In this document: positions 1 to 64,000 of the stretch, one piece after another | How positions within the stretch are numbered: the first letter of the stretch is position 1 | How the letters are laid out: each line of letters starts with the position of its first letter | Assembly (NCBI RefSeq): GCF_900099805.1 | Contig: NZ_FNDR01000010.1 | Coordinates: 1 to 64,000, forward strand | DNA from: Variovorax sp. OV700 | GTDB taxonomy: Bacteria > Pseudomonadota > Gammaproteobacteria > Burkholderiales > Burkholderiaceae_C | Reading direction: 5' to 3' | Length of the DNA: 64,000 bases | Program-made: the position numbers and the translations under genes | Notes under the pieces: model-generated | What the model was told of the DNA's origin: nothing | What the model saw: only the letters and a program-made list of their open reading frames with translations | Databases searched by the model: none

Positions 1-129
1 GTGAACAAGCGCTCCATGGCCGCGGGCTATGCGGGCCTGGACAACGAGCTGTTCTACATGGACAAGACCATGATGGTCTTTGGGGATGCGAAGAAAGTAG
101 TGGAAGATATGGGCAAGGCCATCGAATAG
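1..129 (+). CDS. pntB: NAD(P) transhydrogenase beta subunit, C-terminal end (partial)
   Basis: The first 42 codons of the window are the tail of an open frame that starts outside it and stops at 127-129. The peptide contains [19 protein letters not shown] and [13 protein letters not shown], which match the nucleotide-binding dIII end of PntB (E. coli PntB has KRSM.TGYAG...N.LF and LFGDAK near its end). PntB binds NADP(H) in the membrane-bound proton-translocating transhydrogenase. pntA would be expected upstream, outside the window. fadD follows about 100 bp downstream with its own ribosome binding site. Identification rests on a short C-terminal segment only. Confidence 0.85.
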
Positions 130-229
130 GCAGAGGGTCCGCGCCCGCTCAGTGCGGGCCAGATCATCGCGGCGCCATCAAGTGCGCCGTTTTCGTTTTC
201 AGATAACTCGATTTGGAGGAGACACATCC

Positions 230-1909
230 ATGACCGATCGTCCCTGGCTCGGCAGCTACCCGCAAGGCGTGCCTGCCGATATCGATCCTTCGCAATACCC
301 GTCGCTGGTGGCACTCATGGAAGAGAGCTTTACCAAGTACGCCGACCGCACGGCCTACAGCTTCATGGGCAAGGACGTGAGCTACAGGGAAACCGACAAG
401 CTGAGCAAGGCCTTCGCGGCGTACCTGCAAGGGCTGGGCCTGGCCAAGGGCGATCGCGTGGCCGTGATGATGCCCAACTGTCCGCAGTACCCGATCGCGG
501 TCGCGGCCATCCTGCGGGCCGGCCTGATCCTGGTGAACGTGAACCCGCTGTACACGCCGCGCGAGCTGGAGCACCAGCTCAAGGACTCGGGCGCGAAGGC
601 CATCGTCATCATGGAGAACTTCGGCACCACGCTGCAGCAGTGCATCGCGGCCACGCCCATCAAGCACATCGTGCTCGCGACCATGGGCGACCGGCTCGGG
701 TTCCTGAAAGGCGCGCTCGTCAACTACGTGGTGCGCAACGTCAAGAAGCTGGTGCCCCACTTCAGCCTGCCAGGCGCGGTGCGCTTCAATGATGCAGTCG
801 ATCAGGGCAAGAGCCGTACGCTCCAGCTGCCGGTCATCGGCCCTGACGACGTGGCCGTGCTGCAGTACACCGGCGGCACCACCGGCGTGTCGAAGGGCGC
901 GGTGCTGCTGCATCGCAACGTGATCGCCAACGTGCTGCAGTCCGAAGCCTGGAACGAGCCCGTCATGGCGAAGGTGCCGGCCGACGAACAGCCGACGAGC
1001 GTCTGCGCGCTGCCGCTGTATCACATCTTCGCGTTCACGGTCGGCATGATGCTGAACATGCGCACGGGCGGCAAGCTGATCCTGATCCCGAATCCACGCG
1101 ACCTGGCGGGCGTGCTCAAGGAACTCTCAAAGCACACGATCCACAGCTTTCCCGCGGTCAACACGCTGTTCAACGGGTTGGCGAACCATCCTGATTTCAA
1201 TACCGTCAACTGGAAGAACCTCAAGGTGTCGGTCGGCGGCGGCATGGCCGTGCAGGCCGCGGTTGCCAAGCTCTGGCTCGAGAAAACCGGCTGCCCGATC
1301 TGCGAGGGCTACGGCCTTTCCGAAACCTCGCCCTCGGCCACCTGCAACCCGACCGACAGCAAGGCCTACACCGGCACCATCGGTCTGCCGCTACCGAGCA
1401 CCTGGCTCAAGCTGCTCGACGACGACGGCCGTGAAGTGCCGCTGGGCCAGCCTGGCGAAATCGCGATCAAGGGTCCGCAGGTGATGGCCGGCTACTGGCA
1501 GCGCCCCGACGAAACCGCCAAGGTCATGACACCCGACGGCTACTTCAAGAGCGGCGACATCGGCGTGGTCGACGAGCGCGGCTACTTCAAGGTGGTCGAC
1601 CGCAAGAAGGACATGATCCTGGTCTCGGGCTTCAACGTGTACCCGAACGAGATCGAAGACGTGGTGGCGCAGATTCCGGGCGTGCTCGAATGCGCGGCCG
1701 TGGGCGTGAGCGACGACAAGACGGGCGAAGCCGTCAAGCTCGTGCTCGTCAAGAAGGACGAGTCCCTGACCGAAGCGCAGGTGCGCGAATACTGCAGAGC
1801 GAACCTAACGGGTTACAAGCAGCCCCGAACCGTCGAGTTTCGCACCGAGCTGCCGAAGACACCGGTCGGCAAGATCCTGCGGCGCGAACTGCGGGAAGCC
1901 AGAAAGTAA
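230..1909 (+). CDS. fadD: Long-chain-fatty-acid--CoA ligase
   Basis: Activates fatty acids to acyl-CoA with ATP at the inner face of the membrane, feeding beta-oxidation. The 559-residue product is the length of E. coli FadD (561). The AMP-binding motif YTGGTTGVSKG is at about residues 213-223. The later motifs GYGLSETSP, YFKSGDIG and DRKKDMILVSGFNVYPNEIE, and the C-terminal catalytic-lysine region PKTPVGKILRRELR, are all present. The ATG at 230 is preceded by GGAGGAGA about 7 bases upstream; the open frame extends to 152, but that extension is basic and lacks a binding site. The gene may be co-transcribed with the dpp genes that start 50 bp downstream, although no terminator is visible either way. 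Confidence 0.95.
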   Translation: MTDRPWLGSYPQGVPADIDPSQYPSLVALMEESFTKYADRTAYSFMGKDVSYRETDKLSKAFAAYLQGLGLAKGDRVAVMMPNCPQYPIAVAAILRAGLILVNVNPLYTPRELEHQLKDSGAKAIVIMENFGTTLQQCIAATPIKHIVLATMGDRLGFLKGALVNYVVRNVKKLVPHFSLPGAVRFNDAVDQGKSRTLQLPVIGPDDVAVLQYTGGTTGVSKGAVLLHRNVIANVLQSEAWNEPVMAKVPADEQPTSVCALPLYHIFAFTVGMMLNMRTGGKLILIPNPRDLAGVLKELSKHTIHSFPAVNTLFNGLANHPDFNTVNWKNLKVSVGGGMAVQAAVAKLWLEKTGCPICEGYGLSETSPSATCNPTDSKAYTGTIGLPLPSTWLKLLDDDGREVPLGQPGEIAIKGPQVMAGYWQRPDETAKVMTPDGYFKSGDIGVVDERGYFKVVDRKKDMILVSGFNVYPNEIEDVVAQIPGVLECAAVGVSDDKTGEAVKLVLVKKDESLTEAQVREYCRANLTGYKQPRTVEFRTELPKTPVGKILRRELREARK

Positions 1910-1959
1910 GGGTTCGGCCCGGGTAGGGCCGCGGCATCGATCTTGCATATTGCGGATCG

Positions 1960-2964
1960 ATGTTTCGCTTCCTACTTACGCGGGTGAGCTTGCTGGTGCC
2001 GACCTTCATCGGCATGACGCTGCTCGCCTTCTTTCTCATCCGGCTGGTGCCGGGTGATCCCATCGAGACCATGGCCGGCGAGCGCGGGATCGACCCCGCG
2101 CGTCACGCTCAACTGCGCACGGCCTATGGCTTCGACAAGCCGGTGATCGTGCAATACGGCATCTACATCGGCCGCGTGCTGCATGGCGATCTGGGCAAGT
2201 CGATCATCACGCAGGAATCGGTCGCGAACGAGTTTCTGGCGCTGTTTCCCGCCACCGTCGAGCTCGGCGTGTGCGCGATTGTCTTTGCGCTGCTGCTGGG
2301 GCTTCCGGCGGGCATTCTCGCGGCGGTGCGGCGCAACTCGATCTTCGATCATGGCGTGATGGCCACCTCGCTCACCGGCTATTCGATGCCAATCTTCTGG
2401 TGGGGGCTGCTGGTGATCCTGTTCTTCTCGGTGCAGCTGGGCTGGACGCCCGTGTCGGGCCGCATTGCGGTGCAATATTTCGTCGAGCCCGAGACCGGCT
2501 TCCTGCTGATCGACGCACTGCGCGCTGGCGACACCGATGCCTTCTGGTCAGCCCTGCACCACCTGATTCTTCCGGCCATCGTGCTCGGCACGGTGCCGCT
2601 TGCGGTCATCGCGCGCATGACGCGCTCGGCCATGCTCGAGGTCCTGAGCGAAGACTACATTCGTACCGCGCGCGCCAAGGGCCTCTCGCGCTTTCGCGTG
2701 GTGGCGCTGCATGCATTGCGCAACGCGTTGATCCCCGTGGTCACGGTGATCGGCCTGCAGGTGGGCGTGCTCTTCACGGGCGCGATCCTCACCGAAACCA
2801 TCTTCTCCTGGCCCGGCGTCGGCAAGTGGCTCATCGAGGCGATCGGCCGGCGCGACTACCCTGTGCTTCAGGGCGGCATGCTGCTGCTGGGCGGCATCGT
2901 GATGCTGGTCAACCTGCTGGTCGATGTGACCTACGGCGTCATCAACCCCAGGATCCGGCGCTGA
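1960..2964 (+). CDS. dppB: Dipeptide ABC transporter permease DppB
   Basis: Inner-membrane permease of a peptide ABC importer. The 334-residue protein begins MFRFLLTRVSLLVPTFIGM, the N-terminal helix typical of DppB/OppB, and has about six hydrophobic segments. The EAA-type loop contacting the ATPases is seen as DYIRTARAKGLSRFRV near residue 233. It heads the cluster dppB-C-D-F-A, with dppC beginning 2 bases after its stop. The strong similarity of the downstream binding protein to E. coli DppA is the reason for calling the whole system Dpp and not Opp or Gsi. Confidence 0.93.
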   Translation: MFRFLLTRVSLLVPTFIGMTLLAFFLIRLVPGDPIETMAGERGIDPARHAQLRTAYGFDKPVIVQYGIYIGRVLHGDLGKSIITQESVANEFLALFPATVELGVCAIVFALLLGLPAGILAAVRRNSIFDHGVMATSLTGYSMPIFWWGLLVILFFSVQLGWTPVSGRIAVQYFVEPETGFLLIDALRAGDTDAFWSALHHLILPAIVLGTVPLAVIARMTRSAMLEVLSEDYIRTARAKGLSRFRVVALHALRNALIPVVTVIGLQVGVLFTGAILTETIFSWPGVGKWLIEAIGRRDYPVLQGGMLLLGGIVMLVNLLVDVTYGVINPRIRR

Positions 2965-2966
2965 AC

Positions 2967-3872
2967 ATGGCCTCGACCGACATCATGTCTTCGCCCGGCG
3001 CGAGCAAGGTGCCGCCCGGACCCTGGCGCGAGTTCTGGACCTCTTTCTCCGCCAACCGCGGCGCGGTCATCGGACTCGCCACCATCGTGGTGCTGCTGCT
3101 CGTGGCGCTGTTCGCGCCGTGGATCGCGCCCCATGCGCCGAACGAAACCAACAGCGCGGTCTTCCTGCAGCCGCCGGCCTGGCAGCAGGGCGGCTCGATG
3201 AGCTACCTGCTGGGCACCGACGCCATCGGGCGCGACATTCTTTCGCGCCTCATGCACGGCGCGCGGCTCTCGCTGTCGATCGGCGTTGCCGTGGTGGCGC
3301 TGTCGGTGGTGACAGGCATCGTGCTCGGCCTCATTGCGGGGTTCTTCCGCGGCGTGCTCGAGATCGCGATCATGCGGCTGATGGACATCGTGCTCACGCT
3401 GCCGAGCCTGCTGCTGGCCATCGTGATCGTGGCCATCCTCGGGCCGGGGCTGGTCAACGCCATGCTCGCGGTGGCGATCGTGGTGCTGCCGCACTATGTG
3501 CGCATCACCCGAGCGGCAGTCATCGCCGAAGTGTCGCGCGACTACGTCACGGCGGCACGCGTGAGCGGCGCCGGCACGCTGCGCCTGATGTTCAGCGAGG
3601 TGCTGCCCAACTGCGCGGCGCCGCTCATCGTGCAGGCCTCGCTCGGCATCTCCACGGCCATTCTCGACGCGGCCGCGCTCGGTTTCCTGGGCCTCGGCGC
3701 GCAGCCGCCGTCGCCCGAATGGGGAACCATGCTGGCCGATGCGCGCGAGTTCGTGCTGCGCGCCTGGTGGGTCGTCACCTTCCCCGGTCTCGCCATCCTC
3801 GCGGCCGTGCTGGCCTTCAACCTGCTGGGTGACGGCCTGCGCGACGCGCTCGACCCGAAGCTCAAGAGATGA
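2967..3872 (+). CDS. dppC: Dipeptide ABC transporter permease DppC
   Basis: Second permease of the peptide importer, 301 residues. The N-terminus [22 protein letters not shown] is the characteristic cytoplasmic segment plus first helix of DppC/OppC. A periplasmic stretch with [20 protein letters not shown] follows, then the EAA loop [13 protein letters not shown] near residue 190. The ATG at 2967 comes two bases after the dppB stop. The longer open frame back to 2271 is only the overlap with dppB in another frame. The stop overlaps the dppD start as ATGA, indicating translational coupling. Confidence 0.93.
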
Positions 3873-4900
3873 GCATGCTGCTGGACATCAAGGACCTGCA
3901 TGTGGAGTTCCCCACGCAAGGTGGCGTGCTGCATGCCGTTGACGGCGTGAGCCTCACGCTCGAGGAGGGCGAGGTCCTCGGCATCGTCGGCGAATCGGGC
4001 TCGGGCAAGAGCGTGACCATGATGGCGCTGATGGGCCTCGTCGGCTTTCCGGGGCGGGTGCGCGCGGACCACATGCGCTTTGCAGGCAAGGAGCTGCTCG
4101 GCATTTCAGACAAGGCCCGCCGTACGCTGGTCGGCAAGGAGGTCGCAATGATCTTCCAGGAGCCGACCACCAGCCTCAACCCCTGCTTCACCATCGGCTT
4201 CCAGCTGATGGAAACGCTGCGGCTGCATCTGCACCTGGACCGGCGCACCGCGAAGAAGCGCGCGACCGAACTGCTCGAACAGGTCGGCATACCCGCCGCG
4301 TCATCGCGCCTTGGCAGCTACCCGCACCAGCTTTCGGGCGGCATGAACCAGCGCGTGATGATCGCGATGGCCATTGCCTGCAACCCGCGCCTCTTGATCG
4401 CCGACGAGCCGACCACCGCGCTCGACGTGACGATCCAGGCGCAGATCCTCGACCTGCTGCGCGAACTGCAGAAAGAGCGCGGCATGGCGCTGGTGCTCAT
4501 CACGCACAACATGGGCGTGGTGAGCGAAATGGCGCAGCGCATTGCCGTCATGTATGCGGGCCAGGTGATGGAGCAGCAGCGCGTCGACCGGCTCTTCGCG
4601 AATCCGCAACATCCCTATACGGAGGCCCTGTTGGCCGCGCTGCCCGAGCGCGCGGCGCCCGAGGGGCGGCTTGCCACCATCGCGGGCGTGGTGCCCGGCG
4701 TGCACGACCGGCCCACAGGTTGCCTCTTCGCGCCGCGCTGCAACTACGTGACGACGAAGGCCTGCAATGTGCGGCCGGCGCTGCGTGCGGCCGCGTCGCA
4801 ACCGGGCGCCGAAGTGCGTTGCCATTTTCCGCTCGGCGAGCCGGGGCGGCTGGCCGCCATCGAGGCCGACCGGCCGCGAGCTGCGGAGATGCCCCAATGA
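3869..4900 (+). CDS. dppD: Dipeptide ABC transporter ATP-binding protein DppD
   Basis: Cytoplasmic ATPase subunit of the peptide importer, 343 residues. Walker A is GESGSGKS at 41-48, the ABC signature is LSGGMNQR at about 155-162, and Walker B follows as [12 protein letters not shown]. The C-terminal oligopeptide/dipeptide extension has the cluster [13 protein letters not shown] and [16 protein letters not shown], a region that carries an iron-sulfur cluster in some family members. It starts within the ATGA overlap with dppC. Its own stop TGA lies inside ATGA at 4897-4900, which was probably the ancestral start of dppF before a repeat element inserted there. Confidence 0.94.
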
Positions 4901-4981
4901 GCGCCGCGCCGGGCCGCCCCAAGCAAGCTCGCTCCCGCTTGGCGGGAAGGCGCGCAGCGCCAAGGGTGCACCAATGAGCGC
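4894..4981. repeat. Palindromic repeat insertion between dppD and dppF flanked by 11-bp direct repeats
   Basis: The 11-mer CCAATGAGCGC occurs at 4894-4904 and again at 4971-4981, bracketing 66 bp of GC-rich sequence. The insert contains two small hairpins: CCCGC-TTG-GCGGG at 4934-4946 and GGCGC-GCA-GCGCC at 4949-4961. Its 15-nt block CCGGGCCGCCCCAAG (4909-4923) recurs exactly, inverted, upstream of exbB at 16256-16270. Removing one repeat plus the insert restores a standard ATGA overlap between dppD and dppF. The direct repeats could be a target-site duplication or a product of recombination; the sequence alone does not decide. Confidence 0.8.
4897..4977 (+). other. 26-codon mini-ORF bridging dppD and dppF
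   Basis: The old dppF start codon at 4897 now opens a 26-codon frame through the inserted repeat. It stops at 4975-4977 inside the ATGA that begins the present dppF. Translation from dppD can therefore still reach dppF through two successive ATGA overlaps. The peptide is arginine and alanine rich and has no recognisable domain. It is probably a by-product whose role, if any, is coupling. Confidence 0.5.
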
Positions 4982-6017
4982 ATTGCCCGGCGATGTCGTG
5001 GTCGATGCGCGAAACCTGCAGCGCACGTACGCCGTGCGGCGCGGCATGTTCCGCGCGCCCGCGCAGCTGCGAGCGGTGGGCGATATTTCATTTCGCATCG
5101 AGCGCGGCCGCACGCTGGCGGTGGTCGGCGAATCGGGCTGCGGCAAGTCCACGCTCGCGCGCATGGTCGCGCTGATCGAGAAGCCGACGGCCGGGCAGCT
5201 CACGCTGGTCGGCCACGATGCGGTCGACCCGCCTTCGGAGCACCGGCGAGAGCTGCGGCAGGCCGTGCAGCTGGTGTTCCAGAACCCCTATGGCTCGCTC
5301 AATCCGCGCAAGAAGATCTCCACGGTGCTCGAAGATCCGCTGGCGATCAACACCACGCTGAGCAAGACCGAGCGGGCAGGCAAGGCGCGCGAGATGCTGG
5401 CCCGCGTGGGCCTGCGGCCGGAGTACGCGAACCGCTATCCGCACATGTTCTCGGGCGGCCAGCGCCAGCGCATCGCCATTGCGCGCGCGCTCATGCTGGA
5501 GCCGCGCCTCCTGGTGGCCGACGAGCCGGTGTCGGCGCTCGACGTGTCGATCCAGGCGCAGGTACTGAACCTGCTGGCCGACCTGCAGGCCGAACTCGGC
5601 TTGGCGTACCTCTTCATTTCGCACGACCTGGGCGTGGTGCGGCACATCGCGCACGACGTGCTCGTGATGTACCTCGGCCATGCGGTGGAGCAGGGTCCGA
5701 AGGCACGCATCTTCGCGCGGCCGCTGCATCCATACACGCAGGCGCTGCTGGCGTCCACGCCTGGGCTCAGCAGCCAGCGCATCGTGCTCAAGGGCGAGCT
5801 GCCGTCGCCGCTGAATCCGCCGCCCGGCTGCGTCTTCAGCACGCGCTGCCCGCATGTGACGGAGCGCTGCCGCGAAGAGCGGCCCTTGCTGCGCGCGCTC
5901 GACGAGCGGCTGGTGGCGTGCCACTACGCCGAGAAGTTTCTCGATGGCACGCCGCCGGTGCGCGCCGACATGCCGTTGTCTCCGCCATTCGTCGCGCCCC
6001 TGGCGATGAAACCCTAG
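4974..6017 (+). CDS. dppF: Dipeptide ABC transporter ATP-binding protein DppF
   Basis: Second ATPase of the peptide importer, 347 residues. Walker A is GESGCGKS near residue 52, the signature is FSGGQRQR near 159, and Walker B follows as [12 protein letters not shown]. The C-terminal extension has [13 protein letters not shown] and [15 protein letters not shown], as in DppF/OppF. The start ATG at 4974 restores the same MSALPG beginning that the ancestral start at 4897 would have given. The longer open frame back to 4767 overlaps dppD out of frame and is not expected to be translated. dppA follows 31 bp after the stop. Confidence 0.94.
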
Positions 6018-6048
6018 TTCACTTCAACCCGTGTCCCAAGGAGTTGCC

Positions 6049-7683
6049 ATGAAGACCCAGTCATCCGTTTCGCTCCCCTCGCGAAAGCTCGTTGCATTGT
6101 TCGCGCCGACGGCACTCGCCGTGCTCACATTAGCCTGCGGCGCCGCGTCCGCCAAGACGCTGGTCTATTGCTCGGAGGGCAGCCCCGAGAACTTCTATCC
6201 GGGCGTGAACACCACCGGCACCTCGTTCGACGTGACCACGCAGGTCTACAACACCATCGTCGAGTTCGAGCGCGGCGGTACCAAGGTCGTGCCTGGCCTG
6301 GCGGAAAAATGGGACATCTCGGCCGACGGCACGCAGTACACCTTCCACCTGCGCAAGGGCGTCAAGTGGCACAGCACCAGCAAGACCTTCAAGCCCACGC
6401 GCGACTTCAACGCCGACGACTTCATCTTCATGCTCGAGCGGCAGTGGAAGGAAAGCGACCCCTTCTTCAAGGTCACGAGCCAGAACCACTCCTACTTCAA
6501 CGACATGGGCATGCCCAAGCTATTGAAGTCGGTCGACCGCGTCGATGAGTTCACGGTGAAGATCGTGCTCAACCAGGCCGAGGCGCCGTTCCTGGCCAAC
6601 CTCGCGATGCAATACGCCGGCATCCAGTCGAAGGAGTACGCCATCGCGATGCTGAAGGCCGGCACGCCGGAGAAGGTCGACCAGGACCCGATCGGCACCG
6701 GACCGTTCTACCTCGTGCAGTATCAGAAGGATGCGGTCATCCGCTTCAAGGCCTTTCCGCAGTACTGGGGCGGCAAGGCGAAGATCGACGACCTCGTGTT
6801 CGCGATCACGCCCGATGCCTCGGTGCGCTGGGCCAAGCTGCAGAAGGGCGAATGCCACGTCATGCCCTACCCGAACCCGGCCGACCTCGATGCGATCCGC
6901 AAGGACCCGAACGTGCAGGTGCTTGAGCAGCCCGGCCTCAACGTGGGCTACCTCTCGTACAACACCACCAAGAAGCCATTCGACGACGTGCGCGTGCGTA
7001 AGGCCATCAACATGGCGATCAACAAGAAGGCGATCATCGACGGCGTGTACCTGTCGACGGGCGTGGCCGCGAAGAACCCGATCCCGCCCACCCTGTGGTC
7101 CTACAACGACGGGGTCAAGGACGATCCTTACGATCCCGAGGCCGCGAAGAAGCTGCTGGCGCAAGCTGGCTTTCCCGATGGCTTCTCGACCGACCTGTGG
7201 GCCATGCCGGTGCAGCGGCCCTACAACCCGAACGCCAAGCGCATCGCCGAGCTGATACAGGCCGATCTTGCCAAGATCAACGTCAAGGCCGAGATCAAGA
7301 GCTTTGAATGGGGTGAATACCGCAAGCGCTTGCAGGCCGGCGAGCACCAGATGGGCATGCTGGGCTGGACTGGCGACAACGGCGACCCGGACAATTTCCT
7401 CTACACGCTGCTGGGCTGCGCCTCGGCCAAATCGGCGAGCGGCAGCAACATCTCCAAGTTCTGCTACCAGCCGTACGAAGACCTCGTGCTGAAGGCCAAG
7501 AGCGCGACCAAGCAGGCCGACCGCGATGCGCTCTACAAGAAGGCGCAAGTCATCTTCAAGGAACAGGCGCCGTGGTTCACCATTGCGCATGCGGTGCAGC
7601 TGAAGCCGGTGCGCAAGGAAGTCGTCGACTTCAAGCTCAGTCCCTTCGGCCGCCATACCTTCTATGGCGTCGACATCAAGTAG
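6049..7683 (+). CDS. dppA: Periplasmic dipeptide-binding protein DppA
   Basis: Substrate-binding protein for the preceding ABC importer, 544 residues. A signal peptide covers about the first 35 residues, ending LACGAASA before [12 protein letters not shown]. Long stretches follow E. coli DppA closely, for example [51 protein letters not shown] and [12 protein letters not shown]. The family binds di- and tripeptides and can also supply haem or delta-aminolevulinate in E. coli; nothing here tests that. The ATG at 6049 has AAGGAG 6 bases upstream; a GTG at 6031 is less likely. The gene lies last in the cluster, whereas in E. coli dppA is first. Confidence 0.95.
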
Positions 7684-7686
7684 CCG

Positions 7687-8475
7687 ATGAGTGAAGCACC
7701 GGTCGCCATCGTTGCCGCAATGCACGAGGAGCTCAGCGCGCTCCTCGCGCAGATGCCGGACGAGCAGCGCGTGCGCGTCGCGGGCCGCGACTTCTGGGTC
7801 GGCCATCTGCACGGCCAGCCGGTGGTCGCGGTGCTGTCGCGCATCGGCAAGGTGGCCGCTGCGGTCACGGCCACGGTACTGCTCGAGCGATTCGGCGTGC
7901 GGGCCGTCGTGTTCACGGGCGTTGCCGGCGGGCTCGCGCCGGGTGTGAACGTGGGCGACGTGGTGGTCGCGTCGGAACTGCTGCAGCACGACCTCGATGC
8001 TTCGCCGATCTTTCCGAAGTACGAGGTGCCGCTCGTGGGCATTGCGCGCTTTGCGGCCGATGCCGCGATTGCTGATGCGCTCTCGGGCGTTGCCACCCAT
8101 GTGCTGCGCGATCCGGTCGCACTGATCGGGCAGCAGGCCGTCGACGAGTTCGGCATTCGAGCACCGAAGGTGCACCGCGGGCTGCTGGTGAGCGGCGACC
8201 GTTTCGTGTCGACTACCGCAGAGAGCGAGGCACTGCGGCGCGAACTGCCCGACGCGCTCGCGGTCGAAATGGAAGGCGCTGCCATGGCGCAGGTGTGCCA
8301 CGACTACAGCGTGCCGTTCGCGGCGATGCGGACGATTTCGGACTGTGCCGACGATGCCGCGCATGGCGACTTCGCGCGCTTCGTCGCCGAGGTGGCGAGC
8401 CGCTACAGCCTGGCTTTGGTCGATGCGTGGCTGGGCACGCTGCCTTCTTCGCCTGGAACGCCAGCGGCTACTTGA
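7687..8475 (+). CDS. mtnN: 5'-methylthioadenosine/S-adenosylhomocysteine nucleosidase
   Basis: Cleaves adenine from methylthioadenosine and S-adenosylhomocysteine in the methionine salvage and activated-methyl cycle. The 262-residue product begins with the family signature VAIVAAMHEELSALL. It also has FTGVAGGLAPGVNVGDVV, SGDRFVST, and VEMEGAAMAQVCHDY with the catalytic glutamate region, then TISDCADD with the purine-binding aspartate. It starts three bases after the dppA stop, so it is probably co-transcribed. The 3' end overlaps the end of convergent corA by 8 bp. It is slightly longer than E. coli MtnN (232). Confidence 0.92.
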   Translation: MSEAPVAIVAAMHEELSALLAQMPDEQRVRVAGRDFWVGHLHGQPVVAVLSRIGKVAAAVTATVLLERFGVRAVVFTGVAGGLAPGVNVGDVVVASELLQHDLDASPIFPKYEVPLVGIARFAADAAIADALSGVATHVLRDPVALIGQQAVDEFGIRAPKVHRGLLVSGDRFVSTTAESEALRRELPDALAVEMEGAAMAQVCHDYSVPFAAMRTISDCADDAAHGDFARFVAEVASRYSLALVDAWLGTLPSSPGTPAAT

Positions 8476-9454
8476 GCCAGCCGCGCCGGCGGAAGTACCA
8501 CATCGGCACCAGCGCGCTCGCTGCCATCAGCGCCAGCGCATACGGATAGCCCAGCGACCAGTCGAGCTCGGGCATGAGCTTGAAGTTCATGCCGTAGATG
8601 CTCGCGATCAGCGTGGGTGGCAGCAGCGCCACGCTGGCCACCGAGAAGATCTTGATGGTCTTGTTCTGGTTGATGTTGATGAAACCAACGGTCGCATCCA
8701 TCAGGAAGTTGATCTTGTCGAACAGGAAGGCCGTGTGGTTGTCCAGCGATTCGATGTCGCGCAGGATCTGCCGCGCCTCCTCGAACTGCTCGGCATTGAG
8801 CATGCGGCTGCGCATCATGAAGCTCACCGCGCGGCGCGTGTCCATCACGTTGCGGCGAATGCGGCCGTTCAAGTCTTCCTGGCGCGCGATCGCCGCCAGC
8901 ACTTCGCCGGCCAGCTCGTCGCTGACGTTGCCTTCGAGCACCTTCTTGCCGGCCACTTCGAGCTCGTCGTAGATGTTCTCGAGCGTGTCGGCCGAGTATT
9001 CGGCGTCGGCGTCGAACAGCTTGAGCAGCACTTCCTTCGCATCCTCGATGAGCCCCGGCGCGCGGCGCGCGCGCATGCGCAGCAGGCGGAACACGGGCAC
9101 ATCTTCGTCGTGGATCGAGAACAGCACGCCGCGGCTGCGCAGTTCGGTGTTGTGCTGGTTCAGGATGAAGGCCACACGCACCGAACGCGGGTCTTCGTCG
9201 TCGTCGATCAAGAAGTCGGAGCGGATGTGCAACTCGCCGTTGTCTTCTTCATAGAAGCGGGCCGACTCCTCGATGTCCTCGTCCATCGCGTCTTCGGGAA
9301 TCGAGAGGCCGTAGTACTGCTTGATCCAGCGCTTTTCTTCGAGGGTGGGCGATTCGAGGTCGACCCAGATCGGCTGGAACTTGGAAAGCTCTTCCAGCGC
9401 TTCGATCTCTTCCTGGACGAGGCGGCCGTTGGCGAGCGTAAAGATGTTGAGCAT
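8468..9454 (-). CDS. corA: Magnesium/cobalt transporter CorA
   Basis: Pentameric divalent-cation channel of the inner membrane, 328 residues. The large N-terminal cytoplasmic domain is rich in acidic residues and helices. The two C-terminal membrane helices flank the signature YGMNF at 287-291, with an acidic-residue-containing loop after it. The chain ends in a basic RRRGWLK tail, as in the family. I chose the ATG at 9454 (MLNIFTLANG), since the upstream in-frame extension to 9529 is proline-rich leader sequence. It is divergent from uvrD across 214 bp containing a hairpin and convergent with mtnN. Confidence 0.93.
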   Translation of the reverse strand: MLNIFTLANGRLVQEEIEALEELSKFQPIWVDLESPTLEEKRWIKQYYGLSIPEDAMDEDIEESARFYEEDNGELHIRSDFLIDDDEDPRSVRVAFILNQHNTELRSRGVLFSIHDEDVPVFRLLRMRARRAPGLIEDAKEVLLKLFDADAEYSADTLENIYDELEVAGKKVLEGNVSDELAGEVLAAIARQEDLNGRIRRNVMDTRRAVSFMMRSRMLNAEQFEEARQILRDIESLDNHTAFLFDKINFLMDATVGFININQNKTIKIFSVASVALLPPTLIASIYGMNFKLMPELDWSLGYPYALALMAASALVPMWYFRRRGWLK

Positions 9455-9502
9455 GGGCTCACTCCCGTGAAATGGCTGAGGCGATGGGGCGAGGGAAGGG
9501 GC

Positions 9503-9551
9503 GCTTTCAATTCCCGGGCCCGGCGCCAAGCGTCAGAGGGGAGTTGAAAGC
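9503..9551. repeat. Long hairpin in the corA-uvrD intergenic region
   Basis: GCTTTCAA at 9503-9510 is the exact reverse complement of TTGAAAGC at 9544-9551. On the plus strand the stem can extend through a G-U pair and TCCC/GGGA to about 13 bp, closing a GC-rich loop. It lies 50-100 bp upstream of corA, so it would be in the corA leader if transcription starts further upstream. No T-run follows, so it is not a standard terminator. Function is unknown. Confidence 0.45.
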
Positions 9552-9668
9552 TGCCGAGACGGGGCGGTTTCCAAGGTGCGGTCTCCAGTTGCAGCGAGGC
9601 GCGATTATGTCATCGGCCATGTGACGGGAGCCTGCCGATCTGGATGGACATACAGTAAAGTTGCGGTC

Positions 9669-11786
9669 ATGCAGACCGCTGCGCTCCCCGTTTTTTCCGC
9701 CGTCGGCGCCACCCAGGCCGAGCGCCTGGCCGCGGCGCTTTCCGCGCTCAACGACGAGCAGCGCGCCGCGGTCGAGCATGGCGTCGGTACGGTGGTCGGG
9801 CGGGACGAGCGCCCGCTGCTGGTGATTGCCGGTGCGGGCTCCGGCAAGACCAGCACGCTGGCACACCGGGTGGCGCACCTGATTGCCGGCGGCGTCGACC
9901 CGCAGCGCCTGCTGCTCCTGACCTTCTCGCGTCGCGCGGCGCTTGAAATGGAGCGCCGCGCGGGCCAGGTGCTGGCGCGCGTCCTCGGGCTCAAGTCAGA
10001 AAAGCCGCCCGCGCTGCCGTGGGCCGGCACCTTCCACGGCATCGGGGCGCGCCTGCTGCGCGAGTACGCGGCGCACATCGGCCTGAACGACAACTTCACG
10101 ATCCACGACCGCGGCGATGCCGAGGACCTGATGGGCCTTGTGCGGCATGAGCTCGGCCTGTCGTCCAGCGTGAACCGCTTTCCGCGCAAGGGCACCTGCC
10201 TGTCGATCTACTCGCGCTGCGTCAACACGCGCGCGCCGCTGGCCGATGTGCTCGCAGAAGCTTTTCCGTGGTGCGCCGAGTGGGAGGCCGAGCTCAAGCG
10301 CCTGTTCGGCGCCTACGTGGAGGCCAAGCAGCAGCAGAACGTGCTCGACTACGACGACCTGCTGCTCTATTGGGCCGGCATGGTGGCCGAGCCGGCGCTC
10401 GCCGAACTGGTCGGCGCGCGTTTCGACCACGTGCTGGTCGACGAATACCAGGACACCAACCTGCTCCAGGCCTCGATTCTTCTCGCGCTCAAGCCCGATG
10501 GCCGCGGCGTGACAGTGGTGGGCGACGACGCGCAGTCGATTTACTCGTTTCGCGGCGCAACGATACGTAACATCCTCGACTTTCCGTTGCAGTTCTCGCA
10601 GGCCGCGCGGGTGGTCACGCTGGAGCGCAACTACCGCTCCACGCAGCCGATCCTCGACGTGTCGAACCGGGTCATCGCACAGGCCGCCGAGCGGCATGCC
10701 AAGACCCTCTGGACCGACAAGCCCTCGGCGGGCAGGCCGCAGCTGGTGCTGGTGCCCGACGAGGCGCAGCAGGCGGTCTGGGTGGCCGACAAGGTGCTGG
10801 CGCACCGCGAGGGCGGGCTGGCGCTCAAGTCGCAGGCGGTGCTGTTTCGTGCTTCCACGCACAGTGCGCCGCTCGAACTCGAGCTGGCCCGCCGCAACAT
10901 CCCGTTCGTGAAATACGGGGGGCTCAAGTTTCTCGAGGCCTCGCATGTGAAGGACCTGCTCGCGGTGCTGCGCTTCGCCGAAAACCCGCGTGGCCGCATG
11001 GCGGGTTTTCGCGTCACTCAGCTCATCCCGGGCATCGGCCCTGCCACGGGCACGCGGCTGCTCGACGCCATGGACCAGGCGGCCGATCCAGTGGCGGCGG
11101 TGCGGGATTTCGTACCGCCCTCGGCCGCGCGCGCCGAATGGGCGATGTTCGCCGAGGCCTACGCCGCGCTGTGCGCGCCTGCGCTGGCGTGGCCGGCCGA
11201 CGTGGAGCTGGCCGTGCGCTGGTACTTGCCGCACCTCGAGCGGCTTTATGACGACCCTTCCGGCGTGCGGCGCGGCGACGTCGAGCAGCTGGCGCGGCTG
11301 GCGTCGGGCTATGCCTCGCGCGAGCGCTTCCTGACCGAACTCACGCTCGATCCGCCCGAAGCCACCAGCGACCGTCCGGGCCCGCCCTCGCTCGACGAGG
11401 ACTACCTCATCCTTTCCACCATCCACTCGGCGAAAGGGCAGGAATGGAACTCCGTGCATGTGCTCAACGTGGTCGACGGCTGCCTGCCGGCCGACGTGGC
11501 GCAGGGCGCGCATGAACTCGAAGAGGAACGGCGGCTGCTCTACGTGGCGATGACCCGCGCACGCGACCATCTGCACCTGCTGGTGCCGCAGCGCTTCTAC
11601 GTGACGCAGCAGGCCGTGCGAGGCGACCGGCATCTGTACGCCAACCGCACGCGCTTCATCACCGAGGCAGATCTTGCGGGCTTCGAACAGCAGACATGGC
11701 CCGCGCCGCCCGCGCGTCCACCCGCCGTGCCGCCACCTGCCGCCGTGATCGATCTGCGCAACCGCATGCGCGCCGCCTGGAGCTGA
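9669..11786 (+). CDS. uvrD: UvrD/Rep-family ATP-dependent DNA helicase
   Basis: Superfamily 1 3'-5' DNA helicase used in repair and replication restart; 705 residues, near the E. coli UvrD length of 720. Motifs in order: GAGSGKT at 55-61 (Walker A), LLTFSRRAALEM (Ia), LVDEYQDTN near 258 (II), VVGDDAQSIYSFRGA (III), ERNYRSTQPIL (IV), STIHSAKGQEWNSVHV (V) and LLYVAMTRARDHL (VI). The start ATG at 9669 was chosen because the open frame to 9576 covers the leader. The chain ends in a proline-rich tail. The exact subgroup (UvrD, Rep or a paralogue) cannot be settled from motifs; the symbol is tentative. Confidence 0.88.
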   Translation: MQTAALPVFSAVGATQAERLAAALSALNDEQRAAVEHGVGTVVGRDERPLLVIAGAGSGKTSTLAHRVAHLIAGGVDPQRLLLLTFSRRAALEMERRAGQVLARVLGLKSEKPPALPWAGTFHGIGARLLREYAAHIGLNDNFTIHDRGDAEDLMGLVRHELGLSSSVNRFPRKGTCLSIYSRCVNTRAPLADVLAEAFPWCAEWEAELKRLFGAYVEAKQQQNVLDYDDLLLYWAGMVAEPALAELVGARFDHVLVDEYQDTNLLQASILLALKPDGRGVTVVGDDAQSIYSFRGATIRNILDFPLQFSQAARVVTLERNYRSTQPILDVSNRVIAQAAERHAKTLWTDKPSAGRPQLVLVPDEAQQAVWVADKVLAHREGGLALKSQAVLFRASTHSAPLELELARRNIPFVKYGGLKFLEASHVKDLLAVLRFAENPRGRMAGFRVTQLIPGIGPATGTRLLDAMDQAADPVAAVRDFVPPSAARAEWAMFAEAYAALCAPALAWPADVELAVRWYLPHLERLYDDPSGVRRGDVEQLARLASGYASRERFLTELTLDPPEATSDRPGPPSLDEDYLILSTIHSAKGQEWNSVHVLNVVDGCLPADVAQGAHELEEERRLLYVAMTRARDHLHLLVPQRFYVTQQAVRGDRHLYANRTRFITEADLAGFEQQTWPAPPARPPAVPPPAAVIDLRNRMRAAWS

Positions 11787-12103
11787 AACCGCAGGCCCTC
11801 CGCCTGGCAGGGTCACCGCTGGTGACGCACTGAAACACTTGCTGCCAAAGCGCCGCAGCGGCGGGCCGGCGTGCGCCGGCAGCTATGGAAGCTGTAGCGA
11901 AGTGGCGCCGGGGCCGCCTGCGCATGCTCCAGTGGAAAGCCCGACTATTGCAATACCGTGACAGCTTGGGCATAGTGAATCGACCTTGCCTCTTTCTCTC
12001 CCCTCTTTTCTCTTCTCCCCCCGACCCACATCTCATTTCGCCGGCCACGCTTCATTCCGGAGCGGGGTCATTTTCCCAACCGTCAATTCTCAGGAGGTCA
12101 TTC
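11787..12103 (+). other. 317-bp intergenic region between uvrD and hpf with hairpins
   Basis: No gene is apparent. Just after the uvrD stop there is a perfect hairpin GTCACC-GCT-GGTGAC at 11812-11826, then GCCGGC-GTGC-GCCGGC at 11865-11880. Neither is followed by a T-run. The right half holds a candidate hpf promoter at 11948-11976, then a pyrimidine-rich stretch (11990-12030) and a strong ribosome binding site, CAGGAGGTC, at 12091-12099. The pyrimidine-rich stretch in the hpf leader is conspicuous but unexplained. Confidence 0.5.
11948..11976 (+). promoter_or_regulatory. Candidate sigma-70 promoter of hpf
   Basis: TTGCAA at 11948-11953 and CATAGT at 11971-11976 are separated by 17 bp, the optimal spacing. 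This would place transcription start near 11983, giving a leader of about 120 nt before hpf. The -10 matches the consensus at four of six positions, so the call is moderate. Confidence 0.4.
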
Positions 12104-12433
12104 ATGAATTTGACGATCAGCGGTCATCACCTCGACGTCACACCTGCTTTGCGGACTTACGTCACGAGCAAGCTGGATCGGATCACACGGCACTTCGACC
12201 AGGTGGTCGATGTGAAGGTGCTCCTCACGGTGGAAAAGCAGAAGGAAAAGGAACGCCGCCAACGGGCGGAATGCAACATTCACGTCAAGGGCAATGACAT
12301 GTTCGCGGAGTCGAGCCACGCTGATCTCTACGCTGCGGTCGATGAACTGGTCGACAAGCTCGACCGCCAGGTGGTGCGCCACAAGGACCGCCTGCAGGAC
12401 CACCATCACGCGGCACCCAAGCGCGTGATGTAG
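12104..12433 (+). CDS. hpf: Ribosome hibernation promoting factor / sigma-54 modulation protein
   Basis: Small cytoplasmic protein that binds the 30S subunit and supports dimerisation or silencing of ribosomes in stationary phase. The 109-residue chain has the S30AE fold pattern: [31 protein letters not shown], then [40 protein letters not shown]. It is the short form without the long C-terminal dimerisation domain. The ATG at 12104 has AGGAGG about 6 bases upstream. It heads hpf-ptsN-hprK, a common order in betaproteobacteria, but a strong terminator separates it from ptsN. Confidence 0.92.
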
Positions 12434-12468
12434 ATAGCCACGGGCAAGGGCTTCGCGGCCCCTGCGAC

Positions 12469-12491
12469 AAGCCGCCTTTGGGCGGCTTTTT
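12469..12491 (+). terminator. Intrinsic terminator after hpf
   Basis: AAGCCGCC at 12469-12476 pairs perfectly with GGCGGCTT at 12481-12488 around a TTTG loop, and the 3' arm runs into a T tract. It lies 36 bp after the hpf stop on the same strand. This is the clearest plus-strand terminator in the window. Confidence 0.85.
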
Positions 12492-12568
12492 GTTGCGCGG
12501 TTTTTGTTCTTGCACCCCGGGGCCGCGAGGCCTCCGGGCAACATGTAGCCTAAAAGTAAGTAACAGGA

Positions 12569-12597
12569 TTGGGGTTTTTACCAAGCGGGTGCATAAT
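12569..12597 (+). promoter_or_regulatory. Sigma-70-type promoter of ptsN
   Basis: TTGGGG (12569-12574) and CATAAT (12592-12597) have a 17-bp spacer. The -10 matches consensus at five of six positions. Transcription would start near 12604, leaving a short leader to the ATG at 12618, which has no clear Shine-Dalgarno sequence. The position just after the hpf terminator supports independent transcription of ptsN-hprK. Confidence 0.65.
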
Positions 12598-12617
12598 CGC
12601 CCCCGACTTCCCCCACC

Positions 12618-13085
12618 ATGAATCGCCTCGCGTCCATCCTGCCGCCCGCTCAAGTGCTTGTGAGCGTTGACGCTACCAGCAAGAAGCGTGCTTTCGAAGA
12701 AGCAGGCTTGCTGTTCGAAAGCCTTCATGGCCTCGGCCGCGCCCTGATCACCGACAGCCTGTTTGCGCGCGAGCGCCTCGGCTCCACCGGTCTCGGGCAC
12801 GGCGTTGCCATTCCGCATGGCCGCATCAAGGGCCTGAAGGCACCGATGGCCGCGGTCTTCCAGCTCGCCAACCCCATCGGGTTCGATGCGCCGGACGAGC
12901 AGCCCGTCGGGCTGCTGATCTTCCTGCTGGTGCCCGAGGCGGCCACGCAGAAACACCTCGAAATCCTCTCCGAAATTGCCGAATTGCTGAGCGACGCCGG
13001 CCTGCGCGAGCAGATCAAGTCGAGCACCGATGCGGCTGCGCTGCACGGACTCATTGCCAACTGGCAATCGACGCAGGTCGCGTAG
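12618..13085 (+). CDS. ptsN: PTS IIA-like nitrogen regulatory protein PtsN
   Basis: EIIA-Ntr component of the nitrogen phosphotransferase system. It accepts phosphate from NPr and regulates potassium transport, carbon storage and other targets rather than sugar uptake. The 155-residue chain has the active-site segment GLGHGVAIPHGRIKGL, with phosphorylatable His67, followed by PVGLLIFLLVPE and HLEILSEIAELL. Its neighbour hprK and the wider beta/alphaproteobacterial pattern fit a regulatory PTS. kup, a potassium uptake gene of the type influenced by PtsN in enterobacteria, lies elsewhere in the window, but a link is only inference. Confidence 0.93.
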   Translation: MNRLASILPPAQVLVSVDATSKKRAFEEAGLLFESLHGLGRALITDSLFARERLGSTGLGHGVAIPHGRIKGLKAPMAAVFQLANPIGFDAPDEQPVGLLIFLLVPEAATQKHLEILSEIAELLSDAGLREQIKSSTDAAALHGLIANWQSTQVA

Positions 13086-13168
13086 AGGTGGTTGTCGCCC
13101 CGGCAGAGCCGCTTCGCGGTATTCTGGGCTGCTCCAAAACTGGGCGCTGAGCGCCGACTCCCCTACGC

Positions 13169-14128
13169 ATGAAGCCGACCGTCATCAGTGCCGACGCCAT
13201 GTTCGAGGAATTCCGCGGATCGCTCCGCTGGGAATGGCTCGCCGGCCTGGGTGCTTCCGAACGCCAATTCGACCCTGAGGTCATCAGCCGTGCCCAGTCG
13301 GCTGCCGATCTGGTCGGTTACCTCAATTACATCCATCCCTATCGCGTTCAGATCCTCGGTGCCCGCGAGGTGACCTACCTGACGCGCGGCAGCCAGGAAG
13401 ACTGCGCGCGTCGCATCGCCCGCATCGTCACCCTCGAACCGCCGATGCTGGTGCTCGCCGACGGTCAGGCCGCGCCGGACGAGCTGCTATCGATTTGCGA
13501 GCGCGCCCAGCTGCCGCTGTTTGCCACGCGCGAATCGTCGGCCTTCGTGATCGACCTGCTGCGGGCCTACCTGTCCAAGCATTTCGCGGAACGCACCTCG
13601 ATGCACGGGGTGTTCATGGACATCCTGGGCATGGGGGTCATGATCACGGGCGAATCGGGGCTCGGCAAAAGCGAGCTCGGGCTGGAGCTGATCTCGCGCG
13701 GCAACGGCCTGGTGGCCGACGACGCGGTCGACCTGTACCGGATCAACCAGAACACCATCGAGGGGCGCTGCCCCGACCTGCTGCTCAACCTGCTGGAAGT
13801 GCGCGGCATCGGCCTGCTCGACATCCGCGCCATCTTCGGCGAGACGGCGGTGCGCCGAAAGATGCGGCTCAAGCTCATCGTGCACCTGGTGCGGCGCGAC
13901 AGCTTCGAGCGCGACTACGAGCGCATGCCCTCGGCGCCGCTCACGCAGGACGTGCTGGGCATCCCGGTGCGCAAGGTCATCATCCAGGTGGTGGCCGGCC
14001 GCAACATCGCCGTGCTGGTGGAAGCCGCGGTGCGCAATTCCATCCTGCAGCTGCGCGGCATCGACACCTATGCCGATTTCGTGGCGCGCCACCACAAGGC
14101 CATGGAAAACGGCCGCGACGGGGACTGA
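13169..14128 (+). CDS. hprK: HPr kinase/phosphorylase
   Basis: Bifunctional enzyme that phosphorylates HPr on serine and reverses it; in proteobacteria it modulates the nitrogen PTS. The product has 319 residues. The N-terminal domain includes [18 protein letters not shown]. The P-loop GESGLGKS is at 161-168, followed by [11 protein letters not shown]. The family signature [21 protein letters not shown] and the C-terminal HPr-contact region [30 protein letters not shown] are present. It follows ptsN by 83 bp and converges on fur. Confidence 0.94.
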
Positions 14129-14136
14129 GGGGCGCT

Positions 14137-14160
14137 GCCGGGCCGCCGCCCCAAGGCGGG
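14137..14160. repeat. Remnant of the CCGGGCCGCCCCAAG repeat family between hprK and fur
   Basis: The sequence at 14138-14156 resembles the 15-nt core seen at 4909-4923 and 16256-16270, but with three extra bases (one added GCC unit). It fills the 35-bp space between two convergent stops and can form a GC-rich hairpin, CCGCC/GGCGG. It may act as a bidirectional transcription stop, although there is no T-run. Confidence 0.45.
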
Positions 14161-14163
14161 CCG

Positions 14164-14583
14164 CTAACGTTTGCTGGCGCAATCGCCGCAGAGGCCATAC
14201 AGCGACATGGCATGGTCCTGCAGGATCCAGCCCTTGTCCTTTGAAATCATCTGCTGGCGGCGTTCGATTTCCGCGTCGTAGAACTCCTCGACCTTGCCGC
14301 ACGAAGTGCAGATCAGGTGATCGTGGTGCGTGCCCTCGTTGAGCTCGTACACCGCCTTGCCGCTTTCGAAATGGCTGCGCTCCAGGATGCCGGCCTGCTC
14401 GAACTGGGTCAGCACGCGGTAGACCGTGGCCAGGCCGATGTCGGAGTGCTCGTTCAAAAGCACGCGAAACACGTCTTCGGCCGTCATGTGGCGCTGGCTG
14501 CCGGTCTGGAAGATCTCGAGGATCTTCAGGCGCGGCAAAGTGGCCTTGAGGCCGGTATTCTTGAGTTCGTCGATGTTGGCCAT
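14164..14583 (-). CDS. fur: Ferric uptake regulator Fur
   Basis: Iron-responsive repressor of iron acquisition genes, cytoplasmic dimer. The 139-residue chain has the winged-helix segment [15 protein letters not shown]...[11 protein letters not shown]...[19 protein letters not shown]. The metal-site cluster [16 protein letters not shown] has HHDH at 86-89, Cys92 and Cys95. A second C-x2-C is at 132 and 135 (YGLCGDC). The bamE gene is divergent 87 bp away, the usual arrangement in this family of bacteria. The fur promoter probably includes TATGAT at 14644-14649 on the minus strand. Confidence 0.95.
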
Positions 14584-14632
14584 GATGGTTCCTGCGCCCT
14601 GGGCTGCGGGTGGGCCCCAAAGGGCCAGCCGC

Positions 14633-14649
14633 TACAATGGTCGATCATA
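14633..14649. promoter_or_regulatory. Abutting -10 elements of the divergent bamE and fur promoters
   Basis: On the plus strand TACAAT at 14633-14638 lies about 33 bp before the bamE ATG. On the minus strand TATGAT (14649-14644) lies about 60 bp before the fur ATG. Each matches the -10 consensus at five of six positions. No convincing -35 hexamer is seen for either, so the assignment rests on the -10 boxes and the divergent layout. Confidence 0.35.
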
Positions 14650-14670
14650 TCGCTACCCCCCATTTCTCCC

Positions 14671-15231
14671 ATGCCTGCCATTCTCCAACGCCGTCCCTGG
14701 CTGCTGGCTGCGGCCGTCGCCGCGACGTTCTGCCTCGGCGCCTGCAGCGGCTTCAGCGATCGCACGCGTGGTGCGCTGTCGGCCATCACGCCCTACAAGG
14801 TCGAAGTGGTCCAGGGAAATTTCGTGTCCAAGGAACAGGTCGAGGCCCTCAAGCCCGGCATGTCCCGCCAGCAGGTGCGTGAAATCCTCGGCACTTCGCT
14901 CTTGACCGACGTCTTCCACAAGGATCGCTGGGACTACGTCTTCACGATCAAGCGCCAGGGCGTCGATCCACAGGAACGCCGCCTGACCGTCTTCTTCAAG
15001 GGCGAGCTGCTCGACCGCTACGAAGGCGACTCGATGCCCAGCGAAGAAGAATTCGTCGCCACGCTCGACACCCGCAAGAAGAGCGGCAAGGTTCCGCCGC
15101 TCGAGGCGTCGGAAGACGAGCTCAAGAAATTTACGCCCAAGGAAGACGCCAAGAAAGCCGACGCCACCACGACGGCCACCAACCTGCCGCCGCTGCCGGC
15201 CGCATACCCCCCGCTCGAAGCGGCGCGCTGA
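14671..15231 (+). CDS. bamE: Outer membrane protein assembly factor BamE (OmlA)
   Basis: Lipoprotein of the BAM complex that inserts beta-barrel proteins in the outer membrane. The 186-residue chain starts with a lipoprotein signal ending LGAC, with lipid-accepting Cys25. The SmpA/OmlA domain follows: PYKVEVVQGNFVSKEQVEALKPGMSRQQVREILGTSLLTDVFHKDRWDYVF with RQGVDPQERRLTVFFKGELLDRY. The C-terminal 60 residues are charged and proline-rich, longer than E. coli BamE (113). The gene lies between fur and dapB, the standard Burkholderiales order. The longer upstream frame overlaps fur and is not used. Confidence 0.92.
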   Translation: MPAILQRRPWLLAAAVAATFCLGACSGFSDRTRGALSAITPYKVEVVQGNFVSKEQVEALKPGMSRQQVREILGTSLLTDVFHKDRWDYVFTIKRQGVDPQERRLTVFFKGELLDRYEGDSMPSEEEFVATLDTRKKSGKVPPLEASEDELKKFTPKEDAKKADATTTATNLPPLPAAYPPLEAAR

Positions 15232-15328
15232 GCACGCGCCAGACAGCGAACGAGCGAGGGCGGGCTCACCCGTCGAGTCGGGCGGGCGCGTACCGGTCTC
15301 CATGCCCCATTTCGAAGGCTGAATCCGC

Positions 15329-16189
15329 GTGACTGAAACCACTTCTTCCTCCTCTTCTTCTTCCATTTCCGAGTCTTCCACGCCTGCCCTCAGGCGCATC
15401 GCAATCGCGGGAGCGTCGGGCCGCATGGGCCACATGCTGATCGAGGCGGTGCGCGAGGCGCCCGATTGCCGCCTGGCCGGCGCGCTCGACGTGGCGGGCA
15501 GCAACGCCATCGGCGCCGATGCGGCTGCGTTCCTCGGCTTCACCAGCGGCGTCTCCATCGTGTCCGACCTGCGCACCGGCCTGCAGGACGCGCAGGTGCT
15601 CATCGATTTCACCCGTCCCGAAGGCACGCTCGCGCACCTCGCCATCTGCCGCGAACTGGGCGTGCAGGCGGTCATCGGCACCACGGGCTTCAGCGACGAG
15701 CAGAAGGCCGAGATCGCCGAAATCGCGAAGGACATCGCGATCATGATGGCGCCCAACATGAGCGTGGGCGTCAACGTCACCTTCAAGCTGCTCGAAATGG
15801 CCGCCAAGGCGCTGTCGACCGGCTACGACATCGAGATCATCGAGGCGCACCACCGCCACAAGGTCGATGCGCCCTCGGGCACCGCGCTCAAGATGGGCGA
15901 GGTCATCGCCGAGGCGCTGGGCCGCGACCTGAAAGAATGCGCCGTCTACGCACGCGAAGGCATCACCGGCGCGCGCGACCCTTCCTCCATCGGCTTCTCG
16001 GCCATCCGCGGCGGCGACATCGTGGGCGACCACACCGTGCTGTTCGCGGGCACCGGCGAGCGCATCGAAATCACCCACAAGTCGGCCAGCCGTGTCACCT
16101 ACGCCGAGGGCGCGCTGCGTGCGGTGCGCTTTTTGACGGGCCAGAAGGCCGGCCTGTTCGACATGTTCGACGTGCTCGGCCTGCGCTGA
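15329..16189 (+). CDS. dapB: 4-hydroxy-tetrahydrodipicolinate reductase
   Basis: NAD(P)H-dependent step of the diaminopimelate/lysine pathway. The nucleotide-binding motif GASGRMG is at 28-34. It is followed by [54 protein letters not shown] with the catalytic His/Lys, and [13 protein letters not shown]. The product has 286 residues, about 15 more than usual. The extra length is an N-terminal serine-rich stretch encoded by a TC-rich run. No start codon inside the core would keep the Rossmann motif, so the GTG at 15329 is the best start; GAAGG lies about 11 bases upstream. Confidence 0.9.
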
Positions 16190-16198
16190 AATGACGGC

Positions 16199-16280
16199 CC
16201 CCCGGCTTACCACTTCGTGTGTTTCGCCACCCCCCGTGGGTGAGGCGCGGCTCGCCTTGGGGCGGCCCGGCGGCGGCCGC
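16199..16280. repeat. GC-rich palindromic repeat between dapB and exbB
   Basis: The block contains CTTGGGGCGGCCCGG at 16256-16270, the exact inverse of the core found in the dppF insertion (4909-4923). Shorter palindromes around it include the C-run/G-run pair at 16230-16240. It fills nearly the whole dapB-exbB gap and ends a few bases before the exbB ATG, so exbB has no recognisable Shine-Dalgarno sequence of its own. Confidence 0.6.
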
Positions 16281-16285
16281 AACCG

Positions 16286-16993
16286 ATGAGCGTCCTCGAA
16301 CTGCTGACCCAGGGCGACGGCGTCAGCCGATCGGTCGCTGCGCTCTTGCTGGCCATGTCGATCTCCAGCTGGGTGGTGATTCTCTGGAAGGCCTGGCTGC
16401 TGCGCGGCGGCACGCGCGACGTGCTGCGCAGCATTGCCGCGTTCTGGCAATCGGCCACGCTCACCGATGCGGAGCAGCGGCTCAAGGCCTTCGACAGCGC
16501 CACGCTGGTGGGGCCGGCAGTCAGCGCCATCAAGAACGCGGCCACGGCGGATGCAGGCGGTGCAACGCTCGGCGCCACCACTGGCGACCGCAACCAGCGG
16601 CTCACGCGGGCCCTGCGCGGTGCTCTGCATGGCGCGCTGCGGCGCCTGCAGTCCGGCCAGATCCTGCTGGCCACGGTCGGCGCCACGGCTCCTTTCGTGG
16701 GGCTGCTCGGCACCGTGTGGGGCATTTACGGCGCGCTCTCGGGCATTGCCGGGCAGACCGGCGGCTTCACCATCGACAAGGTGGCCGGCCCCGTGGGCGA
16801 AGCCTTGGTGATGACGGCCTTCGGCCTGGCGGTGGCCATCCCGGCCGTGCTGGCCTACAACGTGTTCGGCCGCGTCATCGGCCGCATCGAAGCCGAGCTC
16901 GAGGGCTTTGCGCACGACCTGCTCGGCAGCTTCGGCAGCGCGCCGGCACCCGCCGCACCTCCGCCCGCGCGGCCCATGCCGGTCTCGGCTTAG
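16286..16993 (+). CDS. exbB: MotA/TolQ/ExbB-type proton channel protein
   Basis: Inner-membrane subunit that, with ExbD, uses the proton gradient to energise TonB-dependent outer-membrane transport. The product has 235 residues and three predicted membrane segments: an N-terminal helix SVAALLLAMSISSWVVILWKAW, then LATVGATAPFVGLLGTVWGIYGALSGI and PVGEALVMTAFGLAVAIPAVLAYNVF, both hallmarks of the family. A TolQ role is possible, but the partner's form and the absence of tolA/tolB/pal nearby favour ExbB. exbD follows 21 bp after the stop. No tonB is in the window. Confidence 0.88.
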   Translation: MSVLELLTQGDGVSRSVAALLLAMSISSWVVILWKAWLLRGGTRDVLRSIAAFWQSATLTDAEQRLKAFDSATLVGPAVSAIKNAATADAGGATLGATTGDRNQRLTRALRGALHGALRRLQSGQILLATVGATAPFVGLLGTVWGIYGALSGIAGQTGGFTIDKVAGPVGEALVMTAFGLAVAIPAVLAYNVFGRVIGRIEAELEGFAHDLLGSFGSAPAPAAPPPARPMPVSA

Positions 16994-17014
16994 CCCCGGC
17001 GGAGCACAGCAGCC

Positions 17015-17485
17015 ATGGCCTTCGGTCGCACCTCGCTAGGCAGCAGTGCCGCCGGTGGAGGGCGCGCGACGGGAGCCGGCGGGCAGCGGCCGCTGTCCGA
17101 CATCAACGTCACGCCGCTGGTCGACGTGATGCTGGTGCTGCTTGTGATCTTCATCATCACCGCGCCACTCATGGCCAGCTCGATCAAGCTCGACCTGCCG
17201 CAGACCGACGCCGGCCAGCCCAACGACACGCCCAAGTTCGTGAGCGTATCGGTCGATGCCTCGGGCAAGATCTTCTTCAACGACCAGGCGGTCAGCGACG
17301 AAGAGCTGGCCACCCGCCTCCAGAAAGCCGCGGCCGACAGCAAGGACACCGAAGTGCAGCTGCGCGCCGACCAGACCGTGCCCTACGGCAAGGTGGTGGC
17401 GCTGATGGGCATTGCCAACAAGGCGGGCTTGAGCCGGATCGGGTTCGTGACCGAGGCCGAGGCCGCGTCGGCAAAACCGCGCTGA
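17015..17485 (+). CDS. exbD: ExbD/TolR-family biopolymer transport protein
   Basis: Partner of the upstream ExbB. The product has 156 residues: a glycine-rich cytoplasmic N-terminus (about 28 residues), a single membrane helix DINVTPLVDVMLVLLVIFIITAP with the proton-path aspartate at residue 37, and a periplasmic domain ending in a KVVALMGIANKAGLSRIGFVTE motif typical of ExbD. GGAG lies about 12 bases before the ATG. An inverted pair of repeats begins 10 bp after the stop and probably ends transcription from this strand and the opposing glgP strand. Confidence 0.9.
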   Translation: MAFGRTSLGSSAAGGGRATGAGGQRPLSDINVTPLVDVMLVLLVIFIITAPLMASSIKLDLPQTDAGQPNDTPKFVSVSVDASGKIFFNDQAVSDEELATRLQKAAADSKDTEVQLRADQTVPYGKVVALMGIANKAGLSRIGFVTEAEAASAKPR

Positions 17486-17494
17486 GTGGCTTTG

Positions 17495-17611
17495 CTCCTT
17501 CCCCCTTTGGGGGAAGGTTGGGATGGGGGCACAGTGGCTTCCGATTCACGGCAGCGGTTCATTGAGCGCCGTCGTGCCCCCACCCCGGCCCTCCCCCAGC
17601 GGGGGAGGGAG
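17495..17611. repeat. Inverted pair of 38-nt palindromic repeats between exbD and glgP
   Basis: The arms 17495-17532 and 17574-17611 are diverged inverted copies. Each is a small hairpin of C-runs and G-runs followed by a GGTTGGGATGGGGGCAC-type tail. The same element type, with a similar paired inverted layout, occurs at 38211-38321. This doublet form recalls REP/BIME or REPIN elements. It sits between the 3' ends of convergent genes. Confidence 0.7.
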
Positions 17612-17629
17612 AAATACCGAAGGATCGAG

Positions 17630-20113
<2,484 letters not shown>

Positions 20114-20165
20114 GGGCTTCGATGAAAGGTTGTGGGGTTCAGGGGTTGTGGCGCCGTGGTGCAGA

Positions 20166-21647
20166 TCAGGTGCCGGCTGGCTCGAGCGCCTGCCGGTAGA
20201 CCTCGATGTACTGGGCCGCCGCGGTGGCCCAATCGGCCCGGCGCCGCATGGCAGTGCCGCGCACGCGGCGCCAGTCTGGCGCGTGCTGGTAAAGCGCGAA
20301 GGCACGACGCAGCGCACGGCCGTAGTCAGCGTCGTCGAAGCGGTCGAATACGAAGCCGGTGGCGTCGCCGCTGGCGATGTCTTCGAGCGTGCAGTCGACC
20401 ACCGTATCGGCCAGGCCGCCGACGCGGCGCACCAGCGGCAGGCAGCCGTATTTCAGGCCATACATCTGCGTGAGGCCGCAGGGTTCGAAGAGCGATGGCA
20501 CCAGCGTCACGTCCCCGCCGCCGAAGAGCTGGTGCGCCAGCTTTTCGTTGTAGCCGATGGTGACGCTGATTGACTGCGGCGCCTCCGCCGCGCGCTTGCG
20601 GAAAGCATGCTCCAGCTGGGTGTCGCCGCTGCCCAGCAAGGCCAGCTGGCCGCCTTGGGCGATCAGCGCGTCGAGGCCGCTGAGCACCAGGTGCAGGCCC
20701 TTCTGTTCGGTGAGCCGACTCACGAGGATGAAGAGCGGTGCATCGGCGCGTTCGGCCAGGCCCAGCTGGTGCTGCAGCACCGCCTTGCAGCGCGCCTTGC
20801 CGGCCATGTGGCGGCCTTCGGGCGTGTGGAAGCCCTGCACCAGCGCCGCATCGGTGGACGGATTCCAGACCTGGTCGTCAACCGCGTTGAGGATGCCCGT
20901 CAGCGCGTCGCCGCGCAGGCGCAGCAGGCCGTCGAGGCCGAAACCCTGCTCGGGCGTCTGGATCTCGCGCGCGTAGGTCGGGCTCACGGTGGTCAGGCGG
21001 TCTGCATAGTAGAGGCCGCCCTTCATGAACGACAGCTGGCCGTGGTATTCGAGCCCGTCCATGTGGAAGGCCGGCGCGGGCAGGCCGAGGTCGACGAAGT
21101 TCCAAGGCGCGGAAATGCCCTGGTAGGCCAGGTTGTGCACGGTGAACACGCTGCCGACGTGGGGCGCACCGGCCTCGCGCGCAAAGTGCAGGTAGGCCGG
21201 CGCGAGGCCCGCATGCCAGTCGTGCGCATGCACGACCTCGGGCCGCCACGATGGATCGAGCCCCTGTGCCAGCTGCGCCGCCGCCCAGCCCAGCAGCGCG
21301 AAGCGCCGGTGGTTGTCGCCATAGGGCTGGCGCGTGGTGTCTTCGTAGGGATTGCCGGGCCGATCGTACAGCGCAGGCGCGTCGATCACGTAGGCGGGGA
21401 TCGGCGGGTTGCCGTCGATGACGATGCGGCCCGCGCGCAGCACGAAGCGCTCGCCCCAGGGCGCATCAAACTCGGCCACCGGCGCCGGCTCGCGCAGGCC
21501 CGCCAGGATGGCCGGGAAGCCCGGCAGAAGCACCCGCGCGTCCTGGTCGGCCGCCATCAGGGCGAGCGGCAATGCGCCCGCCACGTCGGCAAGGCCGCCG
21601 GTCTTGAGCAGGGGGAAAAGTTCGGCGCTGACCTGGAGTATTCGCAT
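20166..21647 (-). CDS. glgA: Glycogen synthase (ADP-glucose)
   Basis: Transfers glucose from ADP-glucose to growing alpha-1,4-glucan. The 493-residue product starts [30 protein letters not shown], where KTGGLADV is the ADP-glucose-binding signature of GT5 enzymes. [40 protein letters not shown] and the C-terminal [33 protein letters not shown] region are all present. It begins 17 bases after the glgC stop, indicating one transcript. E. coli GlgA has 477 residues, so the length is normal. Confidence 0.96.
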
Positions 21648-21664
21648 CGTGGGACGGTGCGGCC

Positions 21665-22969
<1,305 letters not shown>

Positions 22970-23056
22970 CTTGTGTCTCCGTTCGTTCTTCGGTTCGTTC
23001 GGGTTCGTCGTCAGGGTTTTCGCGATCAGCCTAGCACCGCCTCGCGCGGCTGGCTC
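22970..23056 (-). other. Spacer between glgX and glgC with short direct repeats
   Basis: This is the longest gap inside the glycogen block. Read on the minus strand it contains three to four spaced copies of GAACGAAC-like units before the glgC ribosome binding site. No convincing promoter or terminator is visible, so the operon may read through. Confidence 0.3.
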
Positions 23057-25135
23057 CTACCTTCTTGCAATCCAGAGGCTGGATCGAGGTACTTCTGCCG
23101 TTCCGGCCTGCGGCGCCTGCACGGCGGTGCCGGGGTCCAGCGCGGGATCCGTCGCGAGCCGGCAGTGCCATGAGCCCGCGGGCAGCGCGAAGAAAACGGC
23201 CTCCGGCCCCGCGTTCACCAGCACCAGCCAGTCGCCCTCGTCCTTTGCGGCGGCTTCGAAAAAGATTGCAAGGGCCGTGCCGCCATTCCAGTCGGGCTCT
23301 TGCATCGGCCCGCCGTCCGGCCGCAGCCAGTGGATGCCCGGCGCGCCGTCCGCCGCTTCGGCCGGCCACCAGCGCGTGCTGCGCAGGGCGGGCGCTTCCC
23401 GTCGAAGCGCAATGAGCCGGGCCACGAAGGCGCTCAGGCGCGCGGCATCGCTGGCGGGGTCGTGGGCGCCAATCCAGGCGAGCCAGGTGGTTTCGTTGTC
23501 CTGGCAATAAGCATTGTTGTTGCCCTGCTGGCTGTGGCCGAGCTCGTCGCCGGCCAGCAGCATAGGCGTGCCCTGCGAGAGCAGCAGGGTGGCCAGCAGT
23601 GCGCGCTGCAGCCGGCTGCGCTCGGCCTGCACGGCGGGGTCGTCGCTCGGGCCTTCGATACCGAAGTTGTTGCTCAGGTTGTGGGCATGGCCGTCGCGGT
23701 TGTTCTCGCCGTTGGCCAGGTTGTGCCGCGCTTCGTAGCTGAGCAGGTCGCGCAGCGTGAAGCCGTCGTGCGCCGTGATGAAGTTGACGCTGGCAATGGG
23801 CGCGCGGCCGCGGTGGGCGAATTGGGCGCTTGACGCGGTGAAGCGGTGCGCGAAATCGCCCAGACCGGCGGCGCCGTCGCGCCCTTGCCGCAGCCAGAAC
23901 CCGCGCTGCGTGTCGCGGTAGCGGTCGTTCCATTCGAGCCAGCCCGGCGGGAATTCGCCGAGCCGGTAGCCGCCCGGCCCGATGTCCCAGGGCTCCGCGA
24001 TCAGCAGCGTGCGCGACAGCACCGGGTCTTGCGCAACGGCCGCGAAGAAGGGCGCGCGCGGATCGAAATCGCCGCTCGCGCCCCGACCCAGCACCGGCGC
24101 CAGATCGAAGCGGAAGCCATCGACGCCAAGCTCCAAGGTCCAGTGGCGCAGGCTGTCCATCACCAGCTGCAGCACGCGCGGCTCGGACAGATTGAGGCAA
24201 TTGCCGCAGCCGGCCCAGTTGGCATAGAGCGCTCGGTCGTCAGAGCGGAGGTGGTAGTACAGCGCGTTGTCGATGCCGCGCAGCGAGAGCGTGGGGCCGA
24301 ACTCGTCCGTCTCGGCGCTGTGGTTGTAGACCACGTCGATCACCAGCTCCATGCCGCGCGCATGCACCGCGTCGGCCATGGCGCGGAACTCGCTCGCCGG
24401 CGTGGTGCCGGCGCGGCCGCTCCAGTAGCGTGCCTCGGGGGCGAACCAGCCGATGGTGTTGTAGCCCCAGTAGTTGCTGAGGCCCATGCGGAGCAGCCGC
24501 TGTTCGTCGGCCCGGTGCTGCACCGGCATCAGGCTCAGCGTGGTGACGCCGAGGCGCTGCAGATGGTCGAGCACCACGGGCTCGGCGAGGCCCGCATAAG
24601 TGCCGCGCAAGGCGGCGGGCACGCCGGGATGCAGCCGAGTCTGGCCGCGCACGTGCAGTTCGTACAGCACGCGGTCTCCGGCGGCGATGCGGGCATGGCC
24701 AGGCGCGGCTGCTCCAACGCCGGGCGCCACGACGCGCGCCTTGATCGCCACGGCGCCGTTGTCACGCGTGTTCCGCTGGTCCGGATCGGCGGGGTCGTGC
24801 CCCAGGAACAGGTCGCTGCCGTCATACGCGCCGACGATCTCGCGCGCATACGGGTCGAGCAGCACGCGGGCCGCGTTGAAGCGCTGCCCCGCGTGCGGCG
24901 CCCACGGGCCGTGCACGCGAAAGCCGTAGACCAGCCCGGCGCGCCCGCTCGGCAGCAACCCGTGCCAGACGCCATCGGTGAAGGCAGGCAGCCGGATGCG
25001 TTGCTGCTCGTGCTGGCCCGTGCCGTCGAACAGGCAGAGCTCGACGGCTTCGGCGTTGGGTGCGACCAGCGCGAAGTTCACGCCGTCCGGCGAGAGCGTC
25101 GCGCCAAGGGGAAAGGGAGAGCCCGTGTTCAGCAT
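23057..25135 (-). CDS. glgX: Glycogen debranching enzyme GlgX
   Basis: Isoamylase-type GH13 enzyme that hydrolyses alpha-1,6 branches of limit dextrins left by GlgP. The 692-residue product has an N-terminal CBM48-like domain beginning GSPFPLGATLSPDGVNFALVAPNAE. The catalytic domain follows with VIDVVYNHSAE, VDGFRFDLAPVLGR (nucleophile Asp), LLIAEPWDIGPGGYRLGEFP (acid/base Glu) and FITAHDGFTLRDLLSY (transition-state Asp). It overlaps nothing but begins 4 bases after the glgB stop, so the two are co-transcribed. All catalytic residues are present. Confidence 0.94.
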   Translation of the reverse strand: MLNTGSPFPLGATLSPDGVNFALVAPNAEAVELCLFDGTGQHEQQRIRLPAFTDGVWHGLLPSGRAGLVYGFRVHGPWAPHAGQRFNAARVLLDPYAREIVGAYDGSDLFLGHDPADPDQRNTRDNGAVAIKARVVAPGVGAAAPGHARIAAGDRVLYELHVRGQTRLHPGVPAALRGTYAGLAEPVVLDHLQRLGVTTLSLMPVQHRADEQRLLRMGLSNYWGYNTIGWFAPEARYWSGRAGTTPASEFRAMADAVHARGMELVIDVVYNHSAETDEFGPTLSLRGIDNALYYHLRSDDRALYANWAGCGNCLNLSEPRVLQLVMDSLRHWTLELGVDGFRFDLAPVLGRGASGDFDPRAPFFAAVAQDPVLSRTLLIAEPWDIGPGGYRLGEFPPGWLEWNDRYRDTQRGFWLRQGRDGAAGLGDFAHRFTASSAQFAHRGRAPIASVNFITAHDGFTLRDLLSYEARHNLANGENNRDGHAHNLSNNFGIEGPSDDPAVQAERSRLQRALLATLLLSQGTPMLLAGDELGHSQQGNNNAYCQDNETTWLAWIGAHDPASDAARLSAFVARLIALRREAPALRSTRWWPAEAADGAPGIHWLRPDGGPMQEPDWNGGTALAIFFEAAAKDEGDWLVLVNAGPEAVFFALPAGSWHCRLATDPALDPGTAVQAPQAGTAEVPRSSLWIARR

Positions 25136-25139
25136 CGTG

Positions 25140-27311
<2,172 letters not shown>

Positions 27312-27316
27312 GTCCT

Positions 27317-28999
27317 TCAAATCCGTTCTTCTTCGCCAGTGGGTCGACCGAAAAAGACGCCGTAGGGCGCCAGCCTCAGCATGCGCCTTTTTTCTCCATC
27401 GGCCTGCAGGAGCGCATCGGCCGACGGCGGATGCGGATGTCCGGGCAGCGGCTCGAGTGGCTCGCGCAGCGCGACGGACAGGCTCTGGTCCCCAAGGTTG
27501 AAGATGGCCTGCAGCGACCGGTTCCCGTCGCGCCGCTCGAACCACAGCACCGGCTCGGGCGCATCGAAGAAGGCGATGCTGCCCGTGCGCAGCAGCGGCT
27601 GGCTGCGGCGCCAGCGCAGCAGTGCACGGCTGAACACGAGCATCGAATCGGGGTCGCTGGTCTGGCGATCGACGGCCAGCGGCAGGTGGCGGCCATGGAC
27701 CGGCAGCCACGGCCCGCCGGTGGTGAAGCCGGCGTGCAGCTCGTCCGCCTTCCAGGGCATGGGCGTGCGGCAGCCGTCGCGGCCCTTGAACTCGGGCCAG
27801 AACGCGCGGCCGTACGGGTCTTGCAGCAGTTCGAACGGCACCTCGGCCTCGGGCAGGCCCAGTTCCTCGCCCTGGTAGATGCTGGCGCTGCCGCGCAGCG
27901 TGAGCAGCAGCGTGAGCCAGAGCCGGTCGCGCCGGGTGTCTTCGGGCGCGCCGCCGCTCCAGCGCGTGGCCACGCGAGGCACGTCGTGGTTGGACACGGC
28001 CCAGCAGCCCCACCCGCCCGTGGGCGCGAGGGCCTGGTCAAGCGTCTCGACCTGGTGGCGCAGATGGCTGGCGCTGTGCTCGGCCGTCAGCAGGCTGAAG
28101 CTGTAGGCCAAGTGCAGGCGTTTGCCCAGTTCGGTGTACTGCGCCATGACGGGCGGCGCATTCTCGTCGCCCACCTCGCCGAGCGCGACGGCGCCGTAGC
28201 CGTCGAGGAGCTGGCGCAGGCTTTCCAGGAAGGCCAGGTTCTCCATCTGGCTCTTGTCGTAGAGGTGCTGCTGCATCGCATAGGGGTTGTCGGCCCGGAC
28301 GGTGCTCACTTCATCGACCGACGCGGCGCTGGCCGGCGGGTTGTCGCGCAAGAGCGCGTCGTGGAACTGGTGGTTGCAGGCATCGAAGCGGAAGCCGTCC
28401 ACCCCGCGCTCGCACCAGAAACGCACTTCGCCCAGCAATGCTTCCTGCACCTCGGCGCAATGGAAGTTCAGGTCGGGCTGTTCCTTGAGGAAGCTGTGCA
28501 GGTAGTACTGCCGGCGCCGCGAATCCCATTGCCAGGCCGAGCCGCCGAACACCGAGAGCCAGTTGGTGGGCGGCGTGCCGTCGGGCCGCGGGTCGGCCCA
28601 TACGTACCAGTCGGCCTTGGGGTTGTCGCGGCTCGAGCGGCTTTCGGTGAACCAGGCGTGCTGGTCCGAAGTGTGCGAGAGCACCTGGTCGATGATGATC
28701 TTCAGGTCCAGCGCATGGGCGCGCGCCAGCATTTCATCGAAATCGGCCAGCGTGCCGAAGATCGGATCGACGTCGCGGTAGTCGGCCACGTCGTAGCCGA
28801 AGTCCTTCATCGGCGAGCGGAAGAAGGGCGACACCCAGATCGCATCGACCCCCAGGCCGGCGACGTGCTCGAGCCGTGAGGTGATGCCGGGAAGGTCGCC
28901 GATGCCATCGCCGTTGCTGTCCATGAAGCTGCGCGGGTAGATCTGGTAGATCACCGCGCCGCGCCACCATTCGCTGTTGCTGCCGTGATTGCTGCGCAT
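27317..28999 (-). CDS. GH13 alpha-glucosidase (oligo-1,6-glucosidase-like)
   Basis: Alpha-amylase-family hydrolase acting on short alpha-glucans, 560 residues. It begins [30 protein letters not shown]. Further motifs are [48 protein letters not shown] (nucleophile Asp), [10 protein letters not shown] (acid/base Glu) and [14 protein letters not shown] (Asp). The QVLSHTS and GEVGD variants fit the alphaproteobacterial and betaproteobacterial alpha-glucosidase subgroup better than trehalose synthase. It is the first gene of the glycogen block, so it may degrade oligosaccharides released by GlgX and GlgP. Exact substrate is not determinable here. Confidence 0.85.
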
Positions 29000-29147
29000 G
29001 CTGTCCCTGTGGTCTGAAAATCATTGTGGCATGCGAGATCCGGGCCCGTTCCATGCAGGGCTCGGCCGGCGTTCCCCAAAAAAGCTTTCTACACTGGGCG
29101 CGGGTTTCCAGAATGTGAACCCTGGCTTTCAGTTCCGCTTCCGCAAG

Positions 29148-30623
29148 ATGACAACCGACTCCGCTTCCCCCGCACTTTCTCCGTCGCCAGGCGGCCTTGC
29201 CGCGCTCGAACAGCGGCTTGCCAAGGACCTGGAGTGCCTCGGCTGGCCCGCGCGCTCCTGGCTGCCAATTCGCGAGCACGCGGGCGAGCCGGTGCTGGAC
29301 GTGGCCATCATCGGCGGTGGGCAGGCGGGCCTGGCGGCTGCCGCGGCCCTGGCGCAGCAAGGCATCCGGGCCGTGGTCTTCGACCGCTCGCCGTCGGGCA
29401 GCGAAGGCCCGTGGGCCACCACGGCGCGCATGGAAACCCTGCGTTCCCCGAAGGAGCTGACCGGGCCTGCGCTGGGCCTGCCCGCGCTGACCTTCCGTGC
29501 ATGGTTCGAGGCCCAGTTCGGCGCCGAAGCCTGGGAGGCGATGGACAAGATCCCGCGTCTCCAGTGGATGGACTATCTGTCCTGGTACCGGCGCGTGATG
29601 AACGTGGACGTGCGCAACGACACCGCCGTCACCGGGATTCGGCCGCTGCCCGATGCGGCGATGGTGCGGCTGGAACTGCGCGCCCCTGCCGGAACGCAGC
29701 AGGTGCTGGCGCGCCGCGTCGTCCTGGCCACCGGCCGCGACGGCCTTGGCGGCCCCGCCGTTCCCGCCTTCGTCAACGCGCTGCCGCGTTCGCAATGGGC
29801 GCACTCGTCCGACGCCATGGACTACGGCATGCTCGCCGGGCTGCGCGTGGGCGTGATCGGTGCGGGCTCTTCGGCCATGGACAGCGCGGCCACCGCGCTG
29901 GAGGCCGGCGCGCACAGCGTCGAACTGCTGATCCGCCGGCCCGACTTGCCGCGCGTCAACAAGGGCAAGGGCGCCGGCGTGCCGGGCCTGACGCAGGGCC
30001 ACTACGACTTGCCCGATGCGCTCAAGTGGCGCATCCGCCACTACATCAACGTGGCGAACGTGCCGCCGCCGCATGGCAGCACACTGCGCGTCTCGCGCCA
30101 TGCGAATGCGTTCTTCAATTTCGGCTGCCCGGTTCTCTCGATCGAGCCGCAGGGCACGTCGATGCGCGTGGCCACGCCCAAGGGCGAGTTCGTATTCGAC
30201 TTTCTCATTGTCTCGACCGGCTTCAAGGTCGACTGGAACGGCCGTCCCGAGTTCGACGCCATCGCATCGCACGTACGCACCTGGAAAGACCGCTTCGTGC
30301 CGGCGCCCGGCGACGAAGACCAGGAACTGGCCGATTCGCCCGATCTCGGACCGGCGTTCGAATTCCAGCCGCGCGCGGCGGGCGAATGCCCGGGGCTCGA
30401 CCGCATCCATTGCTTCTGCTACCCCGCGGCCCTGTCGCACGGCACGGTGTCGGGCGACATTCCCGCGATCAGCGAAGGCGCCAGGCGGCTCGCGAGCGGC
30501 GTGGCCAGCCTGTTTTACCGCGAAGATTTCGAGCACCACTTCGCCAACCTCGAGGCCTACAGCGAACCCGAACTGTTCGGCGACGAATGGGTGCCCGCAC
30601 CGCCGCCCGCCGAACGGACCTGA
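29148..30623 (+). CDS. FAD/NAD(P)-binding flavoprotein monooxygenase-like
   Basis: The 491-residue protein has two dinucleotide-binding motifs. VAIIGGGQAGLAAAAALAQQG at about 52-72 suits FAD, and VGVIGAGSSAMDSAATALEAGA near 235-256 suits NAD(P). The segment after the second motif, up to VSTGFKVDWNGRPEF, resembles flavin monooxygenases of the SidA/IucD and 'flavoprotein involved in K+ transport' groups. The substrate is unknown. It starts a plus-strand unit with two AhpD/CMD-type proteins. The ATG at 29148 gives MTTDSASP; the upstream in-frame extension covers the leader. It is divergent from the glycogen block by 148 bp. Confidence 0.75.
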   Translation: MTTDSASPALSPSPGGLAALEQRLAKDLECLGWPARSWLPIREHAGEPVLDVAIIGGGQAGLAAAAALAQQGIRAVVFDRSPSGSEGPWATTARMETLRSPKELTGPALGLPALTFRAWFEAQFGAEAWEAMDKIPRLQWMDYLSWYRRVMNVDVRNDTAVTGIRPLPDAAMVRLELRAPAGTQQVLARRVVLATGRDGLGGPAVPAFVNALPRSQWAHSSDAMDYGMLAGLRVGVIGAGSSAMDSAATALEAGAHSVELLIRRPDLPRVNKGKGAGVPGLTQGHYDLPDALKWRIRHYINVANVPPPHGSTLRVSRHANAFFNFGCPVLSIEPQGTSMRVATPKGEFVFDFLIVSTGFKVDWNGRPEFDAIASHVRTWKDRFVPAPGDEDQELADSPDLGPAFEFQPRAAGECPGLDRIHCFCYPAALSHGTVSGDIPAISEGARRLASGVASLFYREDFEHHFANLEAYSEPELFGDEWVPAPPPAERT

Positions 30624-30650
30624 ATTGCAGACCCTCATTTTTCGAAGCGC

Positions 30651-31172
30651 ATGACAACTTCCTACGACGCATCTCCTCCGCTCGACGTGATCGACGCCAC
30701 GGTGCCCCTGGCGCCCAGCCAGGCCACCCGCATGCTGCGGCTGCAGCGCGACAAGGTCGTGGCCGCCACGCAGGGCAGCTACGACGCGATGTTTTCGCCC
30801 ACCGTCGAGGGCCTGTCGGTGGCAGAGCGCCTGCTCGTTGCGCTGCACGCCTGCAGCGTCTCGAAAGCCGCGACGCTCGCCGCGCATTACCGCGAGCGGT
30901 TGCTGGCCGAAGGCGCGGACCGCGAGCTGGTCGCGGCCGTGGGAAGCGGCGCCCCGGTGGCGGATGCGCGCCTGCGCACGGTGCTGGCATTCACCGCCAG
31001 TCTGATCGAGCGTCCCATCGAGGGCGACAAGGCTTCGGTCGATGTGCTGGCCGAGGCGGGGCTTTCGACGCCCGCCATCGTCGCGCTGGGTCAGCTGATT
31101 GCCTTCTTGTCCTATCAGATTCGCGTGGTCGCGGGTCTGCAGGCGCTGGCCGCCGCGGAGGTATCGCCATGA
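30651..31172 (+). CDS. CMD-domain protein, uncharacterised
   Basis: 173 residues, helical, with the pattern of carboxymuconolactone-decarboxylase-like proteins (AERLLVALHACSVSKAATLAAHYRERLLAEG ... RLRTVLAFTASLIERP ... LSTPAIVALGQLIAFLSYQIRVVAGLQAL). The usual C-x2-C redox pair is absent, so it may be a non-catalytic partner of the next gene. The pair resembles the Avi_7170/Avi_7169 protein families as I remember them. Its stop overlaps the next start as ATGA, indicating translational coupling. Confidence 0.7.
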   Translation: MTTSYDASPPLDVIDATVPLAPSQATRMLRLQRDKVVAATQGSYDAMFSPTVEGLSVAERLLVALHACSVSKAATLAAHYRERLLAEGADRELVAAVGSGAPVADARLRTVLAFTASLIERPIEGDKASVDVLAEAGLSTPAIVALGQLIAFLSYQIRVVAGLQALAAAEVSP

Positions 31173-31765
31173 CCACGCCGATCCGAATCAATGGCTTCAC
31201 CAACGAGGTGTTGAGCTGGAAGCCCTGGCTCGATCCGGTCGTTGTCGCCGCGGCCACGCCAGCCCAGCTGGCCGCGCTGGACGAGATGAGCCCGCAAGCG
31301 CGCACCTCGCCCTATTTCCTGGTGCTGGCGCATCAGCCCGAGATGCTGCTGCAGCGCTCGATCGCCTTCAACGCCATCATGTTCGCGCCGGGAGGCATGC
31401 CGCGGGCCGAACGCGAGCTGGGTGCCACGGTGGAGTCGCGCGTCAACGGCTGCGTGTACTGCGCCTCGGTGCATGCGCAGCGCTTCGAACAGCTTGCCAA
31501 GCGCAACGACGTGATCTCGCAGGTGTTCGAGGAGCCCGCGTCCGCGGGCACCACGGCGCGCGAGAAGGCAATCGTCGAATTCTCGATCCGTCTCGGCGCC
31601 GAGCCGGACAAGGTGTCGGCGGACGACGTCCGCATGCTGAAGGAGGCGGGGCTCGCCGAGCTCGAGATCCTCGACCTGATCCACTCCGTGGCACTCTTCG
31701 CCTGGGCCAACCGCTTGATGCTCAACCTGGGCGAGCCGGTTTTTCCCGTGGCGGCTGCGTCATAG
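31169..31765 (+). CDS. AhpD-like alkylhydroperoxidase domain protein
   Basis: The 198-residue product contains the AhpD active-site signature CVYCASVH, with Cys95, Cys98 and His102. This motif supports peroxidase or thiol-disulfide activity. The pattern LIHSVALFAWANRLMLNLGEPV at the C-terminus is common to peroxidase-related CMD proteins. It is coupled to the preceding CMD protein and follows a flavoprotein, so the three may act on one oxidised substrate; that is inference. Its last 6 bp overlap the end of the convergent octopine-dehydrogenase-like gene. Confidence 0.8.
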   Translation: MTTPIRINGFTNEVLSWKPWLDPVVVAAATPAQLAALDEMSPQARTSPYFLVLAHQPEMLLQRSIAFNAIMFAPGGMPRAERELGATVESRVNGCVYCASVHAQRFEQLAKRNDVISQVFEEPASAGTTAREKAIVEFSIRLGAEPDKVSADDVRMLKEAGLAELEILDLIHSVALFAWANRLMLNLGEPVFPVAAAS

Positions 31766-32839
31766 CCGGGCGAGCAGCCCGGTCACGGTTTCACGGGCGA
31801 GGCCCAGCGGTTCCAGCAGGTCGTTCTGCTGCCGGTAGTCGATGCCGTTGACCAGCGAGGCGGCATCCACGATGGTGCGCGTCGCTGGCGTGGGCACGCC
31901 GGCCATCCGCCCCAACGCCTCCACGAAAGCCAGGCCGTAGGGCATGTCCTCGGACACGTAGCGGGTGTCGGTGCGCACGGGCCCGGGCGGACCGCCGCGC
32001 TTCGCATGCAATTCGGCTGCGATGTCTTCGAGCCGCGTCGACGTGGTGCCGAAGGAGCGCGCGAAGTGTTCCTCGATGGGCCCGAGTTCGAGGCCGAAGG
32101 CCTTGGCCACGGCCCGCCGCTCCAGGTCCAGCGCCTCGATCGCCCGGGCCACGCCGGGCGTCATGCAGTGGTACTGCGGCCAGTTTTCGGCGCGCTCGAT
32201 GCGGGTCCAGTTGAAGACGGCCAGCGGACCGTGGGACTGCGGGTTGACGTTGGCCAAGGCGCTGGCGAGCGTGTTTTGCTGCGCGAAGAAGCCGCCTCCG
32301 AACAACGCGGCGCACAGTTCGAGCACCCCTGCGATGCCGGTGCCCGGCAGGGCGGACACGCCGACCGCCTGGCGCCGCGTCATCACCCGCACCTCGGTGC
32401 CCGACTCCCGGCGCGCGGTCAGCACTGTGGTGCCAAAGCTCGCGACGGTGATCTGAAGGCCCTTGCGAAGGGCGCCTTCGTACAGGTAGAGCGACGACAG
32501 CGAAGCCATCGAGCTGACGATCACCGTCTGCCCATCGCGCAGGAAGGGCAGCAGTGCATCCATCACGCCCCGGTGGCCATTGACCGGCAGCGCGAGCAGC
32601 AGCACGTCCGAGGCGTGGCAAAGCTGCGCCGCATCGTCGGCGACGTCGACCGTGACGCTGCACGGTTGCACGCCGATGGCTTCCAGCGGTTGCGTGCGCA
32701 GGGCATCGGCGCCGTGGCCGCCCGGCGACCACAGCCTGACCTCGTGGCCTGCCTGCCGCAGCCATGCTGCACTGGCGAGCGCTATTGCGCCCGCGCCTGC
32801 GATGCCGACGCGGTACCGCCTGCCGGCAGTTTCAGTCAA
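31760..32839 (-). CDS. NAD/NADP octopine/nopaline dehydrogenase family protein
   Basis: 359 residues. The N-terminal Rossmann fold has VGIAGAGAIALASAAWL (glycine motif at 15-20), and the C-terminal domain resembles the all-helical opine dehydrogenase domain, including NPQSHGPLAVFNWTRIE and YHCMTPGVARAIEALDLER. Opine dehydrogenases reductively join an amino acid and a keto acid; the substrate here is unknown. The only start that keeps the whole Rossmann motif is a TTG at 32839, inside the last codons of the upstream Bug gene (8-bp overlap). Translational coupling to that gene is likely. Confidence 0.75.
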   Translation of the reverse strand: MTETAGRRYRVGIAGAGAIALASAAWLRQAGHEVRLWSPGGHGADALRTQPLEAIGVQPCSVTVDVADDAAQLCHASDVLLLALPVNGHRGVMDALLPFLRDGQTVIVSSMASLSSLYLYEGALRKGLQITVASFGTTVLTARRESGTEVRVMTRRQAVGVSALPGTGIAGVLELCAALFGGGFFAQQNTLASALANVNPQSHGPLAVFNWTRIERAENWPQYHCMTPGVARAIEALDLERRAVAKAFGLELGPIEEHFARSFGTTSTRLEDIAAELHAKRGGPPGPVRTDTRYVSEDMPYGLAFVEALGRMAGVPTPATRTIVDAASLVNGIDYRQQNDLLEPLGLARETVTGLLARL

Positions 32840-33809
32840 CCTTGATCCCGCCCTGCTTGATCACCTTGGCCCAGCGCTGGCTGTCTTCGGCGATCACCTT
32901 GCCCAGTGCCGCGCCGCCGCCGCAAGTGTTCACCGCCCCAAGCTGCGCAAAGCGCTGTTTGGTTTCGGGCAGGTTGCACACCTCGACCAGCGCCGCGGAA
33001 AGTTTCTCGACGCTGGCCGCCGGCATGCGCGCGGGCGCCATCACGCCAACCCAAACCGGCACGTCCATGCCCGCGAGGCCCGCCGCCTCGGCGACCGTCG
33101 GCGGCGTGCCGAGGCTGGGCAGGGCCGCGCGCGAGAAGGTGCCGAGCACCCGGGCCTTGCCGCTCGCGACCATCGGCTCGATGGAGGCGGCGCTGGTGAC
33201 GATCAGCGCCACCTGGCCGCCCAGCAGATCGGTCAGCGCCGGCGCCGCGCCGCGGTAGGGCACATGCAGCAGGTTCACGCCGCTCGCCTGGGCCAGCAGC
33301 GCGCCCGTGAGGTGCGACACCGTGCCGTTGCCCGTGGAGGCATAGGTCACCTGCCCCGGCTTGGCCTTGGCATCGCGCAGCACGTCGGCCAGGGTCTGGT
33401 AGGGGCTTTCGGCGCGAACGGCCAGGGTCATCGGCGTGTCGCCGACCAGGGCCACGGGTGCCAGGTCATGCACGGGGTCGTAGGGCAGCTTGGCCTGCAG
33501 ATGGGGCGCGATGGTGATGGCGCCGCCGGTGGCCAGCAGCACGGTGGCGCCGTCGGTCGCCTTGGCCACCGCGTCGGCCGCCACGATGCCGCCCGCGCCC
33601 GCCTTGTTGTCCACGATGACGGTGGCGCCCAGCTTGTCGCCGAGCTTGGCGCCCAGGTAGCGGGCGATCACGTCCTGCGCCCCGCCGGCCGCGAAGGGCA
33701 CCACGATGCGCAGCGGCTTGTCGTTGGCCTGCTGCGCGTGGAGCGGCATCACGGCCAGGCTGGCGGCGGCCGCGAGGCCCAGTGTCAGGTATTTCAGAAG
33801 CAGTTTCAT
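32832..33809 (-). CDS. Bug/TctC-type tripartite tricarboxylate transporter substrate-binding protein
   Basis: Periplasmic binding protein of 325 residues with a signal peptide [25 protein letters not shown]. Family hallmarks are [52 protein letters not shown] and [23 protein letters not shown]. Bug proteins bind carboxylates, nicotinate or amino acids; membrane partners are often encoded elsewhere, and none is seen here. It precedes and overlaps the octopine-dehydrogenase-like gene, which suggests that the imported compound is that enzyme's substrate. It is divergent from leuS. Confidence 0.88.
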
Positions 33810-33898
33810 GGCATTCCAGGCGGTGCGAAAAAGCTGCCGGAGGGCAGGCGTTACCCGCGCAACACGCAGGTTACGTGCCTCAAGTCTAGAGTCTGCCG

Positions 33899-33926
33899 GC
33901 CCGGGAGGCCGCCCGGGCGCGATAAT
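33899..33926 (+). promoter_or_regulatory. GC hairpin and candidate -10 box upstream of leuS
   Basis: GCCCGGG at 33899-33905 and CCCGGGC at 33912-33918 form a perfect hairpin. GATAAT at 33921-33926, three bases downstream, matches the -10 consensus at five of six positions. No -35 is visible at the right distance, since the hairpin occupies that position. The hairpin could be a protein site or the end of the divergent transcript's leader. Confidence 0.3.
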
Positions 33927-33969
33927 CCGCCTTCCCCGGCCGCTCCGAGCCGGGCTCTGCCGAACCGTC

Positions 33970-36600
33970 ATGAACCCCAGCTACAAACCCAGCGACGTCG
34001 AGTCCGCTGCCCAGGCGCAATGGAGCGCCGCCGATGCCTACCGCGTCACCGAGGACGCGAGCCGCAAGAAGTACTACGCCTGCTCGATGCTGCCGTACCC
34101 CAGCGGCAAGCTGCACATGGGCCATGTGCGCAACTACACCATCAACGACATGCTCACGCGCTACCTGCGCATGAGCGGCTACAACGTGCTGATGCCCATG
34201 GGCTGGGACGCCTTCGGCCTGCCGGCCGAGAACGCGGCGCTCAAGAACGGCGTGCCACCGGCCAAGTGGACCTACGAGAACATCGATTACATGCGCGGCC
34301 AGCTCCAGGCCATGGGCCTGGCCATCGACTGGAGCCGCGAGATCGCCACGTGCGATCCGAGCTACTACAAGTGGAACCAGTGGCTGTTCCTGAAGATGCT
34401 CGAAAAAGGCATTGCCTACCGCAAGACCCAGGTCGTCAACTGGGATCCGGTCGACCAGACCGTGCTGGCCAACGAGCAGGTCATCGACGGCAAGGGCTGG
34501 CGCACCGGCGCCACTGTCGAGCGCCGCGAGATCCCGGGCTACTACCTGAAGATCAGCGACTACGCCGAGGAACTGCTCGAACACACCCAGCACAAGCTGC
34601 CGGGCTGGCCCGAGCGCGTCAAGCTGATGCAGGAGAACTGGATCGGCAAGAGCGAGGGCGTGCGCTTCGCCTTCACGCATGACATCAAGGACGCGAGCGG
34701 CAAGCTGATCCAGGACGGCCGCATGTACGTGTTCACCACGCGCGCCGACACCATCATGGGGGTCACCTTCTGCGCCGTGGCGCCCGAGCATCCGCTGGCC
34801 GTGCACGCGGCCACGCTCGATCCGAAGGTCGCGGCCTTCATCGAGGAGTGCAAGGCCGGCGGCACCACCGAGGCCGAGCTCGCCACGCAGGAGAAGAAGG
34901 GCGTGCCCACGGGCCTGACCGTGACGCACCCGATCACCGACGAGCAGGTGCCGGTGTGGGTCGGCAACTACGTGCTCATCAACTACGGCGACGGCGCCGT
35001 GATGGGCGTGCCTGCGCACGACGAGCGCGACTTCGCCTTTGCCAACAAGTACCGCATCGAGATCATCCAGGTGGTGCTGGTCGACGACGAGCCGCACTTC
35101 GACTATCACAAGTGGCAGGACTGGTACGGCGACAAGCAGCGCGGCGTGACCATCAACTCCGACAACTTCAGCGGCATGACCTACAAGGAGGCCGTGACCG
35201 CCGTTGCGCATGCACTGAGCCAGAGGGGCCTGGGCGAAATGCAGACCACCTGGCGCCTGCGCGACTGGGGCGTGAGCCGCCAGCGCTACTGGGGCACGCC
35301 GATCCCCATCATCCATTGCGACGAGCACGGCGCGGTGCCGGTCCCCGAGAAGGACCTGCCCGTGGTGCTGCCGACCGACTGCGTGCCCGACGGATCCGGC
35401 AACCCGCTGAACAAGCACGAAGGCTTCCACGCCGGCGTGGTCTGCCCGGTCTGCGGCAAGGCCGCGCGGCGCGAGACCGACACGATGGACACCTTCGTGG
35501 ATTCGTCGTGGTACTTCATGCGCTACTGCGACCCGAAGAACGACCAGGCCATGGTTGCCGAGGGTGCCGACTACTGGATGCCGATGGACCAGTACATCGG
35601 CGGCATCGAGCACGCGATTCTTCACCTACTGTATGCGCGCTTCTGGACCAAGGTGATGCGCGACCTGGGCCTGGTGAAGGTCGACGAGCCTTTCAGCAAG
35701 CTGCTCACGCAGGGCATGGTGCTGAACCACATCTACTACCACCGCGACGAGAGGGGTGGCAAGAACTACCACCCGCCGCTGGAGGTCACTCCCGTGCTGG
35801 ACTCGCAGGGCCGCATCGTCGGCGGCACCACTGCCGACGGCACCAAGGTCGAGTACGGCGGCGTCGGCAAGATGGGCAAGAGCGAGCGCAACGGCGTCGA
35901 CCCGCAAGACCTGATCGAAAAGTACGGCGCCGACACCGCGCGCCTGTACACCATGTTCACCGCGCCGCCCGAAGCCACGCTCGAGTGGAACGATGCGGCC
36001 GTCGAAGGCAGCTACCGGTTCCTGCGCCGGGTCTGGAACTTCGGCGTCGCGCAGTCCGACGTGCAGCCCGCGGCAATCAGGGGCCAATCCTTCGGCAAGG
36101 CCGCCCAGGCGCTGCGCCGCGAAGTTCACACTGTGCTGCGCCAGGTCGACTACGACTACCAGCGCATGCAATACAACACGGTGGTGTCGGGCGCGATGAA
36201 GCTGCTCAACGCCCTCGAAGGCTTCAAGCCGGACGGCAGTCCTGCCGATGCGGCGGCGCTGCGCGAAGGCTTCGGCATCCTGCTGCGCTGCCTCTATCCC
36301 GCCACGCCGCACATCGCCTGCCAGCTCTGGCAGCAGCTCGGCTACGACAAGGAGCTGGGCGATCTGCTCGACGCACCCTGGCCGGTGGTGGACGTCGGCG
36401 CGCTCGAGCAGGACGAGATCGAACTCATGCTCCAGGTCAACGGCAAGCTGCGTGGCGCGCTGCGCGTGCCGGCTGGCGCCTCCAAGGCCGAGATCGAAGA
36501 ACTCGCGCTTTCGTGCGACGACTTCGTCAAGTTCGCCGAAGGTGCGTCGCCCAAGCGCGTCATCGTGGTTCCCGGCCGCCTGGTCAACGTGGTCATTTGA
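33970..36600 (+). CDS. leuS: Leucyl-tRNA synthetase
   Basis: Charges tRNA-Leu. The 876-residue enzyme has the HIGH-type motif [15 protein letters not shown] at 42-56. The editing CP1 domain contains [21 protein letters not shown] and [13 protein letters not shown]. The KMSKS-type motif reads KMGKS at 634-638. An anticodon-binding domain and the C-terminal [17 protein letters not shown] region complete it. The ATG at 33970 gives [11 protein letters not shown], a standard beginning. lptE follows after 11 bp and holA next, as in many proteobacteria. Confidence 0.97.
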
Positions 36601-36611
36601 ACGATAGAAGC

Positions 36612-37133
36612 ATGAACAATCGCAACGCCTCGCTGCCGCGCCGCGGCTTTTTTCTGGGTCTTGCCGCGGCAGGCGCCAGCCTCGGCCTGGCCGGCTGCGG
36701 ATTCGAACTGCGCAAGGCGCCGGTGTTTGCGTTCAAGACGCTGTCGGTGTCGGGCAATTCGGAGCTGATCAACCGGCTGCGGCGCGAAATGCGTGCCGCG
36801 GGCACCGTCACGCTGGTGCCGGCCACCGAGGCGCAAACCGCCGACGCGATCCTCGAGATCCTGGGCGAGAACCGCGACCGCATCGTGATCTCGACCAATT
36901 CGGCAGGGCTGCTGCGCGAACTGCAGCTGCAACTGCGCGTTCGCTTCAGCCTGCGCACGCCGGGCGGCAAGGTGCTGCTGGCGCCGACCGAGGTTTCGCA
37001 GACGCGCGACCTGAGCTTCAACGAAACCAATGCGCTCGCCAAGGAAGGCGAGGCCGAGCTGCTGTACCGCGACATGCAGGCCGACATCGCGCAGCAGCTG
37101 ATGCGCCGCCTGGCGGCCGTCAAGGAAATCTAG
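36612..37133 (+). CDS. lptE: LPS assembly lipoprotein LptE
   Basis: Outer-membrane lipoprotein that plugs LptD and helps insert lipopolysaccharide. The product has 173 residues. It starts with a lipoprotein signal MNNRNASLPRRGFFLGLAAAGASLGLAGCGFELRK, with lipobox LAGC. The mature part has the LptE pattern GFELRKAP..FKTLSVSG followed by RVRFSLRTPGGKVLLAPTEVSQTRDLSFNETNALAKEGEAELLYRDMQADIAQQLMRRLA. The position between leuS and holA is the conserved context and strongly supports the call. Confidence 0.93.
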   Translation: MNNRNASLPRRGFFLGLAAAGASLGLAGCGFELRKAPVFAFKTLSVSGNSELINRLRREMRAAGTVTLVPATEAQTADAILEILGENRDRIVISTNSAGLLRELQLQLRVRFSLRTPGGKVLLAPTEVSQTRDLSFNETNALAKEGEAELLYRDMQADIAQQLMRRLAAVKEI

Positions 37134-37153
37134 GCCGAGGCCTCTGCCCTCCG

Positions 37154-38242
37154 ATGCAACTTGCCAGCGCCCAACTGGGCTCCCATCTGCAGAAGGGGCT
37201 GAAGTCCCTCTACACAATCCACGGCGACGAGCCGCTGCTCGCGCAAGAGGCGGCGGACGCCATCCGTGCCGCGGCGCGCGTGCAGGGCTACACGGAGCGC
37301 AGTTCGTACACCGTGGCCGGCGCGCACTTCGACTGGAGCGCGGTGCTCGCGGCCGGCGGCTCGCTCTCGCTCTTTGCCGACAAGCAGATCGTCGAGATAC
37401 GCATTCCCTCGGGCAAGCCCGGCAAGGACGGCAGCACGGCGCTGCAGCAGCTGGCCGAAGCGGCAGACGGCAACGACAGCACGCTCACGCTGGTGATGCT
37501 GCCGCGGCTGGACAAGGCCACGCGCACCGGCGCCTGGTTTTCGGCGCTCGAGAACCACGGCGCGACCCTGCAGGTCGAACCGATCGAACGCGCAGCCTTG
37601 CCGCAGTGGATCGCGCAGCGCCTGGGCCTGCAGGGCCAGCGCGTGATGCCGGGCGACGAAGGGCAGCGCACGCTGCAGTTCTTTGCCGACCGTGTCGAAG
37701 GCAACCTGCTCGCCGCGCACCAGGAAATCCAGAAGCTCGCCTTGCTGCATCCGGCGGGCGAGCTGAGCTGGGAGCAAGTCGAAGGCGCGGTCAACAACGT
37801 GGCCCGCTACGACGTGTTCAAGCTTTCGGAGGCCGTCCTGGCCGGCAACCCGCAGCGCGTGGCGCGCATGCTCGACGGCCTGCAGGCCGAGGGCGAGGCC
37901 GAAGTGCTGGTGCACTACACGCTGGCCGAGGACATCCGAGCGCTCAAGCGCGTGAAGGACGCCATGGCCTCGGGCCGGCCGCTGCCCATGGCGCTGCGCG
38001 AAAACCGCATCTGGGGCCCGCGCGAGCGCGCCTTCGAGCGCGTGCTGCCTCGGCTCGACGACCGCATGCTGGCGCGGCTGCTGCGCGCCGCGCATGTGGT
38101 GGACGGCATCTGCAAGGGGCTGAAGCAGCCTGATTGGCCCGCCAGCGGCTGGCAGGCGCTGCAGCGCCTGGCACTGATGCTGTGCCGCGCTTGCAGCAGC
38201 GCGGCTCTTGCTCCCTCTCCCTCCGGGAGAGGGTTGGGGTGA
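37154..38242 (+). CDS. holA: DNA polymerase III subunit delta
   Basis: Clamp-loader subunit that opens the beta clamp. The 362-residue product begins QLGSHLQKGLKSLYTIHGDEPLLAQEAADAIR, typical of HolA. FFADRVEGNLLAAHQEIQKLAL and the C-terminal helices VLVHYTLAEDIRALKRVKDAM and LLRAAHVVDGICKGL are also present. The last ten residues, [10 protein letters not shown], and the stop codon are encoded by the first arm of a palindromic repeat at 38211-38248, so the natural C-terminus was probably replaced or extended when the repeat arrived. Confidence 0.93.
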   Translation: MQLASAQLGSHLQKGLKSLYTIHGDEPLLAQEAADAIRAAARVQGYTERSSYTVAGAHFDWSAVLAAGGSLSLFADKQIVEIRIPSGKPGKDGSTALQQLAEAADGNDSTLTLVMLPRLDKATRTGAWFSALENHGATLQVEPIERAALPQWIAQRLGLQGQRVMPGDEGQRTLQFFADRVEGNLLAAHQEIQKLALLHPAGELSWEQVEGAVNNVARYDVFKLSEAVLAGNPQRVARMLDGLQAEGEAEVLVHYTLAEDIRALKRVKDAMASGRPLPMALRENRIWGPRERAFERVLPRLDDRMLARLLRAAHVVDGICKGLKQPDWPASGWQALQRLALMLCRACSSAALAPSPSGRGLG

Positions 38243-38321
38243 GGGCCGGCGGCCTTCATCACATCGCGCGTTTTCGATTGCCGCGGCCCTCACCCTAGCC
38301 CTCTCCCGGAGGGAGAGGGGA
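38211..38321. repeat. Inverted pair of 38-nt palindromic repeats overlapping the end of holA
   Basis: The arms 38211-38248 and 38284-38321 are inverted copies that differ at four positions. Each arm itself contains a hairpin, CCCTCTCCCTCCGGGAGAGGG-like, followed by a GGGTGAGGGCCG tail. The whole can fold into one large hairpin with a 35-nt loop. The first arm contains the holA stop at 38240-38242. The family also occurs at 17495-17611. Confidence 0.85.
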
Positions 38322-38376
38322 CAACTCCCGAAGGGGGCAAAGCCAAGGGTTGATCCAAATGCAGGAAAATGCCGCG

Positions 38377-39669
38377 ATGAATGCGTTCAACGTCAGCGAG
38401 CACATGCAGGCCCTCGGCCTGCAGGCAAAAGCCGCTGCATTCCTCATGGCCCGTGCGGATGCAGCTACCAAAAACAGAGCATTGAAGGCGCTGGCACGGC
38501 GCCTGCGCGAAGCCGGCCCGGCCCTGGCCGAGGCCAACGAGAAAGACCTGGCGCGCGCCACGGCCGCCGGCCTTTCCGCGCCGATGGTCGATCGCCTGAA
38601 GCTCACGTCCAAGGTCATCGAGACCGTGGCCTTGGGCTGCGAGCAACTGGCCGGCATGGCCGACGTGATCGGCGAGATCATCGGCATGAAGCAGCAGCCC
38701 AGCGGCATCCGCGTGGGCCAGATGCGCGTGCCGATCGGCGTCTTCGGCATGATCTACGAGAGCCGCCCCAACGTGACCATCGAGGCCGCGAGCCTCGCCA
38801 TCAAGAGCGGCAACGCGGCCATCCTGCGTGGCGGCTCCGAAGCCATCGAGTCGAACAAGGCGCTGGCGCTGCTGGTGTCCGGGGCGCTGTCCGAAGCCGG
38901 CCTGCCAGTGGATGCGGTGCAGCTGGTGCAGACCACCGATCGCGAAGCCGTGGGCCTGCTGATCGCCATGCCCGAGTTCGTGGACGTGATCATTCCGCGC
39001 GGCGGCAAGGGCCTCATCGAGCGCATCAGCCGCGATGCCAAGGTGCCGGTCATCAAGCATCTCGACGGCAACTGCCATGTCTATGTGGACGACACGGCCG
39101 AGTTCGAAATGGCGCTGCGCATCGTCGACAACGCCAAGACGCAGAAATACAGCCCCTGCAATGCGGCCGAAGGCCTCCTGGTGTCGGCCGCGGTGGCGGA
39201 AGATTTCCTGCCCCGCATCGCGGCCATCTTCGCGGCCAAAGGCGTCGAGATGCGCTGCGACCCGGTCGCGGCCCGCATCCTGCGCGCGGACGATACCCTC
39301 GGTTCAGCCGCAAGAATCGTCGATGCGGTTGAGTCCGACTGGTCCGAGGAATACCTTGCCGCCGTGATCAGCATCAAAGTGGTCGAAGGGGTCGACGAGG
39401 CCATTGCGCACATCAACCGCTACTCGAGCCACCACACCGACGCCATCGTCACGCGCGACCACGTGCATGCGCAGCGTTTCCTGCGCGAGGTCGATTCGGC
39501 CAGCGTCATGGTCAATGCGAGCACCCGCTTCGCGGACGGTTTCGAGTTCGGCCTGGGGGCCGAGATCGGCATCAGCACCGACAAATTCCATGCGCGCGGA
39601 CCGGTCGGCATCGAAGGGCTGACCTCGCTCAAGTACGTGGTGCTGGGGCAGGGCGAAGTCCGTACCTGA
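38377..39669 (+). CDS. proA: Gamma-glutamyl phosphate reductase
   Basis: Second step of proline synthesis, reducing gamma-glutamyl phosphate to the semialdehyde with NADPH. The 430-residue chain (from ATG 38377) has [70 protein letters not shown] with the catalytic cysteine, and a C-terminal [23 protein letters not shown]. An ATG at 38359 with AAGGG nine bases upstream would add six residues and cannot be excluded. The gene follows holA across the inverted repeat. A 9-bp-stem hairpin lies just after the stop. Confidence 0.94.
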
Positions 39670-39681
39670 TGCCCGGAAGGC

Positions 39682-39705
39682 GGACGGACTGAACCAAGTC
39701 CGTCC
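39682..39705 (+). terminator. Hairpin after proA, possible terminator
   Basis: GGACGGACT at 39682-39690 and AGTCCGTCC at 39697-39705 form a perfect 9-bp stem with a 6-base loop. It begins 12 bases after the proA stop. It has no T-run, so intrinsic termination would be weak. It separates proA from the gshA promoter. Confidence 0.5.
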
Positions 39706-39720
39706 TGCGTAGTCTTGTCA

Positions 39721-39749
39721 TTGGGGCGGCCACCCCCAAATCCTACAAT
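39721..39749 (+). promoter_or_regulatory. Sigma-70-type promoter of gshA
   Basis: TTGGGG at 39721-39726 and TACAAT at 39744-39749 are spaced by 17 bp. The -10 matches consensus at five of six positions. Start would be near 39756, giving a leader of about 35 nt to the ATG. The same -35 hexamer with the same spacing is found before ptsN. Confidence 0.6.
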
Positions 39750-39790
39750 TCCGCTCTACCTTTCAAGTACAAAACCAACAAGGCCGCCGC

Positions 39791-41098
39791 ATGGTTCCGC
39801 ATCTCGTCACCGCCCTGACCGGCCCGATCAACGAACTGGAGCAGCGGGTACTCGACTCGACGCCCGCCATCGAGCGCTGGTTTCGGCTCGAATGGATGGA
39901 GCACACGCCGCCGTTCTACAGCGCGGTCGACATTCGCAATGCCGGCTTCAAGCTGGCGCCGGTCGACACCAATCTCTTCCCCGGCGGCTGGAACAATCTC
40001 ACCAAGGAGATGCTGCCCCTCGCGGTGCAGGCCGCGCAGGCCGCCATCGAAAAGATCTGTCCGGAAGCGCGCAACCTGCTCGTCATTCCCGAGAACCACT
40101 CGAAGAACACCTTCTACCTCGCCAACGTCGCGCAGCTGGTGCGCATCTTCCACATGGCGGGACTCAACGTGCGCGTGGGCTCCATCGATCCGGCGATCAA
40201 GTCGCCCAAGAAGATCGAGCTGCCCAATGGCGAAACGGTGTGCCTGGAACCCGTGGTGCGCAGCAAGCGCCGCCTCGGGCTCAAGAATTTCGATCCGTGC
40301 ACCATCCTGCTCAACAACGAGCTGACGGCCGGCACGCCGGGCATCCTCGAAGACCTGCACGAGCAATACCTGCTGCCGCCGCTGCATGCCGGCTGGTCGG
40401 TGCGGCGCAAGAGCAATCACCTGCACAGCTATGAAGAGCTGTCCAAGCGCTTCGGCAAGCTGCTGGGCATCGATCCCTGGCTGATCAACCCCATTTATGC
40501 GCGGGGCGATAGCGTCGATTTCGCCGAAGGCCGCGGCATCGACGTGCTGACCAGCCACGTGGATGCAGTGCTGACCAAGGTCCGCCGCAAGTACAAGGAA
40601 TACGGCATCAACGAAAAGCCCTTCGTGGTCGTCAAGGGCGACACCGGCGCCGAGGGCCCGGGCGTGATCACGATCCGGGACGCCAAGGAGGTCGAAGCCC
40701 TTGTGGGCAAGCCGCGCGGCGCCTCTTCGGCAAAGGGCGGTGCAGCCAGGGAGCAGCGCGAGCCCGGCGAGGTGATCGTTCAGGAAGGCGTCCTGACCAA
40801 CGAGCGGGTGCACAACGGCGTGGCCGAGCCGGTGGTCTACATGATGGACCGCTACGTGGTGGGCGGCTTCTACCGCGTGCATGCCGAGCGCAACCCCGAC
40901 GAGAACCTGAAGTCTCCAGGCGCCAGCTTCGTGCCGCTGGCTTTTTCCGAGAGTGCGCACTTGCCGCAGCCCGGCGCCAAGCCCGGCGCGAGCGCGCCGA
41001 ACCGTTTTTACATGTATGGCGTGGTGGGCCGCCTGGCCATGGTCGCGGCGAGTTATGAGATGGAAGCCACCGATCCGGACGCCGAAATCTACGAATGA
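39791..41098 (+). CDS. gshA: Glutamate--cysteine ligase (proteobacterial, Acidithiobacillus type)
   Basis: First enzyme of glutathione synthesis, joining glutamate and cysteine. The 435-residue chain is the GshA form described from Acidithiobacillus and common in betaproteobacteria, unrelated in sequence to E. coli GshA. Recognisable segments are PVDTNLFPGGWNNLTKEMLPL, LLVIPENHSKNTFYLANVAQL, KSNHLHSYEELSKRFGKLLGIDPW and VVKGDTGAEGPGVITIRD. gshB, the next step, lies 3.7 kb downstream beyond kup and two minus-strand genes. The gene has its own predicted promoter. Confidence 0.92.
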   Translation: MVPHLVTALTGPINELEQRVLDSTPAIERWFRLEWMEHTPPFYSAVDIRNAGFKLAPVDTNLFPGGWNNLTKEMLPLAVQAAQAAIEKICPEARNLLVIPENHSKNTFYLANVAQLVRIFHMAGLNVRVGSIDPAIKSPKKIELPNGETVCLEPVVRSKRRLGLKNFDPCTILLNNELTAGTPGILEDLHEQYLLPPLHAGWSVRRKSNHLHSYEELSKRFGKLLGIDPWLINPIYARGDSVDFAEGRGIDVLTSHVDAVLTKVRRKYKEYGINEKPFVVVKGDTGAEGPGVITIRDAKEVEALVGKPRGASSAKGGAAREQREPGEVIVQEGVLTNERVHNGVAEPVVYMMDRYVVGGFYRVHAERNPDENLKSPGASFVPLAFSESAHLPQPGAKPGASAPNRFYMYGVVGRLAMVAASYEMEATDPDAEIYE

Positions 41099-41270
41099 TT
41101 TTCCGGGGCGGCTTGCGGGGGCGGCGGTCGGCGGCAAAATAGCGGCCCCACAGCAAAGGAAACAAAAGGGCGGAAGGGATGTGCGCGGCGATGGAGATTG
41201 ATTCCACCGCTGCCGCGTTCCGGTGCGTGTGACGTTTGGTTACGCGCATGCCCTTTTTCCCATCGACTTC

Positions 41271-43142
41271 GTGTCACCTCCCAAATCCACTTCCGCCGCC
41301 GCCTTGATCATCGGCGCCGTCGGTGTCGTCTATGGCGACATCGGCACCAGCGTGCTGTATGCAGTCAAGGAAGTGTTCGGCCACGGCCACCTGCCTTTCA
41401 CTGTCGAAAACGTCTACGGCATCCTTTCGATGTTCTTCTGGACGCTCACCGTCATCGTGTCGATCAAGTACGTGGTTCTCGTGCTGCGGGCCGACAACGA
41501 AGGCGAGGGCGGCCTGGTCGCCATGCTGGCGCTGGCCTCGCGCGCGGTGGCCGACAAGCCCAAGCTGCGCCATGTGCTGCTGCTGGTGGGCATCTTCGGC
41601 ACATCGCTCTTCTATGGCGACGGCGTCATCACACCGGCCATCTCGGTGCTTTCCGCCGTCGAGGGCCTGGAGGTGGTGTCGCCCCACTTCAAGCATTACG
41701 TGATGCCGGTCACACTGGTGGTGCTGTTCTGCCTCTTCGTGGTGCAGAAGCGCGGCACGGCGGGCATCGGCAAGTTCTTCGGACCGATCACGCTGGTGTG
41801 GTTCCTGGCCATTGCGGTGCTCGGCGTGTCGCAGATCCTTCACCACCCCGAGATACTGAAGTCGCTCAACCCCTGGTTCGCGCTCAAGTTCATGTGGGAC
41901 AACCCGGGCACGGCCTTCATCCTGCTGGGCGCCACGGTGCTGTGCGTGACGGGCGCCGAGGCGCTCTATGCCGACCTGGGCCACTTCGGCAAGCGGCCGA
42001 TCCGCGTGGCGTGGTTCACGGTTGTGATGCCGGCGCTCACGCTCAACTATTTCGGCCAGGGCGCGCTGCTGCTCGAGAACCCCGAGGCTGTGAAGAACCC
42101 CTTCTTCATGATGGCGCCTGAATGGGCGCTCATCCCGCTGGTGCTGCTGGCCACGGCGGCCACGGTCATCGCGTCCCAGGCGCTGATCACCGGCGCCTTC
42201 AGCGTCACGCGCCAGGTCATCCAGCTGGGCTACCTGCCGCGCCTGAACATCGAGCACACCAGCGTGCGCACGGCGGGCCAGATCTACATTCCGCTGGTCA
42301 ACTGGGGGCTGTTCGTCGCCATCGTGCTTGCGGTCGTCATGTTCCGTTCGTCGAGCAGCCTGGCCGCGGCGTACGGCATTGCGGTGACCACCGACATGCT
42401 CATCACCACGGTGCTGACCTTCTTCGTGATCCGCTACGCGTGGAAGCTGCCGCTGGCGCTGTGCATTGCGTCGACTGCGGCCTTCTTCGTGGTCGACTTC
42501 CTGTTCTTCGCATCGAACCTGCTCAAGCTGTTCGAGGGCGGCTGGTTCCCGCTGGTGATCGGCGGCGCCGTTTTCACGCTCATGATCACCTGGAAGGAGG
42601 GTCGGCGCCTGATGGGCGAGGTTCAGCGCGCCGATGCCATCGAGCTGCAGGCCTTCCTCGATTCGGTGTTCGAGAACCCGCCCGCGCGCGTCGACGGCAC
42701 CGCGGTGTTTCTCACCGCCGAGCCCGGCGTTGTGCCCAACGCGCTGCTGCACAACCTGAAGCACAACAAGGTGCTGCACGAGCAGAACCTGTTCGTCACG
42801 GTGCGCAACCACGAAGTGCCCTGGATCCCGATGAACAAGCGCATCGAGATCGACGCCCTCGGCCACCATTGCTGGCAGGTCATCGTGCACTACGGCTTCA
42901 AGAACGACGTCGACCTGCCGCGTGCGCTCGACAACGCGCGCATGCGCGGCTGTCAGCTGGAGCCGATGACGACCAGCTACTTCCTCTCGCGCGACGTCGT
43001 CATTCCCACGCTGGGCAGCGGCATGGCGCCGTGGCGCGAGAAGCTGTTCGCGCAGATGCACCACAACGCGAGCGGCGCGGCGGCATTCCTCGGGTTGCCG
43101 AACAACGCCGTGGTCGAGCTCGGGTCGAAGATCGAGATCTGA
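41271..43142 (+). CDS. kup: Low-affinity potassium uptake protein Kup
   Basis: Proton-coupled potassium importer of the inner membrane. From the GTG at 41271 the product has 623 residues, matching E. coli Kup (622), and starts [30 protein letters not shown]. An upstream in-frame GTG at 41223 would add 16 unusual residues; neither has a clear ribosome binding site. About twelve membrane segments are followed by a cytoplasmic domain. Signature segments: [43 protein letters not shown] without its first F, and [21 protein letters not shown]. Confidence 0.94.
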
Positions 43143-43181
43143 GGGGGTGTGCGGCCGCTGTGTCCGGCCGCGCCGCATTCC

Positions 43182-44105
43182 TCATGCAAAGTCCGCGGGC
43201 CGATCCGCCGCCAACTGCTGCATGTTCGATGCGATGGCGCCCGGCGTGGTGACCCAGATGTCGCCGCGGTCGCGGGCGCGTGCGATGTGCGCGAGCGCCG
43301 TGCGCAGGTGGCGCAGCCGGTAAGGCTGGCCCACGATGTAGGGATGCAGCGCGAGCCCCATCACCAGAGGCTGCGCGCGTGATTGCTCCAGCATCTCGTC
43401 GAAGTTGTCGACGACCATTGCGCTGAAGTCCTTTGCGTCCATCGAGCGGCCCATGATCATCGGAATGTCGTTGAGCTCCTGCGGATAGGGCACCGACCAG
43501 ATCGAGCCGCCGCCTCGTGTGCGCATGCGCACAGGCTGGTCGTCATGGCACCAGTTGAGCGTGTAGCCGTAGCCGGTTTCGGCCAGCAGGTCGGGCGTGA
43601 CCGCGCTTTCCGATATCCACGGCGACAACCATCCGGCAGGCGCCTGGCCGCTCTCCTGCTGCATGCGTTCGCGGCAACGCAGCAGCAGTGCGCGCTCTTG
43701 CGTTTCGTCCCATGCGCCCTGGCGTTCCGCATTGCTGTGGCCGTGGCCGATCAGTTCGTCGCCGCGCGCGACGAAGGCCCGCACCACCTCCGGACAATGG
43801 TCGTACAGCGCGGTGTTGATGAGCGCGCCCGTCGGCAGCGCCAGCGCATCGAACAGTTCGAGGCAGCGCCACGCGCCTACGCGGTTGCCGTATTCGCGCC
43901 AGGCGTGATTCAGCACGTCGGGCTCCGGCGAGGCTGGACCGATGCGGGCACCCAGCCCGTCGCCGAACGCGAAATGCTCGATGTTGAAACCCAGGTACAC
44001 GGCCAGGCGTGCACCGTTGGGCCACGCGTAGTCGGGCCGCCGCGTGATGGGGCTGTAGTCGAAGCGGCCATGCGCGGGGAGCACGTCGGGCCAGCGTGCC
44101 GTCAT
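43182..44105 (-). CDS. Polysaccharide deacetylase family protein
   Basis: 307 residues with a NodB-like fold. It contains RLAVYLGFNIEHFAFGDG, REYGNRVGAWRCLELFDALALPTGALINTALYDHCPEVVRAF, the metal-site segment GDELIGHGHSNAERQG and, towards the end, VMGLALHPYIVGQPYRLRHL. The absence of a signal peptide and the sequence style fit cytoplasmic members such as allantoinase-like PuuE rather than secreted chitin or peptidoglycan deacetylases. The ATG at 44105 was chosen because upstream codons overlap the preceding gene out of frame. It is the second gene of a two-gene minus-strand unit. Confidence 0.8.
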   Translation of the reverse strand: MTARWPDVLPAHGRFDYSPITRRPDYAWPNGARLAVYLGFNIEHFAFGDGLGARIGPASPEPDVLNHAWREYGNRVGAWRCLELFDALALPTGALINTALYDHCPEVVRAFVARGDELIGHGHSNAERQGAWDETQERALLLRCRERMQQESGQAPAGWLSPWISESAVTPDLLAETGYGYTLNWCHDDQPVRMRTRGGGSIWSVPYPQELNDIPMIMGRSMDAKDFSAMVVDNFDEMLEQSRAQPLVMGLALHPYIVGQPYRLRHLRTALAHIARARDRGDIWVTTPGAIASNMQQLAADRPADFA

Positions 44106-44115
44106 GTGCCGCGCC

Positions 44116-44556
44116 TCAAAGTACCGCGAGCCCGGCGCGCACCAGCAGCCATTCGGCGCTGTCGTTCCACACGTCCATCTGCACGATGAGCCCGTGGCGC
44201 ACCACGTAGCGGTCGACATAGCGATTGCCCTCGAACGCCGTGCCGTCGGGCCACGCGCCATACAACGTGCCGAGGCTGTAGACCACCGTTTCCTCTGGCG
44301 TGCCGCCTGCGACCACTTCGGTGCGCTCGATCTTCTTCTTCACCCAGGCGTAGCGCTTCGCATTGAAGGCCGAGGTGTCGCCCGGTGCATGCATTTCGCG
44401 GTTGCCGGTGAAGCGGATGCGGATGCCGGGCGCGGCATAGCGAGAGGCCGATTGCGGGTCCGGGATCATCACCAGGCGAAGGAATTCGTCGACCACCTCG
44501 GCCGGCGTGGCAGGAACGGGCGATGCAGGCGCATCAGGCGAAGCGGGCGTGTCCAT
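44116..44556 (-). CDS. SnoaL/NTF2-like small protein
   Basis: 146 residues with the cone-like NTF2 pattern: PAEVVDEFLRLVMIPDPQSASRYAAPGIRIRFTGNREMH, KKKIERTEVVAGGTPEETVVYSLGTLYGAWPDGTAFEGNRYVDRYVVRHGLIVQMDVWND. The fold serves many enzymes and accessory proteins, so no activity can be assigned. The ATG at 44556 has AGGAGA upstream. Its stop is ten bases before the deacetylase start, so the two are one operon. It is divergent from gshB. Confidence 0.7.
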   Translation of the reverse strand: MDTPASPDAPASPVPATPAEVVDEFLRLVMIPDPQSASRYAAPGIRIRFTGNREMHAPGDTSAFNAKRYAWVKKKIERTEVVAGGTPEETVVYSLGTLYGAWPDGTAFEGNRYVDRYVVRHGLIVQMDVWNDSAEWLLVRAGLAVL

Positions 44557-44771
44557 GGGCTCTCCTGAGGTGGCCACGCAGCGCATGGCAAAAGGATGAG
44601 GGTGCCAAAGCAAATCTTGCGCCGAATCGCTTCGGCGGTGCGGTCCCGGTGTCCCCGGCACAATTGCCGATGGCGCGCAAAGGCCTCCGCCGGCAAGGGC
44701 ATCGCCGCTTCCGGCAACATCGCGCCAGACAGCAACATGGCGGCCACACCCGGGGCCGGAAAGACTCCCAG

Positions 44772-45725
44772 ATGAAAAACATTCTCTTCGTCGCCGATCC
44801 GCTCGACCATTTCAAGATCTACAAGGACACCACGTTCTCGATGATGCGCGAGGCGCAGCGCCGCGGGCACCGCATCGCGGCCTGCCTGCCGGAAGACCTG
44901 CAGTGGGTGTCGGGCGGCATGGTGACGGCCAACGTGCAGCAGATCACGCTCACCGGGGACAGCAAGGCCTGGTACCGCGAGGACATCCGCGAATCGAAGG
45001 CGCTGAAGGACTTCGACGCCGTGCTGATGCGCAAGGACCCGCCCTTCGACGCCGAGTACATCTACGCCACCCACCTGCTCGAACAGGCCGAGCGCGAAGG
45101 CGCGCGCGTGGTCAACAAGCCGCGCTCGCTGCGCGACCATCCCGAGAAGCTCGCGATCATGGAGTTTCCGCAGTTCACCACGCCCACGCTGGTCACTCGC
45201 AGCGCCCAGGCCGTGCGCGACTTCCATGCCGAGCACGGCGACATCATCCTGAAGCCGCTCGACGGCATGGGCGGCATGGGCATCTTCCGCGTCCGGCAGG
45301 ACGGGCTGAACCTCGGCTCCATCGTCGAGACGCTCAACAAGAATGGCGCCGAAACCATCATGGTTCAACGCTTCGTGCCCGACATCGTGCAGGGCGACAA
45401 GCGCATCCTGATCATTGCGGGCGAACCGGCACCGTTCGTGCTGGCGCGCATTCCGCAGGGCTCCGAAGTGCGGGGCAACCTCGCGGCCGGCGGCAAGGGC
45501 GTGGCGCAGCCGCTCACGCCTCGCAACCGCGAAATCGCGGAAACGGTGGGCCGGGCCCTCGCGCCGCGCGGCCTGCTCCTGATCGGGCTCGACGTGATCG
45601 GCGACTCCGTGACCGAGATCAACGTGACCAGCCCGACCTGCTTCCAGGAGATCACCGAACAGACCGGCTTCGACGTGCCGGCGATGTTCATCGATGCGCT
45701 CGAGGCGCAGCTGGCCAGCGCCTGA
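44772..45725 (+). CDS. gshB: Glutathione synthetase
   Basis: ATP-grasp enzyme adding glycine to gamma-glutamylcysteine. The 317-residue product matches the E. coli length (316). Segments: MKNILFVADPLDHFKIYKDTTFSMMREAQRRGH, VLMRKDPPFDAEYIYATHLLE, GDIILKPLDGMGGMGIFRV, RILIIAGEPAPFVLARIPQ and GLLLIGLDVIGDSVTEINVTSPTCFQEI. The ATG at 44772 was chosen; upstream in-frame sequence covers the divergent intergenic region. It converges with the amidotransferase gene, with 13 bp between the stops. Confidence 0.96.
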   Translation: MKNILFVADPLDHFKIYKDTTFSMMREAQRRGHRIAACLPEDLQWVSGGMVTANVQQITLTGDSKAWYREDIRESKALKDFDAVLMRKDPPFDAEYIYATHLLEQAEREGARVVNKPRSLRDHPEKLAIMEFPQFTTPTLVTRSAQAVRDFHAEHGDIILKPLDGMGGMGIFRVRQDGLNLGSIVETLNKNGAETIMVQRFVPDIVQGDKRILIIAGEPAPFVLARIPQGSEVRGNLAAGGKGVAQPLTPRNREIAETVGRALAPRGLLLIGLDVIGDSVTEINVTSPTCFQEITEQTGFDVPAMFIDALEAQLASA

Positions 45726-45738
45726 CGACGCTGGCGGC

Positions 45739-46506
45739 TCAGAACGGCGCGAGCTGTCCGTCCACGAACACGTGAAGTTCGCCGGGCGCGAACGCGGTCC
45801 AGTGCTCGTTGGTGGTGAGCGGCGCGGTTACCACCACCGCCACGCGGTCGTTGGGCGTGGTGTGTTTGGCAAAGTCGATCTCCAGGTCTTCGTCCGATAA
45901 CTGCGCGGTGACGAAGGGGTGGCGGCGCTCCACGTACCAGAGGTTCGTCGAGGCGTGAGCCCAGAGCGCCTGGCCGTTGGACAGCATGAAGTTGAAGGTG
46001 CCGTGGCCCGCAAGCTGCGGCGCCAGTTCGCGCAGCGTGAGCGTGAGTTCCTCGATGCTTGGCACGCCCGCATGCGACTTGGCCAGTTCCTGCATCAGCC
46101 AGCAGAAGGCATGCTCGCTGTCGGTGTTGCCCACGGGGTGGAAGTTGCCGTGCAGGCGCGGACGAAAATCCTTCAGGTCGCCGTTGTGCGCAAACACCCA
46201 GTAGCGGCCCCACAGCTCGCGCACGAAGGGGTGGCAGTTCTGCAGATTGATGGCGCCCTGGGTCGCCTTGCGGATGTGCGCAATGACGTTGCGGCTCTGG
46301 ATGGGGTAGCGCCGGATCAGCTCGGCCACCGGCGATTCGCTCGCCGGCATGTGGTCGACGAAGTGGCGCAGCCCCCGGTCCTCGAAGAACGCGATGCCCC
46401 AGCCGTCGGCGTGATGGTCGGTGCGGCCCCCACGCTGGGCGAACCCCGTAAAGCTGAAGGTCACGTCCGTGGGCGTGTTGCAGTTCATTCCAAGCAGTTG
46501 GCACAT
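45739..46506 (-). CDS. Class II glutamine amidotransferase (YafJ-like)
   Basis: 255 residues starting MCQLLGMNCNTPTDV, where Cys2 becomes the N-terminal nucleophile after methionine removal. Ntn-hydrolase features follow: FAQRGGRTDHHADGWGIAFFED, VIAHIRKATQGAINLQNCHPFVRELWGRYWVFAHNGDLKDF and GNTDSEHAFCWLMQEL. Only the amidotransferase domain is present, with no synthetase domain, as in E. coli YafJ. The physiological substrate is not known for this group. The start at 46506 is fixed by the need for Cys2. Confidence 0.88.
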   Translation of the reverse strand: MCQLLGMNCNTPTDVTFSFTGFAQRGGRTDHHADGWGIAFFEDRGLRHFVDHMPASESPVAELIRRYPIQSRNVIAHIRKATQGAINLQNCHPFVRELWGRYWVFAHNGDLKDFRPRLHGNFHPVGNTDSEHAFCWLMQELAKSHAGVPSIEELTLTLRELAPQLAGHGTFNFMLSNGQALWAHASTNLWYVERRHPFVTAQLSDEDLEIDFAKHTTPNDRVAVVVTAPLTTNEHWTAFAPGELHVFVDGQLAPF

Positions 46507-46556
46507 GGCGCTATTAAAGCGCGTGTGCCAGCCGCCCGGCGAACCCGCCCGCCCGT

Positions 46557-47696
46557 TCAGCGCACGAAACGGCCTTCGGGGGTGACGCGCACCATTTCGA
46601 TGAAGCGCGAGCCGGTGGTGGCGCCAGTCGAGAAGTCGATGTCCATGCCGGCCAGGCGCAGCTTGAGTGCGCGCAGCGTTGCGTGCAGGCGCGCGCGCGT
46701 CAGGTCGCGCCCGGTGCGCTTGAGCGCCTCGATCATCACCAGGCCGTTGAGGTAGCCCTCGAAGCTGCCGTAGCCCACCGGCACCTGCGCGCGTTCGGCC
46801 AGGCGGCGGTAGTCGCGGGTCACCACTTCGACTTCTCCCCACGGATAGGGCATGACCTGCGAGATGGCCAGCCCGCTGGCCTGCAGTTGCACCACCTTGG
46901 CGGTGACCTCGCCCGGCACGACCGACATGCCATAGAACATCGGCTTGCTGCCGGCCTCGTAGGTGGCCTTGATCACCTCGCCGGCCACCGTGCCGGCCAG
47001 GTACATCAGCACGGCCTGCGGACGACCGTCCGCCAGTGTCTTGCCTGCGGCGGCGGAGGTCGAGCCGTCGCCCTTGACCGACACCGTGGCCGTGGGCGCG
47101 AGCTTGTGGGTGGACATGGCCGCCTCGATCAGCTTCACCGCCTCGGTGCCGCCAGGATTATCCAGGTGGGCAATCGCGATCTTGGTCACGCCGATGGTGA
47201 CGAGGTGCTCGACCAGTGCTTGCGCCTCACGTGCATTGCTGGCGCGCACGAAGTACGCCGAGCCCGCCACGCGCTCGCGTGCGCTGTCGCCAACGCCGTA
47301 GCCGCCGACGCTGGGCGCGCCGCTTTGCTGCAGCAGCTTGGATGCGGCGGCCGTGGTGCCTGAGCCCACACAGCCGAAGAACGCGAAAACCTTGTGGTCG
47401 CTCAGCAGCTTGCCGTAGTTCTCCAGCGCTTTCTCGGGCTTCAGCTCATCGTCCAGCGCGATCAGCTTGATCTTGCGTCCGCCCACGCCGCCTTGTTCGT
47501 TGATGGCGTCGAAGGCCAGCGCCGCGCCGTTGTGCACCACCTTGATCTGCGAGCCGAGCGGGCCGCTCAGGACGGCCGAGCTACCGAGCAGGATTTCGGT
47601 GTCGGTCACCCCCACCTCAGCGGCCTGTGCGGACGATAGACGGGCCAGGCCCGCGGCGAAAACCGCCGTCGAGGCGACAAAATTTCTGCGTTGCAT
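46557..47696 (-). CDS. Branched-chain amino-acid-type ABC transporter substrate-binding protein
   Basis: Periplasmic type I binding protein, 379 residues from ATG 47696. It has an export signal MQRRNFVASTAVFAAGLARLSSAQAA that carries a twin-arginine-like RRNF. The mature part contains EILLGSSAVLSGPLGSQIKVVHNGAALAFDAINEQGGVGGRKIKLIALDDELKPEKALENYGKLL, the usual LivJ-like pattern. A second ATG at 47711 and a TTG at 47723 are in frame. No permease or ATPase gene is adjacent; the upstream gene is an MFS exporter, so this is an orphan binding protein. Ligand unknown. Confidence 0.88.
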   Translation of the reverse strand: MQRRNFVASTAVFAAGLARLSSAQAAEVGVTDTEILLGSSAVLSGPLGSQIKVVHNGAALAFDAINEQGGVGGRKIKLIALDDELKPEKALENYGKLLSDHKVFAFFGCVGSGTTAAASKLLQQSGAPSVGGYGVGDSARERVAGSAYFVRASNAREAQALVEHLVTIGVTKIAIAHLDNPGGTEAVKLIEAAMSTHKLAPTATVSVKGDGSTSAAAGKTLADGRPQAVLMYLAGTVAGEVIKATYEAGSKPMFYGMSVVPGEVTAKVVQLQASGLAISQVMPYPWGEVEVVTRDYRRLAERAQVPVGYGSFEGYLNGLVMIEALKRTGRDLTRARLHATLRALKLRLAGMDIDFSTGATTGSRFIEMVRVTPEGRFVR

Positions 47697-47774
47697 CAAA
47701 GACCCATCCATCAAAACTAACAAATTCTCACAATTAGAAACGATGGATGCTTAGGTATTACCGGGTGGATACCC
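47697..47774 (-). other. AT-rich spacer with inverted repeats upstream of the binding-protein gene
   Basis: CATCCATC at 47705-47712 and GATGGATG at 47742-47749 are inverted copies flanking a 29-base AT-rich segment. GGTAT and ATACC at 47754-47758 and 47769-47773 form a second, smaller inverted repeat next to the exporter's stop. The AT content contrasts with the flanking genes, which suggests a promoter or operator region for the binding-protein gene. No clear hexamers were found. Confidence 0.4.
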
Positions 47775-49253
47775 TTACTGCGCCGGACGGCGCAATTGCC
47801 ACGCCGCGCAGATGGCCAGGGCGCACAAGCCGGCCAGCATGGCAAACACTTCGTCGAAGGCTGCCAGCCGCGCGGGGCTGGTCGCGGCATTGGCCAGCGA
47901 ATCGCCATGCGCCGCCAGGCGCCACTCGAGCACGATGGCGCACAGGCTCACGCCGGCCGCGCCGCCCAGCATCCGCAGAAAGTTGATCGCGCTGGCGCCT
48001 TGCGGAATCAGCGGTTTGGCGAGCGGTCGCATCGAGCCGAGGTTGAGCGAAGGCAGGATGAAGCCGAGCCCGATGCGCCCGATGATGGCAAACGCCACCA
48101 GCAGCCAGAGTGCACTGTCGAGCCGGAGCACCATCATCAGCGCGAAGGAGGCCGCCAGCAGCGCGAGCCCGATGCTCACCAGCATCCACGTCGGCTGCCG
48201 GTCGGCCAGCCGGCCCACGCCGGCGATGGTCACGGCCAGCACGATGCCCGCCGGCAGCAGGATGGTGCCTACGTGCGAGGCCGACAACTGCAGCCCGACC
48301 TGCATGTACACGGGCAAGAGGTAGGTCGAGCCGAACAGCGCCGTTCCATAGATGAAGGCCACCACGCTGCCCATGGCGAATTGGCGGTACTGGAAGAGTC
48401 CCAGGTTCATCAGCGGTTCGCCGCCGCTGGCCGCGAGCCGGCGCTGCCACCAGACGAAGCCGGCAAACGCCAGTACCGCGCCCCCAAGCAGCAGGCCGGC
48501 CTGCAGCGGCGAGTCGCCGCGCAGTTCGACCAGCCCGTTCAGCAAGCAAAGGGTGCCCACGGTGCCCAGCGCCAGGCCGCGCCAGTCGAGCCCGTTGCCG
48601 CGCGTGGCGGCCACGCCACCGGGCGCCGTGGTGGGCAGGAACTTGTAGGCCAGCCAGAGCGAGGCCAGGCAGAACGGCACCACCATGAAGAAGATCGAGC
48701 GCCAGCCGAACAGGTCGACCAGCACACCGCCGATGCTCGGCCCGATGGCCGGCGCCAACACCACGCCCATGCCGAAGATGCCGCTGGCGCGCCCCTGCTC
48801 ATGCGGCTCGAAGGCACGCAGGATGATGATGGCGGGAATGGGCTGCACCACGCCCGCTGCCAGCCCTTCGGCCACGCGCGCCAGCAGCACCAGCGAGAAG
48901 TCGTTGGCCAGGCCGCCGCCAATACCGCCCGCGAGCAGAAGCACCATGGTGCCCGCATAGGTGCGCCGGTAGCCGTAGCGCGACAGCAGCCAGGGCGTGG
49001 TCAGCATCGAGACGGTCATGGACACCATGAAACCCGAGCTGACCCATTGCGCCCGCTCCTGGCCGAGCGAGAAGTGGTGGCTCATACCGGGGATCGCCAC
49101 GTTGACGATGGTCGAGGACATGATCGACGCCATCACCCCCACCATGACCGAAAGCAGCAGGTACCAGCGGTAGCGCGGGCCGTAGCGTTCGCGCATCGTT
49201 CCAAGGGTGGGCGTGGCCGGCGGTGCGGCTTCTGGCGGGGGAGTGGGGGTCAT
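47775..49253 (-). CDS. MFS transporter, DHA2 (EmrB/QacA) family
   Basis: Predicted drug or metabolite exporter, 492 residues with about 14 membrane segments. Family features include SIMSSTIVNVAIPGMSHHF in the first helix, QWVSSGFMVSMTVSMLTTPWLLSRYGYRRTY, EGLAAGVVQPIPAIIIL, and GRASGIFGMGVVLAPAIGPSIGGVLVDLFGWRSIFF, the motif C region of antiporters. No adjacent membrane fusion protein (EmrA) is present. The start at 49253 gives a proline-rich cytoplasmic N-terminus. Substrate cannot be inferred. Confidence 0.88.
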   Translation of the reverse strand: MTPTPPPEAAPPATPTLGTMRERYGPRYRWYLLLSVMVGVMASIMSSTIVNVAIPGMSHHFSLGQERAQWVSSGFMVSMTVSMLTTPWLLSRYGYRRTYAGTMVLLLAGGIGGGLANDFSLVLLARVAEGLAAGVVQPIPAIIILRAFEPHEQGRASGIFGMGVVLAPAIGPSIGGVLVDLFGWRSIFFMVVPFCLASLWLAYKFLPTTAPGGVAATRGNGLDWRGLALGTVGTLCLLNGLVELRGDSPLQAGLLLGGAVLAFAGFVWWQRRLAASGGEPLMNLGLFQYRQFAMGSVVAFIYGTALFGSTYLLPVYMQVGLQLSASHVGTILLPAGIVLAVTIAGVGRLADRQPTWMLVSIGLALLAASFALMMVLRLDSALWLLVAFAIIGRIGLGFILPSLNLGSMRPLAKPLIPQGASAINFLRMLGGAAGVSLCAIVLEWRLAAHGDSLANAATSPARLAAFDEVFAMLAGLCALAICAAWQLRRPAQ

Positions 49254-49380
49254 GAGACGCCGGCCCGGCCTGGATGCGGGTCCGTCGTCCTACAAGCATA
49301 TCGGTCTTTGCGCGGCGAGGCATGCGCCCGGCCGCTCCACAATGCATGCGCTGTCCCGCCTTGCCCCTCAGAACAACGAC

Positions 49381-50775
49381 ATGAACCTTCAACCCGGCGC
49401 TCCAGCCGACGCTTCCGATCCGGTCGCGGCGCCCAACCTCGCGTCCGAGCTTGCGGCGCCGACCGTCAGCCGCGCCTATCGCTGCCAATGCGGGCGCCCG
49501 GTGTTCCTGCGCAACAGCCAATGCCTGGCCTGCCACACGCCGCTCGGGTACGTGATCGACCGGCTCGGTGTGGTGCCGCTGGCGCTGATCCAGGGCGAGG
49601 CCGAAGCCCGAACGGAAGGCGTAGGCGAAGGGGAGAGCGAAGCCCAAGGTGCCGAGCCCGACACATTCACCGTGTTCGGCAACCCGGACGGCAAGAGATA
49701 CCGCCGCTGCGCCAATCTCCTGACCGCCGCCAGCTGCAACTGGATGGTGCCAGCGCCGCGCGAAGGTGACGACCCTGCCTTCAACACCGACGGCCTCGCG
49801 CCCGGCTTTTGCCTGTCGTGCAGCGTCACCCGAACCATTCCCGATCTGTCGGTGGAACGGAATGGCGAGCTCTGGCGCAAGCTCGAGCATGCGAAGCGCA
49901 GGCTCATCTCGCAGCTGCTGGCGCTCGGGCTGCCGGTGGTTAGCCGCCATGCCGATCCGGTGCACGGCCTGGCTTTCGACTTTCTCGGCAACATGCCGGG
50001 CGCCCCGCATGTGATGACGGGGCATGAACACGGCGTGATCACCCTCAACGCCGAAGAGGCCGAGGACGCGGTGCGCGAACGCATCCGGGCCGAGATGCGC
50101 GAGCCCTACCGCACGCTGCTCGGCCATTTCCGCCATGAGATCGGCCACTACTACTGGGACCTGCTGGTGCAGCCCACGCCCTGGCTCGAAGAGTTTCGCG
50201 CGCTCTTCGGCGACGAGCGCGCCGACTACACCGCGGCACTGCAGACGCACTACGAACAGGGCCCCCCACCCGACTGGTCCAATCGCTTCGTGAGCAGCTA
50301 CGCGAGCATGCATCCGTGGGAAGACTGGGCCGAGACATGGGCCCATTACCTGCACATGGCCGACACCACCGACACGGCCATGAGCTTTGGCGTGGACGCC
50401 ACCAACGTGGAGCTCGCGAGCGACCTGTTCACCACCGATGACCTGTGGCAGCCCGAGCACCCCGGCGCGAACAAGTTCCTGGATTTTCTCAACGGCTGGG
50501 TGCTGCTCACCAACGTGCTCAATGAACTCTCGCGCAGCATGGGGCAGCCCGACTACTACCCCTTCGTGCTGCCGCGCGCGGCCGTGGGCAAGCTCCAGTT
50601 CATCCATTGCGTGGTCACGCAGCAGCGCGACACGACGGTGTCGGCCGCGGCCGCGCCGGATGTACCGCTTCCGCCGCAGCCCGAGCCTCCCGTTTCGGCG
50701 CCGGCGCCGGCAGCCGTGCCTACTCCGGTGCAGTCACAGGCGCAAGTCCAGCAGCAGAACACCGCTCAGTCCTGA
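49381..50775 (+). CDS. Zinc-ribbon putative metallopeptidase
   Basis: 464 residues. The N-terminal zinc-ribbon segment has CQCGRPVFLRNSQCLACHTPLG, then further cysteines in RRCANLLTAASCNW and FCLSCSVTRTIPDL. The catalytic-type motif HEIGH is at 252-256, followed by YYWDLLV and later the acidic segment HPWEDWAETWAHYLHM, as in the uncharacterised zinc-dependent peptidases of the Peptidase_Mx type. A 25-residue Glu/Gly-rich insertion near residue 75 and a proline/alanine/glutamine tail after residue 410 are not part of the core and probably disordered. An in-frame ATG at 49342 would add 13 residues. Confidence 0.82.
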   Translation: MNLQPGAPADASDPVAAPNLASELAAPTVSRAYRCQCGRPVFLRNSQCLACHTPLGYVIDRLGVVPLALIQGEAEARTEGVGEGESEAQGAEPDTFTVFGNPDGKRYRRCANLLTAASCNWMVPAPREGDDPAFNTDGLAPGFCLSCSVTRTIPDLSVERNGELWRKLEHAKRRLISQLLALGLPVVSRHADPVHGLAFDFLGNMPGAPHVMTGHEHGVITLNAEEAEDAVRERIRAEMREPYRTLLGHFRHEIGHYYWDLLVQPTPWLEEFRALFGDERADYTAALQTHYEQGPPPDWSNRFVSSYASMHPWEDWAETWAHYLHMADTTDTAMSFGVDATNVELASDLFTTDDLWQPEHPGANKFLDFLNGWVLLTNVLNELSRSMGQPDYYPFVLPRAAVGKLQFIHCVVTQQRDTTVSAAAAPDVPLPPQPEPPVSAPAPAAVPTPVQSQAQVQQQNTAQS

Positions 50776-51005
50776 GGCGCGGCGGCAGGCGTTCCCGCGG
50801 CGCAGCGGACGCAGATGCAGGCCTTGCCGCGCGATGCTTCCGGCAGCGATGCGAGCGGCGCGTTGCGGAAGTCGGTCGCCATGCACCAGCAGGGCGGTTG
50901 TGCCTGGCCGGTTTCGCGCGCGAGTTCCATCGCGCAGCGGTTCTCTTCCCCGCACAGCGGACAGCGCGTGGCGTCGATGGTGTCCAGGGCGTCTATCGTG
51001 CGCAT
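50766..51005 (-). CDS. Cysteine-rich CWC family protein
   Basis: 79 residues with nine cysteines: CPLCGEENRCAME, PPCWCMATDF and CICVRC. This matches the small cysteine-rich CWC family, presumed metal-binding, function unknown. The start codon shares one base with the pfp stop (TGATG at 51003-51007), so it is coupled to and transcribed with pfp. Its 3' end overlaps the end of the convergent peptidase gene by 10 bp. Confidence 0.8.
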   Translation of the reverse strand: MRTIDALDTIDATRCPLCGEENRCAMELARETGQAQPPCWCMATDFRNAPLASLPEASRGKACICVRCAAGTPAAAPQD

Positions 51006-52261
51006 CAGGCGAGCTCGAAGGCCGGGAGCTTCTTCGCCACGGCGACGTTTTGCAAGGTTGCGTACACCGGCAGCCCGTTGCGGTAGGCGGGGTAATCCTC
51101 GCCCTCGATCAGCGGAAGCAGGTAGAGCCTGCACTTGTCGGTGATGCCCCAGCCGTCGTCCGAGATGAAGTCGCGCGGCATCGGCTTCTCGACGTTGGCC
51201 ACCGCGTCGAGCGGCGCGCTGCCGATGCGGTAGGCGTAGGGTGAATCGGAGGTGCGTTCGATGGTCGGCATCACCGCGTTGCGGCCTTCCAGCGCGAGCT
51301 CGACTGCGCGCTGGCCCAGTTCGTAGGCCTGCTTCACGTCGGTGGCCGAGGCGATGTGCCGCGCCGCGCGCTGCAAGTAGTCGGCCACGGCCCAGTGGAA
51401 CTTGTGGCCCAGCGCGTCCTTGACCATCTGCGCTACCACCGGCGCGGCGCCGCCGAGCTGCGCATGGCCGAACGCGTCGCGCGTGCCCTGCTCGGCCAGG
51501 AAGGTGCCGTCGGGGTAATGGCAGCCTTCGGACACCACCACCGAGCAGTAGCCGTGCTGCTTCACCAGCTCATCCACGCGCGAGATAAAGCGCGCCTTGT
51601 CGAACTCGATTTCGGGGAACAGCACCACCACCGGAATGCCGTGGTCCGCCGCCAGCCCGCCCGCCGCGGCAATCCAGCCCGCATGCCGCCCCATCACCTC
51701 GAGCACGAACACCTTGGTGGACGTTGCAGCCATCGAGCGCACGTCGAACGAGGCTTCAAGCGTCGACACCGCCACGTACTTGGCCACCGAGCCGAAGCCC
51801 GGGCAGCAGTCGGTCAGCGGCAGGTCGTTGTCGATGGTCTTGGGCACGTGGATGGCCTGCAGCGGATAGCCGAGCGACTGCGACAGCTGGCTCACCTTGA
51901 AGCAGGTGTCGGCCGAATCGCCGCCGCCGTTGTAGAAGAAGTAGCCGATGCCGTGCGCCTTGAACACCTCGATGAGGCGCTCGTATTCGCGCCGGTTCTT
52001 TTCGAGCGACTTGAGCTTGTAGCGGCATGAGCCGAAAGCGCCTGCGGGCGTGGTGCGAAGCGCCGCAATGGCCTCGGCCGGTTCGGCGCCGGTGTCGATC
52101 AGGTCTTCGGTGAGCGCGCCGATGATGCCGTTGCGCCCGGCATAGAGCTGGCCGATGCGGTCCGGATGTTTTCGTGCCGTCTCGATCACGCCGCAGGCCG
52201 ACGCATTGATGACCGAGGTGACGCCGCCCGACTGGGCGTAGAAGGCGTTGAGGATGGGCAT
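51005..52261 (-). CDS. pfp: 6-phosphofructokinase, probably pyrophosphate-dependent
   Basis: Phosphorylates fructose-6-phosphate in glycolysis, or works in reverse. The product has 418 residues. The donor-binding motif reads YNGGGDS at 110-116 with Asp115, where ATP-type enzymes have a glycine (GGDGS). The next motif reads PKTIDNDLPLTD with Lys141, where ATP enzymes have a glycine (PGTIDND). Both changes are the known marks of PPi-dependent enzymes. Substrate-site segments STKVFVLEVMGRHAGWIAAAGGL and VVVSEGCHYPDG are present. It is coupled to the CWC gene. Confidence 0.88.
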   Translation of the reverse strand: MPILNAFYAQSGGVTSVINASACGVIETARKHPDRIGQLYAGRNGIIGALTEDLIDTGAEPAEAIAALRTTPAGAFGSCRYKLKSLEKNRREYERLIEVFKAHGIGYFFYNGGGDSADTCFKVSQLSQSLGYPLQAIHVPKTIDNDLPLTDCCPGFGSVAKYVAVSTLEASFDVRSMAATSTKVFVLEVMGRHAGWIAAAGGLAADHGIPVVVLFPEIEFDKARFISRVDELVKQHGYCSVVVSEGCHYPDGTFLAEQGTRDAFGHAQLGGAAPVVAQMVKDALGHKFHWAVADYLQRAARHIASATDVKQAYELGQRAVELALEGRNAVMPTIERTSDSPYAYRIGSAPLDAVANVEKPMPRDFISDDGWGITDKCRLYLLPLIEGEDYPAYRNGLPVYATLQNVAVAKKLPAFELA

Positions 52262-52309
52262 GCGACCATTCTCCCGCAGCCCTTCGCCGGGCGCCAGTGC
52301 CCCTCGGTT

Positions 52310-53473
52310 TCAGCGCCCGCCAAGCCCCATCGCGCGCGTGATCACTTCCTTCATGATCTCGTTGGTGCCGCCATAGATGCGCTGCACCCGCGCATCGGCA
52401 TACGCGCGCGTGATCGGGTATTCCCACATGAAGCCGTAGCCACCGTGCAGCTGCACGCACTCGTCCATCACCTTGCACTGCAGGTCGGTGGTCCAGTACT
52501 TGGCCATGCTGGCAGTGGCGGTATCGAGCTTTTCGGCCATCAACAGCTCGATGCACTTGTCGACGAACACTTGCGCCACCTGCACCTCGGTTTGCAGCTC
52601 GGCCAGCGTGTAGCGCGTGTTCTGGTAATTGCCGACAGGCTGGCCGAACACCTTGCGGTCCTTCACATAGGCCACGGTCTGGTCGATGGCGGCCTGCGAT
52701 GCGGCCACCGCGCTGATTGCAATCTGCAGCCGCTCCCACGGCAGCTGCTCCATCAGGCAGACGAAGCCGCGGTTCAGCTGCGCGGCGTCGCCGAGCAGCG
52801 CATCGGCCGGCAGATGCACGTCGTTGAAGAACAGCTCGGAGGTGTCCTGCGCCTTCAGCCCCAGCTTCTTGAGCCGCTTGCCTTTTTCGAAGCCCGGCGT
52901 GCCGCGCTCGACCAGGAACAGGCTGGTGCCTTTCGCACCGGCGGCCGGGTCGGTCTTGGCCACCACGATCACCAGGTCGGCATGCCAGCCGTTGGTGATG
53001 AAGGTCTTGCTGCCGTTGAGCAGGTAGCTCCCGTCGGCCTGCTTCAGCGCGCTGGTCTTCACCGCCTGCAGATCGCTGCCCGCACCGGGCTCGCTCATCG
53101 CGATGGCGCCGACCATCTCGCCGCTCGCGAGCTTGGGCAGGTAGCGCTGCTTCTGTGCCTCGGTGCCATAGCGCAGGATGTACGGTGCCACGATCTCGCT
53201 GTGCAGCCCGAAGCCGATGCCTGTGAAGCCGCGCGCCCAAAGCTCCTCGAACTGGATCACCGAATAAAGCAGGTCGGCGCCCGCGCCGCCATATTCCTCG
53301 GGCAGCGCCATGCAGAGAAAGCCGTTCTCGCCGGCCTTCGACCATACGGCGCGGTCCACGTAGCCCTGTTCTTCCCACGCTTCGTGGAAGGGCGCGATCT
53401 CCTTGTCCATGAAGCGGCGGAAGCTGTCGCGAAAGGCCTCGTGGTCGGCGCTAAAGAGCGTGCGTTCGATCAT
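52310..53473 (-). CDS. Acyl-CoA dehydrogenase
   Basis: FAD enzyme that oxidises acyl-CoA to enoyl-CoA; 387 residues. FAD and substrate motifs: AMSEPGAGSDLQAVKT near 125-140, FITNGWHADLVIVVAKT, and QLHGGYGFMWEYPITRAYADARVQRIYGGTNEIMKEVI. The C-terminal segment is YGGTNE, not the YEGT of short- and medium-chain enzymes. The likely base is instead Glu247 in LPWERLQIA, the position used by isovaleryl-CoA and long-chain dehydrogenases. It is the last gene of a three-gene operon, 4 bp after the enoyl-CoA hydratase stop. Confidence 0.92.
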   Translation of the reverse strand: MIERTLFSADHEAFRDSFRRFMDKEIAPFHEAWEEQGYVDRAVWSKAGENGFLCMALPEEYGGAGADLLYSVIQFEELWARGFTGIGFGLHSEIVAPYILRYGTEAQKQRYLPKLASGEMVGAIAMSEPGAGSDLQAVKTSALKQADGSYLLNGSKTFITNGWHADLVIVVAKTDPAAGAKGTSLFLVERGTPGFEKGKRLKKLGLKAQDTSELFFNDVHLPADALLGDAAQLNRGFVCLMEQLPWERLQIAISAVAASQAAIDQTVAYVKDRKVFGQPVGNYQNTRYTLAELQTEVQVAQVFVDKCIELLMAEKLDTATASMAKYWTTDLQCKVMDECVQLHGGYGFMWEYPITRAYADARVQRIYGGTNEIMKEVITRAMGLGGR

Positions 53474-53477
53474 GGCC

Positions 53478-54281
53478 TCAGCGCCCCGGAAACGTTGGAG
53501 GGCGCTTGTGCAGAAAGGCGCTCACGCCTTCGCGGAAGGTGGGGCGGTCGATCAGCTCGCGCTGGCGTTCGCTTTCGTAATGCAGCTGTTCCTTCAGCGT
53601 GTGCCGTTCGGACGCCTCGAAGGCTTCGCGCGCCTCCAGCACCGCATGCGCCGGCAGGCGCGCGAGCCGCCCTGCAATCGCGCGTGCTTCGTCGAGCAGC
53701 TGTTCGTCGTCGGCGCAGGCCCAGATCAGGCCCCACTGCACCGCGCGCGCGGCGCTCAGGCGTTCATCGAGCAGCGCCATGCCCATCGCGCGCGCCTTGC
53801 CCGCGCGGCGCGGAATGGCCCAGGTGCAGCCAAGGTCCGGCACGATGCCGAGCTTGGGCAAAAAGGGCAGGTAGAAGTAGGCGCTGCGCGCGGCAATCGT
53901 CACGTCCGCCGCGAGAGCCAGTCCGACGCCCGCCCCGGCCGCGGCGCCATTGACCGCGGCCACCACCGGCACGGGCAGCGTGCGCAGGGTTTCGATCAGC
54001 GGATTGCTGAGCGACTGCATCCACTCTGCCGTCTGCGTGCCGAGCGACTTGCTTTCATTGCCGGGCGCCATCGCGCTCAGGTCGGCGCCCACGCAAAAGG
54101 CCTTGCCGGCACCGGTCAGGATCACGGCGCGCACTGCGCGGTCATCGCGGATGCGCTCCAGCGTGTCGCGCAGTTCGATCTGCAGTTCGCGCGCGATCGG
54201 GTTCAGCTTGGCCGGCAGGTTCAGCGTGAGCGTGGCGATGCCGTCGGCCAGCTCGTAGAGCACATAAGGCTGCGTGTTCAT
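53478..54281 (-). CDS. Enoyl-CoA hydratase/isomerase family protein
   Basis: Crotonase-fold enzyme of 267 residues, expected to hydrate or isomerise enoyl-CoA. Features: AVILTGAGKAFCVGADLSAM and VPVVAAVNGAAAGAGVGLALAADVTIAARSAYFYLPFLPKLGIVPDLGCTWAIPRRAG, the two oxyanion-hole regions. The first catalytic Glu of standard hydratases is not conserved in the second region, and the PDLG segment resembles PaaG-type isomerases with Asp. The start shares a base with the thiolase stop (TGATG at 54279-54283). Isomerase activity is therefore possible. Confidence 0.88.
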   Translation of the reverse strand: MNTQPYVLYELADGIATLTLNLPAKLNPIARELQIELRDTLERIRDDRAVRAVILTGAGKAFCVGADLSAMAPGNESKSLGTQTAEWMQSLSNPLIETLRTLPVPVVAAVNGAAAGAGVGLALAADVTIAARSAYFYLPFLPKLGIVPDLGCTWAIPRRAGKARAMGMALLDERLSAARAVQWGLIWACADDEQLLDEARAIAGRLARLPAHAVLEAREAFEASERHTLKEQLHYESERQRELIDRPTFREGVSAFLHKRPPTFPGR

Positions 54282-55459
54282 CAGAGCCTTTCCACGATGG
54301 TGACGTTGGCCATGCCACCGCCTTCGCACATCGTCTGCAGGCCGTAGCGCTTGCCGCGCCGGCCCAGTGCATGGATCAGCGTGGTCATGAGCTTGGTGCC
54401 CGAGGCGCCCAGCGGATGGCCGAGCGCAATGGCGCCGCCGTTCACGTTGAGCCGCGCCGGATCGGCTTCCAGTGCCTCCAGCCACGCAATCGGCACCGGC
54501 GCGAAGGCTTCGTTCACTTCATAGAGGTCGATGTCCTGGATGCGCATGCCGGCCTTTTTCAACGCATGCAGCGTGGCGGGCAGCGGTGCTTCCAGCATGA
54601 TCACCGGGTCGTGCCCCATCACGCTCATGTGGTGGATGCGCGCGAGCGGCTTCACGCCCAGCGCCTTGAGGCCGCGTTCGTTCACCACCAGCACGCCGCT
54701 CGCGCCGTCGCAGATCTGGCTCGCGGTGGCCGCGGTGCAGCGTCCGCCCTCGGCAATCAGCTTGACGCCAGCGATGCCTTCGAGCGTGGCGTCGAAGCGG
54801 ATGCCTTCGTCCACCGCGTGCCGTTCGCCGGTGCCCGTGCCATCGGCCGAGAGGATCTCGATCGGCACGATCTCGTCGTCGAAGGCGCCCTCGCGGCTCG
54901 CGGCGATCGCGCGGCGGTGGCTTTCGAGCGCATAGCGGTCGAGCGCTTCCTTCTCGATGCCGTAGTTCCTGGCGATCATCTCGGCGCCCGCGAACTGGCT
55001 GAACTCCACGCCCGGGTAGCGCCTCTTCATGCCCGGGCTCATATAGGTGCCGAGGCCCGCCTTGGCCGGCAGCGCGTTGGGCGTGAACATCGGCACGCGC
55101 GTCATGCTTTCGACACCGCCCGCAATCACCGCGTCCATGCTGCCCGACATCACGGCCTGTGCTGCGAAGTGCAGCGCCTGCTGCGACGAGCCGCACTGCC
55201 GGTCGACCGAAGTGCCCGGCACCGATTCAGGCAGCCTCGACGCCAGCACCGCGTTGCGCGCAACGTTGGTCGCCTGCTCGCCCACCTGGCTCACGCAGCC
55301 GAGGATCACGTCCTCCACTGCCGCCGGGTCGATGCCGCTCTTTGCCACCAATGCGTCGATCACCTGCGCCGCCAGGTCGGCCGGATGCCAGCCCGCGAGC
55401 TTGCCGCCGCGCCGGCCGCCGGCGGTGCGCGCCGCGGCCACGATGTATGCCTCTGCCAT
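54281..55459 (-). CDS. Acetyl-CoA acetyltransferase / 3-ketoacyl-CoA thiolase
   Basis: Thiolase cleaving 3-ketoacyl-CoA, or condensing two acetyl-CoA; 392 residues. The acyl-accepting Cys89 is in [30 protein letters not shown] includes His348, and [15 protein letters not shown] includes Cys378. The ATG at 55459 ([15 protein letters not shown]) has AAGGA seven bases upstream; the ATG at 55465 is too close to it. It is the first gene of the operon with enoyl-CoA hydratase and acyl-CoA dehydrogenase. A terminator for the upstream gene lies 50 bp before it. Confidence 0.93.
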
Positions 55460-55508
55460 GGTCATGTCCTTCTCGATAAGAAAACATCGGGAACCGCGCT
55501 CCCAACGC

Positions 55509-55532
55509 AAAAAAGCCGCCCGTCGGGGCGGC
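55509..55532 (-). terminator. Intrinsic terminator of the DUF2917-type gene
   Basis: GCCGCCC at 55515-55521 pairs with GGGCGGC at 55526-55532 around GTCG. An A-run at 55509-55514 becomes the T-run of the minus-strand transcript. It lies about 55 bp after the stop at 55590 and shields the thiolase operon from read-through. Confidence 0.8.
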
Positions 55533-55589
55533 GGCGTTCGGTGCGTGGAAAGTCCATGGCATCGAGGTTCGATGCCGGGGGTCTTCAGG

Positions 55590-55913
55590 TCAAGCCGGGG
55601 ACAACCCGAGAGGCCGCAGTCGCCAAGGCGACGCGCGGCGTGCAGCCGCAGGCAGCGGCATGCCCGCCGGCTGCGCATCCGACACGGTGATGCACGAAGC
55701 CTCCAGTGCGGAGATCAGCACGCGCCGGTGTTCGGTGCCCTCGAAGCGTTCGCCCGGCGCCAGCACGATGTCGCGCGGGTCTCGGTCGAGCGTGACCCAG
55801 ACCGAGCCGCTGCGGCATTCGATGCCCACGCCCGCGCCGTCGGGCACGGTGAAGATGGAACGGATCGGCAGGCTGACGTGGAAACGGGAAGAAGGATTCA
55901 GGTGGGTGCTCAT
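55590..55913 (-). CDS. DUF2917-type small protein
   Basis: 107 residues. The core VSLPIRSIFTVPDGAGVGIECRSGSVWVTLDRDPRDIVLAPGERFEGTEHRRVLISALEASCITVSD matches the small beta-rich DUF2917 group of betaproteobacteria, function unknown. The C-terminal 30 residues are basic and proline-rich. The ATG at 55913 has GGAG seven bases upstream; the ATG at 55925 does not. It is divergent from a LysR regulator with a perfect palindrome between them, so it is the probable target of that regulator. Confidence 0.75.
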   Translation of the reverse strand: MSTHLNPSSRFHVSLPIRSIFTVPDGAGVGIECRSGSVWVTLDRDPRDIVLAPGERFEGTEHRRVLISALEASCITVSDAQPAGMPLPAAARRASPWRLRPLGLSPA

Positions 55914-55927
55914 GGCAAGCTCCATTG

Positions 55928-55944
55928 CATTCGTGATACGAATG
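55928..55944. promoter_or_regulatory. Palindromic operator between the DUF2917-type gene and lysR
   Basis: CATTCGT at 55928-55934 and ACGAATG at 55938-55944 are perfect 7-bp arms around GAT. The inner part fits the T-N11-A consensus of LysR binding sites. It lies 15 bp before the DUF2917-type start and 52 bp before the LysR start, a position suited to control of both. Confidence 0.7.
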
Positions 55945-55995
55945 AATATAGTGAGTTGACCTCTCTCTTACACGCGGTCATTCGGAACTCGTTGC

Positions 55996-56922
55996 ATGCA
56001 TTCAGAGAATGCGAAAGCCTCAGCCGGCGAACTTCCGCCGCTCGATCTGCTGCGCAGTTTCGAGGCCGCGGCGCGCCGGCTGAGCTTCACGCTGGCGGCC
56101 GGCGAGCTGCACCTCACCCAGTCGGCCGTGAGCCGGCAGATCCAGCAGCTCGAAGCCAGCCTGGGCGTGCTGCTGTTCGAGCGGCGCCACCGCGCGCTCG
56201 CGCTCACCGAGGCCGGCGGCGTCATGCAGCGGGCAGTGACCGACAGCCTTGAACGCCTGCGCGATGCCACGGCGCGGGTGCGCGCGAGCTCCGCGCCGCG
56301 GCAGGTGGCGATTACCAGCACGCCGGGCTTCGCATCGCTCTGGCTCATTCCGAGGCTGGCACGCTTCACCGTCAGCCACCCGCAAGTCGACGTGCGGGTG
56401 TCGGCCACGCTCGACGTGCTCGACCTGGAGAGCAGCCGCATCGACCTGGCGGTGCGTTTCGTGCCGATCGGCCGTGGCATCGGTCCGGCGCTGTTCGAGG
56501 AGTCGGTGATCCCGCTGTGTTCGCCGCAACTCGCCGCCTCGCTGCGCGAGCCGGCAGATTTTTCGAAGCTCACCTTGCTGACCGTGGAATACCCCGACCA
56601 CGGCGAGGCTCCCACCGTCGACTGGGAGCCCTGGCTCCGGGTGATGGGGCTGGACGACCTGCGCATGAAGAGCACGCTGCGCTTCACCCAGTACGCCGAT
56701 GCGGTGGCCGCAGCGGTGGCGGGGCAAGGGGTGGTGATCGGCCGGCTGCCGCTGCTGCGCGAACTGGTGCAGGCGGGCAGGCTCGTGGCGCCGCTCGGCG
56801 AGGGCGTGGCCTCGCACCGCGGCTACTTCATCGAAACATCGAGGCGCGCCGCGGGCAACCGCGACGCGCAGGAGTTCGCGCAGTGGCTGCGCGACGAAGC
56901 CGAGGCGGCCCGGCGAAGCTGA
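55996..56922 (+). CDS. LysR-family transcriptional regulator
   Basis: 308 residues with an N-terminal winged helix-turn-helix, PLDLLRSFEAAARRLSFTLAAGELHLTQSAVSRQIQQLEASLGVLLFERRHRALALTEAG. The effector domain has the GcvA-like pattern VAITSTPGFASLWLIPRLARFTVSHPQVDVRVSATLDVLDLESSRIDLAVRFV. It is probably autoregulated and controls the divergent DUF2917-type gene through the palindrome at 55928-55944. The inducer is unknown. The ATG at 55996 is the first in frame before the HTH. Confidence 0.9.
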   Translation: MHSENAKASAGELPPLDLLRSFEAAARRLSFTLAAGELHLTQSAVSRQIQQLEASLGVLLFERRHRALALTEAGGVMQRAVTDSLERLRDATARVRASSAPRQVAITSTPGFASLWLIPRLARFTVSHPQVDVRVSATLDVLDLESSRIDLAVRFVPIGRGIGPALFEESVIPLCSPQLAASLREPADFSKLTLLTVEYPDHGEAPTVDWEPWLRVMGLDDLRMKSTLRFTQYADAVAAAVAGQGVVIGRLPLLRELVQAGRLVAPLGEGVASHRGYFIETSRRAAGNRDAQEFAQWLRDEAEAARRS

Positions 56923-56954
56923 CGAGACCGCCGCGACGCCGAGCGGAGAGGGGA

Positions 56955-57527
56955 TCAGCCCGGCAGCAGCACCTTGTCGACCACGTGGATCACGCCGTTC
57001 GACTGGTAGACGTTGGCAATGGTCACCGTCGCCAGCCCACCCTTGGCATCGCTCACCATCACGTTGCTGCCGCTCATCGTGGCAGTGAGCGTGCCGCCGC
57101 TCGCGGTCTTCAGCGTGGCCTTGCCGCCGCCCGCCTTGATGGCGCTCATGAGCGCGGCGCCGTCCATCTTGCCGGGCACCACGTGGTAGGTCAGCACCTT
57201 GGTGAGCGTGGGCTTGTTCTCGGGCTTGAGCAAGGTGTCGACCGTGCCGGCCGGCAACGCGGAAAAGGCCGCGTTCGTCGGCGCGAACACGGTGAAGGGG
57301 CCGGGGCTCTTCAGCGTGCCCACCAGGTCCGCGGCCTTCACCGCGGCGACCAGCGTGGTGTGGTCCTTCGAATTCACGGCGTTGTCGACGATGTCCTTCG
57401 TCGGGAGCATCGCCGCGCCGCCCACCATGGGATTGGACGCCGTGGCGTTGCTGCCGCTCATGCCCATGCTGCCCGCGCAAGCGCCGAGCACAACCGAAAC
57501 GCCGATGGCAATCACGAGTTTTTTCAT
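56955..57527 (-). CDS. Fasciclin-domain lipoprotein
   Basis: 190 residues. The signal MKKLVIAIGVSVVLGAC has lipid-accepting Cys17. The rest is one FAS1 domain: DIVDNAVNSKDHTTLVAAVKAADLVGTLKSPGPFTVFAPTNAAFSALP, VLTYHVVPGKMDG, then VYQSNGVIHVVDKVLLPG. FAS1 proteins are usually adhesive or matrix-associated; the bacterial role is not defined. AGGAG is seven bases before the ATG. The open frame continues upstream for over 200 codons in the same frame without being a plausible protein. Confidence 0.88.
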   Translation of the reverse strand: MKKLVIAIGVSVVLGACAGSMGMSGSNATASNPMVGGAAMLPTKDIVDNAVNSKDHTTLVAAVKAADLVGTLKSPGPFTVFAPTNAAFSALPAGTVDTLLKPENKPTLTKVLTYHVVPGKMDGAALMSAIKAGGGKATLKTASGGTLTATMSGSNVMVSDAKGGLATVTIANVYQSNGVIHVVDKVLLPG

Positions 57528-57929
57528 TGAAAGGCTCCTGGTAAAAAATGTTCTTGAAAGACCTCTGCGGCGACCGCCTGCAGTTCGGAAGCGCGACGCG
57601 CTCCCTGCCCATACGGCGCGGATGCGCGATTGGATTCGCCCTTCAAGCCGCGTCGGCTTTGCGCCACAGCGACTCACGCGCCGCTTGCGCACCGCGCGCG
57701 TGCTCGCCAGAATCCGCCCTTCGTTTTTCAGCAACAGTTTTTTCATCCGCGCCTGGCGACGATCAACCTCCCGGGCGGCAACTCCATTCAATGAACCGTT
57801 TTCTGAACACCTGACCCGCACACCGACCGCCCCGGCCGGATGTGCATCCATGCATCCGCCGAGGCCCATCGACAAAGGCCCCGCGCAGCCATTCGCCGGG
57901 GCTTTTTTTGTTTTTGGAGTGCGCGCAAC
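57528..57929. other. 402-bp intergenic region between the fasciclin gene and the small gene pair
   Basis: No gene is supported here. The left part is the fasciclin leader. Around 57745 the minus strand has a second start-like context, MKKLLLKNEGRIL, in frame with the fasciclin gene; the roughly 75 residues between the two starts are strongly basic and low in complexity. A plus-strand terminator-like hairpin lies at 57877-57912. The similar openings of the two start contexts suggest a degenerate duplication of the gene start. Confidence 0.4.
57877..57912 (+). terminator. Orphan plus-strand terminator-like hairpin
   Basis: GCCCC at 57878-57882 pairs with GGGGC at 57898-57902, with extra pairing on both sides, followed by CTTTTTTTG. 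It points in the plus direction, but the nearest plus-strand gene upstream ends about 950 bp away at 56922. It sits only 18 bp before the start of the next small gene, so it may terminate an unannotated transcript or act as an attenuator. Confidence 0.55.
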
Positions 57930-58157
57930 ATGAGTGCTCAACGAAAGGCCCGCGACGATCAGAAGCGCCTGGGCCGGTTTTACTTTTCGGTGCCGACTCC
58001 GGCACCGCGCAATCCCGTGGTGGCCGCGATGGCGCACCGCGAATCCAGCCAGGGCGCAGGCCGCCATCTGCGCACGCACCGGGCGGAGCGGCGCGCGCAA
58101 AAAGTGGCGCTGCAAAAGGCTGCGCGCAGCCTGCAGGGGAGGGGCGGCGATGCGTGA
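57930..58157 (+). CDS. Small basic protein of unknown function
   Basis: 75 residues, rich in Arg, Lys, Ala and Gln, with no membrane segment or known motif. It contains GRFYFSVPTPAPRNPVVAAMAHRESSQGAGRH and a coiled-coil-prone C-terminus RAERRAQKVALQKAARSLQ. Its stop overlaps the start of the next gene by 8 bp, implying they form a unit. No clear ribosome binding site precedes the ATG other than GGAG about 15 bases upstream. Function not inferable. Confidence 0.5.
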   Translation: MSAQRKARDDQKRLGRFYFSVPTPAPRNPVVAAMAHRESSQGAGRHLRTHRAERRAQKVALQKAARSLQGRGGDA

Positions 58158-58678
58158 AGACATGGACAAGGTCATCGTCGAGCGGCCACGCCGCGGCGGC
58201 GGTGTGCAGGGCGACGGGCGCAAGTGGCGCAACAGCAGGGAGCGTGGTTCGTACCTGGGCATGGCGCAGGGCTATGCCTATCCGAAGGGGCTCAATGAAA
58301 ACCTCGCGCCGCTGAAGCGCTGGCTGCACAAGCAGGTGCACCGGCCGTGGGACAAGGTGTATGCGGAGCTGTGCAGCGGCATTGACCGCCGCAGCACGGT
58401 GCAGGCGCACATCTTCCAGCACATCGACGATTTCGTCGAACGCCAGGCGGTGCTGCGGGACGGCGAAGTGTGGGTCAGCGAATCTTGGTGGAGGGCCGTT
58501 GCGCGAGGCCGCGCATGTCGAACTGTTCGTGCATCCGGCAACCGGCATCCTGCTGCCCAACCGGCTGCGGCGCAAGGCTGGGCATCAGGAGGCTGCGAAG
58601 CGCAAGGAGGCCGTGGTCAGCGCTAGCTCGGCGACTCTAGCGCTTGTTGACGGTCGACAGCGAGCCCGCATCCGATGA
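58150..58678 (+). pseudogene. Uncharacterised gene with an internal frameshift
   Basis: From ATG 58150 the first ~112 residues read sensibly: MREDMDKVIVERPRRGGG, YAYPKGLNENLAPLKRWL, HKQVHRPWDKVYAELCSGI and VQAHIFQHIDDFVERQAVL. After about 58486 this frame turns into a low-complexity Ala/Arg/Gly tail ending at 58626. The +1 frame from 58487 instead gives GGPLREAAHVELFVHPATGILLPNRLRRKA and stops at 58678. One extra base within 58484-58496 would explain it. Similar two-gene units of unknown function exist in other bacteria as I recall, but I cannot name a family. The end overlaps the convergent MFS gene. Confidence 0.55.
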
Positions 58679-59941
58679 GCGCGGCATCAACCGGAACGCG
58701 AGGGTTCCCGCCGCCAGCATGCCGGCGATCGTGAGGAACACCGCGCGGTAGGTCTCGACGCCGTTCGCCACCGCCCACGACGCGGCCACGCCGGTCGTCC
58801 ACTGCATCAGCGAGACGCCGAGGAACATCGCCATGTTGAGCAGTGCCATGGCGCGTCCGGTCATGGCTGCCGGGTAGGCGCTCCTGGCGTACGCATACTG
58901 CAGCACGCCGTAGCCGGAAAGAAGGCCATAAACGATGGGCAGGCCGATGTCCACTGCGCGCGAATGCGTGAGCGCCATCGCGCCGAACATCAGTGCGCCG
59001 GTGGCGGCGCAGGCCATCATCCAGTGTGCGCGCCGCGCGGCGCCGGGGTCCAAGCGGCCGAACAGCGCGGGGCTGATCATGCCGGTGATGGTCATCACCA
59101 GCGCCACGTTGCCGCTGGCGACGAGCGACAGACCATGGCGCTCGTGCAGCACCGGCCCAAGCCACAGGCCGCGCAGCGTGATGAAGGCCGCATACGACAC
59201 GCAGGCGAAGCACAGCAGCCCCAGCGTATGAGGCATCGCGAACAGCGGCAGCAGTTCGCGCACGGCCTTGCGCAGCGACTGGCGTTCGGCCGGAGCAGCC
59301 TTCGGGTCCGCGGCCTCCGCCGTGCGCGCCGGTTCGCGCACGCGCCAGAAGATCACGAGCCAAGAGAGCACGGCGAAGCCAGCCAGCACCGCGTAGCCGG
59401 CGCGCCATGAGGCGGCTTCGATCAGCAGCGCCAGCGGCGTGCCGGTGAACAGGATGCCCAGGCCGGCCAGGCTCAACACCAGCCCCGACATCGCGGTGAA
59501 GCGCGAGGCATCGAAATGCCGCGCGATGAACACAGTGCAGGCAAGGAAAGCGGGTGCGCAGCCGACGCCGATCAGCGCCTGTCCCAGCAGCAGGGCGCCG
59601 AAGGTCGGCGCCGCTGCGCACAGCGCAGCACCGGCGACGGCCAGCGGAAAGGCGGTCAGCACTGTGCGGCGCACGCCGAACAGGTCGATCGACACGCCCA
59701 TCGCGAGCTGCATGATGCCGAACGTGAAATGAAAGGTGCCCGCCCAGGTTCCGAGCTGCTGCGGCGTCAGGCCGAACTGGCCGCTGAGCGGCGTGGCCAT
59801 CATGGCGCCGACGGTGCGGAAGGCCTGGCTCAGGGCAAAGGCCGAAGCCAGTGCCACGAGCATCGCGGCCGCCGAAACAGACCGGCGCGGCGGGGTGCCG
59901 AGGTTGCCGGTCAGGCTTCGCCCTTGACCTTCAAGCGCCAT
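58637..59941 (-). CDS. MFS transporter
   Basis: Predicted major facilitator with about 12 membrane segments, 434 residues from the ATG at 59941. Features: [55 protein letters not shown] (loop 2-3 motif region [11 protein letters not shown]), [22 protein letters not shown], and a basic central loop. The start overlaps the end of malate synthase by 31 bp; a later ATG at 59863 would remove 26 non-membrane residues. The position after glcB suggests transport of an organic acid such as glyoxylate, glycolate or malate, which is inference from context only. Confidence 0.82.
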
Positions 59942-62085
59942 GCATGCAGCAGCGGCTCGGTGTAGCCGCTCGGCTGCTCGATGCCCTTGAACACCAGGTC
60001 TTGCGCCGCCTTGTACGCGGCTGATGTGTCGAAGTGGCCGGCCATCGGCTGGTAGACCGGGTCGCCCGCGTTCTGTTCGTCGACCACCTTGGCCATGCGC
60101 TGGAAGGTCTCGTCGACCTGCGCCTTGGTCACCACGCCGTGCAGCAGCCAGTTGGCGATGTGCTGGCTCGAGATGCGCAGCGTGGCGCGGTCTTCCATCA
60201 GGCCCACGTTGTGGATGTCGGGCACCTTGGAGCAGCCCACGCCCTGGTCGATCCAGCGCACCACGTAGCCGAGGATGCCCTGCACGTTGTTGTCGATCTC
60301 CTGCTGCTTCTCGGCGTCGGTCCAGTTGGCTTGCGGTGCGATGGGCACCTGCAGCAGCGCGTTCAGGATGTTGTCGCGCTCGGCATCGGCGTCGATCTTT
60401 TCGAGCTCTTGCTGGACGGCCGTGACGCTCACCTGGTGGTAGTGCAGCGCATGCAGCGTGGCGGCGGTGGGCGAAGGCACCCAGGCGGTGTTGGCGCCCG
60501 CCTTGGGGTGGCCGATCTTCTGCTCGAGCATGGCGGCCATCAGGTCGGGCATGGCCCACATGCCCTTGCCGATCTGGGCCTTGCCGCGCAGGCCGCACGA
60601 GAGGCCGACCAGCACGTTGTTCTTTTCGTAGGCGCCGATCCACGCGCTCGACTTCATGTCGCCCTTGCGGATCATCGGGCCGCCCTGCATGGCGGTGTGC
60701 ATCTCGTCGCCGGTGCGGTCGAGGAAGCCGGTGTTGATGAAGGCCACGCGCGCGGCGGCCTCGGCAATGCAGGCCTTGAGGTTGACGCTGGTGCGGCGCT
60801 CCTCGTCCATGATGCCGAGCTTCACGGTGTTGGCGGCGAGGCCGAGCAGCTGCTCGACGCGGCCGAACAGCTCGCTGGCAAAGGCCACTTCGGCCGGGCC
60901 GTGCATCTTGGGCTTGACGATGTAGATGCTGCCGGTGCGCGAGTTGCCCTTGCGCTTCAGGTCGATCATCGCGATGGTGGTGGTCACCACGGCATCGAGA
61001 ATGCCTTCGGGAATTTCCTTGCCGTCCGCATACAGCACGGCCGGGTTGGTCATCAGGTGGCCCACGTTGCGCAGGAACATGAGCGAGCGGCCGTGCAGCT
61101 TCACGGGCTGGCCGTCGGCGCCGGTGTATTCGCGGTCGGGGTTGAGGCCGCGCGTGAAGGTCTTGCCGCCCTTGGCGACTTCTTCGGTGAGCGTGCCCTG
61201 CACGATGCCGAGCCAGTTCGCATACGCGATGACCTTGTCGGCCGCATCGACCACGGCCACCGAGTCTTCGAGGTCGAGAATGGTCGAGAGCGCGGATTCG
61301 AGCACGACGTCGCTTATGCCGGCCGCATCGCCCTTGCCGATGGGCGTGCCGCGGTCGATGCGGATGTCCAGGTGAATGCCGTTGTGCTTCAGCAGCACCG
61401 ACGACGGCGATGCCGCATCGCCCTGGTAGCCGACGAAGGCGGCTGGATCGCGCAGCATGGTGCTGCTGCTTTGCAGCGCGATGTGCAGCTGGCCATCCTT
61501 CACGCTGTAGCCGGTCGCCATCTTGTGCGAGCCGTTTTCGAGCGGCGCGGCCTGGTCGAGCACGTTGCGCGCAAACTCGATGACCTTGGCCCCGCGCACG
61601 GGGTTGTAGCCCTTGCCCTTTTCGGCGCCATCGGTCTCGGGAATGGCGTCGGTGCCATAGAGCGCGTCGTACAGCGAACCCCAGCGCGCGTTGGCGGCGT
61701 TGAGCGCGTAGCGGGCATTGAGGATGGGCACCACCAGCTGCGGGCCGGCTTGCAATGCAAGCTCGGAATCGACGTTGGCCGTGGTGGCCTTCGCGCCCTT
61801 GGGCTGCGGCAGCAGGTAGCCGATCTTCTCGAGGAATGCGCGGTAAGCCGGCATGTCGTTGATGGGGCCGGGGTTCTTCTTGTGCCAGGCGTCGATCTCG
61901 GTCTGCAGGCGATCGCGCTCGGCCAGCAGCGCGACGTTCTTCGGCGCGAGGTCGTGAACGATGGCGTCGAAGCCCTTCCAGAAGGTGTCGCTCGCCACGC
62001 CGCTGGCAGGCAGGACCTTGTCTTCGATGAAGCGATGGAGCTCGGTCGCAATCTGGAGTCGGTGGGCAGTGGTGCGGGCGGTCAT
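59911..62085 (-). CDS. glcB: Malate synthase G
   Basis: Condenses glyoxylate and acetyl-CoA to malate; 724 residues, the isoform G length (E. coli 723). Features: [72 protein letters not shown]-like segment read as [20 protein letters not shown], and [32 protein letters not shown]. The ATG at 62085 has AGGAG about 8 bases upstream. It follows a HAD dehalogenase gene by 60 bp, and the two could feed each other, since haloacetate dehalogenation yields glycolate. An aceA gene is not in the window. Confidence 0.96.
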
Positions 62086-62145
62086 GTTTTTTCTCCTGGA
62101 GAACGGTGCAATGCGAATGCTGGATGAGATGTGAGGCGGTGTCTG

Positions 62146-62823
62146 TCAGAAGAACCCGAGCACGTCGCGCAGGCTGCTGCCGATGCGTTCGGGCTCAGTG
62201 CCGAGTTCTTCGAAAGGAAGCTGGTAGCGGTTGACCCAGAGCGTGCGAAATCCGTACCAGGTGGCGCCGAGCGCGTCCCAGCCGTTGCAGCTCACGAAGG
62301 CGATCTGGTTCGGTTGCAGGCCGGTGGCCGTGACGCCGAGCCGGTAGGCCTCGGGGTGTGTCTTGTACTTGCGGATGCCGTCCACGCTCAACACGTGGTC
62401 GAGCAGGCCGTCGAGGCCGGCGCTGCGAACGGCGGCGTCGAGCATGCCGGGGTCGCCGTTCGAGAGAATGCCGGTGACGACGCCGCGGCTCTTGAGTAAC
62501 TTCAGCACGTCGCGGCATTCGGGAAAAGCCGTGAGCGTGCGGTACTGGTCCATCAGTTGCTGCTCGGCGGTCTCCGTCAGGGCGAGGCCGAGCCGCTTGC
62601 AGGTGTAGCGCAGTGCGGCGCGCGTGAGTTCGCCAAAGGGCTGGTAGTGCGCGCCGTCGTCGCTGGTGGTCACCAGGCGGGTGTATTCGATCTGCTTGTC
62701 GCGCCAGCCCGCGGCCAGCGCCTGGCCCTGGCCGGCGAACAGCCGCTCGGCCGTCTGCCCGACGCTGTACACGTCGAACAAGGTGCCGTATGCGTCAAAG
62801 AGAACTGCCCCGGGATGGTCCAT
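62146..62823 (-). CDS. Haloacid dehalogenase, type II
   Basis: HAD-superfamily hydrolase of 225 residues with the L-2-haloacid dehalogenase pattern. VLFDAYGTLFDVYS has nucleophile Asp10. GILSNGDPGML is motif II, YKTHPEAYRLGV provides the Lys of motif III, and VSCNGWDALGATWYGFRTLWVNR is motif IV. The classic dehalogenases have the same spacing and length. Activity on 2-haloacids would give 2-hydroxyacids. It lies between iclR and glcB on the same strand with gaps of 103 and 60 bp. A related phosphatase-like role cannot be excluded. Confidence 0.87.
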   Translation of the reverse strand: MDHPGAVLFDAYGTLFDVYSVGQTAERLFAGQGQALAAGWRDKQIEYTRLVTTSDDGAHYQPFGELTRAALRYTCKRLGLALTETAEQQLMDQYRTLTAFPECRDVLKLLKSRGVVTGILSNGDPGMLDAAVRSAGLDGLLDHVLSVDGIRKYKTHPEAYRLGVTATGLQPNQIAFVSCNGWDALGATWYGFRTLWVNRYQLPFEELGTEPERIGSSLRDVLGFF

Positions 62824-62926
62824 GCGTTGACTTTATTCGATACTTTGTCGGTGAGTAAGAGCCGAAACCGGGATTTATCAGTGACAAAAATGAAGGTAAT
62901 TGCGGAAGCCTGCATGCATCCCGGTG

Positions 62927-63667
62927 TCAGATCATTGCGCTGAGTTCGCGCGCCGCGGCGCACACCGGTTCGATGTGGCGCTCGTCGTAGCGGTGGGCCG
63001 GCATGGTCAGCGTGAGCGCCGCGGCCAACTGTCCGTCGGCATGGAACACCGGCGCCGAAATGCCCGCCAGCTCGGCCGTGCGGTCGCCCACCAGCGCGCA
63101 GTAGCCCTGGGCGCGAATGGTGTCGTACAGCTTGCGTTCCCTGCCGCCGCTCGGCCGCTCGGCCTCCGGCCCGAAGGCGATCAGCACCCGCGCCCCGGCA
63201 CCCCGGTCGTTAGACAGCACGTCGCCCGCGCACACATGGTCGCGCACGACGTGCGACGAATCGACGCGGAACTGGCACAGCCGCACCCAGCTTTCGCCCT
63301 GGTCCTGCCGCACGTGGTATGCCGCGCTCTCGCCGGTAGCGGCGGCCAGCGCGCGCAGCATCGGCAGCACGACGCGGTCGAGCGAAAGCGACGCCGCATA
63401 CAGGCCATGCAGGCGCGCGACCTCGGCGCCCAGCGCGTAGCGGCCATCCTCCTGCCGACGGATCAGCCGCGCATGTTCGAGCGATGCCAAAAGGCGCAGC
63501 ACCGTGCTCTTGTAGAGCTGCGTGCGCTCCGCAAACTGCGCCAGCGACAGCGCCTCGTCGCCGGGCTGGAAAGCCGAGAGCAGGCTCAGCGCGCGGTCGA
63601 CCGCGGCGGCGCCGCCGGGGGCGGCGTTGAGGTCGGACACGGATTCAGCTTGGGCTTTGCGCGGCAT
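62927..63667 (-). CDS. IclR-family transcriptional regulator
   Basis: 246 residues. The N-terminal winged HTH reads AVDRALSLLSAFQPGDEALSLAQFAERTQLYKSTVLRLLASLEHARLIRRQEDGRYALGAEVARLHGLYAAS, and the effector domain ends CALVGDRTAELAGISAPVFHADGQLAAALTLTMPAHRYDERHIEPV. It is divergent from the HMG-CoA lyase gene. Its own predicted promoter overlaps a perfect palindrome at 63710-63726, so it is likely autoregulated and controls the lyase gene. The ligand may be an organic acid, as is usual for IclR proteins of catabolic operons. Confidence 0.92.
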   Translation of the reverse strand: MPRKAQAESVSDLNAAPGGAAAVDRALSLLSAFQPGDEALSLAQFAERTQLYKSTVLRLLASLEHARLIRRQEDGRYALGAEVARLHGLYAASLSLDRVVLPMLRALAAATGESAAYHVRQDQGESWVRLCQFRVDSSHVVRDHVCAGDVLSNDRGAGARVLIAFGPEAERPSGGRERKLYDTIRAQGYCALVGDRTAELAGISAPVFHADGQLAAALTLTMPAHRYDERHIEPVCAAARELSAMI

Positions 63668-63682
63668 GGGAAAGGGGTCGGC

Positions 63683-63711
63683 TTGACAGCCTCGTGGATC
63701 GACGGTTTAAT
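63683..63711 (+). promoter_or_regulatory. Strong sigma-70 promoter for the HMG-CoA lyase gene
   Basis: TTGACA at 63683-63688 is a perfect -35, and TTTAAT at 63706-63711 is a five-of-six -10, with 17 bp between. Transcription would start near 63718, inside the palindrome at 63710-63726, and reach the ATG at 63792 after a 70-nt leader with AAGGAGA. Confidence 0.8.
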
Positions 63712-63726
63712 TCTGTTTAACAGAAT
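63710..63726. promoter_or_regulatory. Perfect 17-bp palindrome, probable IclR operator
   Basis: ATTCTGTT (63710-63717) and AACAGAAT (63719-63726) are exact inverted copies around one base. The site covers the start point of the plus-strand promoter and touches the -10 of the minus-strand promoter. A bound regulator would block both. IclR-family sites are usually palindromes of this size. Confidence 0.75.
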
Positions 63727-63752
63727 ATAGTTCTGCAAGATAGAACAGTCAA
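63724..63752 (-). promoter_or_regulatory. Strong sigma-70 promoter for iclR
   Basis: On the minus strand TTGACT (63752-63747) and TATATT (63729-63724) are separated by 17 bp, both five-of-six matches. Transcription would start near 63717, about 50 bp before the iclR ATG at 63667. This promoter and the plus-strand one point at each other and overlap by a few bases. Confidence 0.75.
63730..63746. promoter_or_regulatory. Second, weaker inverted repeat next to the IclR operator
   Basis: GTTCT at 63730-63734 and AGAAC at 63742-63746 form a 5-bp inverted repeat with a 7-bp spacer. TTCTG also occurs at 63711 and 63731, exactly 20 bp apart, two helical turns. The site fills the spacer of the iclR promoter. 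It could be an auxiliary site for the same regulator. Confidence 0.45.
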
Positions 63753-63791
63753 GAGATTCCTCAGGCGATCCCCCATAAGGAGACAGATCCG

Positions 63792-64000
63792 ATGACACCC
63801 CCCGACGTCCTCATCAGCGAGGTCGGCCCGCGCGACGGCCTGCAGTCGGTCAAGGCCACCATGCCCACGGCCGACAAGCTGCGCTGGATCGACGCGCTCT
63901 ACGCTGCCGGTGTGCGCGAAATCGAAGTCGCATCCTTCGTGCCCGCGAAGCTGCTGCCGCAGATGGCCGACGCCGCCGAGGTGGTGCGCCACGCCGTCAC
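63792..64000 (+). CDS. Hydroxymethylglutaryl-CoA lyase, N-terminal part (partial)
   Basis: The window ends inside this gene; about 69 codons are visible. The beginning, VLISEVGPRDGLQSVKATMPTADKLRWIDALYAAGVREIEVASFVPAKLLPQMADAAEVV, matches HMG-CoA lyases of the DRE-TIM metallolyase family, with the metal and substrate residues in GPRDGLQ and EVASFV. The enzyme cleaves HMG-CoA to acetyl-CoA and acetoacetate, the last step of leucine catabolism. AAGGAGA lies about 8 bases before the ATG. Regulation by the divergent IclR protein is likely. Confidence 0.9.
   Translation, partial: MTPPDVLISEVGPRDGLQSVKATMPTADKLRWIDALYAAGVREIEVASFVPAKLLPQMADAAEVVRHAV

Follow-up and report, generated by a model that had tools for sequence, protein, structure and literature searches.

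As a rule, a regulator of the IclR family controls its own gene together with one or two neighbouring operons (Suvorova and Gelfand 2021; PMC8222616). In the part of that survey available here, which counts 181 orthologous groups, the operators are palindromes of the types GTT-11-AAC and WTT-11-AAW, and the motif of IclR group 1 is a 17-bp palindrome resembling GKTYCRYW3-4RYGRAMC. Where IclR sites occur in tandem, their centres lie 18–22 nt apart, a spacing that the survey connects with tetramers bound to a single face of the DNA. The locus described here, from Variovorax sp. OV700, carries two 17-bp palindromes, termed O1 and O2, between an iclR gene and a gene for a lyase resembling 3-hydroxy-3-methylglutaryl-CoA lyase (HMGL). 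Both palindromes share the length, the symmetry and most positions of the group 1 motif as given in that part of the survey (PMC8222616). They differ from it at one symmetric base pair, with TTCT...AGAA in place of the consensus TTYC...GRAA (a fifth base of T/A, not C/G), and many relatives of the locus carry TTCC or GGAA in one half-site. The centre distance of 20 bp lies within the 18–22 nt range (PMC8222616).

The window, that is, the whole 64,000-nt stretch of DNA that was analysed, contains iclR and the start of the lyase gene close to its end (Table 1). The product of iclR belongs to the IclR family by both of its domains (PF09339 at 45.7 bits against a cut-off of 22, and PF01614 at 47.4 bits against a cut-off of 24) and by its length of about 250 aa. 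None of the seven listed NCBIfam models reaches its cut-off for this protein, and the IclR equivalog PRK11569 scores 33.3 bits, with a cut-off of 380. By NCBIfam, the linked regulator is not the orthologue of the E. coli glyoxylate-bypass IclR.

On the plus strand, the lyase gene is followed by a gene for a class III (CaiB-type) CoA-transferase (PF02515) and then by a LysR-type regulator. The NCBIfam model matched by the lyase bears the name hydroxymethylglutaryl-CoA lyase, and the nearest solved structures are HMG-CoA lyases (1ydo). For the CoA-transferase, the nearest solved structure is succinate-hydroxymethylglutarate CoA-transferase (9br6), and no listed CoA-transferase model reaches its cut-off. 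We take it as possible that the two enzymes are an (R)-citramalyl-CoA lyase and a citramalate CoA-transferase.

Beyond iclR, in the direction of its transcription, come genes for a type II haloacid dehalogenase and for malate synthase G. A separate conserved element is found upstream of these genes, GTATCRAATAAAGT on the minus strand (window 62830-62843 and 62881-62900). It occurs no more than 150 nt upstream, on the minus strand, in 44 of the 68 regions scanned, and most of the 45 regions printed have an ATTAC...TTTTTGTCAC...GATAAATC-like block shortly ahead of it. It may be a promoter or a regulator-binding site serving the malate synthase unit.

The intergenic region contains two predicted promoters of the sigma-70 type that face each other and overlap. 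On each strand, a -35 and a -10 hexamer are separated by 17 nt, within the range of 16–18 nt (TTGACA and TTTAAT on the plus strand, TTGACT and TATATT on the minus strand), and both pairs, with their spacers, lie where a preliminary description of this DNA had placed them. With starts set 7 nt past each -10, transcription would begin at about 63718 (+) and about 63717 (-), which agrees with the earlier claim of starts about one base apart. The palindrome O1, written as halves ATTCTGTT-T-AACAGAAT, had also been located correctly; it looks like an operator of the IclR type, as had been proposed, and overlaps both predicted -10 regions. The second palindrome, O2, was missed in that description. 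Its centre is exactly 20 bp from that of O1, and it takes up all 17 nt between the two hexamers of the iclR promoter, whose -35 starts at the next base.

These hexamers had been called unusually strong, which suits the plus -10, TTTAAT, less well than it does the plus -35 and the minus promoter. In TTTAAT, the second-position A, regarded as the most critical base of the -10 hexamer, is missing. A consensus promoter scan of 62800-63900 reports one promoter, on the minus strand, compared to 0.2 expected from shuffles, and it misses the plus promoter because of this lack of an A at the second position.

Table 1. Features of the iclR/HMGL locus in window coordinates
Feature	Position	Strand	Basis or remark
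iclR, IclR-family regulator, 246 aa	62927..63667	-	N-terminal HTH_IclR and C-terminal IclR_C
Intergenic region between iclR and HMGL-like lyase gene	63668-63791		
HMGL-promoter -35, TTGACA	63683-63688	+	Read from sequence; conserved in relatives
HMGL-promoter -10, TTTAAT	63706-63711	+	Shares 2 bp with left end of O1
Operator O1, ATTCTGTTTAACAGAAT	63710-63726, centre 63718	no strand	Sequence; pattern and matrix conservation
iclR-promoter -10, TATATT	63724-63729 (read 63729->63724)	-	Overlaps right end of O1
Operator O2, GTTCTGCAAGATAGAAC	63730-63746, centre 63738	no strand	Pattern and matrix conservation
iclR-promoter -35, TTGACT	63747-63752 (read 63752->63747)	-	Abuts O2 directly
HMGL-like lyase gene	63792..64000, running on to contig position 64730	+	NCBIfam NF004283 above cut-off; Pfam PF00682

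The isolated 37-nt segment from O1 to O2 folds well (-10.9 kcal/mol, z -4.0), as would be expected if the palindromes were RNA hairpins, in a leader structure or a terminator, rather than protein sites. This explanation is scarcely credible, since the predicted transcripts start inside O1, so that neither contains O1 whole, and the predicted leaders are no more stably folded than shuffled ones. An RNA hairpin or terminator was rejected on these leader scores (z -1.0 and -0.5) and on a terminator scan of 62800-63900, which found none.

The tandem pair stands out from its surroundings. In a matrix derived from close relatives, O1 scores 26.8 and O2 scores 20.3, while the next best position in the window scores 6.3. 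These three values come from a repeat without the window's own sites; the matrix used to score distant loci, promoters, left-out loci, paralogues and named loci was trained on the close set with the window's own sites included. The tandem pattern occurs at one place in the 6.48-Mb genome, and its reversed control at none. No further target is named by pattern in a wider regulon: the single-site pattern has 15 forward matches, O1 and O2 included, compared to 14 for the reversed control, and the 15-mer with up to 3 mismatches has 18 and 12 matches in the own genome compared to 18 and 12 for the control.

The same genome encodes IclR paralogues with 42% identity. The paralogue on contig C21 has nothing above 3.4 in the matrix, and the one on contig C13 has only weak, different sites. 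Upstream of the latter (L039, C13 19486-19546), three weak palindromes, ATGCTGTTTCACAGAGT, GGTCCGTTTGGTGGACC and ATTGTACGGAACGGAAC, are spaced 24 and 20 bp apart, and possibly constitute a different operator proper to that paralogue.

Similar palindromes occur elsewhere in this genome. At C29 119616-119662 (L231 1501-1547), ATTCCATTAATCAGAAT and ATTCCGTTCAATGGAAT lie 30 bp apart, flanked by an ORF on the plus strand whose N-terminus is IclR-like and an ORF on the minus strand resembling an ABC transporter, both named by eye; these are probably another IclR operator. A single such palindrome, GTTCTACTGAACAGAAT, is found at C21 22339-22355 (L226 1501-1517), just before a plus-strand ORF that by eye resembles an aldehyde dehydrogenase, and an IclR paralogue lies about 8 kb away, at C21 30018.

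An orthologue of iclR (E 1e-60) is present in 76 of the 101 genomes of the genus Variovorax, the own genome included. All 78 congeneric iclR matches were fetched and examined, as were 30 wider-family matches with loci, 15 more, and the two own paralogues; G052:C95, G009:C109 and the remaining wider-family matches, at about 43% identity or less, were left out. The 123 iclR rows represent 121 distinct loci, L036 and L037 being second copies, and HMGL is divergent within 300 bp in 109 of these. The set of orthologous iclR/HMGL intergenic regions comprises 108 members, with 13 of the 121 loci kept out. It is divided into a close set of 67, with at least 74% IclR identity, and a distant set of 41, of which 6 are still in the genus.

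The preliminary description had named conservation in orthologous iclR/HMGL regions as a check, and the palindrome is indeed kept. The strict pattern, with palindromes exactly 20 bp apart, is found in 73 of the 108 regions, and in 64 of the 67 close loci. By matrix, the best site is above the 99.9% shuffle level in all 41 distant loci, and in 38 of the 41 the runner-up is found at a distance of exactly 20 bp, compared to 2.7% in shuffles. The second site is weak in many distant loci (with a score below 0 in 9 of 41), and O2 is the better conserved of the two palindromes in distant relatives. In the close set, conservation drops to near background past the iclR -35 towards HMGL.

Outside Variovorax, the 20-bp tandem is found upstream of iclR in 16 of 20 named loci, e.g., in Comamonas, Ramlibacter, Rhodoferax and Pollutimonas. 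The four loci without it are all from Acidovorax (L210, L211, L212, L214), in which L200 and L206 do have the tandem. These 20 are the 21 non-Variovorax loci among 64 named ones, minus L217, where the start of iclR is missing; they come partly from the same genomes as the 108 regions and were scored irrespective of HMGL adjacency. L155, which adjoins HMGL and has an incomplete iclR, lies outside the set of 108 and carries the pair. The 12 other left-out iclR loci are situated away from HMGL or are cut by a contig end, and by matrix a good site is present in three (L150 at a contig end, L152 and L047) and absent in nine. The motif therefore follows only part of the subfamily.

The connection of the pair with the neighbouring regulator can be examined in Variovorax genomes that lack it. 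Twenty-five congeneric genomes have no iclR match at 1e-60; 19 of them provide 20 HMGL loci, and the other six have no HMGL match of comparably high identity. The pair is absent in 19 of these 20 loci, malate synthase G occupies the iclR side in 14, and a worn half of O2 remains, by eye, in L242, L253 and L254. Since iclR and the operator adjoin, one deletion could take both, and the iclR-less loci are thus support for the connection and not proof of it. The remaining locus, L238 (genome G215), retains O1 and O2 before its HMGL gene, and one weaker IclR match, 44% identical, is found elsewhere in its genome. This locus may reflect a recent loss of iclR or control by another protein.

L238 is also what favors a reading in which the palindromes serve some other regulator and the neighbouring iclR has no part in their function. 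That is very improbable, given the absence of the pair from the other iclR-less loci, the likeness of motif type and spacing to published IclR sites, and the occurrence of the pair in a second context. In 300 genomes of the order, the strict tandem pattern is found only in the own genome and in two genomes of another family (0 of 300 for the reversed control). The two other-family pairs, L256 and L257, match the window pair at 33 and 32 of 37 bases, and in both an IclR relative (47–49% identity, about 150 aa) is encoded about 1 kb away. In L256, where the pair lies at about 1440-1600, a gene for a TctC-type transporter receptor stands directly behind it, followed by the IclR gene, and in L257 another gene separates the pair from the related iclR. 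This IclR subfamily may serve several operons for the uptake or use of small acids. Taken together, the near-identical pair close to a related iclR with a different neighbor, the conservation, and the losses in iclR-less loci make it very probable that the linked IclR has its operator in O1-O2.

The two promoters differ in how far they are conserved. The plus -35, at a fixed distance from O1, is within one mismatch of TTGACA in all 67 close loci and in 26 of the 41 distant loci, and the spacer of this promoter in the close loci is 17 nt in 23 and 18 nt in 44. Its -10 reads TNTAAT throughout the close set (67 of 67), with N being C in 41 loci, T in 21, G in 5 and A in none. At the fixed place, a plus -10 within one mismatch is found in 10 of 41 distant loci, and these often show, by eye, an A-containing -10 in a slightly shifted register. 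A possible reason for the consistent absence of A at N in the close loci is selection against a full-strength promoter. On the minus strand, a -35 with at most one mismatch is present in 66 of the 67 close loci, against 6 of the 41 distant ones. The minus -10 in close loci is TATATT in 26 and TAAATT in 30 (together 56 of 67), and it deviates from TATAAT at no more than one position in 27 of 67 close and 3 of 41 distant loci. Of the two, the HMGL promoter, whose -10 overlaps O1, looks ancestral, while the distribution of the minus -35 suggests that the iclR promoter facing it is mostly an elaboration of Variovorax.

This distribution bears on polymerase interference, which had been proposed for the two promoters. 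The facing arrangement is kept in Variovorax, but the rarity of the minus -35 in distant loci means that the switch does not in general include interference. It is conceivable, if on the unlikely side, that the promoters are mutually exclusive and that polymerase competition has been selected in Variovorax, a reading that is compatible with an IclR operator. The two overlapping promoters have predicted starts 1 bp from each other, and both -35 boxes are kept throughout the close set, with a single exception on the minus strand. However, 35 of the 41 distant loci show no minus -35, which the switch therefore does not need, and the arrangement may simply follow from packing autoregulation onto the same operator. 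A more specific proposal, which we regard as rather unlikely, is that an ancestral one-promoter operator became a two-way switch in Variovorax. Facing polymerases would then exclude each other, an IclR tetramer on O1-O2 would arbitrate, and the HMGL -10, lacking its second A, would have been tuned to be weak, giving the regulator promoter the advantage whenever neither promoter is occupied.

It is highly likely that O1 and O2 together are the operator through which the adjacent IclR represses the lyase/CoA-transferase operon and, in Variovorax, iclR, until an effector releases it; binding, repression, the tetramer and the effector are the parts of this scheme that we infer. Two IclR dimers would occupy the two palindromes, whose centres are about two turns apart and thus roughly on the same face of the helix. 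O1 would cover the -10 end and start region of the HMGL-CaiB promoter plus the -10 of the iclR promoter, and O2 would lie in the iclR-promoter spacer, just downstream of the HMGL start. From this placement over both promoters, bound IclR would be expected to repress the operon and, in Variovorax, its own gene. The preliminary description had a single dimer blocking both genes. The position of O1 allows such a joint block, but what relatives share is a tandem pair of operators spaced by 20 bp, on which two dimers would be expected instead of a single one. The effector that releases IclR would be a hydroxy acid related to the operon substrate and activated by the CoA-transferase, e.g., 3-hydroxy-3-methylglutarate or citramalate, which is a reasonable guess from the enzyme families.

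Activators and dual regulators exist in the IclR family, according to the part of the survey available here (PMC8222616), and sequence alone would be compatible with activation at this locus too. An activating or dual role for IclR at the HMGL promoter is nevertheless decidedly unlikely. In Variovorax, O1 overlaps the -10 and the predicted start and O2 lies downstream, which are places for a steric block, and a similar geometry is seen by eye in many distant loci and in L256 and L257. Repression by the linked IclR remains the preferred reading.

The analysis assigns a regulator, a tandem operator and a target operon (HMGL-type lyase and class III CoA-transferase) in Variovorax and its relatives, with strong comparative support. 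It also supplies naturally occurring loci that range from a single promoter to a facing pair over the same operator, and in these selection for polymerase interference can be tested. Among the literature matches listed, no title concerns this operator. GenR of Corynebacterium glutamicum is a described regulator with a similar operator, ATTCC-N7(5)-GGAAT, the N7 form of which has the same 17-bp length (PMC8222616, Table 1, in the part of the survey available here). Its half-site nearly equals that of the ATTCT-N7-AGAAT found here, with one base per half-site different, while its targets are the use of 3-hydroxybenzoate and gentisate, and it belongs to another phylum (PMC8222616). O1-O2 is a known kind of operator and, as regulation, ordinary. 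Where a regulator and its target diverge from overlapping promoters that share an operator, one operator region controls both genes. Compared to such pairs, the less ordinary element of the present locus is that its predicted promoters face each other with starts about 1 bp apart, an arrangement that is real in the sequence, is kept in Variovorax, and is found mainly there.
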